64,000 nucleotides of DNA from Dehalococcoidia bacterium (GTDB taxonomy: Bacteria; Chloroflexota; Dehalococcoidia; SM23-28-2; RBG-16-64-32). Position 1 is the stretch's first letter; the number at the start of each line of letters is the position of its first letter. The position numbers were made by a program, and so were the translations under genes. Positions 1-64,000 of the stretch are shown here, in pieces. The notes beneath the pieces were generated by a model that worked only from the letters and a program-made list of their open reading frames with translations, searched no databases and was not told where the DNA came from. The DNA is taken from contig JAUSFE010000125.1 in assembly GCA_030649945.1 (NCBI GenBank), forward strand, positions 49,366 to 113,365, written 5' to 3'.

Positions 1-444
1 GCGCGGCCGGAGATCCTGGACCACAACACGGAGACCGTGCCCCGCCTCCACCGCCGGGTGCGCCCGAAAGCCCGCTACGAGCGCTCTCTGGCGCTGCTGC
101 GGCGGGCCCGGGAACTGGACCCGGGCACGGTCACCAAGAGCGGGCTGATGGTGGGGCTGGGCGAGACGAAGCACGAGCTGCTGATGGTGTTCGCGGACCT
201 GGTGGACGCCGGCTGCGAGGTGCTGACGCTGGGCCAGTACCTGCGGCCCAGCGCGAAGCACCTGCCGGTGGAGCGCTACTACCACCCGGACGAGTTCGCG
301 GAGCTGCGCGCGGAGGCGCTGGCGCTGGGGTTCCGGCATGTGGAGGCGGGGCCGCTGGTGCGGTCCTCGTACCACGCGGAGCGGCAGGTGGCGGGGGTGA
401 GGGCGGCCGGCGGGACGGCGCTGCGCCTGGAGGCGAGAGGCTAG
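1..444 (+). CDS. lipA: Lipoyl synthase, C-terminal part (truncated by window edge)
   Basis: Frame 1 open from base 1: [22 protein letters not shown]...[11 protein letters not shown]...[25 protein letters not shown], typical LipA C-terminal motifs. Confidence 0.95.
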
Positions 445-507
445 GGGCTACGGGCGATCAGGCAAGCAAGCAATCTTGAGCCGGGCTGACTGACCCTGGA
501 GGGATCC

Positions 508-1188
508 CTACGCCTCGCTGATATCGACGGAGATGACGGCGTCGCCCTGCTCGATGCAATCGACGACTTCCATTCCCTCAGTGACGCTGCCGAAGGCGGT
601 GTAAGCGCCGGTGAGGTGCGCGGCGTTGCCGAAGGTGACGAACCACTGGCTGCCACCGCTGTTCACGTCCTGCGACCGCGCCATGCCCACGGTCCCGCGC
701 TCGAAGGCGATATCGTTGAACTCGGCCGGGACGCTGTAGCCGGGGCCGCCGCTGCCGGTGCCGGTAGGGTCGCCCGTCTGGGCCACGAAGCCGGGGACGA
801 CGCGGTGGAACTTGGCGCCGTTGAAAAAGCCGTCTCGAGCCAGGAAGACGAAGCTATTGACGGTCTCCGGCGCCTGGGAGGCGCGCAGGACCATCGTGAA
901 GTCGCCGCGCACCGTCTTGACGATGGCGTTGTAGTCCTTCGCGGTGTCGATGCTGATGGCGGGCCGGGAGGCGTATTTCTTGTTCACATCAGGCTCCGGT
1001 GCTGTGCCCGAGGGAGGCGGGCAGTTGGCTGGCTGGGTGGGGCTCGCGGCCGCTGCGGCCGTCGGGCGGCCGGTCGGACTGCTCGCCGAGCTGTCCTCTT
1101 CGCCGCCGCCGCAGGCCGCGAGGACCAGCGACACGCAGACGAAGGAGAGGGCCGCGAGCAGCGGGGCGAGCCGTTTCGGATTGCGCAT
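508..1188 (-). CDS. Cyclophilin-type peptidyl-prolyl cis-trans isomerase lipoprotein
   Basis: Lipobox LAACGGG; GDFTMVLRASQAPETVNSFVFLARDGFFNGAKFHRVVPGFVAQTGDPTGTGSGGPGY; start chosen at MRNPKR. Confidence 0.9.
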   Translation of the reverse strand: MRNPKRLAPLLAALSFVCVSLVLAACGGGEEDSSASSPTGRPTAAAAASPTQPANCPPPSGTAPEPDVNKKYASRPAISIDTAKDYNAIVKTVRGDFTMVLRASQAPETVNSFVFLARDGFFNGAKFHRVVPGFVAQTGDPTGTGSGGPGYSVPAEFNDIAFERGTVGMARSQDVNSGGSQWFVTFGNAAHLTGAYTAFGSVTEGMEVVDCIEQGDAVISVDISEA

Positions 1189-1376
1189 GGTGGCTATGAT
1201 GGCATACTGCGGCAGGAGGGTCAAAGGGCACAGCGGCGGACCCTCACCCCGGGGCTCCTGAGGCGGACGGGCGCGGGCTGGTATCCTTGTGTGGGGCTCC
1301 GGCGTTCTTACTGGAGACCGGCGGCTGGAACGCCGGGCGCGGGACGGCGACAGGGAGCGTAGAGAGAGGTCAGGCG

Positions 1377-2171
1377 ATGGACAACAGGCCGATCGGCATG
1401 TTCGATTCGGGAGTGGGCGGGCTCTCCATCTGGCGCGCGCTGCGCAAGCTGCTGCCGCAGGAGAGCATGGTCTTCCTGGCGGACAGCGGGCACGTGCCCT
1501 ACGGCGAGAAGAGCACCGCGGAGCTCCGCGACCTGACCACGCGCATCGCGCGGTTCCTGCTGTCCCAGGACTCCAAGATGATCGTCGTCGCCTGCAACAC
1601 GGCGACCGTGCACGCCATCGGCCACCTGCGCGAGACGTTCCCCGCGGTGCCGTTTGTCGGCGTGGTGCCGGTGGTGAAGACGCTGGCCCGCTGGACGCGG
1701 ACGGGGACGATAGCGGTGCTCTCGACGCCCGCCACTTCGCAGAGCGAGTACCTGGCGGGGCTGATCAGCGAGTTCGCGCCGGACAAAGAGGTGATCAACG
1801 TCGGCTGCGACGGGCTGGAGAACATGGTCGAGGCGGGCCACGTGCGCACGCGCCAGACGACCGCGCTGCTGGAGCGGCACCTGGCGCCGGTGCGGGACAG
1901 CCGCGCGGACGTCGTTGGCCTAGGCTGCACGCACTACCCGTTCCTGCGCCACCGCATCAAACACCTGCTGGGCCGCGGCGTGCGCGTGTACGACCCCTCG
2001 CGACCCGTGGCGCGCCGCGCCCGCCAGCTGCTGCGGCAGGGCGACGCCCTCGCCGCGAACCCGCACCCGCAATACCGCTTCTACACCACGGGCGATGCCG
2101 GGCTCTTCGGGCTGGTGGCTGGCAAGCTGCTGCGCTTCCCGGTGCGGGACGTGGGACACGTAGAGATCTAG
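1377..2171 (+). CDS. murI: Glutamate racemase
   Basis: MDNRPIGMFDSGVGGLSIWRAL, VVACNTATVHAI, VGLGCTHYPFL. Confidence 0.95.
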   Translation: MDNRPIGMFDSGVGGLSIWRALRKLLPQESMVFLADSGHVPYGEKSTAELRDLTTRIARFLLSQDSKMIVVACNTATVHAIGHLRETFPAVPFVGVVPVVKTLARWTRTGTIAVLSTPATSQSEYLAGLISEFAPDKEVINVGCDGLENMVEAGHVRTRQTTALLERHLAPVRDSRADVVGLGCTHYPFLRHRIKHLLGRGVRVYDPSRPVARRARQLLRQGDALAANPHPQYRFYTTGDAGLFGLVAGKLLRFPVRDVGHVEI

Positions 2172-2203
2172 CGGCGGGCGTCTGCCTCCACCCCGCCCCC
2201 GGT

Positions 2204-2230
2204 TGCGGGCACCTGAAGGTACCCGCCTAC
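2204..2230. repeat. 27-bp dispersed repeat, copy 1
   Basis: Same 27 nt as 5472-5498. Confidence 0.8.
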
Positions 2231-2351
2231 GGCAGGCCCTCTGGGGAACCGGCCGCGTTGTGTGACCGCGGTCGCAGCCCACCCGCAGCACCCGCGCCAA
2301 AACGGGCGTAGAATAGGCGCGTCGCAGCCCGCCGCCAAAAGGAGGTCCGCC

Positions 2352-3797
2352 ATGGCCATAGCCCCCTCACCCACCAGCATTGCCGCCGTTCCGCCCGCCC
2401 TGGAGGCGTATGTCGAGACGGAACGGCGGCGGGCGGACGTTGCCGGCGTTGCCGTCGCCGCCTTCAACCGCGAGGGGCTGCTGTTCGCCGGCGGCTCCGG
2501 CTACGCCGACCTCTCGCGGGAGGAGCGGGTGACGCCGGACACGCTCTTCCGCGCCGCCTCCATCACCAAGCTCTTCACCACAACGCTGGTGCTCGAGGAG
2601 GTCGAGGCCGGGCGCCTGGCGCTGGACCAGCCGGTGAACTCCTACCTGGACGACGCGACGCAGGTGCTCGACAGGCACGGCGCCCCGGCCGACACCGTGA
2701 CGGTGCGCCACCTGCTCACCCACACCTCCGGCCTGCCGGTGTCCTGGCGCGGGCTGGAGTACGGCCCGGCGCCCTACCGTCTGCTGGTGAACGGCCTGCG
2801 GTCGATGCACACGCTGCAGGACCTGGTTTCGGGCCAGCGCACGGTGCGCCCGCCCGGCAAGCGCATCGTCTACTCCAACGGCGCGTTCGAGCTGCTGGGC
2901 TACCTGGTGCAGCGGCTGAACGGGAAACCGTATGAGGAGCTGCTGCGTGAGCGGGTGCTGGAACCGCTGGGGATGACGGCGTCGGCCATCCGCGTGGCGC
3001 CCGGTGGGCCGGGGGTGGCGACGCCGTACGGCGGGTTGATGACCGGCGCGGGACGGAAGCCGGCGCCGGCGTTGCGCAACTACAGCGGACCGGCGGGAGC
3101 GCTGGTGACGAGCGCGGCCGAGCTTTCGCGCTTCGGACAGATGGTGCTGCGGGGCGGCGAGCTGGACGGGAACCGGGTGCTGTCCGCGGAGACGCTGAAG
3201 GACGCCACCAACTTTCACGCGAAGAATCAACCGGACCTGGACGAGGGTCTGGGCCTGGGCTTCTGGGCAACAGAGTACCGGGGACGGCGGCTGGCCGGCC
3301 ACGACGGTGGCCTCGCGGGCGTCTCCACCCGCATCGTCATGTCGCCGGAGGACGGCGCTGGCGTCGTCGTCCTGAGCAACGGGGCCAATCCTCTGTTCGT
3401 GCACCGGGCGGCGGAGCGCATCCTCGAGGAGGTGCTGGGCCTGCCGCCGGAGGCCGTGCCCGGCTCGCCGCGGGGGATGGCCCCCGGCACGGAGGGCCAG
3501 TGGCAGGCGTTCGGTGAGAGGGTCTCCGGGCGCTACCGGCTGGCGGACGTCGCTCCGCCGGGTGTGCTGGGGGAGCTGATGGGAATGATGGCGCGGCCGC
3601 GGGTCTCCTACGTGGCCGACGGCTGCCTGGCGATTGACGGGGTGGGATTCGAGACGGCGTTCCTGTATCCAGACGGCGAGGTGGGCCGCTACCGGGTGGC
3701 CTGGCCCATGGCCAACGGCGCTCGCGTGGTGATAGAGGAGCGGGGAGACGGTACGCACGTCTGGGCGTCCATCGTGCACCTGGTGCGGCGGCAGTAA
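2352..3797 (+). CDS. Serine hydrolase, beta-lactamase/class C PBP family
   Basis: FRAASITKLFTTTLV (SxxK), YSNGAFELLGYLV (YxN), HDGGLAG; AGGAGGT SD upstream of ATG. Confidence 0.88.
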   Translation: MAIAPSPTSIAAVPPALEAYVETERRRADVAGVAVAAFNREGLLFAGGSGYADLSREERVTPDTLFRAASITKLFTTTLVLEEVEAGRLALDQPVNSYLDDATQVLDRHGAPADTVTVRHLLTHTSGLPVSWRGLEYGPAPYRLLVNGLRSMHTLQDLVSGQRTVRPPGKRIVYSNGAFELLGYLVQRLNGKPYEELLRERVLEPLGMTASAIRVAPGGPGVATPYGGLMTGAGRKPAPALRNYSGPAGALVTSAAELSRFGQMVLRGGELDGNRVLSAETLKDATNFHAKNQPDLDEGLGLGFWATEYRGRRLAGHDGGLAGVSTRIVMSPEDGAGVVVLSNGANPLFVHRAAERILEEVLGLPPEAVPGSPRGMAPGTEGQWQAFGERVSGRYRLADVAPPGVLGELMGMMARPRVSYVADGCLAIDGVGFETAFLYPDGEVGRYRVAWPMANGARVVIEERGDGTHVWASIVHLVRRQ

Positions 3798-3800
3798 GCA

Positions 3801-3833
3801 GCAGGGGCGTCCACCTGAGGCGGACGCCCCTGC
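3801..3833. terminator. Bidirectional hairpin between convergent genes
   Basis: Perfect 12-bp stem GCAGGGGCGTCC / GGACGCCCCTGC with 9-nt loop, just after the 3797 stop. Confidence 0.6.
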
Positions 3834-3900
3834 GACCTCCTTCCGGTCCCGAAAGACCGTAAGCCGGGCGGCGGCAAGAGCGCCCGTTCGGGACGGCGCG

Positions 3901-3920
3901 GGCGGGTTTCGAAACCCGCC
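3901..3920. terminator. 20-bp perfect palindrome at the acyl-CoA dehydrogenase stop
   Basis: GGCGGGTTTCGAAACCCGCC abutting the minus-strand stop at 3922. Confidence 0.45.
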
Positions 3921-3921
3921 G

Positions 3922-5178
3922 CTACCGGATGTGAATGCCGGAGATGGCGCGGGCGATGACCAGGCGCTGGATCTCTGAGGTGCCTTCGAAGATCGTGTAG
4001 ATCTTGGCGTCGCGGTGCCAGCGCTCGACGGGGTTCTCGCGCACGTAGCCGTAGCCGCCCATGATCTGGATGGCCTCGTCGGTGACGTGGACAGCGGTCT
4101 CACCGGCGAAGAGCTTGGACATGGAGCCCTCGCCGTTCTCGAACGCCTTGCCGGTGCGGCCCATCCAGGCGGCGCGCCAGACGAGCAGCCTGGCGGCGTC
4201 CAGGCGCGTCTTCATGTCGGCCAGCTTGAAGGCGATGGCCTGGTTCTCAATGATCGGACGGCCGAACTGGACGCGCTGCTTGGCGTAGTCCAGCGCGAAC
4301 TCGTAGGCGGCGCGGGCGATGCCGACGGCCTGCGAGCCCACAGCCGGGCGCGTGGCCTCGAAGGTGGCCATGGCGGCCTGTGACTTGGAGCTCTTGCCCT
4401 CGCGGGCGCGCGCCAGGCGCTCGTCCAGGCGGTCCTTGCCGCCCAGCAGGCAGTGGCCGGGGACGCGGCAGTCCTCCAGGATGACTTCCGCCGTGTGGCT
4501 GGCGCGGATGCCGTGCTTCTTGAACTTCTGGCCCTGGCGGATGCCGGGCGTACCCGGCGGCACAATGAACGCCGCGTGGCCGCGGGAGCCGAGCTCCGGG
4601 ACCACCGAGAGCACCAGCACGTGGACGGCCGCGATGCCGCCGTTGGTGATCCAGGTCTTGGTGCCGTTCAGCACCCACTCGTCCTTGGCCTCATCGTAGA
4701 CGGCGCGGGACTTGAGGGAGCTGACATCGGAGCCGGCGTCGGGCTCGCTAACGCCGAAGGCCGCGAGCTGTATCTTTTCGGGTGTGCCGAAGCACTGGGG
4801 CACCCACTCCATGATCTGCTGCGGGGTGCCGCTGGCGCTGATCCCGGCGACGGCCAGGGTGGAGCCGAAGATGGAGAGGCCGATGCCGGCGTCGCCCCAG
4901 AAGAGCTCCTCGTTGGACAGCGGCATCGTCAGGCCGGTGGGATCGGAGAAGGCGTTCTGGATGAACTCCCAGGAGTAGAGGCCGATGCGCGCCGCCTCCT
5001 GGATGATGGGCCAGGGCGTCTCTTCCCGCTCGTCCCATTCGTGGGCCGCGGGGCGCACGACGTCTTTGGCGAAGCCGTGGACCCACGTCTGCATCTGGCG
5101 CTGCTCTTCGTTTAGCTCCATGGAGAACTGGGGCTGGGGAGCCCCTGTCTGAGCCTGCGGTCGCGATGTCGTTACCAT
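3922..5178 (-). CDS. Acyl-CoA dehydrogenase
   Basis: LAAFGVSEPDAGSDVSSLKSRA, TKTWITNGG, QIMGGYGYVRENPVERWHRDAKIYTIFEGTSEIQRLVIARAI; start MVTTSRPQ. Confidence 0.93.
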   Translation of the reverse strand: MVTTSRPQAQTGAPQPQFSMELNEEQRQMQTWVHGFAKDVVRPAAHEWDEREETPWPIIQEAARIGLYSWEFIQNAFSDPTGLTMPLSNEELFWGDAGIGLSIFGSTLAVAGISASGTPQQIMEWVPQCFGTPEKIQLAAFGVSEPDAGSDVSSLKSRAVYDEAKDEWVLNGTKTWITNGGIAAVHVLVLSVVPELGSRGHAAFIVPPGTPGIRQGQKFKKHGIRASHTAEVILEDCRVPGHCLLGGKDRLDERLARAREGKSSKSQAAMATFEATRPAVGSQAVGIARAAYEFALDYAKQRVQFGRPIIENQAIAFKLADMKTRLDAARLLVWRAAWMGRTGKAFENGEGSMSKLFAGETAVHVTDEAIQIMGGYGYVRENPVERWHRDAKIYTIFEGTSEIQRLVIARAISGIHIR

Positions 5179-5471
5179 ATCCCTGCCTATCACCCCGCGG
5201 CGGTGTCGCCCCGCGAGAATCCTTTGCTGGAGTCCATGCCAGCTTCGTTCTGGCATGGCTGGTTTTCAGGGTAAGTGGTCAATCGCCGGCACAACAAGAC
5301 CCGCAGAAATACGTCAATGCTGAATGCGGATTCTCAATTCCACGCTTGCATTTCGGCATCCTTGACGCCCCGCCCCCCGTTAGCCACAGATGGCACAGAT
5401 GTACGCAGATGCCCCCGCCTCCGCCCCGCCGTGGGCGCGGATTGGCTTGGATTGCCCCGCCCCGCCCCGGG

Positions 5472-5498
5472 TGCGGGCACCTGAAGGTACCCGCCTAC
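5472..5498. repeat. 27-bp dispersed repeat, copy 2 (copy 1 at 2204-2230)
   Basis: TGCGGGCACCTGAAGGTACCCGCCTAC identical in both intergenic regions; imperfect palindrome around TGAA. Confidence 0.8.
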
Positions 5499-5529
5499 GC
5501 AGGACGCTTGGCATTCCCGCCTCCTGCCG

Positions 5530-5535
5530 TATAAT
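5530..5535 (+). promoter_or_regulatory. -10 hexamer TATAAT, 9 nt before ribH ATG
   Basis: TATAAT GGCCCACGC ATG. Confidence 0.5.
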
Positions 5536-5544
5536 GGCCCACGC

Positions 5545-6009
5545 ATGGCCACCGCAGACCGCAACCTGGACGGCTCCCTCCTCTCCCTGGCGGTGCTTGT
5601 CGCGCGGTTCAACGAGCACGTCACCTCGCGCCTGCTGGAGGGCGCGAGGCAGGCGCTGGGGCGCTGCGGTGTGCGGCGCCACGACGTGTTCTGGGTGCCC
5701 GGGTCGTTCGAGCTGCCGGTGGCGGCGCTGCAACTGGCCCGCAGCGGGCGCTACGACGCCGTGGTCTGCCTGGGCGCCGTGATCCGGCACGAGACGGACC
5801 ACCACCGGTACGTCGCGGGCCAGGCGGCGGCCGGCATCCAGCGCGCCGCGCTGGACACGGGGGTGCCGTGCCTGTTCGGCGTGCTGACGTGCGATACGGA
5901 CGAGCAGGCGCTGGCGCGGGCGGGCGGCGCGCAGGGGAACAAGGGGTCCGACGCCGTGGAGGCGGCTATCGAAACGGCGAACCTGCTGCGTTCGCTGCGG
6001 GCCGAGTAA
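5545..6009 (+). CDS. ribH: 6,7-dimethyl-8-ribityllumazine synthase
   Basis: VARFNEHVTSRLLEGA, VPGSFELPVAALQLA, VCLGAVIRHETDHHRYV, FGVLTCDTDEQALARAG. Confidence 0.95.
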   Translation: MATADRNLDGSLLSLAVLVARFNEHVTSRLLEGARQALGRCGVRRHDVFWVPGSFELPVAALQLARSGRYDAVVCLGAVIRHETDHHRYVAGQAAAGIQRAALDTGVPCLFGVLTCDTDEQALARAGGAQGNKGSDAVEAAIETANLLRSLRAE

Positions 6010-6080
6010 GCCGGGAGCTGCGGCAGCGGGCGGCGCTGCGCCCTCCTTGCTCCAGTCTCTAACCTCTAACCTCCACCCTG

Positions 6081-6968
6081 CTAGCCTCCAACCTCCTCCC
6101 GGTACCACTTCGCTGTGGCCCCGCCGATCTCGTGCGGGCGGTCCTCCTGGATGAAGTGCACGCCCGGGCCGATGTCGACGCTCGTCAGGTTGGGGAAGTT
6201 CTCCTGGCACCAGCCCACCAGGTTGCGCATGATGGCGCCGGGCTGGGCCCAGAGCAGCAGCTTCGGCAGCGGGCTGCGCTTGAGCCAGTCGCTATACTGC
6301 TGGACGGCCTGGACCACATCCGGCGGCTGGCCGTCCACCGGGATCTCGTTCGGCCAGCGCCAGGTGGGCTTCCGGCTTCGGGGGTCCGGGTACGGTTCGC
6401 GGTAGCGGGCCATCTCTGCGTCCGTCAGCTTGCGCAGGACGGCGCCCGGCAGCACCTGCTCCACGAACATGTTCTGCTCCAGGATCATCTGCTCGCCCAC
6501 GCCGGGCGTGCGGAAGGCCTGGAACAGCTGGCGGGCCTGCTCCGGCCACTCGTCCCAGGTGAGGGGCCGCACGATGGCCTCCATGAAGGCGATGCCCCGC
6601 ACGTTCGCTGCGTGCTGCGCGGCGTAGTGGAAGCCCAGCGCGGACCCCCAGTCGTGGACCACGAGCGCCAGGTCCCGCAGGCCGAGCGCTTCGATGAACC
6701 CGTCCACGTATCGGTAATGATCGAAGAACCGGTACTCGATGTCCGGCTGGTCAGACTTGCCCATGCCGATGAGGTCCGGTGCGATGCAGCGGGCAAGCGG
6801 AGATACGTGCGGGATGACGTTGCGCCAGAGGTAGGAAGAGGTGGGATTGCCGTGCAGGAAGAGGACGGGTGCGCCCTCGCCCTGCTCCACGTAGTGCATC
6901 CTGGCGCCGTGCACCGAGACGAAGCGCGATTCGTAAGGGAAGGCGGCGGATATCTCTTGCTCTGCCAT
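6081..6968 (-). CDS. Haloalkane dehalogenase (alpha/beta hydrolase)
   Basis: HGNPTSSYLWRNVIPHV, LVVHDWGSALGFHYA (Asp nucleophile + Trp), FMEAIVRP, GVHFIQEDRPHEIG; AGGAGGT SD. Confidence 0.88.
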   Translation of the reverse strand: MAEQEISAAFPYESRFVSVHGARMHYVEQGEGAPVLFLHGNPTSSYLWRNVIPHVSPLARCIAPDLIGMGKSDQPDIEYRFFDHYRYVDGFIEALGLRDLALVVHDWGSALGFHYAAQHAANVRGIAFMEAIVRPLTWDEWPEQARQLFQAFRTPGVGEQMILEQNMFVEQVLPGAVLRKLTDAEMARYREPYPDPRSRKPTWRWPNEIPVDGQPPDVVQAVQQYSDWLKRSPLPKLLLWAQPGAIMRNLVGWCQENFPNLTSVDIGPGVHFIQEDRPHEIGGATAKWYREEVGG

Positions 6969-7103
6969 GTCGCGACCTCCTGGGGCGGGATACTTACGCA
7001 TCATAGCGGACTGCGCGCGCGCCGTGGCAAGCGGGCCTGCCTGCCGTGGCAAGCGGGCCGCGCCGGCCGACATCCGTGGCCCGCGGCCCTCTGACCCTCT
7101 TCC

Positions 7104-7577
7104 TCACACTTCCTTCGGCAGGCGGCCCGTCAGACCCAGCACCCATCGCATGCACCTGTGCCCAAGATCGGCGCCGGGGAGGAACATCATCGGGCAGCCG
7201 CCCGCGATCCCGGTGATGCCGGCTGCTCGGCAGACCTCCCCCGCCTCCGCTGAGACGCTGCCCTGCCCGAAGGAGCGGTGCATCCAAACGCGGGAGACGC
7301 CCTGCTCGGCGCATTCGCGCGCGACGCTCTCGGCCACCGCCGGCGCCGTCGCGATCACCACCGCGCCGACGCCGCCGGGGATCGATTTCAGGTCGGGGTA
7401 GCAGCGGTCGCCCTCCACCTCGCCGGCGTTGGGGTTGACCGCGAAGACCTCGTAGTCCCGCTGGCGCAACGTCTTATAGATGAGATTCGCCGCCTCGCTG
7501 GGGCTGCGGGAGACGCCCGCGACGGCGATCCGTTTCTGCGCCAGGAAATCGTCTACTGCCTCTCTGAGTGAGGGCAT
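7104..7577 (-). CDS. CoA-binding domain protein
   Basis: KRIAVAGVSRSPSEAANLIYKTLRQRDYEVFAVNPNAGEVEGDRCYPDLKSIPGGVGAVVIATAP. Confidence 0.85.
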   Translation of the reverse strand: MPSLREAVDDFLAQKRIAVAGVSRSPSEAANLIYKTLRQRDYEVFAVNPNAGEVEGDRCYPDLKSIPGGVGAVVIATAPAVAESVARECAEQGVSRVWMHRSFGQGSVSAEAGEVCRAAGITGIAGGCPMMFLPGADLGHRCMRWVLGLTGRLPKEV

Positions 7578-7580
7578 CGT

Positions 7581-8369
7581 CTAGTCCTCCCCGGGCGTGT
7601 GGCCCGTGCTCATCGGTTGGCCCGCGCCGGCGAACTTGAGCGCCGCCTGGAGCGCGACCGCCCCGATCTGGTACTGGCGCCGGCGCTGCAGGTCGCGTTC
7701 CTCGGCGGTGCGGTGGGCGGAGACGTAGACGCCGTCGATGGGGCTGTCGGACTGCACGAGCAGGGCGCCGCGCCGGGCCCCGAACCGGCGGGCGACGGAG
7801 AACACGACGGCGACCTCCAGGTCCACGCCGTAGTATCCCGCCTCGTGCCACTCCGCGAAGTGCTCCGGCGTCTCCGTCATGATGGACGCGGCGCTGACCA
7901 GCGGTCCCAGGTGATACGGCAGGCCTTCTTCCTCGCACCGCGCGGCGAGCCATTCGACCACTTCCTGCGAGGCATCCGTCCACCGCTCGTCGCCCAGGTA
8001 GTGCGCGGAGACGGAGTCCAGCGGGTGGGCCCGCGTTGGCAGCAAGACATCGCCGTAGCCGATGTCCCGCTGGAGGCCGCCGAAGTAGCCGGTTACCAGC
8101 ACGGCCCGCGCGCCCAGCAGGCAGCAGAGGTGCGTGATGTCGCCCGCTACGGCCGCACCGTATCCCGCGGCCACCGCCAGCCGCTTCTCCCCGAACATGC
8201 CGACGATGGCGTTCGGCCAGAGCGCCTTGCGGACGTCCTTGAGGGCGGAGGACCACGCGTCGAGCGCCTGCGGGTAGTCCAGGAGGCCCATGAAGATGAG
8301 GGCGTCAAGCTCCTCGCCGGGCTCCACGCCCAGCCAGTGGCGCACCTCGTCCGCCGTGAGCCTGTGCAT
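7581..8369 (-). CDS. Nucleoside phosphorylase-like protein
   Basis: Overall fold-like pattern: VTGYFGGLQRDIGYGDVLLPT..., GVDLEVAVVFSVARRFGARRGALLVQSDSPIDGVY. Confidence 0.55.
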   Translation of the reverse strand: MHRLTADEVRHWLGVEPGEELDALIFMGLLDYPQALDAWSSALKDVRKALWPNAIVGMFGEKRLAVAAGYGAAVAGDITHLCCLLGARAVLVTGYFGGLQRDIGYGDVLLPTRAHPLDSVSAHYLGDERWTDASQEVVEWLAARCEEEGLPYHLGPLVSAASIMTETPEHFAEWHEAGYYGVDLEVAVVFSVARRFGARRGALLVQSDSPIDGVYVSAHRTAEERDLQRRRQYQIGAVALQAALKFAGAGQPMSTGHTPGED

Positions 8370-8372
8370 CCG

Positions 8373-9485
8373 CTACTCCCGTGCGGCGGGCGCCGGGTAT
8401 CCCGTCACCAGGATGTCGTCGCCCAGGCGCTCGACGGTCACCTCGCGCAGGCGGAGGGCGTCCGCCATGCGGTAGGCGCCTTTGCCGGCGACGGCGGCGG
8501 GGGCGTCCGCAGCGCCGATGATGAGGGGCGCGATGACCGCGTGCACCTTATCGACGAGGCCGCGGTCGAAGAAGGAGCCCAGGATGACGCCGCCGCCTTC
8601 GACCAGCACCGAGAGGATGTCGCGCCGCCCCAGCTCTTGCAGCAGGGCGATGAGGTCTACGTGATCGCCCTGCCGGGGCAAGGCGGCGACCTCCGCGCCG
8701 CGGGCCTCCATGGCGGCGCGCCAGCCGGCGGGTGAATCGGCTGTAGTGGCGACGAGCGTCTTGCCGGGGACCGTGAAGATGCGGGCCATGGGCGGCGTGC
8801 GGCCCCGCGTATCGACGATTACGCGCAACGGCTGGCGCTCCACCTCCCGGTCTTCGGGGCGCGCTGTGAGGAGGGGGTCGTCCACAACCACGGTGGAGGA
8901 GCCGGCGAGGATGGCATCGACGCGGGCGCGCAGCGCGTGCGCCCAGGCGCGGGTCTGGGGCCCGGAGACCCAGCGCGAGTCGCCGGAGGCGGCGGCGATG
9001 CGGCCGTCCAGCGAGGCGGCGAACTTGGCGATGACGAAGGGCAGGCCCGTGGCGCGGTGCTTGAAGTACGCCTCGTTGATGCGGCGGGCCTCGTCCTCGC
9101 CCTCGCCGGCGATGGTGCGGACGCCAGCCGCCTCCAGCGCCCGGTGGCCGCCGCCGTCCACGGCCGGATTGGGGTCGGCCACGGCGTAGTGCACTTCGCT
9201 GATGCCCGCGGCGATGATGGCGTCCGTGCAGGGCGGCGTGCGGCCGTGGTGGCAGCACGGCTCCAGCGAGACGTAGAGGGCGCCGCCGCGTCCGCCCTTG
9301 GCGGAGGCCTGTTGCAGGGCCACGGCTTCCGCGTGGGGGCCGGGCGGCGGCTGCGTGACGCCCTCGCCCACGACGGCCCCGTCCGCGGCGACGACGACGG
9401 CGCCGACGGTGGGGTTGGGGGAGGTGGGCGCGCGGGCGTTGTGCGCCAGCTCCAGCGCGCGCTGCATGGGAGTGGGGACGGCCAT
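8373..9485 (-). CDS. ribD: Bifunctional diaminohydroxyphosphoribosylaminopyrimidine deaminase / reductase
   Basis: PNPTVGAVVV, GPHAEAVALQQA, YVSLEPCCHHGRTPPCTDAIIAAGI, KFAASLDGRIAAASGDSRWVSG. Confidence 0.95.
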   Translation of the reverse strand: MAVPTPMQRALELAHNARAPTSPNPTVGAVVVAADGAVVGEGVTQPPPGPHAEAVALQQASAKGGRGGALYVSLEPCCHHGRTPPCTDAIIAAGISEVHYAVADPNPAVDGGGHRALEAAGVRTIAGEGEDEARRINEAYFKHRATGLPFVIAKFAASLDGRIAAASGDSRWVSGPQTRAWAHALRARVDAILAGSSTVVVDDPLLTARPEDREVERQPLRVIVDTRGRTPPMARIFTVPGKTLVATTADSPAGWRAAMEARGAEVAALPRQGDHVDLIALLQELGRRDILSVLVEGGGVILGSFFDRGLVDKVHAVIAPLIIGAADAPAAVAGKGAYRMADALRLREVTVERLGDDILVTGYPAPAARE

Positions 9486-9494
9486 GGCGGCTAC

Positions 9495-9500
9495 ATTATA
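9495..9500 (-). promoter_or_regulatory. -10 hexamer TATAAT, 9 nt before ribD ATG
   Basis: Minus strand TATAAT GTAGCCGCC ATG. Confidence 0.5.
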
Positions 9501-9606
9501 GTGGACAGTGGGGAGTGAGTAGTGAGTAGTGGATGCCACCCCCCTTCAGGGTGTGGCGGTGCTGGGTCGGCCCAGCGAGGTTATCCCGCGAGCGGCGGTG
9601 CGGGTG

Positions 9607-9612
9607 TAGGAT
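9607..9612 (+). promoter_or_regulatory. -10-like TAGGAT, 9 nt before first cyclase ATG
   Basis: TAGGAT ATTCCCGTC ATG. Confidence 0.4.
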
Positions 9613-9621
9613 ATTCCCGTC

Positions 9622-10929
9622 ATGGAGCCGCGCATCCAGTACACGAAGACGAGCGACGGGGTGAACATCGCGTACGCCGTGTTTGGCGAAGGCCAACCAC
9701 TCGTCTATCCGTCGAACGTATGGGGTGACATCCATTGGTATCTGCACAACGAAGCCACGCGCAGGGAGATGAACCGTCTCGCCGCGTCAGGTTGGCGAAT
9801 TGCGAGGTATGACGGTCGCGGCATGGGCTCCTCCGACCGCGACGTGAGCGACTTCTGCCTGGAGGCCAGGCTGCGCGATCTAGAAACCGTGATCGACGTC
9901 GCGGGACTTGAGCGCTTCGTGCTCTGCGGCTACGGCCAAGGAGGACCGGTGGCAATCGCTTATGCCGTCCGTTGTCCCGACCGCGTGTCTCATCTCGTCC
10001 TCGTCAATTCGTTCGCTCAAGGGTCCGCCTACTACCAGACAGTGCCAACGATGCGCGCGCTGGCCGGAATGCGGGCGATGGCCGAGGATCAATGGGAATT
10101 CTTCACGCTAACGGTTGCGACGGCCGCCGTCGGTTTTGCCGACGGTATTCTCGCCAGGAAAACAGCAGAGTTGTTTCGCAGCGCGATGTCGGCAAAGAGC
10201 TTCCTCTCCTTCGTTGACGCGGCGGAGAAGGTAGATGTGCTCAACCTGCTTCCTGAAGTAACAACGCCTACGCTGGTGGTGCTAGATAGGTCCAGTTTCG
10301 TCACAGGGGACTTGTCCCGAGACCTCGCCACACGCATTCCCGGTGCCCGGCTCGTAGCAACTGACGACTACCCTCAGGAATTGCACTCGTTCGTCCGCGG
10401 CCAAACGCTAGCGCCCGGCGAGCTCGTGGGCGCCCCGTCCGGCACCGCGATCATCCTCTTCGCCGATATCGTCGACTCCACCGCCCTCACCGAGCGCCTG
10501 GGCGACACTGCGTTCCGGGGGAAGGCGCGCGAGCTGGACACCGCGCTGCGGACGATCATCCGCGAGAACAGCGGCACGCCAATCGAAGGCAAACTGCTGG
10601 GCGACGGCGTGCTGGCGGTGTTTACGTCGGCGAGGCAGGCGATTGAGGCGGCGCTGCGCTGCGGGAAGGCAGGAGACGAGGCCGGGCTCCCACTCCACCT
10701 CGGCATCCACGCCGGCGACGTCATCCGCGAGGAGAACAACGTCTACGGCGGCGCGGTGAACATCGCCTCGCGCATCTCGGGCCTCTCGGCGCCGGGCGAG
10801 GTGCTGGTGTCGGAGACGGTGCGGAGCCTCGCGCGCACGTCGGCGGGCGTGCGGTTCGAAGACCGGGGAGAGCACGAGTTGAAGGGCGTCGCCGACCCGC
10901 AGCGGGTGTTCGCGGTGAGGCAGGCGTGA
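9622..10929 (+). CDS. Alpha/beta-hydrolase-like + class III nucleotidyl cyclase fusion, paralog 1
   Basis: N-term MEPRIQYTKTSDGVNIAYAVFGEG...DGRGMGSSD; C-term IILFADIVDSTALTERLGD...KLLGDGVLAVF...YGGAVNIASRISG. Confidence 0.9.
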   Translation: MEPRIQYTKTSDGVNIAYAVFGEGQPLVYPSNVWGDIHWYLHNEATRREMNRLAASGWRIARYDGRGMGSSDRDVSDFCLEARLRDLETVIDVAGLERFVLCGYGQGGPVAIAYAVRCPDRVSHLVLVNSFAQGSAYYQTVPTMRALAGMRAMAEDQWEFFTLTVATAAVGFADGILARKTAELFRSAMSAKSFLSFVDAAEKVDVLNLLPEVTTPTLVVLDRSSFVTGDLSRDLATRIPGARLVATDDYPQELHSFVRGQTLAPGELVGAPSGTAIILFADIVDSTALTERLGDTAFRGKARELDTALRTIIRENSGTPIEGKLLGDGVLAVFTSARQAIEAALRCGKAGDEAGLPLHLGIHAGDVIREENNVYGGAVNIASRISGLSAPGEVLVSETVRSLARTSAGVRFEDRGEHELKGVADPQRVFAVRQA

Positions 10930-12242
10930 TGGAACCGCAGATCCGCTTTTGCACCAGCGCCGACGGCACACGCATCGCCTATGCCGTGCTGGGCGAAGGG
11001 CCCGCCACTCCCGTCATCTGCGTAAACAGCTGGGCCTGGACAATTGAGGCGATAATGACTCAGCCGGCGGAGCGGGCGCGTCTAGCGGACCTGGCGGAAC
11101 GGCACCAGGTCGTCACCTTCGACAATCGTGGAACCGGTGCTTCGGAGCGGGAGCCCTCAGAACTCTCGCTGGAGTCACGTGTGGCCGACCTGGGGGCCGT
11201 AGCAGACCGGCTGGGATGGCCGCGATTCCACCTCGTTGGATACGGCGACGGTGGTGCGACTGCGGCCGCCTATACTGCTCGGAACCCCGAGCGAGTCGCT
11301 CGCCTCGTGCTTTTTTCGCCGTGCGCGAGGGGCGACAGTAACTCTGAGCGAATGACTCAACTCATCCACGAGAACTGGTCCTGGGCGCGCAGAATGATCG
11401 CTTCACTTATGTTTCCTAACGGTCCCGCCGAAATGCAACGCTGGACCTCCTCGACGCTTCGTCAATCGATGAGTCCCAACTTGGCGGCCAGGGCTTTAGA
11501 GCTCAACGCCACGCTCGATATCGCCGATCTACTGCCGCGAGTGCAAGCGCCCACACTCGTACTCAACTTTCGCGACGGACCCGGCATGCCCGAGGGGCGA
11601 GAGGTGGCCGCGCTGATCCCGGATGCGCGCTTCCATGTACTCCCAGGGGAGTACGCGTCAGTGTTCGCAGGCGCCGACGAGCTCATACGAGCAATCAGAG
11701 AATTCCTCGATGAGGGCACTGAAGCGAGAGGGCCGGATATCCCCTCCGGCACCGCCGTCATCCTCTTCGCCGACATCGTCGACTCCACCGCGCTCACCGA
11801 GCGCCTCGGCGACACTGCCTTCCGCGAGAAGGCCCGCGAACTCGACGGGGCGCTGCGCACCGTCATCCGCGAGAACGGCGGCACCCCCATCGACGGCAAG
11901 CTCCTCGGCGACGGCGTGCTGGCCGTCTTCACCTCCGCCCGCCAGGCGATCGAAGCCGCGCTGCGCTGCGGGAAGGCGGGCGGCAACGCCGGGCTGCCGC
12001 TGCACCTCGGCCTCCACGCCGGCGATGTCATCCGCGAGGAGAACAACGTCTATGGCGGCGCGGTGAACATCGCGTCGCGCATCTCGGGGCTCTCGGCGCC
12101 GGGCGAGGTGCTGGTGTCGGAGACGGTGCGGAGCCTCGCGCGCACGTCGGCGGGGGTGCGCTTCGAGGACCGCGGCGAGCAGGCGCTGAAGGGCGTGGGG
12201 GAGCCGCTGCGGGTGTGGGCGGTGGTCGAGGGTGGGGTGTGA
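10929..12242 (+). CDS. Alpha/beta-hydrolase-like + class III nucleotidyl cyclase fusion, paralog 2
   Basis: MEPQIRFCTSADGTRIAYAVLGEG...; near-identical cyclase module; ATGA overlap with paralog 1. Confidence 0.9.
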   Translation: MEPQIRFCTSADGTRIAYAVLGEGPATPVICVNSWAWTIEAIMTQPAERARLADLAERHQVVTFDNRGTGASEREPSELSLESRVADLGAVADRLGWPRFHLVGYGDGGATAAAYTARNPERVARLVLFSPCARGDSNSERMTQLIHENWSWARRMIASLMFPNGPAEMQRWTSSTLRQSMSPNLAARALELNATLDIADLLPRVQAPTLVLNFRDGPGMPEGREVAALIPDARFHVLPGEYASVFAGADELIRAIREFLDEGTEARGPDIPSGTAVILFADIVDSTALTERLGDTAFREKARELDGALRTVIRENGGTPIDGKLLGDGVLAVFTSARQAIEAALRCGKAGGNAGLPLHLGLHAGDVIREENNVYGGAVNIASRISGLSAPGEVLVSETVRSLARTSAGVRFEDRGEQALKGVGEPLRVWAVVEGGV

Positions 12243-13570
12243 TGGAGCCGCGCATCCAGTACGCGAAGACGACCGATGGGGTGAGTATTGCCTTCTGGAC
12301 GCTGGGAGAGGGCGGCACGCCGCTGGTGATGACGTCGCCGCTGTCCTTCAGCAACATCTCTCTCGAGTGGCGGATCCCGGAGCTCCGAGCCTGGTACGAG
12401 CGTCTAGCCGGCGGCGGGATGGTGGTTCGATTCGACTGGAGAAACATGGGGATGTCGGAGCGAGGTGTGGTCGTTCGGGCTGATATCGAACAACGCGCCT
12501 CCGATTTCGAATCGGTGGTCGAGGAGCTCGGCCTTGAAACCTTCAACCTTCTCGCGTTCGGTGGACCCGGACTGCTCACCTTCCCCTACCTGGCTCACCA
12601 CCCAGACCACGTCTCGCGACTTGTGCTGTGGTCGACACTGATACGCGGATGGGTCGATAGCCCGGCGCTTTTATCCCTTGCTCAGACGGACTGGGACCTC
12701 GTGGTGGAGACTTTCGCGCACACTCAGATAGGCTGGGGAGTGGGAGGCGAGGCGCACGAGTGGGCGGAGTTCATTCGGGCAAGCATCACCCAGTCCGACT
12801 TCGTTCGCCTCTTTGAAGTGGTGCTGGAGATGGACGCCTCGCCATACTTGGAGCGCGTCGGAGCAAAGACTCTAGTGCTTTACCAGCCGCCCAGAACACT
12901 CTTCGAGGTCAACGCGCGCGAGCTGGCGACGCGAATTCCTGACGCTGAGATCGTCCGCCTGAACGAAGGGCCATTCGCCTCCTACCTGCACGAAGAGGGG
13001 AAACGGGTCACGGAGGAGTTCCTGGGGATCGCACCCGAGACTGCGCAGGCGGCGGAGACAATCCTTGCGCAGGGCATGCTGGCCGTCCTCTTCGCCGACA
13101 TCGCGGACTCCACCGCGCTCACCGAGCGCCTCGGCGACGCCGCGTTCCGCGCCAAGGCCCGCGACCTCGACGGCGCGCTGCGGGCGGCGATCCGCGAGAA
13201 CGCTGGCACGCCCATCGAGGGCAAGCTCCTGGGCGACGGCGTGCTGGCGGTGTTCACGAGCGCGCGGCAGGCCATCGAGGCGGCGCTCGCCTGCGGCCGG
13301 GCAGGAGACGAGGCCGGCCTCCCCCTACATCTCGGCCTCCACGCCGGCGACGTGATCCGCGAGGAGAACAACGTTTACGGCGGCGCCGTCAACATCGCCT
13401 CGCGCATCAGCGGGCTGTCGGCGCCGGGCGAGGTGCTGGTGTCGGAGACGGTGCGCTCGCTCGCGCGCACGTCGGCCGGCGTGCGGTTCGAGGACAGGGG
13501 AGAGCAGTCGCTGAAGGGCATTGGTGAGCTGGTTCGGATGTGGATGGTGCGGGAGGGGGAGGCGCCGTGA
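12242..13570 (+). CDS. Alpha/beta-hydrolase-like + class III nucleotidyl cyclase fusion, paralog 3
   Basis: MEPRIQYAKTTDGVSIAFWTLGEGG...; near-identical cyclase module; ATGA overlap with paralog 2. Confidence 0.9.
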   Translation: MEPRIQYAKTTDGVSIAFWTLGEGGTPLVMTSPLSFSNISLEWRIPELRAWYERLAGGGMVVRFDWRNMGMSERGVVVRADIEQRASDFESVVEELGLETFNLLAFGGPGLLTFPYLAHHPDHVSRLVLWSTLIRGWVDSPALLSLAQTDWDLVVETFAHTQIGWGVGGEAHEWAEFIRASITQSDFVRLFEVVLEMDASPYLERVGAKTLVLYQPPRTLFEVNARELATRIPDAEIVRLNEGPFASYLHEEGKRVTEEFLGIAPETAQAAETILAQGMLAVLFADIADSTALTERLGDAAFRAKARDLDGALRAAIRENAGTPIEGKLLGDGVLAVFTSARQAIEAALACGRAGDEAGLPLHLGLHAGDVIREENNVYGGAVNIASRISGLSAPGEVLVSETVRSLARTSAGVRFEDRGEQSLKGIGELVRMWMVREGEAP

Positions 13571-13572
13571 CT

Positions 13573-13605
13573 CCGCTCGTCCTACGAGAACCTCAGGACG
13601 AGCGG
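13573..13605. repeat. 11-bp-stem/11-nt-loop dispersed hairpin, copy A
   Basis: CCGCTCGTCCT ACGAGAACCTC AGGACGAGCGG; exact reverse complement of 19605-19637; 2 nt after the paralog 3 stop. Confidence 0.85.
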
Positions 13606-13735
13606 GAAGAGGCGCTGGCAGAGGTGCTTCGCCAGGCCCAGGGCAATCTCATGGTTATCGGTGCCTTCGCATATGCGGTACCCTAGGCATCGCGGGATGA
13701 GAGATGCGGGACATAGCTGAGAAGGTGGTAGAGCC

Positions 13736-14581
13736 ATGAAAGACTTCAAAGGCAAGGTGGCAGTGGTTACGGGCGCGGCCAGCGGCATTGGCCGGGGGAT
13801 GGCGGAGCGGTTTGCGCGCGAGGGGATGAAGGTGGTGCTGGCGGATGTGGAGGAGGCGGCGCTGGCGCAGGCGGAAACGGCCATGCGCGCGGCCGGCGCT
13901 ACGGTGCTGGCGGTGCGCACGGACGTATCGCAGGCGGCGGAGGTGGAGGCGCTGGCGCGGCGGGCAGTGCAGGAGTTCGGCGCGGTGGACATTGTCTGCA
14001 ACAACGCCGGCGTCGTGCCGCGGGGCGGGCCTTTGTGGGAGACGCCACTCCAGGACTGGCAGTGGACCATCGGCGTCAACCTCTGGGGGGTGATCCATGG
14101 GGTGCACACGTTCGTGCCGCTCATGCTGCGCCAGGGCACGGAAGCTCACGTTGTCAACACAGCTTCGCTGGCCGGGCTGATCACGGGGCCGTTCCTTGGC
14201 ATCTACGCGGTCACGAAGCACGCCGTCGTCGCCCTGTCGGAGTCCCTTTACCAGGAGCTCGCGCTGGCCGGATCGAAGGTCCACGTGTCGGTGCTCTGTC
14301 CGGCCTGGGTGAACACCCGGCTCATGGACGCGGGCCGCAACCGGCCGCCCAACTACCGGACGGAGGATGGAGGTGAGCCGGGGCAAGACCCCATAACGCA
14401 GGCCGTGCGCGGGCTGCTGGCGACGGGGCTTTCGCCGGAGACGATAGCGGAGCACGTGGTGAACGCCATCCGGGAGGAGAAGCTCTACATCCTCACGCAC
14501 CCGGAGTTCAAGGACGGGATCAAGGCCCGCATGGACAACATCCTGGCGGGGACGAACCCGGTCGCCCAGTCCATCTTCTGA
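13736..14581 (+). CDS. SDR-family oxidoreductase
   Basis: GKVAVVTGAASGIGRGMAERFAREG, CNNAGVVPRGG, YAVTKHAVVALSESLYQEL. Confidence 0.92.
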   Translation: MKDFKGKVAVVTGAASGIGRGMAERFAREGMKVVLADVEEAALAQAETAMRAAGATVLAVRTDVSQAAEVEALARRAVQEFGAVDIVCNNAGVVPRGGPLWETPLQDWQWTIGVNLWGVIHGVHTFVPLMLRQGTEAHVVNTASLAGLITGPFLGIYAVTKHAVVALSESLYQELALAGSKVHVSVLCPAWVNTRLMDAGRNRPPNYRTEDGGEPGQDPITQAVRGLLATGLSPETIAEHVVNAIREEKLYILTHPEFKDGIKARMDNILAGTNPVAQSIF

Positions 14582-14590
14582 GGAGGCAGC

Positions 14591-15025
14591 ATGGCGCCGC
14601 CGAACAACCGGCTGCTCATCAAGGGGGCGACGTTCCTGCACCGGCTCCTGTACCGCGTCAGCGGAGGCGGCATCGGCGGGCGCTTCGGGAAGGCGCCGAT
14701 GCTGCTGCTGACGACCACGGGCCGGCGCAGCGGCAAGCCGCGCACCGTGCCGCTGCTCTACCTCGCGGACGGCGAGCGCATAGTCGTCGTCGGCTCCAAC
14801 GGCGGGGACGACCGCGACCCGGCCTGGTGGCTGAACCTGCAGCACGACCCGCGCGGCCAGATGCAGATCGGCCGGCGGCGGCGGGCCGTGACCGCCGGGA
14901 AGGCTGACCCGCAGGAGAAGGCCCGCCTCTGGCCGCAGATCACGGCCCTCTACGCGGGATACGACGAGTACCAGACCCGCACCGCGCGGGAGATACCGCT
15001 GGTGGTCCTCCGGCCGGAAGCTTAG
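14591..15025 (+). CDS. DDN-like nitroreductase / deazaflavin-dependent oxidoreductase
   Basis: LLLTTTGRRSGKPRTVPLLYLADGERIVVVGSNGGDDRDPAWWLNLQHDP. Confidence 0.88.
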   Translation: MAPPNNRLLIKGATFLHRLLYRVSGGGIGGRFGKAPMLLLTTTGRRSGKPRTVPLLYLADGERIVVVGSNGGDDRDPAWWLNLQHDPRGQMQIGRRRRAVTAGKADPQEKARLWPQITALYAGYDEYQTRTAREIPLVVLRPEA

Positions 15026-15106
15026 CCCCGCCGCCCCTACCGCCTTCGCGACGGCCGGCGCCCGCAGCGGCCGCGACATCCCCGTGGTACGCTTGGCGTC
15101 GGAGCT

Positions 15107-16168
15107 ATGATCGGTCCGTCGTCCCTCAGCGGCCTCCCCTTCCTGCGCGACGCCCGCCGCGGCCGCGCCTCCTCCTACGACACCGCCGGCGGCAACATGG
15201 ACTACTGGCTCCTGGACCCAGGCGAGACTCGCACCCTGGCCGCCGTCCAGGGCCCCGGCTGCGTGCGCCACATCTGGATGACCATGGCCTCGCGCGAGAC
15301 GGCGTACCCGCGGCGCGCCGTGGCGCGGATGTACTGGGACGGCTCCCCGCACCCCTGCGTCGAGGTGCCGGCGGGCGACTTCTTCGGCATGGGCCACGGC
15401 ATCGTCAAGAACTTCTGGTCGTTGCCGCTCTCGATGAGCCCCCAGGACGGGCGCGGCTTCAACTGCTTCTTCCCCATGCCCTTTGCCACGGGCGCCCGCA
15501 TCGACGTCACCAACGAGGGCGAGCGGCGCCTGGTCCTGTACTTCTACGTGGACTACGAGACGTACGAGCGGCCGCTGGCGGGCGCCGCCTACTTTCACGC
15601 GCAGTGGCGCCGCGAGAACCCTACCGGCGGCTGGGGCGACGACTCCCGCCGCTTCGCCCAGGACCCGGAGTACTTCCGCGAGGTGTTCACAACACCCAAC
15701 ACGGCGGGCGAGGGCAACTACGTGATCCTGGAGGCGCGCGGCCGCGGCCACTACGTGGGCTGCAACCTGAACATCGACTGCTTCCAGCGCGCCAAGAACG
15801 ACTGGTACGGCGAGGGCGACGACATGATCTTCATCGACGGCGTCTCGCGCCCCACGCTGCACGGCACCGGCACGGAGGACTACTTCAACACGGCGTTTGG
15901 GCCGTCACAGGAGTTCTGCTCGCCCTACCACGGCCTGCCCCTGACCTCCGGCACGCCCGAGTGGCCGTACGGGGGCAAGCACTCCATGTACCGTTTCCAC
16001 ATCGAGGACCCCGTACACTTCCGGGAGTCCATCCGCGTGACAATAGAGCACGGCCACGCCAACCACCTCTCGCACGACTACTCCTCGACGGCGTACTGGT
16101 ACCAGACGGAGCCGCACCTGGGGTTCCCGCTGCTGCCGCCGGTGGGCGAACGGCTGCCGCGGGAATAG
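15107..16168 (+). CDS. DUF2961 / GH172-family protein
   Basis: DPGETRTLAAVQGPGCVRHIWMT, DGVSRPTLHGTGTEDYFNTAFGP, SSTAYWYQTEPHLGFPLLP. Confidence 0.85.
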   Translation: MIGPSSLSGLPFLRDARRGRASSYDTAGGNMDYWLLDPGETRTLAAVQGPGCVRHIWMTMASRETAYPRRAVARMYWDGSPHPCVEVPAGDFFGMGHGIVKNFWSLPLSMSPQDGRGFNCFFPMPFATGARIDVTNEGERRLVLYFYVDYETYERPLAGAAYFHAQWRRENPTGGWGDDSRRFAQDPEYFREVFTTPNTAGEGNYVILEARGRGHYVGCNLNIDCFQRAKNDWYGEGDDMIFIDGVSRPTLHGTGTEDYFNTAFGPSQEFCSPYHGLPLTSGTPEWPYGGKHSMYRFHIEDPVHFRESIRVTIEHGHANHLSHDYSSTAYWYQTEPHLGFPLLPPVGERLPRE

Positions 16169-16183
16169 CGACCGGCGTACCCG

Positions 16184-16370
16184 GAATGTAGCGGATGCCT
16201 TCCAGGCTTCCAGCAGAATGGTGGGGCGACACGCGCCGCCTATCCAGCGACCGGCGCACACCAAATGTAGTAGCGGATGCCTTCCAGGCTTCCAGCGGGG
16301 TGGTGGGGCGACACGCGCCGCCTATCCGTGGGTGTGGCCGGCGCGTGGCTCAGGGCAGGGGCCCTGAGCC
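16184..16370. repeat. Dispersed repeat, two tandem copies plus GGCTCAGGG hairpin
   Basis: AATGTAG..CGGATGCCTTCCAGGCTTCCAGC..GTGGTGGGGCGACACGCGCCGCCTATCC twice, then GGCTCAGGGcaggggCCCTGAGCC. Confidence 0.85.
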
Positions 16371-16452
16371 ACAGAGATGAGGGGCCGTGAGCACCGGCGC
16401 AAGGCGGCGGGGGCGGCCTCCGCGCCTTCCTCACGGTCCCGCATGCGCAAGA

Positions 16453-16473
16453 GGGCCGGCTCACCACCGGCCC
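16453..16473. terminator. Hairpin downstream of PepSY gene
   Basis: GGGCCGG CTCACCA CCGGCCC. Confidence 0.45.
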
Positions 16474-16499
16474 TTCGCGCTCCGCGGATACGTCCTGAT

Positions 16500-17111
16500 C
16501 TAGTCGTCTGCCTCCACTCCCACGATGGCGCCGGTCGCAGCGTCCACCTTCACGTCGTTCTCTCCGATGTCCACGTTGAACACCAGCTTGCCCAGGTACT
16601 GTTCGAGGTCAACTTCGCCGGGCGCCCCGCTGGCCGCGCCCTGGGCCGCGGCGATGGCCTGCTCGAGCGTGATCGATGCCTGGGGCAGCAGCTCGGCGCC
16701 GTCGTCGATCTGGCCGGGCGCAACCTTCTGCTCGTCGGCGTCGTCGCCCTCGTCATCCTGGCCCTGCGACCCGCACTGCTCTTCGATATTGTCGGTGTCA
16801 GCGCCGCTCGCGTTCTCCGCCGCGTCGTCGTCAGCGCCGTCCGGCTGCGAACAGGGGACAGCCGTGTCGGCGCCGTCTGCTCCATCCTCCCCTTCGTCGT
16901 CGGGTCCGCACTGCTCTTCGATATCGTCGGTGTCCGCACCGCTTGCGGCCTCTTCGCTCGCGTCGTCCCCCTCGTCGCAGGTCTGCGCCGCGGTGGAAGG
17001 GCCGTTGTTTCCCGCCGATGTTATGCCCGAGGCCATCGTGACGGCGGCCCCGGCCAGGGCGAGCACCGCCACCAGCGCCAGTGCCCAGTACACGCGTTTC
17101 CCGAGAGTCAT
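16500..17111 (-). CDS. PepSY-domain secreted protein with acidic repeats
   Basis: Signal/TM N-term; SITLEQAIAAAQGAASGAPGEVDLEQYLGKLVFNVDIGENDVKVDAATGAIVGVEADD; two GADTD(D/N)IEEQCG repeats. Confidence 0.8.
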   Translation of the reverse strand: MTLGKRVYWALALVAVLALAGAAVTMASGITSAGNNGPSTAAQTCDEGDDASEEAASGADTDDIEEQCGPDDEGEDGADGADTAVPCSQPDGADDDAAENASGADTDNIEEQCGSQGQDDEGDDADEQKVAPGQIDDGAELLPQASITLEQAIAAAQGAASGAPGEVDLEQYLGKLVFNVDIGENDVKVDAATGAIVGVEADD

Positions 17112-17204
17112 CTTGCTGTCTCCTTTGCTCTTGCTAACCTGTAAGCTAACTCTACCGCCGCCGGATGAAGCCCTCGTGAACTGAGGATGAAGAATCCAGT
17201 CAGC

Positions 17205-18608
17205 TTAGCGGGCCAGAGGCAGGCGGACGGTGAAGGTGGAGCCCTTTCCCGGCTGGCTCTCGACGACGATCGAGCCGCCGTGGGCTTCCGCGATCCAGAG
17301 GCTGATCGATAGCCCCAGCCCCGCCCCGCCGGCTGCGCGGCTCCTGGCCTTATCTACGCGGTAGAAGCGGTCGAATATGTGAGGGATGTCCTCGCGGTCT
17401 ATGCCTATCCCGGTGTCGCGCACTTTGAGCGATACTGCATCGCTCTCTGTCGCCCAGCCCACGGTCACTTCGCCGCCTGATGGTGTGTACTTGATGGCGT
17501 TGTCCAGGAGGTTGAGCATCAGTTGAATCAACAGATCTTCATCTGCCGTCACTCTTGTTTCGGGCCCCGGATCTACCCGCAGCCGCACCTGCTTGCGCTC
17601 GGCTGATGGGTGGGAATGCTCGGCGGCGGCACGGACGGCCTCCGCCACGTCCACGTCCTCCAGGGACAGCGGGATCTGGCCGGCGTCGGCACGGGCCAGA
17701 CTCAAGAGGCTGGTGGTGAGACGGATCACCCGGTCGGCCTCTTCGTTGATAGCCACGAGAGCCTGCCTGTAGGACTCCGGGCTGCGGCTCCTCTGAAGCG
17801 CCACCTCGCTATGGCCCTTGATCGCTGTCAGCGGTGTTCTCAGCTCGTGCGAGGCGTCCGCCGTGAACTGCCGCTGACGCCGGAAGGCGCTCTCGAGCCG
17901 GGCGATCATGTCGTTGAAAGTGCGGGCGAGCCTCCCCAGCTCGTCGTCCGGGAGATCGAGGTCCAGGCGCTGGCTGAGGTCATCGGCCGAGATGCGCTGT
18001 GCGAGGCCGGTCAGCCGGTCGATGGGCGTCAGCGCGCGCCCCGCGACCAGGAGCCCCCCAAAGGTCGCGATAGCCAACGTCAGGGGATAGGCGATCGCCA
18101 GGATCAGCAGCAGAGTCCGCAGGGTCTCGTCGACGTCTTCCTGAGAGATCCCGACCTCCAACGCACCGGCGGGCGCCGAGCCGCGCAGGATAGGGAGTGT
18201 GGTGACCCTCAGGGTCTGGCCGCCGGCTTCGACGCGCCGGGTCGTCGTCTCGCCCTTCAACGTCCTCTCAATGACCGGCTGGTCCACGGGCGGCCCGCCC
18301 ACCCCAGCCGAGTTATCGAACGTGACTTCGCCGGAGGAGTCGAACACCCGCGCAAAGTTCTCTCCCTCGGCCGGATCTCCCGTAAAGTCTATCCCGGTGA
18401 TCGTCGGACGGCCGGACTCATAGCTAATGGCCCCCAGCAGGAGACCTGCCCTGCTTTCGAGCAAGTTGTCAAGGTCGTCGATAAGACTCTGGCGGAGGGC
18501 GAAATAGATGCCGGCGCAGAAAGCGGCCAGGACCACGGCGAGGAGGAGGACATACCACAGGGTAATGCGAAGCCGGATGGAACGGAGGATCAACACGCCG
18601 CTACTCAT
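17205..18608 (-). CDS. HAMP-domain sensor histidine kinase
   Basis: FTADASHELRTPLTAIKGH, NLLDNAIKYTPSGG, DTGIGIDREDIPHIFDRFYR, GLGLSISLWIAEAHGG. Confidence 0.95.
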   Translation of the reverse strand: MSSGVLILRSIRLRITLWYVLLLAVVLAAFCAGIYFALRQSLIDDLDNLLESRAGLLLGAISYESGRPTITGIDFTGDPAEGENFARVFDSSGEVTFDNSAGVGGPPVDQPVIERTLKGETTTRRVEAGGQTLRVTTLPILRGSAPAGALEVGISQEDVDETLRTLLLILAIAYPLTLAIATFGGLLVAGRALTPIDRLTGLAQRISADDLSQRLDLDLPDDELGRLARTFNDMIARLESAFRRQRQFTADASHELRTPLTAIKGHSEVALQRSRSPESYRQALVAINEEADRVIRLTTSLLSLARADAGQIPLSLEDVDVAEAVRAAAEHSHPSAERKQVRLRVDPGPETRVTADEDLLIQLMLNLLDNAIKYTPSGGEVTVGWATESDAVSLKVRDTGIGIDREDIPHIFDRFYRVDKARSRAAGGAGLGLSISLWIAEAHGGSIVVESQPGKGSTFTVRLPLAR

Positions 18609-19281
18609 TGGACCGGCCAGAGATGCGATATCCCGCGCCTCTGGCCGTCTGTATGAGCTTTCGCTCGAAGGGGCCGTCGATCTTTCGCCTCAGGTTCCTA
18701 ACGTGCACGTCGATAACGTTGGTCACGCTGTCGAAGTCGTAGTTCCATACGTGCTCGGCGATCATGGTTCTAGTCAGGACTTGATTCGGGTGTCGCATCA
18801 GATATTCCAGCAGGCTCAACTCTTTGGCGGTCAGCTCGATTGGGCCGCCGGCGCGGGCAACTGTGCGGGTGGTGGTGTCCAGGACGAGATCGTCAACCCG
18901 CAGGCTGGCGCCGAGCAAGGCGGGCTCGCGGCGGGTCAGTGCGCGGACGCGCGCGAGCAGCTCGGCAAAGGCGAAAGGCTTCACCAGGTAGTCGTCGGCG
19001 CCGCTATCCAGTCCGCGCACGCGGTCTTCAATTGCGTCTCTTGCCGTGAGCATCAGGATTGGTGTCCGCACCCCCTGGTCCCGGAGGATGCGGCAGACCT
19101 GCACGCCGTCGCGCACCGGCAGCATCACGTCCAGGACGATCACGTCAAAGTCTGCGACGTCCGGCCAGTGGAGAGCCTCGTCCCCGTCGTAGGCGATGTC
19201 CACGCCGTGCCCGTGTTCCGTCAGACCTCTCGCGATGAAGTCCGCTATGGCGCGTTCATCTTCGACCAGGAGAATTCGCAT
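18601..19281 (-). CDS. OmpR-family response regulator
   Basis: MRILLVEDERAIADFIARGL, FDVIVLDVMLPVRDG, DDYLVKPFAFAELLARVRAL, VIDVHVRNLRRKID; 8-nt overlap with HK. Confidence 0.95.
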   Translation of the reverse strand: MRILLVEDERAIADFIARGLTEHGHGVDIAYDGDEALHWPDVADFDVIVLDVMLPVRDGVQVCRILRDQGVRTPILMLTARDAIEDRVRGLDSGADDYLVKPFAFAELLARVRALTRREPALLGASLRVDDLVLDTTTRTVARAGGPIELTAKELSLLEYLMRHPNQVLTRTMIAEHVWNYDFDSVTNVIDVHVRNLRRKIDGPFERKLIQTARGAGYRISGRSNE

Positions 19282-19349
19282 GTCTCAGGAATCGCTATCG
19301 TCCCGCAAGAGCATAGGCATTATAGATGAACGTCGCATGAAGACACGCC

Positions 19350-19464
19350 GGCGCTCACGGAATGTCGCGGATGTCTTCCAGGCTTCCAGCGAGGTCGTGG
19401 GGCGACACGCGCGGCCTATCCGTGGGGGTGACCGGTGCGTGGCTCAGGGCAGGGGCCCCGAGCC
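19350..19464. repeat. Third copy of the 16184-16370 repeat
   Basis: GATGTCTTCCAGGCTTCCAGCGAGGTCGTGGGGCGACACGCGCGGCCTATCCGTGGGGGTGACCGGTGCGTGGCTCAGGGCAGGGGCCCCGAGCC. Confidence 0.85.
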
Positions 19465-19604
19465 CGTATCGGACATCCCTTCCCGCTCGCCCTGAGGCAC
19501 TCGTAGGCCTGTCCTGAGCGCAGCCGAAGGGACGAGCGAACCCAGACGGTGCCGCATTCGAGCCGTCTCTGCTCCGCTCATAGTACGAGCGTTGACGCAT
19601 CTTC

Positions 19605-19637
19605 CCGCTCGTCCTGAGGTTCTCGTAGGACGAGCGG
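19605..19637. repeat. 11/11 dispersed hairpin, copy B
   Basis: CCGCTCGTCCT GAGGTTCTCGT AGGACGAGCGG. Confidence 0.85.
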
Positions 19638-19662
19638 AGCGACCACGCCCGGCCGCTGTACT

Positions 19663-19695
19663 CCGCTCATGGTACGAGTACCTCACCATGAGCGG
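19663..19695. repeat. 11/11 dispersed hairpin, copy C (different stem)
   Basis: CCGCTCATGGT ACGAGTACCTC ACCATGAGCGG. Confidence 0.85.
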
Positions 19696-19704
19696 GAAGA
19701 GGCG

Positions 19705-20286
19705 CTAGGCGGCGGGGGCCGCCTCGGCGCCGGTATCGAAGGCGAAGGGCGGGTATTCGTCCACGAGCGAGGCGTGGTAGGCGTACAGCCGCGCCTGCCA
19801 GCGGACGACGCCACGCTGGAAGTCGTACAGTCCACCCGAGTAGCTCTCCTGCGCGAGTACCTGAATGGCGGCGATGATCCAGATGATCGCCGAGACCCAG
19901 GTGAGCACTCCCAGCACGATGGCGCTGGGGATGCTCATGATGAGGCGCAGGAGCGCGGAGCCAACGGTGGGCGAGCCGCCGGCCCGCAGGTCAAAGCGCA
20001 CGCTAGGGTCGTCGTCGCCGGACGGGAAGTGGTCCGTCAGCATGAAGGTGTAGGCCTCAATACCTACGGCCCAGCGCAGCCAACCCTTGATGCGGGGCCC
20101 ATCGTCCTGCAGGTACTTGTCCGCGCCCTTCTGCGATATCCAGATGGCGGCGAGCACCGGCAGCGCCAGGTAGAGGGCACCGCTGATGAACGAGAAGACG
20201 AAGTAGACGATGATGCGCAGGAAGACCTGGGGGCGCTCGAACTTGTCCGGACGGACGGAGTCAAAGGTGACGGGATAGTCAGCCAT
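19705..20286 (-). CDS. DUF4389 membrane protein
   Basis: MADYPVTFDSVRPDKFERPQVFLRIIVYFVFSFI...; AAAGGA SD. Confidence 0.75.
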   Translation of the reverse strand: MADYPVTFDSVRPDKFERPQVFLRIIVYFVFSFISGALYLALPVLAAIWISQKGADKYLQDDGPRIKGWLRWAVGIEAYTFMLTDHFPSGDDDPSVRFDLRAGGSPTVGSALLRLIMSIPSAIVLGVLTWVSAIIWIIAAIQVLAQESYSGGLYDFQRGVVRWQARLYAYHASLVDEYPPFAFDTGAEAAPAA

Positions 20287-20423
20287 GGCGACGATCCTTT
20301 CTTCCCGAAGAGCTATGCCAGACCTGTCACCACGATGGTAGTCGCGGCCGGGAGATTTGTCGAGAGGAACGGAGGAACGCAGCAAGCAGGCGACCAAGCG
20401 AGGGGGCCGGAACAGGGTATGGA

Positions 20424-21053
20424 TCAGGCGGCCGGGTTCGCGGCGAGGCTGAAGGGCGGGTAGCGGTCAGTGAGCGAGGCGTGGTAGCAGAGAAGCCGCG
20501 CGCCCCAGGCGACGAGGCCGGTGTGGAAGGCGTAGAGCCAGCCGCCGTAGTTCTCGTCCACCAGCACCATCACCGCAGCCACGGTCCACGTGACCACGGC
20601 GACGGCGCTCAGCGCCGCCAGCGCCACCGCGCTGGGGACGCTGAGGACCAGCCTCAGCAGCGCTCTGCCGGTGGTCGGGCGCCCGCTGGGGCGGACCTCC
20701 AGGCGCACCACGGACTCCGGGTCGTCCAGGGGGATGCGGTCCGTGAGCAGCGCGCCGTAAGCGCCGAAAGCCACGAGCCAGTGCAGCCAGCGCTTGAGAC
20801 GCGGCGCGTTCTCATCGAAGAAGCGGTCGGGCCCATCGCGGGAGGTGAAGGCGGCGGCGAGGACGGGAATGGCGAAGTAGACAAGGGCGATGAGCCAGAT
20901 GACGGCCAGCAGCAGGGAGAACAGCAGGGCGATGGCCAGACGCAGGAAGATCTGCGCGCGGTCAAACCGCGGCGGCCGCTCGACGGCGAAGACGACCGGG
21001 TAGGCGGCCTTCGCGCCGAGGCTGTCCGAGCCGAAAGGGGTGATCCTGCCCAC
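20424..21053 (-). CDS. DUF4389 membrane protein, paralog
   Basis: YPVVFAVERPPRFDRAQIFLRLAIALLFSLLLAVIW, same architecture as 19705-20286. Confidence 0.75.
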   Translation of the reverse strand: MGRITPFGSDSLGAKAAYPVVFAVERPPRFDRAQIFLRLAIALLFSLLLAVIWLIALVYFAIPVLAAAFTSRDGPDRFFDENAPRLKRWLHWLVAFGAYGALLTDRIPLDDPESVVRLEVRPSGRPTTGRALLRLVLSVPSAVALAALSAVAVVTWTVAAVMVLVDENYGGWLYAFHTGLVAWGARLLCYHASLTDRYPPFSLAANPAA

Positions 21054-21136
21054 GCTGGTAGAACGTGCGGGACGCGCGCTGGATACCGCCGCCCGCGCTT
21101 ATGTCGAGCGGCCGCCGCCGCGCCGCGGGGCCGGGG

Positions 21137-21715
21137 CTAACCGGCGCCGGGCGGAAACTCTTCGAAGATGCGCGAGGGCGTGGGCCCCGTCTGCCCCTGG
21201 TACTTGGAGCCCAGCTCTGGCGAGCCGTATGGCCGGTCTACGCGCGTGGTCATGCGGATAAAGCTGACCTGGGCGATGCGCATGCCGTAGTAGAGGGCGA
21301 TGGGCATCTGCGATTGGTTGGACAGCTCCAGGGTCAGCCTGCCGGTCCAGCCGGGGTCCACATAGCCGGCCGTGGCGTGCACCAGCAGCCCCAGGCGCCC
21401 CAGCGAGGATTTGCCGTCCACACGCGCCACGATATCGTCCGGGAGGGTGATGGTCTCCATGGTGGAGCCGAGGCAGAAGGCGCCGGGCTGGATGACGAAC
21501 GGCGCCTCGCTCCCGATGGTCACCAGCTCCGTGAGGTCCTCCGCCGGCTGCCGCACGTCCACGAAGGGACGGCTGCTCAGGCGGAAGATGCGGAAGCTGC
21601 GGTCCAGCCGCAGGTCCACGGAGGCCGGCTGGATGGCGTTCTCGTCCAGCGGCTCAATGATCAGGCGGCCGGCGGCCAGCTCTTCTTTGATGGTGTGGTC
21701 GCTGAGGACGGTCAT
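21137..21715 (-). CDS. dcd: dCTP deaminase
   Basis: MTVLSDHTIKEELAAGRLIIEPLDENAIQPASVDLRLDRSFRIF, GKSSLGRLGLLVHATAGYVDPGWTG. Confidence 0.95.
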   Translation of the reverse strand: MTVLSDHTIKEELAAGRLIIEPLDENAIQPASVDLRLDRSFRIFRLSSRPFVDVRQPAEDLTELVTIGSEAPFVIQPGAFCLGSTMETITLPDDIVARVDGKSSLGRLGLLVHATAGYVDPGWTGRLTLELSNQSQMPIALYYGMRIAQVSFIRMTTRVDRPYGSPELGSKYQGQTGPTPSRIFEEFPPGAG

Positions 21716-21720
21716 GGTGG

Positions 21721-21840
21721 CTTAAGGGTCAGGGGTCAGGGGGTCGGGGTCAAGGGTCAGGAGAGCCGCCCCCCATGACCCCTCCCTGGACAGACCTGAA
21801 GTCTGTCCCTACTGCTGACCCCTGACCCTTGACCCTTGAC
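21721..21840. repeat. GGTCAAGGGTCAGGGGTC repeat cluster with inverted arms
   Basis: Tandem GGGTCAGGGGTCAGG left arm, inverse CTGACCCCTGACCCTTGACCC right arm; inner hairpin GGACAGAC ctgaa GTCTGTCC at 21788-21808. Confidence 0.8.
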
Positions 21841-21849
21841 TCGCGTTGC

Positions 21850-22863
21850 CTACTGGATCGCGTAAGTCACACCGATGTTCGCGAACACTTCCACCTGCGC
21901 CGCCCCGCTGCCCCCGGTCTTCATTGGGTACGGCCCGGAGTAGCCGGAGGCGCACTCCGTGGTGCCGAAGGGGCTGAACGGCGTGTACGAGTAGTTGCTG
22001 GCGCCGGTGATCTCTCCCCGCGTGACGCCCAGGACCTCCGCGAAGGCGGCGCCGCGATCGCCCGCGTCTTCGACTGCGGCCACCATCGCGGCCCGCTCCA
22101 GCGGCGTGCAGTCGGCTACGGTGTAGGACACGTTCGTGCTCTGGAGCGCCAGGTTCGCCAGGCCGGCGGCGGCGTTGCGCGCCGCCTCGCTGACGGCGTC
22201 CACGGTGCCCACGTTGCGGACCCGGGCGCGCAGCGTGGCGCTGCTGAAGTACGGGTCGTAGTAGGGCTGCGCCAGCAGCTCGATGTCATCCCTCGCCACG
22301 CCCTGGGCTACCAGGGCGTCGATCACCGGCTGCAGGTCGCCCTCGGTTATCGGCTCGGCCGAGGGGCTCGGCGGCGCACCGCCTTCCTGCGGGGCGTCTC
22401 CCCCCGGGGCGGGCACCGGGTAGGGCTTGTCATAGCCGTAGCCGCCGCGGCCGAAGTAGAACTCGATCACGGCGCTATCGGCGTCCGCCTTCGCGGAGCC
22501 GTATCCCTGCACCGTGATCCCCGCGTTGCTCGCCTGCTGCAGACCCGGCGCCGGTGCGAAGCCGGGCACGCCCCTGACGCCGTCGGCGGATATGTTCGAG
22601 AAGCCGGTTGTACCGTCGACACCGCCGCCGCCCGTGACCACCTGCGTATCGCCGCCGGTCCTCGCCAGCGGCGCCGCCGCCTGCTCTCCAGACGTGCCGC
22701 CCGCCGCGCCCAGGCTGGCGCCGCGTGCCGCCACGCTCAGCCCCTTCTCCGTGGTGATCCGCGACGTTTCTCCGCCGCCGTCATCGTCGTCCCCGCAGGC
22801 GGCCGCCAGCGCGGCCACCGCCAGGACGCCGATCAGCGGCATGAAAATGAGCTTCGTATTCAT
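21850..22863 (-). CDS. SIMPL-domain (DUF541) lipoprotein
   Basis: Lipobox LAAACGDDDD; ITVQGYGSAKADADSAVIEFYF... VEVFANIGVTYAIQ. Confidence 0.85.
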   Translation of the reverse strand: MNTKLIFMPLIGVLAVAALAAACGDDDDGGGETSRITTEKGLSVAARGASLGAAGGTSGEQAAAPLARTGGDTQVVTGGGGVDGTTGFSNISADGVRGVPGFAPAPGLQQASNAGITVQGYGSAKADADSAVIEFYFGRGGYGYDKPYPVPAPGGDAPQEGGAPPSPSAEPITEGDLQPVIDALVAQGVARDDIELLAQPYYDPYFSSATLRARVRNVGTVDAVSEAARNAAAGLANLALQSTNVSYTVADCTPLERAAMVAAVEDAGDRGAAFAEVLGVTRGEITGASNYSYTPFSPFGTTECASGYSGPYPMKTGGSGAAQVEVFANIGVTYAIQ

Positions 22864-22873
22864 CAGACCCTCC

Positions 22874-23671
22874 TTACTGAATGGCGTAGGTGACTTGAAC
22901 GCTTACGGTGATATCAAGCTGGCCCGTCTGAATGGAAGTGCCAGTGGCGGGCAGCGACAATGCGCCGCCGGCGCGGGCATCGAAATAGATGGGGGTGACA
23001 CCGTCGCTCGAGGTCTCGGTGATCGCCAGCGGCGCGCCCAGCGTCACCCCCGCCAGCGTCGCCAGCTCCTGCGCCTTGGCCTTCGCCTCCGTCATCGCCG
23101 CGCCCCGCGCCTGGGAGAGGAGCGCGTCCGAGTCGTCGATGGTGAAGGTGACGCCGCTGACCTGGAGAGGATCGCCCACGGCGTCCACGGCATCGTCGAT
23201 GACCTTCGCCACGCCGTCCAGGTCGTCCGTCTTCACGGAGAGCGTGTGCGTCAGCCGGTAGCCGGTCAGTCGCGGCGAGCCGGAGGAGGAGTAGTTGTAT
23301 TCCGGGTTGAGGCTGAACTGCGTGGTCTTGATGTCCTCCTCCGCGATGCCGTTGGCGCGCGCGGAGGCGAGCAGCTTGTCCATCGCCTCAGCCGCCCCGT
23401 CGCGGGCCTCGCGGGCCGTCGGGGAGAGCACCGAGACGCCCAGGGACAGCAGCGCCGTGTCCGGCTTGGCCGTGACCAGGCCCTGGCCGGCCACCGTGAT
23501 GCCCTGCCCAGCGCCGTTCGCCTGCGTCTGGGGGGCGGCGGCGTTGGCGGGCGCGGGGCCCGATGCGCCGCCGCCGTCGTCGCCGGCGTCATCGTCGCTG
23601 CTGCAGGCGAGCGCCAGCAGGGGGAGGACGGCGATCAGGGACAGGAGCGGGACTGCGTATGTGCGCCTCAT
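22874..23671 (-). CDS. SIMPL-domain (DUF541) lipoprotein
   Basis: Lipobox LALACSSDDD; GITVAGQGLVTAKPDTALLSLGVSVLSPTAREARDGAAEAMDKLL. Confidence 0.88.
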   Translation of the reverse strand: MRRTYAVPLLSLIAVLPLLALACSSDDDAGDDGGGASGPAPANAAAPQTQANGAGQGITVAGQGLVTAKPDTALLSLGVSVLSPTAREARDGAAEAMDKLLASARANGIAEEDIKTTQFSLNPEYNYSSSGSPRLTGYRLTHTLSVKTDDLDGVAKVIDDAVDAVGDPLQVSGVTFTIDDSDALLSQARGAAMTEAKAKAQELATLAGVTLGAPLAITETSSDGVTPIYFDARAGGALSLPATGTSIQTGQLDITVSVQVTYAIQ

Positions 23672-24723
23672 GGGCGCCTCCTTCTGCCCGCGAGGGCCAG
23701 GCCGAGGCCGGCGGCAAGGGCCAGCGCCAGCGCCAGCGCGAGCGCTATCTCGATCAGGACAACTGTGTCTACTCCGCCGTCAGACTGCTCCGCCTCGCCG
23801 CCCGCGGCGAGTGCCAAAGGGGCCTCCGGCGAGGGGCCGTTCGTCACCTGCATGCGAGCCTCCGGCGGCGCCGGGGTGGGCGCCGGGGCGCCGCCGGTGG
23901 CAGGCAGCGCCGGGGCCGTCGTCTGCGGGGCTTCGCCGCCCGTGGCAGGCAGCGCAGGGGCCGTCGCCGGCGGGGCTTCGGCGCCGGTGGCAGGCAGCGC
24001 GGGGGCCATCGCCTGCGGGGTTTCACCGCCGGTCACCGGCCCACCGGCCACACCGCCACCCGCGGGCGGCACACTACTCGTGTCGCCGTTGCCCAAGGTG
24101 CCGACGGTGCCGCCGTATGCCTCATCACCCGTTGCGCCACCAGCCGCTGTGCCGCCGTCCATTGCGCCGATGCCCGTTGTGCCGGCGGCCGGGGTCGGCG
24201 CGGTCGCGGGCGCCGGAGCGGGTGAGGGGGTTGTAACCAGCGAATTGTCGGCGTTCCGGGAGGCGAGCCCATCCTCTAAGACATTGCGATCGGCGGCGAA
24301 CTGCATCTCCGTGCCGCCGCCGGGTCCCCCCGGGGAAGGATTCCCGCCGGTGCTGACATCGAAGATGACGACCGCCGCGAGGGCCACCGCGAGGCCCGCG
24401 GCGGCGATGCGCGCTCCCGCCGCGATAAGGGGCAGCGAGGGCGACCGCGCGGGCAGACGCCCGCCCGTCTGGGCGGAGGCGGGCACGCCCACCTGCGCGG
24501 GGGTGAGGGCGAAGGAGCGGGGCGGCTCCACCTGCGGCAGCTCCCGCAGGGCCATGACGGTGAGCCGCAGCTCCTCCAGCTCCCGCGTGCAGGCCTCGCA
24601 CCGCTGAAGGTGGGCTTCCACGGCCGCCGCCTCGCGCGCGTTGAGCCGGCCGTCGATGTAGGGCGACAGCTTGTCTCGCAGCGGGGAGTGACGGTTGGGC
24701 CAGGGCATTTCAGGCTTCCTCAC
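23668..24723 (-). CDS. Anti-sigma factor (zinc-finger/ZAS) with extracytoplasmic Ala/Pro repeats and two TM segments
   Basis: LSPYIDGRLNAREAAAVEAHLQRCEACTRELEELR; TM1 after LPLIAAGAR; TGGEAPQTTAPALPA repeats; C-term TM + RRRRP. Confidence 0.85.
   Translation of the reverse strand: MRKPEMPWPNRHSPLRDKLSPYIDGRLNAREAAAVEAHLQRCEACTRELEELRLTVMALRELPQVEPPRSFALTPAQVGVPASAQTGGRLPARSPSLPLIAAGARIAAAGLAVALAAVVIFDVSTGGNPSPGGPGGGTEMQFAADRNVLEDGLASRNADNSLVTTPSPAPAPATAPTPAAGTTGIGAMDGGTAAGGATGDEAYGGTVGTLGNGDTSSVPPAGGGVAGGPVTGGETPQAMAPALPATGAEAPPATAPALPATGGEAPQTTAPALPATGGAPAPTPAPPEARMQVTNGPSPEAPLALAAGGEAEQSDGGVDTVVLIEIALALALALALAAGLGLALAGRRRRP
23891..24033 (-). repeat. 45-nt coding tandem repeat (about 3 units) in anti-sigma gene
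   Basis: TGGETPQAMAPALPA / TGAEAPPATAPALPA / TGGEAPQTTAPALPA / TGG. Confidence 0.85.
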
Positions 24724-25327
24724 TGGATGGACGGAACCGCGAGGGCAAAAGTTCCCGCCGGGCCAGCAGGAGGAGGCGCAGGCGGTGGCGCCCGCGGCTG
24801 ATGCGCGACTTGACCGTGCCCAGGGAGCTGCCGGTGACCGCGGCGATCTCGGCGTAGTCCAGGCCCTGGACGTCGCAGAGGACGATGACCAGCCGCTGGT
24901 CCGGCGGCAGGCTGCCCAGCGCTTCCCGGAGGACGCCCGCCAGCTCCAGCCGCTCCATGTGCTCCTCCATGGTCACACCGGCCGCCGGCGCATCGTGGGC
25001 CCGTTCGTCGTCGCCGCGGGGCTCGTCCAGGGAGACGGCGGGGCGGGCGCGGCGGCGGCGCAGCTCGTCGTAACAGGCGTTGGCGGCGATGCGGAAGAGC
25101 CAGGCCCGGAAGGCGCCGCCGCGGAAGCTCCCCAGCGAGCGGCAGGCGGAGATGAACGCCTCCTGCGCGGCGTCCTCCGCCGCCTGCTGAGAGCCGAGCA
25201 TGCGCAGGCAGAGGCTGTACAGGGCGGTCTGGTAGCGCTCCACAAGGAGGTTGAAGGCGGAGAGGTCGCCCGTGCGGCTGCGAGCGATGAGGTCAGCGTC
25301 GGCATCGGTGTCCACAGGTGGGGCCAT
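24710..25327 (-). CDS. ECF RNA polymerase sigma factor
   Basis: FNLLVERYQTALYSLCLRMLGSQQAAEDAAQEAFISACRSL, DYAEIAAVTGSSLGTVKSRISRGRHRLR. Confidence 0.93.
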   Translation of the reverse strand: MAPPVDTDADADLIARSRTGDLSAFNLLVERYQTALYSLCLRMLGSQQAAEDAAQEAFISACRSLGSFRGGAFRAWLFRIAANACYDELRRRRARPAVSLDEPRGDDERAHDAPAAGVTMEEHMERLELAGVLREALGSLPPDQRLVIVLCDVQGLDYAEIAAVTGSSLGTVKSRISRGRHRLRLLLLARRELLPSRFRPSSEEA

Positions 25328-25376
25328 TCTATCAGGGCAGGAGGCAGGGTTCTCGCGGGGGGAGGGCGGCGCGGGC

Positions 25377-25382
25377 TATAAT
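25377..25382 (+). promoter_or_regulatory. -10 hexamer TATAAT, 11 nt before lepB ATG
   Basis: TATAAT GTAGAGTACGT ATG. Confidence 0.5.
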
Positions 25383-25393
25383 GTAGAGTACGT

Positions 25394-26434
25394 ATGTCCA
25401 GATTCGATGAGCTAGACGGCGCGGAGCGCGGCGGCGGTCTACGGGAGGCGCGGGAGCCGCTGCCGGAGACGTCCTACGACCCCCTGCTGTCGCCCTGGGA
25501 AGAAGCGCCGGTCCGCCTCAGGCGGATAACCTCAGCGCAGTTCGAGGACCCGCTCTTCGCGCTGGGCGCAGCGCCTGCCTTCGAGCGGCTGGAGCCGGGT
25601 CTAGACTCCCTCGCCTGGGAGGCCCCACCCGGCAGCATGTACTCCGCGGAGAGGGCGGCCACTGGCTACCCGGACCGCTTCCAGCCCGCGTACCAGGAGC
25701 GCCTCACAGAGCTGCAGCGCCGGCTGCGCCAGGAGACGATCACCATCCCCAGGCCGCAGGGGCGCTGGGTGGTCACAGTCCGTGAGATGGCGGAGACGCT
25801 GCTGCTGGCCCTCCTTATCTTCCTCTCGGTGCGCGCGTCCTTCCAGAACTTCCGCGTCGAGGGGCAGAGCATGCAGCCCAGCCTGGAGGACGGCGAGTAC
25901 CTCATCGTCAACAAGCTCTCATACACCAGGTTGGACCTCGGCATCTTCGACTGGCTGCCCTTTTTCGAGGCCGGCGATCAATCAGAGAAGCACATCTGGT
26001 CCTCCCCCACGCGCGGAGATATCGTCGTCTTTCGCGCGCCCACCAGCATTAACCGTGACTTCATCAAGCGCGTCATCGGCGTGCCCGGCGACGTGGTAGA
26101 GATCGACGAAGGCACCGGGACGGTGAAGGTGAACGGCTCGGCGCTGAAGGAGGACTACATCCAGGGCGCCACGCACTGCTCTGGGGAGTGCCGGACGGAT
26201 ATCCCGCAAGCGTACACGCCGGAGGCGCGGGCCAGGTGCGGGTCAGACGCCTGCTACTTCGTGATGGGCGACAACCGGCAGAACAGCAGCGACTCCCGTC
26301 AGGGCTGGCTGGTGCCGGAGGAGAACATCATCGGCAAGGCGCTGATCACCTACTGGCACGAGGGCGGGCCGGAGCTGGACCTGGCGCCCAACCACTCGGT
26401 CGGCCTCACGGACGAGGCCGCGGCCGAGAACTAG
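25394..26434 (+). CDS. lepB: Signal peptidase I with long N-terminal extension
   Basis: FRVEGQSMQPSLEDGEYLIVNKLSY, RGDIVVFRAP, DFIKRVIGVPGDVVEI, FVMGDNRQNSSDSRQGW. Confidence 0.92.
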   Translation: MSRFDELDGAERGGGLREAREPLPETSYDPLLSPWEEAPVRLRRITSAQFEDPLFALGAAPAFERLEPGLDSLAWEAPPGSMYSAERAATGYPDRFQPAYQERLTELQRRLRQETITIPRPQGRWVVTVREMAETLLLALLIFLSVRASFQNFRVEGQSMQPSLEDGEYLIVNKLSYTRLDLGIFDWLPFFEAGDQSEKHIWSSPTRGDIVVFRAPTSINRDFIKRVIGVPGDVVEIDEGTGTVKVNGSALKEDYIQGATHCSGECRTDIPQAYTPEARARCGSDACYFVMGDNRQNSSDSRQGWLVPEENIIGKALITYWHEGGPELDLAPNHSVGLTDEAAAEN

Positions 26435-26435
26435 C

Positions 26436-27035
26436 TTGGGCGGACCCGGCGCCGGCGAGGGTGCGGCCAGGAGGCTGCTGCAGGAGGCCGGCGCCCTGCT
26501 GGAGGGCCACTTCCAGCTCTCCTCAGGAAGGCACTCCCCGCTCTACGTGGAGAAGTTCCGCCTGCTGGAGCGCCCTCCCCAGACCGCGGCCCTTTGCCGC
26601 ATGATCGCGGACTGGGCGGGGGACTTATCGCCGCAGTTGGTGGCCGGGCCGACGACGGGCGGCATCATCATCAGCTACGAGGTGGCGCGGCTGCTGGGCG
26701 TGCGCGGCATCTTCGCCGAGATCCTTCCGGGGAAGGACGGCAGGGCCTTTGGGCGCGGCTTCACCATCGCCCGCGGCGAGCGCACGCTGGTGGTGGACGA
26801 CGTCCTCACCACCGGCGGCAGCGTCCGCGACGTGATAGAGGCGGTGCGCGCCGCCGGGGGCGAGCCCGTGGGGGTGGCGGTGCTGGTGGACCGCAGCGCG
26901 GGGAAGGTGGACTTCGGCCTGCCTGCCGGCAAGGCAGGCCTGCCGTTCTTCGCCTGCCTGGCGCTGGACCTGCCGGCCTACGAGCCGGGTGCCTGCCCGC
27001 TGTGCGAGCGGGGCGTGGCGCTGACGGTGACGTAA
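26436..27035 (+). CDS. pyrE: Orotate phosphoribosyltransferase (TTG start)
   Basis: FQLSSGRHSPLYVEKFRLL, VAGPTTGGIIISYEVARLLG, TLVVDDVLTTGGSVRDVIEAVRAAGG. Confidence 0.92.
   Translation: MGGPGAGEGAARRLLQEAGALLEGHFQLSSGRHSPLYVEKFRLLERPPQTAALCRMIADWAGDLSPQLVAGPTTGGIIISYEVARLLGVRGIFAEILPGKDGRAFGRGFTIARGERTLVVDDVLTTGGSVRDVIEAVRAAGGEPVGVAVLVDRSAGKVDFGLPAGKAGLPFFACLALDLPAYEPGACPLCERGVALTVT
26916..26940 (+). repeat. In-frame palindromic insert in pyrE
   Basis: GGCCTGCC TGCCGGCAA GGCAGGCC, encodes GLPAGKAGLP where a single GLPFFA is expected. Confidence 0.6.
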
Positions 27036-27143
27036 GACGTGCCTTCCCGCTCGTCCTGGGGCCTGTTCTGAGCTTGTCGAAGGGCTCTCGAAGGATGAGC
27101 GGAGCGACAACACGCACCGTGCGACTGACTGAAAGGGGAGCGA

Positions 27144-27566
27144 TTGCTATCTGAGGCCCAGGCGGAGTTCGTCCAGCGGCAGCGCGTCGCCCACCTGGCG
27201 ACCGCGGACGCCGCCGGGCAGCCCCACGTTGTGCCCGTCTGCTTCGTCTACCACCTGGGCGCTTTCTGGATAGCCATCGACGAGAAGCCGAAGCGGTCGC
27301 TGCGCCTCAAGCGGCTGCGCAACATCGCCGAGAACCCGCACGTGTCCCTGGTGTTCGACCGCTACGAGGAGGACTGGTCCCGTCTGGGCTACGTGCTCGT
27401 GCTGGGCAAGGCTTCGGTAGTGCCCCGGGGCGAAGGGCAACCCGGCGTGCTGGCGGCGCTGCGGACAAAGTACCCGCAGTACGCAGGCATGGCCCTGGAG
27501 GAGCGGCCGCTGATCAGGGTGACGCCGGAGCGGGCCGTCAGCTGGGGCGCGCCCGGCTGGGTGTAG
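27144..27566 (+). CDS. PPOX-class (pyridoxamine 5'-phosphate oxidase fold) F420-dependent-type enzyme
   Basis: QRQRVAHLATADAAGQPHVVPVCFVYHLGAFWIAIDEKPKRSLRLKRLRNIAENPHVSLVFDRYEEDWSRLGYVLVLG. Confidence 0.82.
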   Translation: MLSEAQAEFVQRQRVAHLATADAAGQPHVVPVCFVYHLGAFWIAIDEKPKRSLRLKRLRNIAENPHVSLVFDRYEEDWSRLGYVLVLGKASVVPRGEGQPGVLAALRTKYPQYAGMALEERPLIRVTPERAVSWGAPGWV

Positions 27567-27810
27567 CTCCCACGGATGTTGTTTACAGGTGTCGCTAGGC
27601 GGTGCCATGCCAGGCTGCCTTCCCCGCAACACGCGGGTACAGGGGGCTCCGCCCCCTGTCGGGGGTCTGGGGGTGTCCCCCAGATAACATCCCGGGCGGG
27701 TGGGTGGGACGCACGGCATCTCTATTGCGGAACGATGGGGCGGGGTGGGAGCCCCCGATGCATCGGGCGAGACTCATCTCGCCGTAAACAACCCGTGTTG
27801 GAACTACAGC
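27561..27810. mobile_element. MITE-like intergenic element with about 25-nt terminal inverted repeats
   Basis: Left GTGTAGCTCCCACGGATGTTGTTTAC, right inverse CTGTAGTTCCAACACGGGTTGTTTAC; internal GGGGTCTGGGGGTGTCCCCCAGAT shared with about 28250-28275. Confidence 0.5.
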
Positions 27811-28034
27811 TAGGTCCGGCCGGCGGCCAGGCTGGCGTCGCTGGGGGCCTCAAATCCACAGCCCTTGTGTGTGCCATCGCAGAAGGGCTTGGCGGCGGAC
27901 TGGCCGCAGCGGCAGAGGGAGAACCACTCGCCCTCCGGAATGCGATACTCGTTCCCGTCCGCATCCACCAGCTTCGCGGGGCCGTAAACACGGTACGGGC
28001 CGTTGTTGCGGACCAGGATCGTGACCTCGGACAA
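27810..28034 (-). CDS. CDGSH iron-sulfur domain protein (TTG start)
   Basis: LSEVTILVRNNGPYRVYGPAKLVDADGNEYRIPEGEWFSLCRCGQSAAKPFCDGTHKGCGF; AAAGGAAG SD. Confidence 0.88.
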   Translation of the reverse strand: MSEVTILVRNNGPYRVYGPAKLVDADGNEYRIPEGEWFSLCRCGQSAAKPFCDGTHKGCGFEAPSDASLAAGRT

Positions 28035-28446
28035 GTTGCTTCCTTTCAGATAGCGCGCGCCTGCAGGGGAAATGATAGCACGAGGAGGAGAGTGGGGAGT
28101 GAGGAGTGGGGAGTGAGGAGTGGCCTTGGAGCACCACGAAGGCACTAAGACACGAAGATCATTCGCGGGAGCGTTCTAGCGGGGTGTTGAACAACGGGGA
28201 CTGCAAAGGGGCGAAGCCCTGGCGCCTGTCCTGAGCGCAGTCGAAGGGCCGGGGTCTGGGGGTGTCCCCCAGATTCAATTCTCTTCTTTGGGTGGGGGGG
28301 AACGGGAACCCGTCTTCCAGCCCTCTGCTAGAGCCCCGTGGACAAATGTCGCCTAATTCTTGTGTCTTCGTGTCTTTGTGGTAAGGGCTCAGCCTAAGGG
28401 AGCGTCCTGAAGAGGCCGCCCGCCTCAGGCGGGGAGTGTTCGGCAG

Positions 28447-28558
28447 CCGCTCAATGGTACGAGTACCTCACCATGAGCGGGTCGGGGGCTCTTGGGCTGG
28501 CTGTGGATTCGGGCCAACCCCCTTCCCGCTCGCCCTGAGGCACTCGTAGGGCGAGCGG
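28447..28558. repeat. Further hairpin copies: imperfect copy 28447-28480 and copy D 28526-28558
   Basis: Copy D CCGCTCGCCCT GAGGCACTCGT AGGGCGAGCGG. Confidence 0.8.
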
Positions 28559-28617
28559 CGGACCACGCCGCGATCCAAGCGAATGCCTTCGTTGACTGCA
28601 AACAACCTCTGTGGGAA

Positions 28618-31600
28618 CTACACCTGGCCTGCGTCTTCCGGCGCGAACCCCCGCCGGGTGGTGTTCTCCGTCACAGAGCGCGGCGCCATGAACTGGCGCA
28701 GGTAGTCCGGCCCGCCGGCCTTTTCGCCCACGCCCGACAGCCCCAGCCCGCCGAACGGCTGCCGCCCCACCATGGCGCCGGTGATCTTGCGGTTGATGTA
28801 CAGGTTCCCCACGCGGAAGCGCCGGCGCGCCGCCTGAATGTGCCGCGGATTGCGCGAGAAGAGGCCGCCGGTGAGGGCGAAGGGGGAGTCACAGGCGATG
28901 TCCAGCGCCTCCTCAAAGTCTCTTGCCGGGAAGACGGCGAGCACGGGGCCGAAGACCTCCTCGCGGGCGAGCTCGGAGTCCAGGGGCACGCCGGTGAAGA
29001 CCGTGGGCGGGACGTAGTAGCCGCCCCCGCCAGCAGCAACGTGGGTCAGGGCCCCGGCCGTGACCGGCTCAGGGCTGGGGCCCTGAGCCACGGGAGAGGG
29101 GTGGCCCGTAGAGCCGCGACGAGAGCCTCCGTCGCCTTGCACCACCAGCGTGGCGTAGGATCTCGCGCCTGCGATGCAGGCCATGATCCTGTCGCGGGCG
29201 GCGGCGCCGATCACGGGCGGCACGAAGGTGGCCGGGTCGTGCGGGGGCCCGACGACGAGTCCGGCGACGGCGTGGCGCAGGCGCTCCAGCGCCTCAGCGT
29301 AGGCCGAGCCCACGATCACCAGCCGGCTGCAGGCGCTGCACTTCTGTCCCGCGTAGCCGAAGGCGGAGACCAGCGTGCCGGCGACCGCCTGGTCCAGGTC
29401 CGCGTCGTCGTCGATGATGATGGCGTTCTTGCCGCCCATCTCGGCGATCACGCGCTTGACGCTGCGCCGGCCCGGCCCGGCGCGCGCGGCGGCCTCGATG
29501 ATCCCGAGGCCAACGCCGCTGCTGCCCGTGAAGGCGATGTTATCGACGTCCGGGTGCCCCACCAGCGCGCGGCCCACCTGTCCGCCGGGCCCCGGCAGGT
29601 ACTGCACGACGGCCGGCGGCACCCCCGCCTCGCGCAGGATCTCCACCAGCTTGCAGGCGATAATGGGCGATTGCGCCGCCGGCTTGAGGATGGCCGCGTT
29701 GCCGCCCGCCAGGGCGCCCACGCTCATGCCGGTGATGATGGCCAGCGGGAAGTTCCAGGGCGCGATGATGGCAGCGACGCCGCGGCCCTCGTAAAAGTAC
29801 TCGCTGCACTCTCCCGGGACGTCGCCCAGGACCTGCGGCTCAGAAAGGCGCTCCGCCTGCAGCGCGTAGTAGCGCAGGTAGTCCATCGCTTCGATGACGT
29901 CGCCGTCCGCCTCGTGCCAGGGCTTGGCGCTCTCGAAGATCATGGTCGCGGCCAGCTCGAAGCGTCTGCGCTCCATGCTCTCCGCTGCCCGGCGCAAGAT
30001 GTCGCCGCGGGCGTGGGCGGGCAGGTCGCGCCAGGCCGGGAAGGCGGCGCGGGCGGCCCGGACGGCCGCGTCCACGTCCGCTACGGTCGCCTGGGCCACG
30101 CGGCCGATCACGGCGTCTGGTTCGGCGGGGTAGACGATATCGGCGTGCGGGCGATCCGAGACGCGGCGCTCGCCGATGAGCAGCGGGTAAGCGGCGCCGA
30201 ACCCGCGGCGGGCGGCCGCGATGGCGTCAGACATGCGGCGGCGGGCGTCCGGCTCGAAGAAGGGGGCCGGCGCGGCGTTGGCGAAGGGAGCACGCGCGGG
30301 CTCTGGCGTGGGCGCCCTATCGCGCGAGGGACCTGAAGCCAGCCCTGAGCCCGGCCGCAGGGGCGCTCCGCTGCGCCCACGGACTCTCGCTCGTGAGGCG
30401 GCGGCCTGCTCCGCGGCGTTGCTGGCGGCGGCGCGGGCGTTGAACCAGGCCTGGTTGGAGGTGTTCTCCAGCAGGCGCCGCACCAGGTACGCCATGCCCG
30501 GGATCACGCGGCCCACGGGGACGTAGACGCGGGTGCGGTAGCCGTCGGCGGCCACCGCCGTGCGCAGCCCTTCGGCCATGCCGTACAGCGTCTGGAACTC
30601 GATGTCACCGTCCGCTGTGCTGGCGCGGCGCGCCTTCACGATGGCCTGCGCCACGGAGCGCGGGTTGTGCGTGCCGAAGGCCGCGCGCAGGCGGGGCCGG
30701 GCGGCAAGGAGCGCGTCCGTGCAACGCTCGAATGACTGGTCCGTCTCCCGCTTCTCCTGGTAGACCGGGACGGGCCAGGAGTTCTGGCCGGCCACAATGT
30801 GCTCCTCGTCCCAGTAGGCGCCCTTCACCAGACGCACCGCGAACGGCGTGCCGCGGCGCTCAGCCAGGGTCCGCAGGCGCGCGATATCATCTTCGGCGTC
30901 GCGCAGGTAGGCCTGGACGACGATGCCCAGGTGCGGGTAGCCGCTGAACTCGGGCTCCAGCAGCAGGTCCGCGAAGGCCCGGTGCACCAGGTCCTTATAG
31001 CGGTACTGCTCCATGTCAAAGTTGACGAATGCGCCCGTCTCCATCGCCAGGCGCAGGAGGGGGCGCAGGCGCGCACGGGTCACCTCGCTGACGTACTCGG
31101 GAGCGGCGGGCTCCAGGTGGGCGCAAACGGCAGAGAGCTTGACCGAGATGTTGACGGGCGGCACGCCCTGCCACTTTTCGCCCTGAGGGCTGATCGTGTC
31201 CCCGCCGGCCGCCAGCGTCTGGATCAGCTCGCTGTAACGGGCCAGGTAGGCGTCTGCCTCAACGTCGGAGAGCGTCTCCTCGCCCAGAAGGTCCACCGTG
31301 TACGCTACCCCCTCGCCGGCCAGCTCACGCAGGGCCGGCAGCGCTTCCTGCGGCGTGGCGCCGGCGATGAAGCGGTGGGCCATGGCGAACACCCCCTGCC
31401 GCACCACCTGCGAGAGGACCGGCCGGAAGACAGGCTGCGCGGCCAGCCCGGAGGCAGTCTCGATCAGGCCGGGACCGGCGCCGCGCCCCGGCGGGCGGCC
31501 CTCCGGGCGGAAGTACTGGCGGACGTGATCGGCGATGGCGCGGGCGTCGCGCAGGGTGGGCAGGACGTCCACGAAGCGCAGCAACTTGACGCGGAAGTCA

Positions 31601-31764
31601 GGGTCAGTCGTGGCCCAGTCCAGCAGGCGCTGCTGCCACCAGGCGGGGGTCAGGGTGAGCGGGGGGTGGCCGTCAACGGCCGCCGAGAGCCGCTTCTCCA
31701 GCCCGCGGACCGAGCCTTCCAGCGCGCCCCTCCGGCCTGGCTCAGGGGAGGCGTCAACCGCCAT
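28618..31764 (-). CDS. putA: Bifunctional proline dehydrogenase / L-glutamate gamma-semialdehyde dehydrogenase
   Basis: PRODH: LLGEETLSDVEADAYLARY..., VRLVKGAYWDEEHIVAGQNSWPVPVYQEK; ALDH: IIAPWNFPLAIITGMSVGALAGGN, FTGSSGVGLGIIEAA, GYAGQKCSACSRL. Confidence 0.93.
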   Translation of the reverse strand: MAVDASPEPGRRGALEGSVRGLEKRLSAAVDGHPPLTLTPAWWQQRLLDWATTDPDFRVKLLRFVDVLPTLRDARAIADHVRQYFRPEGRPPGRGAGPGLIETASGLAAQPVFRPVLSQVVRQGVFAMAHRFIAGATPQEALPALRELAGEGVAYTVDLLGEETLSDVEADAYLARYSELIQTLAAGGDTISPQGEKWQGVPPVNISVKLSAVCAHLEPAAPEYVSEVTRARLRPLLRLAMETGAFVNFDMEQYRYKDLVHRAFADLLLEPEFSGYPHLGIVVQAYLRDAEDDIARLRTLAERRGTPFAVRLVKGAYWDEEHIVAGQNSWPVPVYQEKRETDQSFERCTDALLAARPRLRAAFGTHNPRSVAQAIVKARRASTADGDIEFQTLYGMAEGLRTAVAADGYRTRVYVPVGRVIPGMAYLVRRLLENTSNQAWFNARAAASNAAEQAAASRARVRGRSGAPLRPGSGLASGPSRDRAPTPEPARAPFANAAPAPFFEPDARRRMSDAIAAARRGFGAAYPLLIGERRVSDRPHADIVYPAEPDAVIGRVAQATVADVDAAVRAARAAFPAWRDLPAHARGDILRRAAESMERRRFELAATMIFESAKPWHEADGDVIEAMDYLRYYALQAERLSEPQVLGDVPGECSEYFYEGRGVAAIIAPWNFPLAIITGMSVGALAGGNAAILKPAAQSPIIACKLVEILREAGVPPAVVQYLPGPGGQVGRALVGHPDVDNIAFTGSSGVGLGIIEAAARAGPGRRSVKRVIAEMGGKNAIIIDDDADLDQAVAGTLVSAFGYAGQKCSACSRLVIVGSAYAEALERLRHAVAGLVVGPPHDPATFVPPVIGAAARDRIMACIAGARSYATLVVQGDGGSRRGSTGHPSPVAQGPSPEPVTAGALTHVAAGGGGYYVPPTVFTGVPLDSELAREEVFGPVLAVFPARDFEEALDIACDSPFALTGGLFSRNPRHIQAARRRFRVGNLYINRKITGAMVGRQPFGGLGLSGVGEKAGGPDYLRQFMAPRSVTENTTRRGFAPEDAGQV
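29066..29089 (-). repeat. GGCTCAGGG...CCCTGAGCC hairpin inside putA coding sequence
   Basis: GGCTCAGGGctggggCCCTGAGCC, same stem as 16347-16370. Confidence 0.75.
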
Positions 31765-31885
31765 CTGTCACACCTGCCCCTATTGTACAACGATTGGGCG
31801 GCGGCGCAGGGGAATAGAGAGGTTTCCAGCCGGATAAAGGGCCTGGTGACGGACGCGGCGGCCCTGGAACTCTATCTAGAAACAC

Positions 31886-32632
31886 TCACTCTGAATACCA
31901 GTCCCAGAGCTCCGAGCCCCAGAGGAGTCCCGCAATCGCTCCCAGCGCAAGGAAGGGACCATGCGCGATGTAGTCTCCAAACCTCCTGCGCCGTCCCGCC
32001 AGGAGAACGGCGGCGAAGAGTCCGGCGCTGAGCGTGGCGATGAACACTGCCACGATGAGCGAGCGGGGCCCCAATAGAAAGCCCATGAGCGCTATGACCT
32101 TCAGATCTCCCATGCCCAAGGCTCCACTGCCGAACGGCAGCGACAGGATGAGCAGTCCGACGGCTAGACCGATGGCAATCGCACCACCCAGAAGCACATC
32201 TGTCATCGTCATGCCCGGAAGCAGCCAGGCTGTGCAGATCGCGAGAATGACCCCGCTCAGGACGATCCGGTCGGGAAGCAGGCGCTGCTCCATGTCCGTC
32301 GCTGTGAGCGCGAGAAACGCAAGGCAGAAGACGCCGCCGAGCAGCGCTTGCGCCACATCGTCGAACTCGAGGTAGCAAGCAGCGAAGGAGGCGGCCCCGC
32401 CAGCTGCCAAGAGCACGAACCTGGGCCACAGGCGAGAGCTGCACGCCGGGCAGCGCGGCCGTACAAAGCCACCGATCAGCGGGAGAAATTCGACGCCGCG
32501 GGCGCGCGCGCGGCAATCCGGGCACCGGGAAGGCGCACCGAGAAGGGGGTTGGCGCGATAGGCGTTGGACAGCAAGAGGTCGACGGCCCAACCGGCAACG
32601 GCCCCTGCCAAGATCACAGCGACGATTGCCAT
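31886..32632 (-). CDS. Prepilin peptidase (A24 family)
   Basis: MAIVAVILAGAVAGWAVDLLL...CPDCRARARGVEFLPLIGGFVRPRCPAC, TATDMEQRLLPDRIV, GALGMGDLKVIALMGFLLG. Confidence 0.88.
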   Translation of the reverse strand: MAIVAVILAGAVAGWAVDLLLSNAYRANPLLGAPSRCPDCRARARGVEFLPLIGGFVRPRCPACSSRLWPRFVLLAAGGAASFAACYLEFDDVAQALLGGVFCLAFLALTATDMEQRLLPDRIVLSGVILAICTAWLLPGMTMTDVLLGGAIAIGLAVGLLILSLPFGSGALGMGDLKVIALMGFLLGPRSLIVAVFIATLSAGLFAAVLLAGRRRRFGDYIAHGPFLALGAIAGLLWGSELWDWYSE

Positions 32633-32670
32633 TGGCTACATGAATATCGCGTAGAACAAGCGGAGGGCGT

Positions 32671-32719
32671 CAATTGTGTTAACAATTGTGTTGACACATA
32701 TGGATAACTGTACTTTAAT
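32671..32719 (+). promoter_or_regulatory. Sigma-70-like promoter with upstream inverted-repeat operator
   Basis: CAATTGT-GTTA-ACAATTG (32671-32688) then TTGACA (32691-32696) 17-nt spacer TTTAAT (32714-32719). Confidence 0.65.
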
Positions 32720-32830
32720 AGAACTCCAACCGAAGATGCGGGAGGGCGTCTATCTTGATCGGCCGCGGACTGTGCGTGCTCCGGATCGGCACGGGGTGGC
32801 ATAATGGTATAGCGCTGGGCGGTTCCACCG

Positions 32831-33034
32831 GTGACGGCTGCGATCGAGGGATCGCGTCTAACCGGCCAATCGCTGGCGCGCTGTTGTCGTCTGGCACGTA
32901 CTACGCATATTCCCGTCGTGATCGTCTCGGAGACAACCGATGAAGAGTCGATGCTCCAAGCCTATCACGCGGACGCCGCAGACTACCTGCTGTTGGTTCC
33001 GCAAGCCAACCCACGGGGAGGGACGGTGAAGTGA
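32831..33034 (+). CDS. Half receiver domain-like small protein (C-terminal half)
   Basis: LARTTHIPVVIVSETTDEESMLQAYHADAADYLLLVP resembles beta4-alpha5 of receivers; stop overlaps GTG of next gene (GTGA). Confidence 0.45.
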   Translation: MTAAIEGSRLTGQSLARCCRLARTTHIPVVIVSETTDEESMLQAYHADAADYLLLVPQANPRGGTVK

Positions 33035-33762
33035 ATATAGTTCTGGTCGTAGGGGAAAGGCCAGAACAGGCGAGTTCGTTGGCGGAACGACTTGGGATCC
33101 TCGGCGTAGAGGCGATCCCGTCGGCTCGAGAATGGAAACTCGCCGTTCGGTGCCTGACCAGCCATAAGGTATCGCTAATACTGCTGGACGTTGGCGACGA
33201 CGCCGGGTCTCGCGAGTTCTTCGAGCTCGTCCGTGAAGTAACGGATATCCCGATCGTGGCGCGGGGCAGCGTCGCCCTGGCTGAACAAGCCGTGTGGTAC
33301 CTGAATAATGGAGCGGTAGACTACGTTTCCCGGACGATCCCGTCGGCCGTCCTGGTCGCCAAGATCAGCTCGTTCCTGCAGGCCGTGACGGCCGGCGCCA
33401 ACACTGGGTACATCCGTCTGGGCGATCTGGCGATAGACCTGGACCATTACTCCGTGACTCGTTCCGGCCAGGGCGTCGCCTTGACCCCGATCGAATTCCG
33501 ATTGCTTCGTGTTCTGGCCGAGAACGCCGGCAAAGCATGCAGTCACCAGGTACTGCTGGACCGAGTATGGGGCTCAGAGTTCCGGGACTGCTCTCATTAC
33601 CTGCGGCTGTACATGGGATATTTGCGGCAGAAGCTGGAGGACGATCCGAAGAGGCCCAAGATCCTGTTGACGGAGTGGGGCTACGGCTACCGGCTCGTCG
33701 ACGCCCAAAAGCAGGACGCCCGGGCCCTGCGGCGGGTGAGCTTCCGATCGGCGACCGGCTAG
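33031..33762 (+). CDS. Response regulator with atypical receiver and OmpR-type winged helix
   Basis: Receiver-like N-term (HKVSLILLDVGDD); C-term LTPIEFRLLRVLAENAGKACSHQVLLDRVWG...YLRLYMGYLRQKLEDDPKRPKILLTEWGYGYRL. Confidence 0.85.
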   Translation: MNIVLVVGERPEQASSLAERLGILGVEAIPSAREWKLAVRCLTSHKVSLILLDVGDDAGSREFFELVREVTDIPIVARGSVALAEQAVWYLNNGAVDYVSRTIPSAVLVAKISSFLQAVTAGANTGYIRLGDLAIDLDHYSVTRSGQGVALTPIEFRLLRVLAENAGKACSHQVLLDRVWGSEFRDCSHYLRLYMGYLRQKLEDDPKRPKILLTEWGYGYRLVDAQKQDARALRRVSFRSATG

Positions 33763-33788
33763 AACAGCTGCCTCCGACGGTTCAGCGC

Positions 33789-35333
33789 GTGTCCCGCTAC
33801 GACCGCAACATTCGCAGCGTCTGCTGCCGAGTATTGGTTGCAGTCGTTACGGTCTTGGCCTGCTCGTTGCTGAGCGCTGCCACGAGTATGGCGAGTGTTA
33901 GCGCGCAGTCCACCAGCCTTCAGATCACTTCGATCAGCACCGAAGGCTGGCCTTTGATTGACGCGACGGTTGCGGTTGTCGATGGGTCGGGACAACCGAT
34001 TACCGGATTGCCACCGCAAGCCTTCTCTGCAACGCTGGCCGGTGCGGACCTGAAGCTAACGGGGCTACAAACCACGAGCGATCCAGGTATCGGGGTTGCT
34101 GTGGTGCTCGCATTCGACGTGAGCGGAAGCATGGCCGGTCCTCCACTGGAGAATGCGCGGGCCGCCGGCCAGGCCCTGATCGCCCAGCTTGGGCCGTCTG
34201 ATCAGGCTGCCGTTGTTACGTTCGCGGACCAGCCGGTTGTGATTCAGCAATTCACCGCGGACAAGGATGCTCTCGGTGTCGCTGTCAACGGACTCGCGGC
34301 TGGTGGCAACACGAGCCTCTACGCCGGTGTCCAGGAGAGCGTGCGGCTTGCCGATACTGCCCCACTCCCCCGACGCGCCGTCGTGCTCCTTTCTGATGGT
34401 TACAACTACGGCGTCGAGGTGGTCGACCCCGCGCCATCTTTGGCCGCTGTCAGCGAAAGTTCAGTCCTCTTCATGAGTGTCGGGCTGGGATATGCTATCG
34501 ATCAGGATTACCTTTCGCAGCTAGCCACCCTGGGCCGGGGCCAATTCAGCGTCGCGCCGGCGCCAGAGGACCTGACGGCGCTGTACCGGACCGCGGCGGA
34601 CGTCCTGCGCCAGCAATATGTCCTGACGCTCGACGCTGGGTCGCTCGATCCTCACGTAGCCCATGGGGGCACTCTGCGTATCCAGACCACCGCGGGTGGC
34701 GGCGTGCTGGCGGGCGAAGCCACGATAGCACTGCCCGCAGCGCTGCTTGCGACGCCGGTAATACCGGTGACGCCGCCCCAAGCGCCGCCTCCGGCCCCGG
34801 AAGCAACCACCGCCTCGCCCGGCGAGGACTCGCTGCTCCCGTACGCGCTCGTGGCCGCCGCGGGTGCCGCCGCCATGGCCGTGGGTGGCACGCTGGTCTG
34901 GCGACGCCGGCGGCTGGTTCCGGTCGCGCAGGCGCCGGACGCTGAGACCCAGGGGCCGGAGCGCTTCGATAGGGACAGCCGGCCGGTCTCCTTCCCCACG
35001 ATTCAGCGGGCGGTGGCGAATGGCGCGCCGGGCGCCTGGCTTGAGGTTTCGCCCGGTAACCTGGTGCCGCTGGGAGATACCCCGGTCACCGTCGGCTTCG
35101 GCTCAGACTGCATGGTGATGCTCGGCAATGAGCCCTCCGCGCGCACGGAACGGGCGCGCATCTGGCGTCGCGAAGGCAACTACATGCTGCACAACCTGTC
35201 GCGCGTCGGTGGCGTCTCCATCAGCGGCCGTGCCGTCACCTGGGCAGTCCTCGAAGACGGCGACGAGATCGACATTGGGGGCTGCAAGCTCCTTTTCCGG
35301 GACGCGTTGGCCGGCGGCACCGCCAAAATCTAA
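33789..35333 (+). CDS. Secreted VWA-domain protein with TM and C-terminal FHA-like domain
   Basis: GVAVVLAFDVSGSMAGPPLENAR (MIDAS DxSGS), TM ALVAAAGAAAMAVGGTLVW, C-term LGDTPVTVGFGSDCMVMLGNEPSARTERARIWRREGNYMLHNLSRVGGVSISGR. Confidence 0.82.
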   Translation: MSRYDRNIRSVCCRVLVAVVTVLACSLLSAATSMASVSAQSTSLQITSISTEGWPLIDATVAVVDGSGQPITGLPPQAFSATLAGADLKLTGLQTTSDPGIGVAVVLAFDVSGSMAGPPLENARAAGQALIAQLGPSDQAAVVTFADQPVVIQQFTADKDALGVAVNGLAAGGNTSLYAGVQESVRLADTAPLPRRAVVLLSDGYNYGVEVVDPAPSLAAVSESSVLFMSVGLGYAIDQDYLSQLATLGRGQFSVAPAPEDLTALYRTAADVLRQQYVLTLDAGSLDPHVAHGGTLRIQTTAGGGVLAGEATIALPAALLATPVIPVTPPQAPPPAPEATTASPGEDSLLPYALVAAAGAAAMAVGGTLVWRRRRLVPVAQAPDAETQGPERFDRDSRPVSFPTIQRAVANGAPGAWLEVSPGNLVPLGDTPVTVGFGSDCMVMLGNEPSARTERARIWRREGNYMLHNLSRVGGVSISGRAVTWAVLEDGDEIDIGGCKLLFRDALAGGTAKI

Positions 35334-35499
35334 CACTTTTCTTGAACCTTTCATATCTCTCGAGCAAGTGACCGCGGGTAGAATGACGCTAAAACGGAAG
35401 TGGATTGGGCGCGGACCAATCCAGAAGGGGGTGAACCACGGGAGTAATCCAGCCATAACCGGCCCCATCAACCCAGCCTATGTCTGAAGGAGGACCTTA

Positions 35500-35715
35500 A
35501 TGTTCACCATGATCAACGCACTCAGCTTTTGGCTGAAGGCGCACATCCGCAGCGAGCGCGGCCAGGACCTGATCGAGTACGCCCTGCTGGGCGGCCTCAT
35601 CGCCGGCGCCCTGCTTGCCGCCGCCGTACTTACCGGTATGACCGATGCGGTCAAGGGTATGGCTACCGGCATCGGCGAGTGCATCGACTTCGACGGCACG
35701 GACTGCCTGCCGTAA
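35500..35715 (+). CDS. flp: Flp-family type IVb pilin
   Basis: RSERGQDLIEYALLGGLIAGALLAAAVLTGM. Confidence 0.9.
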   Translation: MFTMINALSFWLKAHIRSERGQDLIEYALLGGLIAGALLAAAVLTGMTDAVKGMATGIGECIDFDGTDCLP

Positions 35716-35781
35716 ACTAGTCGAAGGTGAGGACGGGGTGGCGGCGGCGTTGCCGCCGCCACCCCCAGTCACATTCTGCCC

Positions 35782-36249
35782 ATGATCCAACGCATCCGGA
35801 CGAAAGCGCGAAGCGAACGAGGGCAGGCTCTCATCGAGTTTGCTCTGCTCTTCCCGTTTCTCATGATGTTCCTCTTCGTGCTCCTGGACTTCGGCATCGC
35901 CATCGACAGACGAGTTGTCATCCAACACGCCGTCCGCGAGGGCGCGCGCCAGGGGGCGATCGGGCGGCCGGAGTCGGAGATTGAGACAGTTGTAATCAAC
36001 CAATCGCAAGATGTCCTCGACGCGACAGAGATAGCCATCTGCTTCGTCGATGGCCCTGATGCCAACACCTACCCAGGCAATGTCGGTGACAACGTCCGGG
36101 TCAGCGCGAACTACGTGTACTCGTTCGCGGCGGTGAGCGGACAGCTCTTGCGCCCGCTTGGAGTAGACCCGGACGACTTCGAGATAGTGATGAACCCGCA
36201 CGGTGAAGCGAGACTGGAACGCTCTGTAACCGGCGCCACAAGCTGCTAG
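35782..36249 (+). CDS. TadE-like pilus assembly protein
   Basis: ARSERGQALIEFALLFPFLMMFLFVLLDFGIAIDRRVVIQHAVREGARQGAIG. Confidence 0.9.
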   Translation: MIQRIRTKARSERGQALIEFALLFPFLMMFLFVLLDFGIAIDRRVVIQHAVREGARQGAIGRPESEIETVVINQSQDVLDATEIAICFVDGPDANTYPGNVGDNVRVSANYVYSFAAVSGQLLRPLGVDPDDFEIVMNPHGEARLERSVTGATSC

Positions 36250-36252
36250 AGT

Positions 36253-37707
36253 ATGACCATGAGACGCAGGCGAGGCTCCGGCGAGCGCGGGCAGGTGATC
36301 ATCCTTGCCCTTCTCGTGATAACAGTGACCTTCGTCGTGGGCGCGATCGCCGTGGACCTGACCCTGTGGCTCAGCGAACGGCGGGGCGCGCAGACGGATG
36401 CTGACTTCTCGGCGCTCGCCGGCGCCTTCGAACTGCTAGACCCCGACGCCAGCGCCGGCGACGCGATCCAGGCGGCGACCGATAACCTGGACGCCAACGA
36501 CGAGCAACTCAACGCCAGTCTCGCCCAGCCCATCGCGGTGGACGACAGTTGCTACGACCGCGGCGTAAACGACGCCGTGACAGTAGACGTCCGGCACGAT
36601 TCGCGTGCCCTTTTCTTTGACATCTTCGGGGTTACAGACCCAGACATCGGCGCGCATGCCAAGGCCTGTGCCGGTGCTGTCCAGGCTCCACCCAACCTCG
36701 TGCCGTTCGAGATATGGGATGACCCAGGACCATGCTTCGACACCACCGAGAAGCCCATCTTCACCGCCATGTGCCCGATCGAACTCGGCGCCCAGGGCGA
36801 CGGCTCGGACCGCGGCATACTCGACCTGGATGCACCCGACGACTACTGCAGCGACGGTGGCGGATCCGGCGACATCGCGGACGTGATCGAAAACGCGGCG
36901 GCTGGCATCTGCTTGATCAATGAGAACCCTTCCGCCGCCTGTGGGAGCGGTCCGTGGTACGACTGCGTTGCCGTACAGAACGGCAACCCTAAGAAGGTGC
37001 TGGACGGCGTAAACGCCCGCGTAATCAAGGATGGGGGCTGCGACACGGGCGGCGTACCAGGCGTGGATGACTTTTTCGAGACCGTGATCCTGGCCATCGA
37101 CCGCGGCAGTCCGTACAACAGCATCTACGAGGCCAAAGATTGCGATTCTGCCACGGCCGGCATACAGGCCAGTCCTCGCCTTGTCTCGATCGTCGTGCTT
37201 GAGGAGGACCCGCCAAACGGACTCTCAGGTGCCGGCTATCCGATCGTCGCGTTCGCCGGCTTCTACATCGCGGGCTGTGCCGCCGAGGGCGACCCTGTTG
37301 ACGACGAGTCAGACCTTGATCCGGACTGCAACGCTCCCGGAATCAGGCGCCTTGAGCCTACCGAGGACTTGTACGTGGCGGCGCCTGGCTTCGGCCCCCT
37401 TCGCGCTCCCAACGCCTGTCACGGCGGGCGGCCCCCACACGGGGTGCAGACCTCCTGCCCGCCCACGCCATCACCATCACCCAGTCCCACGCCAACCCCG
37501 ACGCCCACACCGAGCCCAGTCGCGACAGACACACCATCACCGACGCCGCCGGGGCCAACGCCGACACCGGGCCCTGGCCCCTCCAGCTGCGGCTCCCCCG
37601 GCCACTGCGTGGTCTATGGGCGCTTCGTCAACCTGATCATATCTAACGCCGACATCGGCACACCATCGGACCAAACAACTCTATTCGGCATTTCACTGGT
37701 GGAATGA
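36253..37707 (+). CDS. TadG-like pilus assembly protein with Pro/Thr-rich C-terminal region
   Basis: GERGQVIILALLVITVTFVVGAIAVDLTLWLSERRGAQTDADFSALAGA; PTPSPSPSPTPTPTPTPSPVATDTPSPTPPGPTPTPGP. Confidence 0.85.
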   Translation: MTMRRRRGSGERGQVIILALLVITVTFVVGAIAVDLTLWLSERRGAQTDADFSALAGAFELLDPDASAGDAIQAATDNLDANDEQLNASLAQPIAVDDSCYDRGVNDAVTVDVRHDSRALFFDIFGVTDPDIGAHAKACAGAVQAPPNLVPFEIWDDPGPCFDTTEKPIFTAMCPIELGAQGDGSDRGILDLDAPDDYCSDGGGSGDIADVIENAAAGICLINENPSAACGSGPWYDCVAVQNGNPKKVLDGVNARVIKDGGCDTGGVPGVDDFFETVILAIDRGSPYNSIYEAKDCDSATAGIQASPRLVSIVVLEEDPPNGLSGAGYPIVAFAGFYIAGCAAEGDPVDDESDLDPDCNAPGIRRLEPTEDLYVAAPGFGPLRAPNACHGGRPPHGVQTSCPPTPSPSPSPTPTPTPTPSPVATDTPSPTPPGPTPTPGPGPSSCGSPGHCVVYGRFVNLIISNADIGTPSDQTTLFGISLVE

Positions 37708-37725
37708 ACAAGGAGGGGGTCAGCA

Positions 37726-38559
37726 ATGGCCAGGATTGAACAACTGAAACTCGCGGGATCGAATAGAGCGCTGCTGCTGCTCGCGCTGATAGCCGGTCTA
37801 GTAGCCGCGGTCGTGGTCTTCATCGCCGTGAGCAACGGCGGAGACGATAACGCGAACCCGGCGGGTGTGTCTGATAACGTGACTAGCGCCCTGATCGCCA
37901 CGCAAAGTATTTCAGTGGGAACGGAGATCACCAGCGACATGGTGAAGATCGTTAGTGTACCGAACGACCTGCTGGTGTCAGGGGCGTACGCCGACTCTGA
38001 ACTGGTCGTCGGGGACGTGGCCAGGGTCGCGATCGCCCAGGGCGAACAGATAACCAGCAACAAGGTCGGCATCGCCGTGCCGGACAAGGGGCTTTCGGGC
38101 GTTCTCCCGCTGGGCATGCGCGCAATCGGCGTCAATGTGGAGCAAGTAACCGCGGTGGGCGGGCTGCTTCTCCCGGGCGATCATGTGGACATCGTTGCCA
38201 CCTACAAGATAAAGCGAGCGCCAGGTCTGGCCGAGGACGAGTACATCCTTCGCACGGAGACCATACTGCAGAACGTAGAGATCCTCTCGGTCGGGCAGGA
38301 GGCGCAAGAGGCCTCCGCTCGGATCGACACCTCTGCCGACCCGAGCACAACCAACCCGAGCTACACCAGCGGTGATCTTCCAGACAACGTTGAAGAGCAG
38401 CCCAGGGCCAACACGATCACGGTCGCGCTGAGTCTTGCTGACGCGCAGTTGCTGATCTCGTTTCAACAGCGCGCCGATCAGGTCTGGGCCGCGGAACGCG
38501 CATTTGGTGAAACGGCGCGGGCTGAGATTCCGCCGCACGAAGTGATTCTGGTCGAGTAG
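37726..38559 (+). CDS. cpaB: Flp pilus assembly protein CpaB/RcpC
   Basis: TQSISVGTEITSDMVKIVSVPNDLL..., VLPLGMRAIGVNVEQVTAVGGLLLPGDHVDIVATYK. Confidence 0.9.
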   Translation: MARIEQLKLAGSNRALLLLALIAGLVAAVVVFIAVSNGGDDNANPAGVSDNVTSALIATQSISVGTEITSDMVKIVSVPNDLLVSGAYADSELVVGDVARVAIAQGEQITSNKVGIAVPDKGLSGVLPLGMRAIGVNVEQVTAVGGLLLPGDHVDIVATYKIKRAPGLAEDEYILRTETILQNVEILSVGQEAQEASARIDTSADPSTTNPSYTSGDLPDNVEEQPRANTITVALSLADAQLLISFQQRADQVWAAERAFGETARAEIPPHEVILVE

Positions 38560-38598
38560 TGATCTTCAGGCGCGAGAATAAGAAGGGAATGGGGACGC

Positions 38599-39837
38599 AT
38601 GGCCAGGGTTCCTGAAGTCCTGATCGTTGACCAGGACCCGGCAGCCCGGTTCGAGGTGAAGCAGCTCGTCCGCGGGGCCCAGCTGGGGTTCGCCGGCGAG
38701 GCCGGCCTTGGCACGGAGGCGGTCTCGCTCGCCAGCGAAGCGAAGCCGGACGTCATCATCTGCGGGATGAGCCGCCCACCCGCGCGCTCGCTGCAGACGA
38801 TCGAGGCTCTGCTCGACGTGCTGCCCGAGACCCCGATTATCGCGTACGCCCGCGAGGAAGAAGTGGACGTAGTGCGCCAGGCGATGCTGGCCGGCGCGCG
38901 CGATTTCTTCCAGATCCCGGCGGAGGTCGAGCGTCTCGTAGATTCGATACGCTCGGTGCTCGAATCTGAAGAGCGCAAACGCCTGCGGCTGTCGGGTCAG
39001 TCGAAGGGCATCGGGCCCAAGGGCCTCGTGATCGCCATCTTCGGCGCCAAGGGCGGCGTCGGCAAGACCACGATCGCCACCAACCTTGGCCTCGCGCTGG
39101 CCGGCAACCTCGGCCAGTCGGTCGTGCTCGTGGACGGAGACAACAGCTTCGGTGATGTCGCGGCGATGCTGGATATGCGCCCGGACCGCAGCGTCGTCGA
39201 CTTCATCCGCGACACTGACAAGATCGACAGGACCAACGTCACCGAATACTTGATGCGCCACCCGAGCGGCCTCTGGGTCTTGCCTGCGCCCCGCGAGAGC
39301 CTGATGTGGCGGTCGGTGTCACCGGACGCCTTCCGCAAAGTGCTCAACATAGTCGCACGCCGGTTCGACATCGTGCTGGTGGACTCCGCAGCGATGCTCA
39401 GCGATCTGGCGTTGGCGATCCTGGACGAGGCCAACATGGTGCTCTGGGTGACCTCCACTGACTTCTCCAGCATCAACAACTCGCTCCTCGGGTTGGAGGC
39501 GCTGCAGCAGATCTCTTATCCCGAAGCGCGCATCCGCCTCGTACTGAACGTGACTTCACCAGATGACGGCGTCCGGCCGGCCAAGATCGAAACAGTGCTG
39601 AAGCGGGACTTCTTCTGGTCCATCCCGTATGACAGGGATATCCGGATCGGGGCCCAAGTGGGCAACGCGGCGGTAATCGCGAGCCCGGGCGGCAACGGCG
39701 CGCGCACCCTGATTCAACTCGCCCAGGCCCTTACCGGCGGCAGCGCCCCGGCAGCGCCGCGCCCGACTCGATCGTTCAGATTTTTCAAGCGTCGGGAACC
39801 AGCACCAGAGCCCGTTGTAGAGCAGGAGGGGGGATAA
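38599..39837 (+). CDS. CpaE/TadZ-like pilus ATPase with receiver-like N-terminus
   Basis: VIAIFGAKGGVGKTTIATNLGLALA, LVDGDNSFGDVAAMLDMRPDRSVVDF; receiver-like N-term. Confidence 0.9.
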   Translation: MARVPEVLIVDQDPAARFEVKQLVRGAQLGFAGEAGLGTEAVSLASEAKPDVIICGMSRPPARSLQTIEALLDVLPETPIIAYAREEEVDVVRQAMLAGARDFFQIPAEVERLVDSIRSVLESEERKRLRLSGQSKGIGPKGLVIAIFGAKGGVGKTTIATNLGLALAGNLGQSVVLVDGDNSFGDVAAMLDMRPDRSVVDFIRDTDKIDRTNVTEYLMRHPSGLWVLPAPRESLMWRSVSPDAFRKVLNIVARRFDIVLVDSAAMLSDLALAILDEANMVLWVTSTDFSSINNSLLGLEALQQISYPEARIRLVLNVTSPDDGVRPAKIETVLKRDFFWSIPYDRDIRIGAQVGNAAVIASPGGNGARTLIQLAQALTGGSAPAAPRPTRSFRFFKRREPAPEPVVEQEGG

Positions 39838-39841
39838 ACAC

Positions 39842-41212
39842 ATGGTGTCGCCAAAGCAACAGGAAGATAAACCAGAATCGGAATGGACCATACCGTCCCG
39901 GCTGACCGACCAGGTCGCCGTCAATGACTTCGCCCCCCTGTCCGCTGAAGACGAAGAGGTAGTGCAGAAGGTGCACACCCGAGTCATCCAGGACATGGAT
40001 CTGTCCGCGGTCGAGCGTCTCGGACCATCGCGAGGGCGCGAGGCTATCGAACAGGGCGTACGGACACTTCTAGCCGAAGTCGCTGCGCACCTCTACGGGG
40101 AGCGCAAGGAGATGGTCATCCGGCGCGTAATAGACGACGCCGTTGGCCTCGGCCCGCTGGAGCCGCTCATCCAGGACAAGTCGATCTCCGAGGTCATGGT
40201 CAACGCCCCGGACGAGATCTACTTCGAGCGCGACGGCATCATCTATCTGTCTGCGCTGCGATTCCGCAACGTGGACCACATCATGCTCGTCATCGACCGA
40301 ATCATCTCGCCGCTCGGGCGGCGCGTGGACGAGTCGTCGCCATTCGTGGACGCCCGCCTGCCCGACGGTTCGCGTGTCAATATCATCATTCCGCCGCTAA
40401 TACCCCGCTCGCCGGTCGTCACCATCCGCAAGTTCCGCCCCGACAAGTACTCCATGGAGGACCTCGTCGGGAACGGCACGCTGACCCCGGAGGTGTGCGA
40501 CTTCCTGCGTGCCAGCGTGCAACTGCGCCTGAACATGGTGATCTCCGGCGGAAGCGGTACCGGCAAGACCACCGTGCTGAACGCGCTCTCCGCATTCATC
40601 CCAGAGCGTGAGCGCATCGTGACCATCGAAGACCCCATCGAGCTCAAGCTCCAGCAGCGTCACGTCATCAGCGCGGAGGCCCGGCCGCCCAACATCGAGG
40701 GCAAGAACGAAGTGACGCAGCGCGACTTGCTGCGAAACACCCTGCGCATGCGCCCGGACCGCATCATCGTCGGCGAGGTGCGTGGACCGGAAGCGTTCGA
40801 CATGATGCAGGCGATGAATACCGGCCACGAAGGATCCCTCACGACCGTGCACGCGAACTCCTCCCGCGACGCGCTGGCGCGAATCGAGAACATGGTCCTC
40901 ATGGCGGGCTTCGACCTCCCGACGCGTGCAATCCGCGAGCAGATGGCGGCAGCCTTCCACCTGATCATTCACCTCGCGCGGTTCGCGGACGGCGCTCGCC
41001 GCATCATCAACATCAGCGAGGTCGTCGGTATGGAAGAGGCCACCGTCACGATGCAGGACCTCTTCGTGTTCGAAACGACATCGATCGCCGAGGACGGCCG
41101 GATCATGGGCGAACTCACGAGCACGGGAATCGTTCCCACGTTCGCCGACCGGTTCGCCAAGGCCGGGGTGCCGCTGGAGTCCATCCTGCCGAACATTGGC
41201 CGGTGGGCCTGA
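39842..41212 (+). CDS. cpaF: CpaF/TadA secretion ATPase
   Basis: [84 protein letters not shown]. Confidence 0.96.
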
Positions 41213-42183
41213 TGACCCTGGCGATCATCGCGTCCACCCTGGCGTTCGTGGCAGTCGCCGCGCTAATTCTGGCCGTCACCTCGATTTCGCCAGCCAGACG
41301 CGCAGAGGCTCGCCTCTCACGCCTGGACCGGACAAAGGAAAAGGAATCGACGCCAGTAGAGAACGTCCTGCGGACGGACACTGGCACGTTCCCACTACTG
41401 CGCGGTTTCACCACCGGAAACGCCTGGTCCGCCCGGACGGCGCAAGACCTGGCCCAGGCGGGCTGGGGTCTCAAGGTCAGCGAGTACCTCCTCATCAGGA
41501 TATTCGCCGCCGCCGCCGCACTGATCCTCGGCGCCCTGTTGTTGGGTAGCGCAGGCCCGGGAGGTGTGCTCATCGCGATAATCCTGGGCGCAGTTGGCTT
41601 TATGCTCCCCGCCGTGCTACTGCGCTACTACCGCTCGCGCAGGCAGCGGGCGATCAACGGCCAGCTGGCGGAGATGCTATCGCTGCTCTCGAACTCACTC
41701 CGGTCCGGATTTGCCTTCACGCAGGCCGTGGAACTCGCGGCGAAGCAGCTGGGCCCTCCGATTACTCAGGAGTTGGAGCGCTTCTTACACGACATCTCTC
41801 TCGGAGCGCCGACCGATGTCGCCCTGCAGCAGATGGCCGACCGCACCGGCAGCTACGACCTCGACATGATGGTTTCGAGCATTATGATCCAACGCAACAC
41901 CGGCGGCAATCTCTCCGAGATCCTGGACAACGTCGCGGACACGATCCGCGAACGAGAGCGGCTCCAGGGAGAGATCCGCGCCTTGACGTCCTCGCAGCGA
42001 TTTACGGGTTTAGTGCTCTCTGTCTATCCCATATTCCTGGGGGCCCTGTTCTTCGCTCTGGCGCCGGGGACCTGGAAGGTGCTCTTCGAATCAGAGCTGG
42101 GGCGCATTCTGCTCATCTCGGCCGCTACGCTGCAGGTGATGGGGATGATAACCATTCGCCGCATTCTGGCGCTGGAAGTGTAG
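41203..42183 (+). CDS. tadB: TadB, type II secretion F family
   Basis: LAEMLSLLSNSLRSGFAFTQAVELAAKQLGPPITQELERFLHDISLGAPTDVALQQMADRTGSYDLDMMVSSIMIQRNTGGNLSEILDNVADTIRER. Confidence 0.93.
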   Translation: MGLMTLAIIASTLAFVAVAALILAVTSISPARRAEARLSRLDRTKEKESTPVENVLRTDTGTFPLLRGFTTGNAWSARTAQDLAQAGWGLKVSEYLLIRIFAAAAALILGALLLGSAGPGGVLIAIILGAVGFMLPAVLLRYYRSRRQRAINGQLAEMLSLLSNSLRSGFAFTQAVELAAKQLGPPITQELERFLHDISLGAPTDVALQQMADRTGSYDLDMMVSSIMIQRNTGGNLSEILDNVADTIRERERLQGEIRALTSSQRFTGLVLSVYPIFLGALFFALAPGTWKVLFESELGRILLISAATLQVMGMITIRRILALEV

Positions 42184-42195
42184 GGGGGTGATTCC

Positions 42196-43095
42196 ATGCT
42201 CGCATTGATCGCTGCCGTCGCCGCTTTCGTCTCGGCTAGCTCGCTGCTGGCCTGGTTTGGCGGCGCGATGCGGAACCCCGTCGAGGCCCGGATTTCCAGG
42301 CTCGCGCCTGTCGGATCTAGTTCGGCGATGAAGGCCCCCTTTTCCGACCGCGTTTTCATGCCGGTGCTGGATGGCCTCACCAGCGGGCTGATCCAGCTGC
42401 TGCCGCACAGGTTCGTGTCGCGCGTAAGCCGTCAGCTCCTCGCCGCCGGCTCACCCATGACCACGCAGGCATTCTTCACCCTGGCCTTGCTGTGCGGGCT
42501 GGCCTTTCCGGCTGCAGGGCTCTTCTTCCTCGCACGTTCCTCCGATGGGGTCGCCGGCTGGATGATCGTCGTCGCCGCCTTCCTGGCCTTCGCAGGGTTC
42601 ATCGTGCCGTACACGTGGCTTCGGAGGCGTGTGCGCCTACGCAAGCTCACAATCTGGAGGCGGCTTGCCGATGTGTTCGACATGGTGACGGTGTGCGTGG
42701 AGGCCGGCCTGGGCCTGGATGCCGCGATGAGACAGGTGGCAGCAAAGCTGAAGGGCCCCTTTTCCGACGAGATTTCCTTGATGCTCCGGCAGGTTGGCAT
42801 GGGCCGGCCGCGCCGCGAGGCTCTTGAGGACCTGGCGTATCGTGTGGACGTGCCCGAAGTGACAACGTTCGTGCATGCCATCGTACAGGCCGAGCAGCTT
42901 GGGACCAGCCTTGGACGCGTCCTCCGGGCGCAAAGCCTGAGCCTGCGCGTCCGCCGCCGGCAAAAGGCGGAGGAGATGGCGCGCCGCGCCCCGGTGAAGA
43001 TGGTGTTCCCGCTGGTGCTCTTCATCATGCCCACCTTCTTCATCGTGACAATCGGCCCGATGTTCGTCCATCTGACGGAGTACCTGAAGGACTAA
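42196..43095 (+). CDS. tadC: TadC, type II secretion F family
   Basis: RLADVFDMVTVCVEAGLGLDAAMRQVAAKLKGPFSDEISLMLRQVGMGRPRREALEDLAYRVDVPEVTTFVHAIVQAEQLGTSLGRVLRAQS. Confidence 0.93.
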   Translation: MLALIAAVAAFVSASSLLAWFGGAMRNPVEARISRLAPVGSSSAMKAPFSDRVFMPVLDGLTSGLIQLLPHRFVSRVSRQLLAAGSPMTTQAFFTLALLCGLAFPAAGLFFLARSSDGVAGWMIVVAAFLAFAGFIVPYTWLRRRVRLRKLTIWRRLADVFDMVTVCVEAGLGLDAAMRQVAAKLKGPFSDEISLMLRQVGMGRPRREALEDLAYRVDVPEVTTFVHAIVQAEQLGTSLGRVLRAQSLSLRVRRRQKAEEMARRAPVKMVFPLVLFIMPTFFIVTIGPMFVHLTEYLKD

Positions 43096-43099
43096 CGAG

Positions 43100-44146
43100 A
43101 TGTCACCGGACGTGGGGCTGCGGCCCGACGCGTACGAGGTGCTGTTTGTTCACCCGACGGCGCCGACGGAATTGCTCGCGACCATGTACTGGGCGCTGGC
43201 AGGCGACTTGCAGAGGCGTCGCGCGGCAGGTGAGCACGTCGACGATGAGCTGCACCACCTCACACGGTCGTACGAATGCGTGGGGGACTCCGACCGCCGC
43301 GCCGGCTACAACGCATCCCTCGGGTTGCTCACCCAGCCATTGATGCTACGGCCCCTGCCTCCCTCCCGGCGGTCGGTCCTGGGACGCCTGCTTCGTCGCT
43401 CCACCCATGGACCGATTGACCTCTACGAGGTGATGGGGGTAGCCCGGAACGTTCCTCCGGAGCTTCTCCCGCACGCACATCCAATCATGCGCGACCAATA
43501 CCTGAGGTTGGGCGCCGGCAAGCGGCAGACACAACTACTCGAAGCGCTAGAACGTTCTTACGAGACGCTACGCTCACCCGAGGCCAGAGATCGGTACGAC
43601 GCGCGCGCCCCCAAACCGCAGAACGGCATTCGGCCAGATTCATCGGCAGGCGCCGGTGACGCGCCGCCCAAACGGACTGCCACGGCAGCCGCGGCGCCCA
43701 AGACCAAGAAGCGGCTAAGTCACTCGAGGGCCGTAACGGCGGCGAAGGCGACGCGAGTGACCCCGCCTGCCTCTCCCGCGAACAAGAACAAGTCCTCGCC
43801 TCCCCAGAAGCGACCGAGTGCAAAGGCTCTGCCGCTGTTGTCGCGCGCGGCCGCGTCGGTCCTGTCAATGGTTGCGGCTGGACTTCGCCTGGCATATCGA
43901 GTCATGCGCTGGGGCGCAAGCGAAGCAGGTAGCGCATGGCAGAGGATGCGTTCCCGACGCGCCACGCTTCCAGCCGTTAGCGGGCCGCCTCCGCCGGCTG
44001 TCATCCATGCCCCCGGCGATCGTGCGAAGCGCGTGCCATCGGAAGTTGAAGACCAGTTTCTCGGCAGAGTGGCAACATCCGTCAAGGAGAGCGAGAGTCA
44101 TCTGCACGGCGCGGATCCTGGCCCGGGGCCTGGGAAGTCTCCGTAA
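43100..44146 (+). CDS. Hypothetical protein with two J-domain-like modules and basic linker
   Basis: AYEVLFVHPTAPTELLATMYWALAGDLQ...RAGYN and DLYEVMGVARNVPPELLPHAHPIMRDQYLR...SYETLRSPEARDRYDARAP; no HPD in either. Confidence 0.5.
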   Translation: MSPDVGLRPDAYEVLFVHPTAPTELLATMYWALAGDLQRRRAAGEHVDDELHHLTRSYECVGDSDRRAGYNASLGLLTQPLMLRPLPPSRRSVLGRLLRRSTHGPIDLYEVMGVARNVPPELLPHAHPIMRDQYLRLGAGKRQTQLLEALERSYETLRSPEARDRYDARAPKPQNGIRPDSSAGAGDAPPKRTATAAAAPKTKKRLSHSRAVTAAKATRVTPPASPANKNKSSPPQKRPSAKALPLLSRAAASVLSMVAAGLRLAYRVMRWGASEAGSAWQRMRSRRATLPAVSGPPPPAVIHAPGDRAKRVPSEVEDQFLGRVATSVKESESHLHGADPGPGPGKSP

Positions 44147-44489
44147 ACAGCACTCGAGCGCCGATGGACACGCCCACCTGAGCCGCCCTCTCGGCGTTCA
44201 TCTCGAGAACCGAGCGCGCTCCGCGACCGACGGCTGCCCGAAACGGCTTCATGGCGGGCGCAATCTTTAGAACGCGGTCGTCCTTATCGAGAAAGATGAC
44301 GTCGATCGGGAAGCGCATGAACATCGTGTGCACCGAATAGCATGGCGTGATCAGCAGTCCCTCGTCCGCAGGCATACCATGCCGGCCCATCAAGCCCCAG
44401 AACCGCGACCAGATGTTGTCCGCAATGCGCACCCGCTCGGCCAACACCATGTCCGAGGCCTCTATGGTCGCCCGTAGCGTCTTCATCAC
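44082..44489 (-). CDS. DUF192 protein
   Basis: RVRIADNIWSRFWGLMGRHGMPADEGLLITPCYSVHTMFMRFPIDVIFLDKDDRVLKIAPAMKPFRAAVGRGARSVLEM. Confidence 0.88.
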   Translation of the reverse strand: MMKTLRATIEASDMVLAERVRIADNIWSRFWGLMGRHGMPADEGLLITPCYSVHTMFMRFPIDVIFLDKDDRVLKIAPAMKPFRAAVGRGARSVLEMNAERAAQVGVSIGARVLFTETSQAPGQDPRRADDSRSP

Positions 44490-45013
44490 TCTTCCGCCCG
44501 GCTCTCCTGCGTTGCGAACGGCGGACCGTACTCCAGCACAATCTCCTCGCCGTCTTCGAGGATAATGTTCGCGGGGTCTCCAGCGTAGGGACTGCCGTTG
44601 ACGGTCGCAGTGATTTCGTGTGAGGCGTCCGCCGTCCGGTCAAGCAACTGTTCCGCGCTCAAGGGCTGTGCCCAGACGGCGAAAAACTGACCGAGCGTGT
44701 ACTCCAGACGCTCCGGCGCCTCGACGTGTATCAACCCATCTTCACCATGAGTGTGCAGCCAGAAGACGCAGTTGTCCCGGATGCCAATCCGGCTCGCCAC
44801 CGGGACCTGGTCGCCTTCGATGAAGATGGACAGGTGCGCGGGCACGTGGTAGTCCAGCCGCTCGCTGCTCTGGCACTCTACACCATCGACCGTTGCGTAG
44901 GTCTTGACGGCTGAGCCTCGGATCACGGCAAACGCCGTCGCCACCACGGCAATGACGACGAAGCCCAACGCCAGGCCCCACAACCAGTCTCGCCTTCCGG
45001 TTCTCAGCGGCAT
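44486..45013 (-). CDS. Membrane-anchored hypothetical protein
   Basis: N-term TM; RIGIRDNCVFWLHTHGEDGLIHVEAPERLEYTLGQFFAVWAQPL; ATGA overlap with DUF192 gene. Confidence 0.6.
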   Translation of the reverse strand: MPLRTGRRDWLWGLALGFVVIAVVATAFAVIRGSAVKTYATVDGVECQSSERLDYHVPAHLSIFIEGDQVPVASRIGIRDNCVFWLHTHGEDGLIHVEAPERLEYTLGQFFAVWAQPLSAEQLLDRTADASHEITATVNGSPYAGDPANIILEDGEEIVLEYGPPFATQESRAEE

Positions 45014-45117
45014 GAGCTCGTAAACACCGTCACGCTGTCCTGAATTCTAACGCCTAATTCATTTGTGCGCCCGTAACACTGGGCATCCGGGCCGCGTCTG
45101 GCTATTCGGGACTCGCA

Positions 45118-45591
45118 ATGACCGACGCTCGCCGCGCCGCATTCTCTGAAGGGACGTTCAACTGGCCTGTCATCACGCAAGGTCTGTTGGCATGTGTTTG
45201 CCTCGTGGGGTTCTCGTCAATGCCTAATTCGTCGTGGCTTGTCTACCCCGCGATCGCGGTACTCGCCTACACGATGCTCGCTGGCGCGCCCGTCCGCCGG
45301 CTGTTTTCCTCGTCTGGTCTCCGGCGGACGTTGTCTCGCTGGTGCCCGAGGCTGCTGGCGACGGTCGTGGGAATCCTGGTTGCTGGGCTGTTCGCGGATG
45401 GACCGGGAGTTCTGGCCCCAGTGGGCAGTTTGCTCTTTGTTCTGATACTGGCGGTGGCCGGCTTCTTCGTTGCCACACTCGTATTTCGGGCAGGGTGCTC
45501 CGCGGTTACCTGGACCGGCGAATCATCGGCGCCGGCCTACCAGCACCTGCGCCTGCAGGCCCGCCTAATTTGGCTGTACGTGGCCGGCTAG
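45118..45591 (+). CDS. Hypothetical multi-TM membrane protein
   Basis: Hydrophobic segments LACVCLVGFSSM, VYPAIAVLAYTMLAG, LLATVVGILVAGLFADG, LLFVLILAVAGFFVATLVF. Confidence 0.5.
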   Translation: MTDARRAAFSEGTFNWPVITQGLLACVCLVGFSSMPNSSWLVYPAIAVLAYTMLAGAPVRRLFSSSGLRRTLSRWCPRLLATVVGILVAGLFADGPGVLAPVGSLLFVLILAVAGFFVATLVFRAGCSAVTWTGESSAPAYQHLRLQARLIWLYVAG

Positions 45592-45636
45592 AACATTGAT
45601 GACCGCGCCGACGCATACGCAAGCGACAGTGTCGGT

Positions 45637-45642
45637 TATGAT
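45637..45642 (+). promoter_or_regulatory. -10-like TATGAT, 8 nt before ATPase ATG
   Basis: TATGAT ATAGCAAC ATG. Confidence 0.45.
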
Positions 45643-45650
45643 ATAGCAAC

Positions 45651-46958
45651 ATGAAGCGCGCAAACACAGCACCGCCGGTCGACTATCCCACGGCTCCGGT
45701 TTCAGTCGAAGACACGGGCCTGGACCTGGGGCTGCTGGCTGACCTCACTCTTAAGTCCCTTTACTTCGCGGGCAATATCGCGGGCGATGTCCTCAGCGAC
45801 CGTCTGGCCCTGCCGGTGCCAGTGATGACCGAAATCCTCGCCTTCCTCCGCCGGGAGCGTCTCTGCGAGGTCACCGGCGGCGGCGGGCTGTCCGTCGCGG
45901 GGCTGAACTACACCTTGACAGCGGCTGGGTTGGAAAGAGCATCCGCCGCCATGTCGCTCAACGGATATGCCGGAGCGGCGCCGGTGCCGCTGGACACATA
46001 CTTCGAGTACGTCCGCCGCCAGTCCGTGCAGAACGTCGTGCTGGACCGAGAGACGATCGAGTCCGCCCTGTCCGACCTCGTACTGGACCAGACGACGATC
46101 GACCTCATAGGGCAGGCCATCAGCTCCAAGCGCGCGGTCCTGCTCTACGGCGGCTCCGGGAACGGCAAGTCCACGGCCGCGGACTGCCTCAGAAACGCCA
46201 TTACGGGAACCATCCTCATTCCCTATGCAGTCGAAGTGATGCACCAGATCATCCAGGTGTTCGATCCGAGCACCCATGAGGTGGTCGAGGGCTCCGGGCA
46301 GCGCGCGGGAGGCCCGATGTCCGACAGGCGGTGGGTCCTGATCAAGCGCCCGCTCGTGTTTGCCGCGGGGGAGCTGGCCGCAAGCCATCTCGAATTGATC
46401 CTCGACGACGTGCACAAGACATACGAAGCGCCGATCCAGATGAAAGCCAATGGCGGCCTGCTGGTCATCGACGACTTCGGGCGGCAGCACCTGGACGCGG
46501 CCTACTTACTCAACCGTTGGATCGTCCCCCTTGAGAAGGGAGTCGACAACCTTTCTCTGCAGAACGGCGCGAGGTTCCAGGCGCCTTTTGACGTGATCCC
46601 AATCTTCGTCTCGAACCGGCCCCCGAGCGAGCTTGCGGACGAAGCGTTCCTGCGCCGTATCCGCTACAAGGTGGAGATTCCGCCCCCTAATCCGGACCTC
46701 TTCCTCGAAATACTGAGGCGAGAATGTGAACGCAACGAAGTGACATACGACGAGGCGGCGGCCCATTACCTGGTGGACCAGCACTTTACGAGACTTCGCC
46801 GTCGGATGCGAGGCTGCCATCCGCGTGACCTTATCGAAGCGATCGCGGCCGCCGCGGCCTACCGAGGTACAGACCGGGCGCTCACAGAGGCCACCATCGA
46901 TGAGGCCTGCGCTATCTACTTCGGCCTGGGCGCTGAGACTGTCGGCGCCCTGGACTAG
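45651..46958 (+). CDS. AAA/P-loop ATPase
   Basis: AVLLYGGSGNGKSTAADCLRNAI (Walker A), GGLLVIDDFGRQHLDAAYLLNRWIVPLE (Walker B), RIRYKVEIPPPNPDLFLEIL. Confidence 0.82.
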   Translation: MKRANTAPPVDYPTAPVSVEDTGLDLGLLADLTLKSLYFAGNIAGDVLSDRLALPVPVMTEILAFLRRERLCEVTGGGGLSVAGLNYTLTAAGLERASAAMSLNGYAGAAPVPLDTYFEYVRRQSVQNVVLDRETIESALSDLVLDQTTIDLIGQAISSKRAVLLYGGSGNGKSTAADCLRNAITGTILIPYAVEVMHQIIQVFDPSTHEVVEGSGQRAGGPMSDRRWVLIKRPLVFAAGELAASHLELILDDVHKTYEAPIQMKANGGLLVIDDFGRQHLDAAYLLNRWIVPLEKGVDNLSLQNGARFQAPFDVIPIFVSNRPPSELADEAFLRRIRYKVEIPPPNPDLFLEILRRECERNEVTYDEAAAHYLVDQHFTRLRRRMRGCHPRDLIEAIAAAAAYRGTDRALTEATIDEACAIYFGLGAETVGALD

Positions 46959-47140
46959 CGGCGTCAAGCGTCCCTGGCCGCCTCCGCCAGTTCGTGATAG
47001 AAGCTGAGCCTGCGGAACATCGTGGGCTGCACGGCTGGATCGCGGACGTGACCCAGGCATATTGGTCAGGAGCCGCGATTAGTCAACCGCCCGACTCTCA
47101 CCACTGCACAAACATGGAGACACAGGTTCTCCACTGACGA

Positions 47141-48481
47141 CTACTCCCGCCACCTCACCTCGAAGACGCGCACCGGCTCCTCGAACCCCTTCATCACGTG
47201 CTCACCCAGCTCCGCGAACAGGAAGCCCTTGCCCGCGCACAGCTCCCGTACCGCCAGCGACGCCAGGATCTCCCCGCCCTCCGCTTTCGCCGCGATGCGT
47301 GAAGCGAGGATGACGGTCTCGCCGAACAGATCGCCATCCTCCTCGATCGGCTCCCCGGCGTTAAGGCCGACGCGGATGTGCAACGGCTCGGCCCCGCTCT
47401 CGTTGCGCTCCGCGAACCGCTGCTGGAGGGCCACCGCGCACTCCACGGCCCTGGTGACCGACCCGAACGAGGCCATGAAGCCGTCGCCCATGGTCTTGAC
47501 CTCAGCGCCGCCGTGCGCCGCCAGCGCCTCCCGCGTGATCCTCTCGTGCTCCCGCAGCACCGCGCGCCCCTTCTCGTCGCCCAGGCGGCGCATCATGCTG
47601 GTGTGGTCGACGAGGTCGGTGAAGAGGATGGTGACGAGACCACCGGCCGGTGTCGATGCGGCCTTCACGGGTGCGGGCACTTGCTCGCCCTCCCGCAGGA
47701 ACTCGTCGATAGCGGCCGCAGAGTCCTCCGTGACGACGAAGCGGGCGGCGGCGATGTGCGGCGCGAGCTTCTGCGCGAGCGCCGAGAAGTCGCCGAAGGT
47801 GGTCGATGTGTCGCGAACGACGAGGGTCGGCACGGCCACTGAGCGAAGCAGATCTGTCACGTCGATATCTTCAGCGGCGTCGCGATAGGCCAGGAAGGCT
47901 TTAGGCGACATCCCAGCGCGGAACGCAGCCGCCAGGCGGCGCGCAAATTCGCTGTTGGAGAAGGCCGTGAGGGCATTGGCCAGCGCTAGGGTGTAAAACT
48001 CCCACTGGTCCTCCGCGATATGGCGTAGATCTTTGGCCACGCGCATGGACGGTAGCGCTTCGTAATAGTCGGCGCCGCTGGCGAACGAGTTGACCAGGAT
48101 GAGGTGGGACAGGCGCTCGGGGTGCCGGACGGCATAGGAGATCGCGGCCGGGCCGCCTTGAGTAGAACCGCACAGTGCAAAGCGATCGGCTCCAACGGCG
48201 TCTATCACCGCCTCAAGGTCGCGCAGGCGCCCCTCGATGGAGAAGTCGACGGCACTCCGGTCCGACGCCCCCATTCCGCGTCCGTCATAGCGGACGACGC
48301 GCCATCCCCGTTCCACCACGGCGTCGGCCATTCCCACTGAGAGCGCAAGCCCGGCCGACAAGTACAGGTGTATGTCGCCCCAGGCGCCTGCCGGAAACAC
48401 GATCGGCGGCCCCTCGCCAAACACGGCGTAGGCGATGCTAACCCCGTCGCTGGTCTTGGCGTACTGAATTCGCGGCTTCAT
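47141..48481 (-). CDS. Alpha/beta-hydrolase-like + class III nucleotidyl cyclase fusion, paralog 4
   Basis: MKPRIQYAKTSDGVSIAYAVFGEGPPIVFPAGAWGDIH...; TILFTDLVDHTSMMRRLGDEKGRAVLREHERI...GDGFMASF...DLFGETVILASRI. Confidence 0.9.
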   Translation of the reverse strand: MKPRIQYAKTSDGVSIAYAVFGEGPPIVFPAGAWGDIHLYLSAGLALSVGMADAVVERGWRVVRYDGRGMGASDRSAVDFSIEGRLRDLEAVIDAVGADRFALCGSTQGGPAAISYAVRHPERLSHLILVNSFASGADYYEALPSMRVAKDLRHIAEDQWEFYTLALANALTAFSNSEFARRLAAAFRAGMSPKAFLAYRDAAEDIDVTDLLRSVAVPTLVVRDTSTTFGDFSALAQKLAPHIAAARFVVTEDSAAAIDEFLREGEQVPAPVKAASTPAGGLVTILFTDLVDHTSMMRRLGDEKGRAVLREHERITREALAAHGGAEVKTMGDGFMASFGSVTRAVECAVALQQRFAERNESGAEPLHIRVGLNAGEPIEEDGDLFGETVILASRIAAKAEGGEILASLAVRELCAGKGFLFAELGEHVMKGFEEPVRVFEVRWRE

Positions 48482-48490
48482 GGTGCCGTT

Positions 48491-48496
48491 ATTCTA
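48491..48496 (-). promoter_or_regulatory. -10-like TAGAAT, 9 nt before paralog 4 ATG
   Basis: Minus strand TAGAAT AACGGCACC ATG. Confidence 0.45.
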
Positions 48497-48625
48497 TGCC
48501 GTCGCTGGTGACGTTTCCAGTGTGCGTGGCTCCCCGCCCGGCTTGCGGTCCGCAGAAGGACGCGAATTGCTGCGCCTCCGAGCCACCGAAGGAGAGCTCG
48601 CGACGGCTACCGGACTAGCCTACGC

Positions 48626-48649
48626 TCACCATTGGACGAACATCGGCAT
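48626..48649 (-). repeat. Duplicate of the last 24 nt of dnaN (MPMFVQW-stop)
   Basis: ATGCCGATGTTCGTCCAATGGTGA vs dnaN end ATGCCGATGTTCGTCCAGTGGTGA (51697-51720): 23/24. Confidence 0.8.
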
Positions 48650-48716
48650 GTGCGTTCAGGATGGGCGTAGATAGCGTGGCGGTTTGGCGGCCGAGCTCTT
48701 AGACAACACCGTGGGC

Positions 48717-50843
48717 TCAATCAGCGAACCCAACCCGATGCAAGATTACCCAGACCTCGTCCCCGCTTAGGAACTGCAGGATGGTGCCGTTGCACTGCAA
48801 GTCATACTTCTGAGCTGCGCCGAACAGTTCCCAGCCCAGCCTCTCTGTCTCTGTGGTCGTCTCGTCCACCTCCTCAATAGGGAACCCGTAGTCTCCGAGC
48901 TTCAACCCGTAGGCTTCCCTAACGGACTTCCTGGTTGCCGTACCGACCAGGAAACTTTGCTCAAAGAGGCTGCCATAGAAGATGTAGTCGCCTTTGACCT
49001 CATAGGAGTCGACTCCCCGGGCCTCGGTGGTGAGGGTTTCCTCGTAGTGGGTCTCTGCTTCGTCCCGGCGGACATCGCTATGGCTGCTCACCTCGAAGCC
49101 GTCGTAGACCACCTCCAGCTTCCCGTCGTCCCGGAAGGTGGCGCGGATTTCGCCCCCAATAGAGTCCAGCGTCTGTAGCGCGATGCGGCGGCTGATGGTG
49201 CCCAGGATGCTGTCGTTGTCGACGGCCCACTCACCCTCAAGGCCCCTTGCGCCTATGACGTCGAGCACCTCGGGGACGTCCAGCTCGAATCCGCCATCGG
49301 GCTCAGTGTTGGTGACGACAACCATGGTTGCCGGACCGCAGTCTTTATCGGGCAGCTCCGAGGGGACCTCCTCTGACCATTCGAATACGTCAGGTGGTCG
49401 CGCTGACTCGCGGATCAGCCCCTGCGGTCGGAATTCAAGTGCTGCTTGCTTCGTGCCGCTGACGAAGACTAGGTACCTGGACACCCCGAATGGTCTGATT
49501 GGCACCTTCAGATATGGCGTGGCCTCCCTGTCGATCTCGACAAGTTTGGACGGCCCTTCGTAAGGGATCAGCCCGCCGCCGGTGTCTTGGATCTGCCCAT
49601 CGGTCATCGCCCTCGCGAAATCGTGGTATATCTCATCGATACCCGGGTACGCCGCCAGCGCGGCTTCCTGCTCCGGCCTGCCGCCGAAACCGGGTAGGCT
49701 TCTGACGAGGTCGAAGATGCCGTCGATTCCAACGATGTTCTCCAGGTACTGGAAAAACAGGAAGTTTTCATACGAGCGGTCGAACAAGGTGGTCGTCAGT
49801 TCCTGGAACGCCAAAAACTTTAGCGTGTTCCACTCGAAGTTGACCTTGTCGTAGACGACGTTGCTCAAGTAGTCCGCGAGCCCCTCCTCCCGCCACCGTT
49901 TAGCCTCGTGATCAGCCCGGTTCTGTTCGGTGAACTCCTCCTCCTGGAAGCAGTGGGCCAGTTCGTGGGCAATCGTCTGTTCGAACTCGCCATCCGGCAA
50001 GCCCTGCATCGACGTATATACGGCGACGCCGCAGGGCTTGCCAGCTTCGCTCCACGCCTGCGCAAGAAAGTTTCCTGCCAGCGAAACGGAAAAGACGATG
50101 TTGACGACGGGTGGCATCTTCCCCAGCTTCGCGTAGACCGGCCACGCCGTCTGCGCCGCCGCAACGGCCAGATCGTAGTGTTTTTGCGTCCAGCCCGCCG
50201 CCGGGAGCGACGGCGCGGGGAAGAAGATGCGAATGGGCTCGGGGCCAGCGGAAAATACGGGGTCGTCCAGAGAATAGAACTGGAATTCCAGGCACTGGCT
50301 GACGCCTGGAGGGCTCTGTCCATAGAAGAACAACTTGCAGTTCTCTTCGGATCCCAGGGCGGCACCCGGAGCGAGCCGGCCTAGGAGCGCAGCAGTGGGC
50401 TGACCGAGCCCCGCCATCGCCTCCAGCTGGTCATTGGAGAACACCAGCAGATCCAGCAGGCGGGTGATCTCCGCTTTGGCCTCTTCGTCGGGCCCGGCGT
50501 CCAAGTACTCGTGCGCCATCTGGAGGATGCCGGTGCCCTCAGGCCTAATGAGGTCAGGATGCCGCAGGACGCTCGCCGCATCGAGTTCGCCGACGGCGAG
50601 CTTGAGCGTGGCCACCAGACCTTCGCCCAGCGTCCATTCCCCATCCTCGACCTTGGCCAGGAGATTGTCGACGAAGCTGAGCTCAGATCGATCCGGCGCC
50701 TCTTCTTCAACCTCGGGGGTCACCCCCGGCGTCGTGGTCTCCTGGGCGGGCGGTGGCGACCCGTCGCCACCGCCGCCTCCGCAGGCCGAAAGGAGAACAA
50801 GCCCTGCCACCGCCGCGATGGCCCATCCTACAACTATCTTCAT
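48717..50843 (-). CDS. Lipoprotein with putative gluzincin metallopeptidase domain
   Basis: Lipobox LLSACGGGGG; TIAHELAHCFQEEEF (HExxH) and WREEGLADYLSN downstream. Confidence 0.65.
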   Translation of the reverse strand: MKIVVGWAIAAVAGLVLLSACGGGGGDGSPPPAQETTTPGVTPEVEEEAPDRSELSFVDNLLAKVEDGEWTLGEGLVATLKLAVGELDAASVLRHPDLIRPEGTGILQMAHEYLDAGPDEEAKAEITRLLDLLVFSNDQLEAMAGLGQPTAALLGRLAPGAALGSEENCKLFFYGQSPPGVSQCLEFQFYSLDDPVFSAGPEPIRIFFPAPSLPAAGWTQKHYDLAVAAAQTAWPVYAKLGKMPPVVNIVFSVSLAGNFLAQAWSEAGKPCGVAVYTSMQGLPDGEFEQTIAHELAHCFQEEEFTEQNRADHEAKRWREEGLADYLSNVVYDKVNFEWNTLKFLAFQELTTTLFDRSYENFLFFQYLENIVGIDGIFDLVRSLPGFGGRPEQEAALAAYPGIDEIYHDFARAMTDGQIQDTGGGLIPYEGPSKLVEIDREATPYLKVPIRPFGVSRYLVFVSGTKQAALEFRPQGLIRESARPPDVFEWSEEVPSELPDKDCGPATMVVVTNTEPDGGFELDVPEVLDVIGARGLEGEWAVDNDSILGTISRRIALQTLDSIGGEIRATFRDDGKLEVVYDGFEVSSHSDVRRDEAETHYEETLTTEARGVDSYEVKGDYIFYGSLFEQSFLVGTATRKSVREAYGLKLGDYGFPIEEVDETTTETERLGWELFGAAQKYDLQCNGTILQFLSGDEVWVILHRVGFAD

Positions 50844-51484
50844 GGGATTCGCGCAGCGGCTTTGGTGGCCAGGCCCCTCGCAATCTTCAATTGGTTTGAG
50901 CTGTCTACTTCGGGGAGGTTCAGCACCATGCGGAAGTAGGCATCGCCCTGGCGCACACTCAGGACGCCTAGGGCCCCGGCGAACCAAACGGACTCCTCAC
51001 CAATGCTGGGCACCGGCTCGCCCCCAACGCCTTGCAGCTCGGCGCCTGCTTGGAAATCTCCCTGGGAGCCTGGCTCGATCCGCAGGTAGATTCCCGATTT
51101 GGTATCGTACTGGCAGTACTTGTTTGCAAGGTCTAGAACCCCGGTAACAAACTCGCCCAGCGCCTCGTCTGCCTCGTCCGCCGTCACCAGGGTACAGAGC
51201 TTTACCGCCGCCCTTGGGGACGCCGCGGCCGCCGTCGTGCGCCCCTTGGGCGTAGGCGTGGGCCGTCCGGCTGTCGGCGCTTGAGTGAGGGATCCGCCGG
51301 CGGGCGCCGTGGCCGCCGGCTTCTCCTCTCCGCCGCCCCCGCCGCCGCACGCCGTGAGCGCCGCCAGAGCTGCCAGTGCCAGAGCGGCAACCAGCGCGGG
51401 GGCGACCCGGTTCCGCGCCGGCGGCGAGACGACAGGTATCTGTTGCCGTGCTGCCGGCGAGGGCATTGTGAATGACCCGCCCAT
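50840..51484 (-). CDS. Hypothetical lipoprotein
   Basis: Lipobox LAALTACGGGGGG, low-complexity linker, CTLVTADEADEALGEFVTG; ATGA overlap with the following gene. Confidence 0.65.
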   Translation of the reverse strand: MGGSFTMPSPAARQQIPVVSPPARNRVAPALVAALALAALAALTACGGGGGGEEKPAATAPAGGSLTQAPTAGRPTPTPKGRTTAAAASPRAAVKLCTLVTADEADEALGEFVTGVLDLANKYCQYDTKSGIYLRIEPGSQGDFQAGAELQGVGGEPVPSIGEESVWFAGALGVLSVRQGDAYFRMVLNLPEVDSSNQLKIARGLATKAAARIP

Positions 51485-51696
51485 AGGTACCTCCAGACTT
51501 CCGAAGGCGCGCAGGCCGACGCAGTAGAGGTCAGCTTTCGAAGTGAGATCGGTCGGCCCGCGTTAGAATGATGCCACTCTACGCCCCCTTGGGACGTCTC
51601 GTCAACGGTTCATCTGAGCCGGATGTGCGTTCGCGGTCAGGGGGCATTGTCGGCAGGGGATGGAGACAAGGCTGCCAGCGCTATCCCCGGGCTAGG

Positions 51697-52830
51697 TCAC
51701 CACTGGACGAACATCGGCATCACCACGTGGACGTAGTCGTCCCCGTCCACGGGACGGAGCACGCCGGGGCTGGAGGGCGTCGTCGTCTCCAGCGCGACCT
51801 TCTCAGCGTCGAGCACCTGGAGGACGTCCTGCAGGTAGCGGCTGTTGAAGGCGATCTTGGAGGGCTCGCCTTCCATCTTGACGTCCATCTCGCCGCGGTG
51901 CTCGCCGATCTCCTCGGCGCGGGCGGAGACGGTCATCTTGCCCGGCTGGCTGTCCTCGCCCGGCTCCATCTGCACGCGCACGATACCGGCGCCATCGCGG
52001 GCGAAGATGCCGGCGATGCGCGTCTCCTGGAGGAACTGGCGCATGTCAATGGTGGCCTTCGTCGTGTAGGACTGCGGGATGAGCTGGCTGTAGTTGGGGA
52101 AGGTGCCCTGGATGAGCGTGGCCACAAGCTCCGCGGTCTTCAGGCGGAACAGGACCTGGGAGCGGGCGGCGTTGAACGCCATCTCCACGGGGTCCTCTTC
52201 GTCCGCGATCAGCCGCTCCAGCTCCCGCAGCGCCCGGGCGGGGATGATCACCTCTACGCGCTCCGGGACGTCCTGGGTGAGCGCGAGCTTGTAGACGGCG
52301 AGGCGGAAGCCGTCGGCCGCGGCGAGCGTCAGCTCGCGGCCCTCGGCCAGGGTGTGGATGCCGGTGAGGACGGGGCGGGTGTCGTCGCTGGCGGCGGCGA
52401 ACTGCACCTGGCCGATGGCGCGGCGCAGGGTCTTCGGCTCCAGCTTCAGGGTCAAGCCGTCGCCCACTGAGGGCACGGGCGGGAAGTCCGCGGCGTCCAT
52501 GCCCGCCATCGTCGCCTCGTTGCGGGCGCAGCTGATGTGGAGCTGGTGGCCGCGGGCCGCCACGCTGAGATCAATGCGCTCGTTGGGCAAGGAGGTCACG
52601 AAATCGCCCACCAGGCGGGCGGGGACGGTGATCTCGCCCTCCTCCTCCACCTGCGCGCCGATCCAGCAGGTGATGGCGATCATGAGATCCGTGGCGACGA
52701 GCTTAAGGCGGCCTTCGTCAGTGGCGATGAGCACGTGCGAGGCCTGGGGCAGCGTGCTGCGCACGGGCACCGCGCGGCCGACGACGCCGAGGCCCTTGGC
52801 GAGGTTTTCCTGGAGGGCTGAGACTTTCAT
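51697..52830 (-). CDS. dnaN: DNA polymerase III beta subunit (sliding clamp)
   Basis: MKVSALQENLAKGLGVVGRAVPVRSTLPQASHVLIATDEGRLKLVATDLMIAI, VVMPMFVQW C-terminus. Confidence 0.95.
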   Translation of the reverse strand: MKVSALQENLAKGLGVVGRAVPVRSTLPQASHVLIATDEGRLKLVATDLMIAITCWIGAQVEEEGEITVPARLVGDFVTSLPNERIDLSVAARGHQLHISCARNEATMAGMDAADFPPVPSVGDGLTLKLEPKTLRRAIGQVQFAAASDDTRPVLTGIHTLAEGRELTLAAADGFRLAVYKLALTQDVPERVEVIIPARALRELERLIADEEDPVEMAFNAARSQVLFRLKTAELVATLIQGTFPNYSQLIPQSYTTKATIDMRQFLQETRIAGIFARDGAGIVRVQMEPGEDSQPGKMTVSARAEEIGEHRGEMDVKMEGEPSKIAFNSRYLQDVLQVLDAEKVALETTTPSSPGVLRPVDGDDYVHVVMPMFVQW

Positions 52831-52970
52831 AGTGGTTCACCTACATAAACAAATGAACAATAGGGCGGCAGGTCGCAGAGTAGTATACCGCCTGTCCGGC
52901 GGACTGACAATGGCCCGCGGGCAGGAGGTTGGAGGCGGGAGGCAGGAGGTTGGAGCGGGCCGCTGCACAG

Positions 52971-54288
<1,318 letters not shown>

Positions 54289-54296
<8 letters not shown>

Positions 54297-55074
54297 CGGG
54301 CGGCACCAGGAGGGGGAGGAGTTCGCTGAGGGAGCGGACACGCATGTACGGCGGCGGCACGCGCCGCGGCCGGCGCAAGCCCGCGCGGTTGACCCAGGCC
54401 GCGGTCATGCCCGCCCGGGCCGGGCCCAGGACGTCCGGAATGGGGTTGTCGCCGGCGTAGAGGATGGCGGCCGGCGGCAGGCCCAGGAGCTCCGCCAGGC
54501 GCAGGAAGATCAGGGGATTGGGCTTGATGGCGCCGGCTTGCTCGGAGCTGAGAACGACGTCGAAGTGGAGGCCGTTGCGCGCCAGGCAGGCGTGGAGGAA
54601 GTCGTCGTCCGCGTTCGAGAGGAGGGCGATGCGATAGTGCGGACGGAGGGCCTCTATGACCGGATGGGCTTCGTCGAAGGCCGGGGCCTCGGCCAGCTTC
54701 GCCTTCAGGTAGTTGGCGGCGTCCCAGGCGTCGCCGGGGAGGCGCTGGCGCTTGAAGACGCGCTCGAACTGGATGGCCCAGGCCGCGTCGTAACGGCGGT
54801 AGACCGGGTCGCGGTGGTTCTCAGAGCGCAGGAGGAAGGACGCGCGCAGGAAGCGGCGCCAGAGGTCGGCGGCGTCGGCCTGCAGCCCCTGGCGAGCGCA
54901 GATCTCCGCCATCGTGACGATGAAGTCGGGCTCCGTGAAGTTGATGAGGGTGCCATAGCCATCGAAAGCGACGGCCCGGATGTCCGGGAGGTTGACCGTG
55001 GGGTGGCGCTTCGAACTGGCCGCAGATGCGCGCAGATTGAGCGCAGATTGGCGCAGATGACTGCTGGGGCTCAT
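54289..55074 (-). CDS. HAD-superfamily hydrolase
   Basis: [87 protein letters not shown]; true start uncertain. Confidence 0.88.
55019..55065. repeat. CGCAGAT repeat array (left flank of GxxExxY gene)
   Basis: GCCGCAGATGCGCGCAGATTGAGCGCAGATTGGCGCAGATGA. Confidence 0.8.
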
Positions 55075-55556
55075 CGCTTTGAGCGGATCAGGCGCTTCAC
55101 CTGGACGCGCTGTGCTCCGAAGTTGATCAGTAGACCGACGGTGATGCCCGTTGCCTTCAGGTAGTGCAGAAGCTGAGATTCGTGCACAGGAAGGAGGCCC
55201 TCCGTAGCTTTGATCTCACATAGTACGGAGTTCTCCACCACGAGGTCAGCGTAGTACACGCCGACAGGTTGGTCCTTGTATTCAATCGGCACCGCCCGTT
55301 GAGTTGCTACGGCCATTCCTCGATTTCGTAGCTCCAGGACCAGGGCGGTCTCGTAGACCTTCTCAAGGAAACCGGACCCGAGCTCGCGATGAACTTCGAA
55401 GGCGGCCCCGATGATTTTCTCCGTCACCCCCTTGAGCGGGTATCCGCCATCATCGCGGGCCAGGCCTCCGTCACCTTCCGCCTCATCTGCGATAATCCGC
55501 GCCTCATCTGCGTTCATCTGCGGCTTCGTGTCCATTTGTGAACCATCTGTGTCCAT
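55071..55556 (-). CDS. GxxExxY-family protein
   Basis: LKGVTEKIIGAAFEVHRELGSGFLEKVYETALVLELRNRGMAVATQRAVPIEYKDQPVGVYYADLVVENSVLCEIKATEGLLPVHESQLLHYLKATGITVGLLINFGAQRVQVKRLI. Confidence 0.88.
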   Translation of the reverse strand: MDTDGSQMDTKPQMNADEARIIADEAEGDGGLARDDGGYPLKGVTEKIIGAAFEVHRELGSGFLEKVYETALVLELRNRGMAVATQRAVPIEYKDQPVGVYYADLVVENSVLCEIKATEGLLPVHESQLLHYLKATGITVGLLINFGAQRVQVKRLIRSKR

Positions 55557-55560
55557 CTGT
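55489..55560. repeat. CATCTGCG repeat array, inverted relative to 55019-55065
   Basis: CATCTGCGATAATCCGCGCCTCATCTGCGTTCATCTGCGG...CATCTGTGTCCATCTGTGG. Confidence 0.75.
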
Positions 55561-55563
55561 GGA

Positions 55564-56553
55564 CTAAATCCACCGCGCGGCCTCTTTGGCGTGGTAGGTG
55601 ATGATGATGTCCGCGCCGGCGCGCCTGATGGCGGTGAGCACTTCCAGGGTGACAAGGCGCTCGTCCAGGTAGCCGGCGGCGGCGGCGGCCTTGACCATGG
55701 CGTACTCGCCGCTGACGTTGTAGGCGGCCAGCGGCAGGCTGCAGCGGTCGCGGGCGCGGGCGATGATGTCCAGGTTCGGCAGCGCCGGCTTCACCATCAC
55801 GATGTCCGCGCCCTCCTCGATATCCGCCTCGATCTCGCGCAGCGCCTCGCGGCTGTTCGCGGGGTCCATCTGGTAGCCGCGGCGGTCGCCGAACTGCGGC
55901 GTGGACCCGGCGGCCTCGCGGAACGGACCGTAGAAGGCGGAGGCCTGCTTGGCGGCGTAGGCCATGATGGCCACGTGGCCCAGGCCCGCATCGTCCAGCG
56001 CCGCGCGGATGGCCGCGACGCGGCCGTCCATCATGTCGGACGGGGCGACGATATCGGCGCCGGCCTCGGCGTGCGAGACGGCGGTGCGCGCCAGCAGCGG
56101 CAGGGTGGCGTCGTTATCGACCTCGCCGCCGCTGACGACGCCGCAGTGGCCGTGCGAGGTGTACTCGCAGAGGCAGACGTCGGTGATGACGGCCAGCTGC
56201 GGCGCCGCCTGCTTGAGGGTGCGCACGGCGCGCTGCACGATGCCGTCCGGGTCATACGCTTCGGAGCCGCTCTCGTCCTTGGCCGCGGGCAGGCCGAAGA
56301 GGAGCACCGCCGGGATGCCCAGCGAGCGCAGCTCCTCGGCCTCGCGCGGGAGCTGGTCCAGCGAGAGGTGGTACTGGCCGGGCATGGACGGTATCTCCGC
56401 GCGCACGTTCGCGCCGTGGGTGACGAACAGCGGATACACGAAGTCCTGGGGCGAGAGCCGCGTTTCCCGCATGAGGGCGCGCAGCGCTTCCGAGCGGCGC
56501 AGGCGCCGGAACCGGCGGAAGGCGAGGGGGAATGTGCGTGTGGTGGTGGTCAT
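55564..56553 (-). CDS. hemB: Delta-aminolevulinic acid dehydratase (porphobilinogen synthase)
   Basis: [66 protein letters not shown]. Confidence 0.95.
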
Positions 56554-56561
56554 GGCGAGCC

Positions 56562-57272
56562 TCACATCAGAGTCTTAATGGCTTTGTCCACCCGACTGAT
56601 CAACTCATCGACCTCGTCGGGCGTCGGTTCGCGCTGCTTCTTGTGATCGCACAGATTGCGGATGTCGGACAGCCTCTGGATGCCCCGCCACTGGGTCACG
56701 TCGAGCACATCCGCCTTCTTGAGCGCATCGTTAAAGTCTGAGATGTGGGCATCCTTCTTTCGTATGACGACACCATGATTCCCACAAACCTGAGCCAAGT
56801 GGCCTTCTAGCACGACCCCAGCGACTGCTCCCGCTGCCCTATCGTATCCGTTCGTCAGAAGATGACGGGCCGCATCCAACTCAGAGTCGAACAAGTCGGC
56901 CTGAAGAACCTCGCGAATGTTGGCAAGAATGTCTCCTAACCGCGCCTCCGCTGAGGCGAGTATCGCGAGCTGGCTCTGAAACTTTACGAAGGCCGCTAGA
57001 TGTACATCGAATTGCGCTTTCCCGAATGCGTCTGGCGCTGGCCCCAGGCCTTGAACGTAGTCCTCGAGCGAATATGTCTCTGGACTATAGTGCTTGCGTC
57101 TGAGATCCCGATCGTAATGGCGCCTGAAATCAGCCTCGCGGTCTGGTATCAGCGACCGGACTGCACCCAGCGCTTGCGTGTACCATTGCTGATATCCCGT
57201 CATGAAGCTGGAATGGCCCTCCTTGTTCGTCGCCTTCAGCAGGTTGGCGCCCTCTCGTACTAGCGCTTCCAA
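56562..57272 (-). CDS. Hypothetical protein, HEPN/DUF4145-like
   Basis: Helical protein ending [45 protein letters not shown]. Confidence 0.45.
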
Positions 57273-57310
57273 TTCAGCCGAGACCTTCTTTCTCCGTCGT
57301 AGTCAGCACT

Positions 57311-57530
57311 TCAGAACCGCTCCGGTACAGAGCGCGCCGTCAGCGGACCGAGGCAGGTCAGGGCGGGCCGCCGGCCCGGCGGGGTGCACGGTTCGCCGCG
57401 CGCAGACGCAGCCTCGCCCCCCAGGTCCCTTCGCGAAGATGCGACATCTTGCGTGCGACCCGTCTTGCCGCTCAGGACGACAGAGTTGGGGCGTCCCACC
57501 CGCTTGCCGCTGAGGATGACAGGGCGGGGC
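57311..57530 (-). pseudogene. Relic resembling the cobA-hemD insert plus flanking HemD segment
   Basis: VVLSGKTGRTQDVASSRRDLGGEAASARGEP...RRPALTCLGPLTARS vs HemD VILSGKDAGARRAVSSRRNLGGEAAPARGEE...RRPLIACIGPVTAQT. Confidence 0.55.
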
Positions 57531-57561
57531 TCATCCGGCATCGGTCGCGATGTGCGGGGCG

Positions 57562-57990
57562 TCATGGCGGCACCTCCGTCGTCTCCGCCAGGGGCAGGCC
57601 CTCGTAAATCTCCAGGAGGTTGCCGGCAGGGTCCCGGAAGTGGGCGCTGCGCAGGTGCCACGCCGGGCGGGCGCCGGGCGCGGTGACGAAGCTGACGCCT
57701 CGCTCGCGCAGCCGCTCGTACGTCTCGTCCACGCTCAGCACCTCAAAGGTGAGGGCCAGGCTGTCCTGGACGTCAGTCCGCGGGGGCCTGGCGGCGGCGC
57801 CGACGATCTCCGCCATCAGCCGCCGCTGGTAGAGGCCGATGAAGGCGCCGCCGGCGGCGAACTCCGCGTACGGGCCGGACGGGTCGCCGAAGCGCACGGG
57901 TATCTCCAGCACCTCCTCATAGAAGCGGAAGCACTCGGCGAAGTTGTCAACGAGGAGGCGGACGTGGGTGAACTCAACGGCAATCGTCAT
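57562..57990 (-). CDS. VOC-family (glyoxalase/bleomycin-resistance fold) protein
   Basis: EFTHVRLLVDNFAECFRFYEEVLEIPVRFGDPSGPYAEFAAGGAFIGLYQR...HLRSAHFRDPAGNLLEIYEGL. Confidence 0.88.
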   Translation of the reverse strand: MTIAVEFTHVRLLVDNFAECFRFYEEVLEIPVRFGDPSGPYAEFAAGGAFIGLYQRRLMAEIVGAAARPPRTDVQDSLALTFEVLSVDETYERLRERGVSFVTAPGARPAWHLRSAHFRDPAGNLLEIYEGLPLAETTEVPP

Positions 57991-58029
57991 TGGCCCTGCT
58001 CCTGTGCACTCGCCCTGCGGGCGGGTCTA

Positions 58030-59700
58030 TCAGGCATGACTCTCCAGGTGCTGCCGCAGCGCCCGCACCAGGCCCTCCACGGTGTGCTCTGTCGCCTCCA
58101 CGTCCACCGGCAGCCCCAGCTCTGCCGCTGTCTGCGCGGTGACGGGGCCGATGCAGGCGATGAGGGGGCGGCGGCGTTCCGGAGAGGCACTCTCTTCGCC
58201 ACGCGCCGGTGCAGCCTCGCCCCCCAGATTCCTTCGCGAAGATACCGCCCTCCGCGCACCGGCGTCTTTGCCGCTCAGAATGACAGGGAAATCGTCGCCC
58301 AGCATCTGCACCAGGTTGCGCACGGTGGAGGAGCTGGTGAAGGTGACGATGTCGATGCGGCCGTCGCGGAGCAGTTGCATCGTCTCCTCGGGTACGCTCT
58401 CGGGGACGGCTGCCCGATACAGGGTAAGCTCTTCCACCTTCGCCCCGCGGCTCTGCAGCCCCCTTATGAGCAGGTCCCGGGCGCCCTCCGCCCGAGGCAG
58501 CAGCACAAGCTTGCCCTGGAGATCGGTCTCTTTTTCGAAGGCCTCGACGAGACTTTCCGCGATGTAGTCCTCCGGCACCAGATCGACGGCGATTCCCCAC
58601 TCCTCGATCGCTTCTGCGGTCTCGGGGCCAATGGCGGCGACGAGGCTGTCGCCAAGTGCGCGGGCGTCAAGGCCCGTCGCCCACAGGATAGTGAAGAATA
58701 TCTCCACGGCGTTGGCGCTGGTGAAGACCACCCAGTCGTAGTTGCCATTGACAAGCCGCGTGATCGCCCGCTCCACCTTCTTCTCGTCGATGGCGGGCTG
58801 TATCTCGATGGTAGGCAGTTCGATGGCGAGCCCGCCTTCTGCTTCGATCATCCTCGCCAGCTCGCTCGCCTGCTCTCGCGTGCGCGTGATGAGCACCCGC
58901 TTGCCGAAGAGGGGACGTGCCTCGAACCAGGAGAGGGTCTCGCGCAGACGCACCACGTCACCAACGACAGCGATCGCGGGCGGCGTGAGGCCGGCCTCCT
59001 GCGCGAGCGAGACGATGTCCGCCAGCGTGCCGACGATGGTCGTCTGCTCCGGCGTGGTGCCCCAGCGGATGACGGCGACGGGCGTGCCGGGCGCTCGCCC
59101 ATGGGCGCGGAGCTGATCGACCACCTCCGGCAGGGTCTTCGTGCCCATGAGGACGACCAGGGTATCGACGGCGGTGGCCAGCCTGTCCCAGCGCAGGGCG
59201 GACTCCGGTTTGGCCGGGTCCTCGTGGCCGGTGATCACGGCGAAGGATACGGCCACGCCGCGGTGTGTGACCGGGATGCCGGCGTAGGCGGGGACGGCGA
59301 CGGCGGAGGTGACGCCGGGCACGACGCCGAACGGCAGGCCGGCCGCGCGCAGGGCCTCCGCCTCTTCGCCGCCGCGCCCGAAGACGAAGGGGTCGCCGCC
59401 CTTCAGACGCACGACGCGCTTGCCCGCGCGTGCCTTCTCGATCAGCAGGGCATTGATGGTCTGCTGGTCCCAATGGGGGCCGCCGCCTTCCTTGCCGGCA
59501 TAGATCAACTCCGCCTCCGGGCGGGCATGGTCCAGCAGGCGGGGGCTGACCAGGCGGTCGTAGACGATGACGTCGGCCTCGCGCAGGCGCTCCAGGCCGG
59601 CGACTGTGATGAGGCCGGGGTCTCCAGGGCCCGCGCCGACGAGCCACACTTTCCCGGCCGGAGCGGGAGGCCGGCGGGTAGAGGGTGGACGTTCGGTCAC
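58030..59700 (-). CDS. cobA-hemD: Fused uroporphyrinogen-III C-methyltransferase / uroporphyrinogen-III synthase
   Basis: KVWLVGAGPGDPGLITVAGLERLREADVIVYDRLVSP (CobA); VTFTSSSTVRNLVQML...IACIGPVTAQTAAELGLPVDVEATEHTVEGLV (HemD). Confidence 0.93.
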   Translation of the reverse strand: MTERPPSTRRPPAPAGKVWLVGAGPGDPGLITVAGLERLREADVIVYDRLVSPRLLDHARPEAELIYAGKEGGGPHWDQQTINALLIEKARAGKRVVRLKGGDPFVFGRGGEEAEALRAAGLPFGVVPGVTSAVAVPAYAGIPVTHRGVAVSFAVITGHEDPAKPESALRWDRLATAVDTLVVLMGTKTLPEVVDQLRAHGRAPGTPVAVIRWGTTPEQTTIVGTLADIVSLAQEAGLTPPAIAVVGDVVRLRETLSWFEARPLFGKRVLITRTREQASELARMIEAEGGLAIELPTIEIQPAIDEKKVERAITRLVNGNYDWVVFTSANAVEIFFTILWATGLDARALGDSLVAAIGPETAEAIEEWGIAVDLVPEDYIAESLVEAFEKETDLQGKLVLLPRAEGARDLLIRGLQSRGAKVEELTLYRAAVPESVPEETMQLLRDGRIDIVTFTSSSTVRNLVQMLGDDFPVILSGKDAGARRAVSSRRNLGGEAAPARGEESASPERRRPLIACIGPVTAQTAAELGLPVDVEATEHTVEGLVRALRQHLESHA

Positions 59701-60686
59701 GACGCGGCCTCCCCGGACGGGGCTGACGCCAGGAGGGCGGCGGCGCCTTCAGCGAGCAGACGCTCCGCGAGCCGTGAGCCGAGGCTTTCGGCCTCCTCCG
59801 CCGCTCCCTCGATCTCGGCGCGCAGGAGGCGGCCGTCGGGCGCGCCGACGAGGCCGAGCAGGCGCAGCGTGGCGGCTTCTTCACCCCTCGCCCGCGCAGC
59901 GGGAGAGGGGTCGCCCGCCGCGGGCGGGGGTGAGGGCAGCCCGAGCGCGGCGATGGCGGCGTGACAGCCGCCGCCCAGGCGACGCTCGAAGGCGCGCTCG
60001 GCCGTGACGGCGATATGGGTATCGGCGTGATCCAGGGTCTTGACCGCGGGCAGGGCGCGCTCGTCATCGCTGCGGACCTGGACGGCGAGGGCGCCCTGGC
60101 CGGCGGCGGGGAGCATCTCTGCGAGCGTGAAGACCTGCGAGGCGCGGTCCAGCCAGCCGAGCCGGGCGAGGCCCGCCGCCGCGAGCACCACGGCGTCGTA
60201 ACCGCCCTCTTGCACCTTGCGGATGCGGGTGTCCACGTTGCCGCGGATATCGCGGATGCGCAGGTCCGGCCGCAGGGCCAGCACCTGGCAGGCGCGGCGC
60301 GGGCTGCCCGTGCCCACGGCGGCCCCCGCCGGCAGCCCGCTGAGCGGCGAGCCGTCGCGGGTGATGAGCACGTCGCGCACGTCCTCCCGCGGCAGCGTGG
60401 CGGCGATGGCCAGGCCGTCCGTCTCCTCGCTGGGCAGGTCCTTCAGACTGTGGACGGCGATGTCGATCTCGCCCGCAAGCAGCGCGCGCTCCAGCTCCAC
60501 CACAAAGACGCCCCGGCCGCCGATCTCGCTCAGGGAGGCGGCGCTGCGGTCTCCCTCGGTGTGCAGGGTGCGCACCTCGAACGCGGCCCCGGGATGGGCC
60601 GAGCGGAGTGCGGCGAGGACTATCTCAGTCTGGCGGAGGGCGAGACGGCTGCCCCTGGTGCCGATTACGAGAGCGCGGCGCGACAC
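59697..60686 (-). CDS. hemC: Porphobilinogen deaminase
   Basis: IGTRGSRLALRQTEIVLAALR, DIAVHSLKDLPSEETDGLAIAATLPREDVRDVLI, TGSPRRACQVLALRPDL, ERAFERRLGGGCHAAIAALG. Confidence 0.94.
   Translation of the reverse strand: MSRRALVIGTRGSRLALRQTEIVLAALRSAHPGAAFEVRTLHTEGDRSAASLSEIGGRGVFVVELERALLAGEIDIAVHSLKDLPSEETDGLAIAATLPREDVRDVLITRDGSPLSGLPAGAAVGTGSPRRACQVLALRPDLRIRDIRGNVDTRIRKVQEGGYDAVVLAAAGLARLGWLDRASQVFTLAEMLPAAGQGALAVQVRSDDERALPAVKTLDHADTHIAVTAERAFERRLGGGCHAAIAALGLPSPPPAAGDPSPAARARGEEAATLRLLGLVGAPDGRLLRAEIEGAAEEAESLGSRLAERLLAEGAAALLASAPSGEAAS
59881..59940 (-). repeat. In-frame palindromic insert in hemC
   Basis: CCCCTCGCCCGCGCAGCGGGAGAGGGGTCGCCCGCCGCGGGCGGGGGTGAGGG; encodes LPSPPPAAGDPSPAARARGEEA. 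Confidence 0.65.
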
Positions 60687-60690
60687 AACT

Positions 60691-62064
60691 TCAGGCTCCC
60701 CCTACCCCGCCCTCCCGAGCGCCGTGGTCGTGAGGCGTGGCCGGCGTCACGATGTGGGGCGCGGGCGGCTCGGGGCTGGGCCCATGGGCCGCAGATGAGG
60801 ACCGCGCCTCGCCGGGGTGAACGTCGAACAGGTCCTGCAGGGCTTCCATGTAAAGGCCCTTGTCCGCGCCGTCCTTCAGCCGGGCGATGGGGCGGTCCAG
60901 CATCTTCTTGACGATGGCCGCGGTCATGGCCTCTATGCGCAGGCGGGACCCCTCGTCCATTTCCGGCAGCCGCCGCAGCGTGCGCTCCAGCTCGTGCCGG
61001 CGGATGGCCTCGGCCCGCCCGCGCAGGGCGGCGATGACGGGATACACGTCCAGGGAGCGCCACCACTCCAGGAAGGCGTTGACCTCTTCCTCGACGATCA
61101 TCTCGACGCGACTGACCTCGGCCCGGCGCTCGCGCCAGCCCTCGCCGGCCACGGCCTCGATGTCGTCGATGTCGAAGAGGTGGACGTCGCGGATCTCGCG
61201 GACGGCCGGATCTATGTCCCTGGGGACGGCGATATCGATGAAGAGCAGGCCGCGGCCGTTGCGGGCCGCCATCAACGGCCGCACCTCTGCCGGCCCGATG
61301 ATGAAGCCTTCCGCGCTTGTCCCGCTGATCACGATATCGGAGCCGGCGAGCGCGTCGCCGAGCTGTGAGAACGGGACGGCTTCCGTATTGGCGCCGATCT
61401 CGCCGGCGACGGCCAGCGCGCGCTCACGGGTGCGGTTGGCCACCAGGACACGGGCGCCGGGCTGCTGCGCCAGGCTCTTGGCCGCCAGCTTGCCCATGCT
61501 GCCGGCGCTGATGACGAGGACGGTCTTGCCCGCCAGATCGCCCAGGCTCTCGCGGGCAAGGGCGACCGCGGCGGAGCTGATGGAAACGGCGTGGCGGCCA
61601 ATGTCTGTCTCTGTGCGGGCGCGTTTGCCGGCGGCGAGGGCGGAGTGAAAGACCCGCGAGAGGACGCCGTTCAGGGTGCCCGCCGCCGTGGCGGCGGACA
61701 TGGCGTCGCGTACCTGGCCCAGGATCTGCGATTCGCCCAGCACCATGGAATCGATGCCGGAGGCGACACGGAAGAGGTGGCGGACGGCCTCGCGGTGCTG
61801 CAGCACATAGAAGTGCGCGGGGTCTATCTGCGTGCCCTTGATCCCGTTCAGAAGGTCCACCAGGTCGTGGCCCGGCTGCACCGCTGCGTAGAGCTCCGTG
61901 CGGTTGCAGGTGGACAGGAGCACCGCGCCGCCGGCCGTGGCGCTGACGGCGGCCAGGGCGGGCGGCAGTTCGGCGGGCCCAAAGGCCAGCTTCTCCCGCT
62001 CCTCCACTGGCGAGGTGAGGTGGTTGAGCCCCACGCAGGTGACGAAGGCTTGCTCCTGCTTCAT
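60691..62064 (-). CDS. hemA: Glutamyl-tRNA reductase
   Basis: VGLNHLTSPVEEREKLAF, VLLSTCNRTELYA, GIDSMVLGESQILGQVRDA, VLVISAGSMGKLAAKSL. Confidence 0.95.
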   Translation of the reverse strand: MKQEQAFVTCVGLNHLTSPVEEREKLAFGPAELPPALAAVSATAGGAVLLSTCNRTELYAAVQPGHDLVDLLNGIKGTQIDPAHFYVLQHREAVRHLFRVASGIDSMVLGESQILGQVRDAMSAATAAGTLNGVLSRVFHSALAAGKRARTETDIGRHAVSISSAAVALARESLGDLAGKTVLVISAGSMGKLAAKSLAQQPGARVLVANRTRERALAVAGEIGANTEAVPFSQLGDALAGSDIVISGTSAEGFIIGPAEVRPLMAARNGRGLLFIDIAVPRDIDPAVREIRDVHLFDIDDIEAVAGEGWRERRAEVSRVEMIVEEEVNAFLEWWRSLDVYPVIAALRGRAEAIRRHELERTLRRLPEMDEGSRLRIEAMTAAIVKKMLDRPIARLKDGADKGLYMEALQDLFDVHPGEARSSSAAHGPSPEPPAPHIVTPATPHDHGAREGGVGGA

Positions 62065-62699
62065 ACGCCGCTCACCGGCTCCAGCAAAGCCCGCAGCAGG
62101 CGCTCTCTGGCCTCCGCCCGGCGGCCTCCGGCCAGCAGCCGCTTCAGCTCGGCGTCCAGGGCCGCGTTCCAGATGTCCGGCGGCGCCTGTATGCCGCGCT
62201 CGCGCAGCTCGGCGCGCACCTCCGCGGCAAGCTCGAGCATGAGCACGTGCTCCTCCGTGAGGAACTCCTGCAGCTCCTCGCGCATTTTGCGGGCCATGGC
62301 CGGGCTGGTGCCGCTGGTGGACACCGCGACGACCAGTGGGCCGCGCTCAACGACGCCCGGCATGATGAAGTCGCAGTTGGGCGGGTCGTCCACGGCGTTC
62401 ACCCAAACCCCGCGCTCTTTGCCCTCGCGCGCCACCACGGCGTTGACGGAGCGGTCGTCAGTGGCGACGAAGGCAAGCACATAGCCTTCCAGGTCGCCGG
62501 GACGGTACTCGCGCCGGGTGTGGCGGAAGCGTCCGCCGGCGGCGAGACGGGAGAGGGGCGCGCTCAGTTCCGGGCTGATCACCGTGACCTGCGCGCCGGC
62601 GTTGAGCAGCCCTTCCACCTTCTGCTGGGCGATTTTCCCGCCGCCGATGACCACGGCGGGCTTGCCGGCGAGATCCAGGAAGACCGGGTAGTAGCGCAT
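62061..62699 (-). CDS. Precorrin-2 dehydrogenase / siroheme ferrochelatase N-domain
   Basis: MRYYPVFLDLAGKPAVVIGGGKIAQQKVEGLLNAGAQVTVISPEL, LAFVATDDRSVNAVVAREGKERGVWVNAVDDPPNCDFIMPGVVERGPLVVAVSTSGTSPAMA. Confidence 0.92.
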   Translation of the reverse strand: MRYYPVFLDLAGKPAVVIGGGKIAQQKVEGLLNAGAQVTVISPELSAPLSRLAAGGRFRHTRREYRPGDLEGYVLAFVATDDRSVNAVVAREGKERGVWVNAVDDPPNCDFIMPGVVERGPLVVAVSTSGTSPAMARKMREELQEFLTEEHVLMLELAAEVRAELRERGIQAPPDIWNAALDAELKRLLAGGRRAEARERLLRALLEPVSGV

Positions 62700-62718
62700 T
62701 GCGGCGGGTGCGGCGGCC

Positions 62719-63384
62719 CTAGGGCCGGGCAGTGGCGACCACCGCTTCGCTGTAGGACTCGGCGATGGACAGGAGCACCTGGTCGGCCAGGTTGGCGAGA
62801 AGCTCCCAGAGCTCGAGCGCCTTCTCCGCCGTCAGGTCGTTCTTCTGCGCCTCCTCCATCGCGGTCTCATCCAGCGTCTTGCGGAAGAAGATGAAGGCCT
62901 CCACGGCGTCGCGCAGGCTGAGGCCGTCGCGGGCCAGCAGGCGGCCGTACTCGTGGGCGATCTCGCGCGCCTCGTCCAGGAGGTTGGTGCGGCGGGTCCC
63001 CTTGGTCAGGTACTCGGAGACGAGCGCCACCAGGCGGCGGCCCAGGGGGCGCATGCGGTCGCGTTCTTCCTCGCCCAGGCCGGAGTACCAGTGAGCGGCC
63101 TGGCTGCGGCCGCGCTGCAGACGCCGCCGGATGCGGGTGAGCGCCAGGTTGCTGATGGCGTTGTAGGGTTCGCGGACGGTGGGGGCCTGGCCGGCGACGA
63201 GGAGACGCAGATCCTCCTCCGAGAAGCGGCGGTGCCCGCCGGGGGTGCGGAAGGAGCGCACGTGGCCGGCGTCCGCCCAGCGGCGCAGCGTGGACTCGTT
63301 TACGCCCAGGAGCTTGCAGGCCTGGCCCAGGGTGATCCAGCGGGTGGTGAGAGTCTCGGGGTCATCGCGATAACGACCAGTCAC
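62719..63384 (-). CDS. MerR-like helix-turn-helix regulator (GTG start)
   Basis: WITLGQACKLLGVNESTLRRWADAGHVRSFRTPGGHRRFSEEDLRLLVAG plus helical C-terminal domain. Confidence 0.85.
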   Translation of the reverse strand: MTGRYRDDPETLTTRWITLGQACKLLGVNESTLRRWADAGHVRSFRTPGGHRRFSEEDLRLLVAGQAPTVREPYNAISNLALTRIRRRLQRGRSQAAHWYSGLGEEERDRMRPLGRRLVALVSEYLTKGTRRTNLLDEAREIAHEYGRLLARDGLSLRDAVEAFIFFRKTLDETAMEEAQKNDLTAEKALELWELLANLADQVLLSIAESYSEAVVATARP

Positions 63385-63436
63385 GGCGAACCTCACTAAA
63401 TTATGCAAAACGGGGGGCGTTGGTTGATCTGAATAG

Positions 63437-63465
63437 ATTTTATGGCCGCCTCTGACACGTGTCAA
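63437..63465 (-). promoter_or_regulatory. Sigma-70-like promoter of the MerR/heme cluster with overlapping palindrome
   Basis: Minus strand TTGACA-17 nt-TAAAAT; palindrome TGACACGTGTCA at 63453-63464 over the -35. Confidence 0.65.
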
Positions 63466-63536
63466 CCCAAACCAGGGTGATGACAAACGGGGAGTGCAGA
63501 AGGGCGGAGCCCAGGCCATCCCAGGGGCCGTACCCT

Positions 63537-63743
63537 CTACCAAGGGTCGTCCCTCCGCCAGTAGTCGGAGTCATGATGCCACAGGTCGCCGCCCAACGAA
63601 TTGAGAAATTCTCGTTTTGCGCCACACTTCTTGCAGTGCCCCTTGCTGGTGGTGCCCTGGGGAGTCTCAATGATCCAGTGGTGTTGGCAGGTGGAAGAGG
63701 CGACCACCGATTGACGCTCACCGCGGAGTGAGGTCTTGCCCAT
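63537..63743 (-). CDS. Small zinc-ribbon-like protein
   Basis: MGKTSLRGERQSVVASSTCQHHWIIETPQGTTSKGHCKKCGAKREFLNSL. Confidence 0.55.
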   Translation of the reverse strand: MGKTSLRGERQSVVASSTCQHHWIIETPQGTTSKGHCKKCGAKREFLNSLGGDLWHHDSDYWRRDDPW

Positions 63744-63784
63744 CAAGATCTCCTGTCAATCATTAGGGCTGCACCCGTCCACCC

Positions 63785-64000
63785 CTACCGTTCGACAGGG
63801 ACACCCACCAGACTGCCGTACTCGGTCCAGGAGCCGTCGTAGTTCTTGACGTCCGGGTAACCCAGGAGCTCGTGGAGGACGAACCAGGTGTGGGAGGAGC
63901 GCTCGCCGATGCGGCAGTAGGCGATGATGGGCCTGTCGGCGGCGGCGCCCTGCGATCCGTAGAGCTCCTTCAGCTCTGCGGGGGATTTGAAGGTGCCGTC
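63785..64000 (-). CDS. Rhodanese-type sulfurtransferase, C-terminal part (truncated by window edge)
   Basis: Minus strand [71 protein letters not shown]-stop. Confidence 0.9.

What the first reader, a model, noticed from the sequence alone, without database searches (positions are those of the whole stretch)
9622..13570. Tandem 'variable sensor / constant cyclase' array of three translationally coupled hydrolase-cyclase fusions
Three consecutive genes joined by ATGA overlaps (10927-10931, 12240-12244). The cyclase modules are almost identical at protein level and visibly so at DNA level (e.g. GGCGCGGTGAACATCGC.TCGCGCATCTCGGG.CTCTCGGCGCCGGGCGAGGTGCTGGTGTCGGAGACGGTGCGGAGCCTCGCGCGCACGTCGGCGGG in copies 1 and 2). 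The upstream hydrolase-like modules are strongly divergent outside the opening MEPxIxxxxxxDG motif. This looks like repeated duplication with recombination or gene conversion of the output module and diversification of the sensor. Single fusions of this type are known (M. tuberculosis Rv1900c); a coupled triplet with this N/C asymmetry seems unusual.
Basis: partly seen in the sequence, partly recalled or inferred. Interest (0 to 1): 0.75.

Follow-up and report, generated by a model that had tools for sequence, protein, structure and literature searches.

The report
Bacterial receptor array: variable sensor, constant cyclase
Three neighbouring genes in an uncultured Chloroflexota bacterium each join a broken hydrolase-like pocket, whose former catalytic residues are now among the most variable, to a nearly identical second-messenger-making enzyme; they belong to a large, reshuffled family that looks like a bacterial repertoire of chemical receptors, although no ligand is known.

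Summary
In detail: three coupled alpha/beta-hydrolase–class III cyclase fusions (9622–13570), N modules 32–33% and C modules 83–89% identical, with a sharp step at the junction. The overlaps are TGATG, not ATGA. The triplet belongs to an order-wide expansion in uncultured Chloroflexota, with up to about 40 similarity matches per genome and many tandem arrays. C modules of the window's type form one clade across genera; their N modules are scattered over the N tree (one clade rejected, AU p about 1e-54). A fourth fusion in the window carries the N module nearest to copy 1 on a different cyclase type, so modules have been reshuffled. Cyclase conservation is mainly purifying selection; within-array conversion adds to it (101-nt tract, p=0.001). 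The former catalytic positions are now among the most variable: a Ser–Asp–His triad remains in 18 of 123 fusions, against 17 of 25 low-copy fusions elsewhere in the phylum; stand-alone hydrolases of the same genome keep Ser or Asp as nucleophile. Cyclase metal Asp, Lys and Arg are invariant. Best reading: a repertoire of pseudo-hydrolase ligand receptors feeding a constant cyclase. The architecture (LipJ/Rv1900c) is known; the array-forming, reshuffled, pocket-diversified repertoire appears new. Ligands and activity are untested.

The parts
9622..10929 (+). Fusion gene 1 (435 aa): pseudo-hydrolase N module plus class III cyclase C module
   Evidence: ORF; Pfam PF00561 48.3 bits and PF00211 43.9 bits; AlphaFold mean pLDDT 92.4
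9622..10437 (+). N module of gene 1; nucleophile position is Gly105 (GYGQGG)
   Evidence: nearest N relative is the fusion at 47141-48481
10438..10926 (+). C module of gene 1 (type-1 cyclase, with Lys324, Asp282, Asp328, Arg384 and Asn373)
10927..10931 (+). TGATG stop/start overlap between genes 1 and 2
   Evidence: sequence
10929..12242 (+). Fusion gene 2 (437 aa); N module 10929-11744 (GYGDGG, Gly at the nucleophile), C module 11745-12239
10747..10847 (+). Conversion-like tract in gene 1, matching about 12054-12154 in gene 2 (101 nt, at most 2 mismatches)
   Evidence: codon-shuffle p = 0.001
12240..12244 (+). TGATG stop/start overlap between genes 2 and 3
   Evidence: sequence
12242..13570 (+). 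Fusion gene 3 (442 aa); N module 12242-13069 (AFGGPG, Gly at the nucleophile), C module 13070-13567
47141..48481 (-). Fourth fusion in the window: N module 54% identical to that of gene 1, C module 39% identical and of another cyclase type (purine-site Asp retained); Thr at the nucleophile

Best explanation
The array is part of an expanded repertoire of soluble one-protein receptors. The N module keeps the alpha/beta-hydrolase scaffold, but its Ser-Asp-His machinery is lost and the old active-site cleft has become a variable binding pocket for small molecules. Ligand binding (inferred) alters the attached class III cyclase, whose catalytic residues are intact, and so changes cyclic-nucleotide production read by a few cNMP-binding proteins. 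The layout [variable pocket][constant cyclase] repeated head to tail lets crossing-over or conversion between cyclase modules duplicate, delete and re-pair pocket cassettes in frame (inferred), while purifying selection plus conversion keeps the output constant. Shown: architecture, module incongruence, triad loss, pocket variability, intact cyclase residues. Inferred: ligand binding, allosteric control, the recombination route.
For: N/C identity step. C modules of this type form one clade while their N modules scatter: 13 label changes, at least 7 forced by strong branches, AU p about 1e-54. Pairs with matching N and different C, and the reverse. At the five former catalytic positions, entropy ranks are 0.88-1.00 among N columns. 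Variability is concentrated at the C-terminal edges of the central strands (mean rank 0.65 vs 0.36 at N-terminal edges; 5 of 252 circular shifts as high), in a confidently modelled hydrolase fold. Triad in 18/123 here vs 17/25 low-copy fusions elsewhere in the phylum (Fisher p = 2e-7). Stand-alone hydrolases keep Ser or Asp. In non-Ser reciprocal-best pairs above 80% identity the five positions are 0.95 identical vs 0.87 for the rest, which is not simple decay. Cyclase Asp/Asp/Lys/Arg invariant. Three cNMP-binding proteins against 26 cyclase hits.
Against: No ligand, binding, cyclase or expression data. Synonymous sites are saturated between N modules, so dN/dS > 1 cannot be shown. Loop alignment at about 30% identity is imperfect. 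The contrast between orthologues and same-genome paralogues at the five fixed positions is modest (0.37 vs 0.25, p = 0.04). A minority keeps a full triad and may hydrolyse. A few low-copy fusions outside the order also lack the full triad (8 of 25).
Confidence: 0.62

Rival explanations
1. Relaxed constraint: the N module is a dead structural or dimerisation domain, and its active-site positions vary because nothing selects them; the cyclases are effectively constitutive or controlled otherwise.
For: The triad is lost in most copies; GC3 of N modules is low for the window (0.69-0.75 against a median of 0.89); dS is saturated.
Against: Frames and scaffold residues are kept across about 120 copies. 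Pocket residues are conserved in close orthologues even where non-catalytic (0.95 vs 0.87; e.g. the same 9-residue pocket string in genera g4, g5 and g7). A cleft-centred pattern is not what uniform relaxation predicts.
Confidence: 0.2
2. Active or covalent hydrolase sensors (like D14/KAI2 or a true lipase-cyclase LipJ): the substrate is hydrolysed and turnover gates the cyclase.
For: 18 of 123 members keep a Ser-Asp-His triad, as do most low-copy fusions in the phylum; NCBIfam describes LipJ as a bifunctional lipase/adenylate cyclase.
Against: All three window genes have Gly at the nucleophile, and 79 of 123 copies lack all three triad residues.
Confidence: 0.1
3. Anti-phage signalling: a Pycsar-like cyclase system whose variable N modules recognise phage or foreign molecules.
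For: Weak matches of the cyclase domain to PycC profiles (E 4e-7 to 4e-4); variable sensor with constant output.
Against: The matches are what class III cyclase homology alone would give; the next gene downstream is a short-chain-dehydrogenase-like ORF by its sequence, not a recognisable effector; many scattered arrays. No reverse transcriptase was found, so no diversity-generating retroelement.
Confidence: 0.05

Closest known systems
LipJ / Rv1900c, bifunctional lipase-adenylate cyclase (NCBIfam NF058673; CHD structures 1ybt, 1ybu)
   Same: Order of domains, length and full-length profile match (142-178 bits); cyclase fold match (37-38% identity to 1ybu/1ybt in Foldseek).
   Different: Far below the equivalog cut-off of 800 bits; Lys kept where Rv1900c CHD has Asn, and Asn where it has Asp (alignment); expanded, tandem, module-shuffled; nucleophile lost.
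Ma1120-type class III adenylyl cyclases (4wp3, 5d0e)
   Same: Best PDB match of the cyclase module; the Lys used for ATP is conserved.
   Different: The second ATP-specifying residue (Asp157 in Ma1120, PMC4215837) is Asn in all 22 type-1 modules and Asp in all 49 others.
Plant alpha/beta-hydrolase receptors D14, KAI2, Striga HTL/KAI2d (e.g. PMC6158167, PMC4705300) and non-catalytic GID1 (own knowledge)
   Same: Hydrolase fold used as small-molecule receptor, with duplicated copies and differing pockets.
   Different: Plant receptors signal through partner proteins and D14/KAI2 keep the triad; here the module is fused to a cyclase and mostly lacks the triad. An analogy, not homology at family level.

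Membership tests
alpha/beta-hydrolase–cyclase fusion (LipJ-like architecture) | N-terminal alpha/beta-hydrolase fold fused to C-terminal class III cyclase | tested here: met
   Pfam; model and Foldseek
LipJ equivalog (NF058673) | Score over the curated cut-off of 800 bits | tested here: not met
   142-178 bits
LipJ equivalog (NF058673) | Lipase nucleophile Ser in GxSxG | tested here: not met
   Gly in genes 1-3, Thr in the fourth fusion
Class III nucleotide cyclase | Two metal Asp and the transition-state Arg | tested here: met
   Asp282, Asp328, Arg384, invariant in all 71 copies
Class III adenylyl cyclase | ATP-specifying Lys and Asp pair | tested here: inconclusive
   Lys present, Asp replaced by Asn in all type-1 modules; substrate untested
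Class III nucleotide cyclase | Catalytic activity as a dimer | not testable with these tools
   no biochemistry
Serine alpha/beta hydrolase (enzyme) | Ser-Asp-His triad | tested here: not met
   absent in the window genes; present in 18/123 fusions
Pycsar anti-phage system | PycC cyclase next to a cNMP-gated effector | tested here: not met
   only weak domain matches; no recognisable effector among the adjacent ORFs

The most novel reading that the evidence does not exclude
These Chloroflexota carry a combinatorial chemosensory repertoire: dead hydrolase pockets under diversifying selection, kept as exchangeable cassettes in tandem arrays and paired with a few constant cyclase types (one perhaps with another nucleotide preference), functioning as a bacterial counterpart of an expanded receptor family.
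Probability: 0.35. Interest if true: 0.87.

Novelty: new variant of a known kind. Interest (0 to 1): 0.72.

Why it matters
It would be a clear bacterial case of an enzyme fold turned into a diversified receptor family, with the former catalytic site as the hypervariable recognition site and a ready-made cyclase output. The cassette layout suggests how new sensors can be added without rebuilding the output. It also offers a natural set of sensor-cyclase chimeras for biosensor design, and a testable model for how enzyme active sites become binding pockets.

Tried and rejected
A first genome-contig scan with one full protein found no relatives; the cyclase alignment then gave the lineage. Motif-based ORF picking missed most fusions and was replaced by BLAST/HMM. 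The idea that conversion alone keeps the cyclase constant was rejected, because protein identity across genera is nearly as high while fourfold sites are near chance. A diversity-generating retroelement was looked for and not found: no RVT_1 match. Pycsar membership was rejected. dN/dS > 1 in pockets could not be tested, because synonymous sites between N modules are saturated. The 14-position pocket set was chosen after seeing the entropies, so conclusions rest on the strand-edge sets and five fixed catalytic positions. Paper searches gave no description of such arrays in the held library.

Full report
What is there. Three genes run head to tail on the + strand: 9622-10929, 10929-12242 and 12242-13570. 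Each encodes an alpha/beta-hydrolase-fold N module and a class III cyclase C module. Stops and starts overlap as TGATG at 10927-10931 and 12240-12244, not ATGA as written. N modules share 32-33% and C modules 83-89% of residues, with a step exactly at the module junction. AlphaFold gives a confident two-domain model of gene 1 (mean pLDDT 92.4; the linker at 262-270 is of low confidence). Its closest solved folds are hydrolases 3om8 and 2xua for the N module, and Ma1120 and Rv1900c cyclase domains for the C module.

Where it belongs. The genome is a 3.39 Mb draft with 26 PF00211 matches, including a four-gene array on contig C123 and a fusion preceded by a cyclase-only ORF on C6. Named relatives with cyclases over 65% identical are all Chloroflexi metagenome-assembled genomes. 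In the family and order, relatives hold up to about 40 matches to the fusion query each, many in tandem; the one single-contig genome of the order has 18 matches. Elsewhere in the phylum, 20 of 200 sampled genomes had strong full-length matches, 1-3 each; only 8 candidates per genome were scored, so copy number there is a lower bound.

Modules have been reshuffled. The window's C modules fall in one clade with those of other genera and families of the order (19 rows, support 98). Their N modules do not: holding them as one clade costs 387 log-likelihood units, AU p about 1e-54. The clearest local example is the fourth fusion of the window, 47141-48481 (-): its N module is the sister of gene 1's (54% identity, against 33% between genes 1 and 2), while its C module is only 39% identical to gene 1's and of another type. 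Further N-sister pairs with different C types, and the reverse, are listed.

Conversion and purifying selection. Fourfold-degenerate sites of type-1 C modules agree at 0.655 within an array, 0.546 elsewhere in the same genome, 0.524 in the same genus and 0.497 in other genera; chance match from the copies' own composition is 0.43-0.49. So protein constancy across genera is purifying selection, and arrays show an added homogenisation. Genes 1 and 2 share a 101-nt tract with at most two mismatches (shuffle p = 0.001), and some other arrays show similar tracts. C modules are also richer in GC3 than N modules in 67 of 71 fusions; the cause is open (biased conversion, codon selection, or a different history of the N modules).

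The active site became the variable site. Gene 1-3 N modules have Gly at the nucleophile. Across 123 fusions that position holds 17 different residues; the oxyanion, nucleophile, nucleophile+1, acid and His positions rank at 0.88-1.00 in entropy among N columns, while scaffold residues such as D12, D64, S71 and D86 do not vary. Taking the strand ends of the model as a fixed set, the C-terminal edges that form the cleft are more variable than the N-terminal edges (mean rank 0.65 vs 0.36), and only 5 of 252 circular shifts reach that value. Controls: stand-alone hydrolases of the same genome have Ser, or Asp as in dehalogenase-like enzymes, at this position (hits there that lack them are pieces of the fusions themselves). 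Low-copy fusions elsewhere in the phylum keep the full triad in 17 of 25 against 18 of 123 here (Fisher p = 2e-7). This fits, but does not prove, a triad-bearing ancestor whose pocket was freed for recognition.

Decay or selection? Close non-Ser reciprocal-best pairs (over 80% identity) keep the five positions at 0.95 against 0.87 for the rest, so the altered pockets are maintained. At 55-80% identity these positions differ more than the rest. Same-genome paralogues differ from reciprocal-best pairs in the expected direction (strand-edge set p = 5e-4; five positions 0.25 vs 0.37, p = 0.04); pairs are not independent, so these p-values are rough. Synonymous saturation forbids a dN/dS claim.

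The output. Metal Asp282 and Asp328, Arg384 and Lys324 are conserved throughout. Type-1 modules have Asn373 in all 22 copies where all 49 others have the ATP-specifying Asp, the equivalent of Asp157 in Ma1120 (PMC4215837). Substrate preference may differ; untested. The genome has three cNMP-binding proteins, which would make this a many-inputs, few-outputs system.

Verdict. The larger finding is an order-wide, reshuffled repertoire of mostly non-catalytic hydrolase-fold sensors on constant cyclases. The fusion architecture is known (LipJ), so this is a new variant of a known kind. Limits: draft metagenome-assembled genomes, no second genome of the window's genus among those searched, loop alignment uncertainty, and no experiment.

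Noticed in passing
window 47141-48481 (-): A fourth hydrolase-cyclase fusion whose N module is nearest to gene 1 but whose cyclase is of another type; used as evidence of module exchange.
   Followed up: yes
G000 contigs C4:37045-38394, C32:155005-155226, C14:19792-19947, C6:111838-112314: Split, N-only, C-only and cyclase-only pieces of such fusions, which look like decaying copies (birth and death of the family).
   Followed up: partly
window 9622-13567 and the 71-fusion set: GC3 of C modules exceeds that of N modules in 67 of 71 fusions; the cause is not known.
   Followed up: partly
cyclase modules, residue 373 of gene 1: The purine-site Asp is fixed as Asn in all 22 type-1 cyclases and is Asp in all 49 others; a possible change of nucleotide preference.
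   Followed up: partly
window 37726-43092 (+): Flp/Tad pilus-like cluster: RcpC/CpaB, ParA-like ATPase with receiver domain, T2SSE, two T2SSF.
   Followed up: no
L209 614-1948 and L210 3-2144: Related fusions in a Solirubrobacteraceae and a Thermoplasmata metagenome-assembled genome also lack the nucleophile Ser.
   Followed up: no
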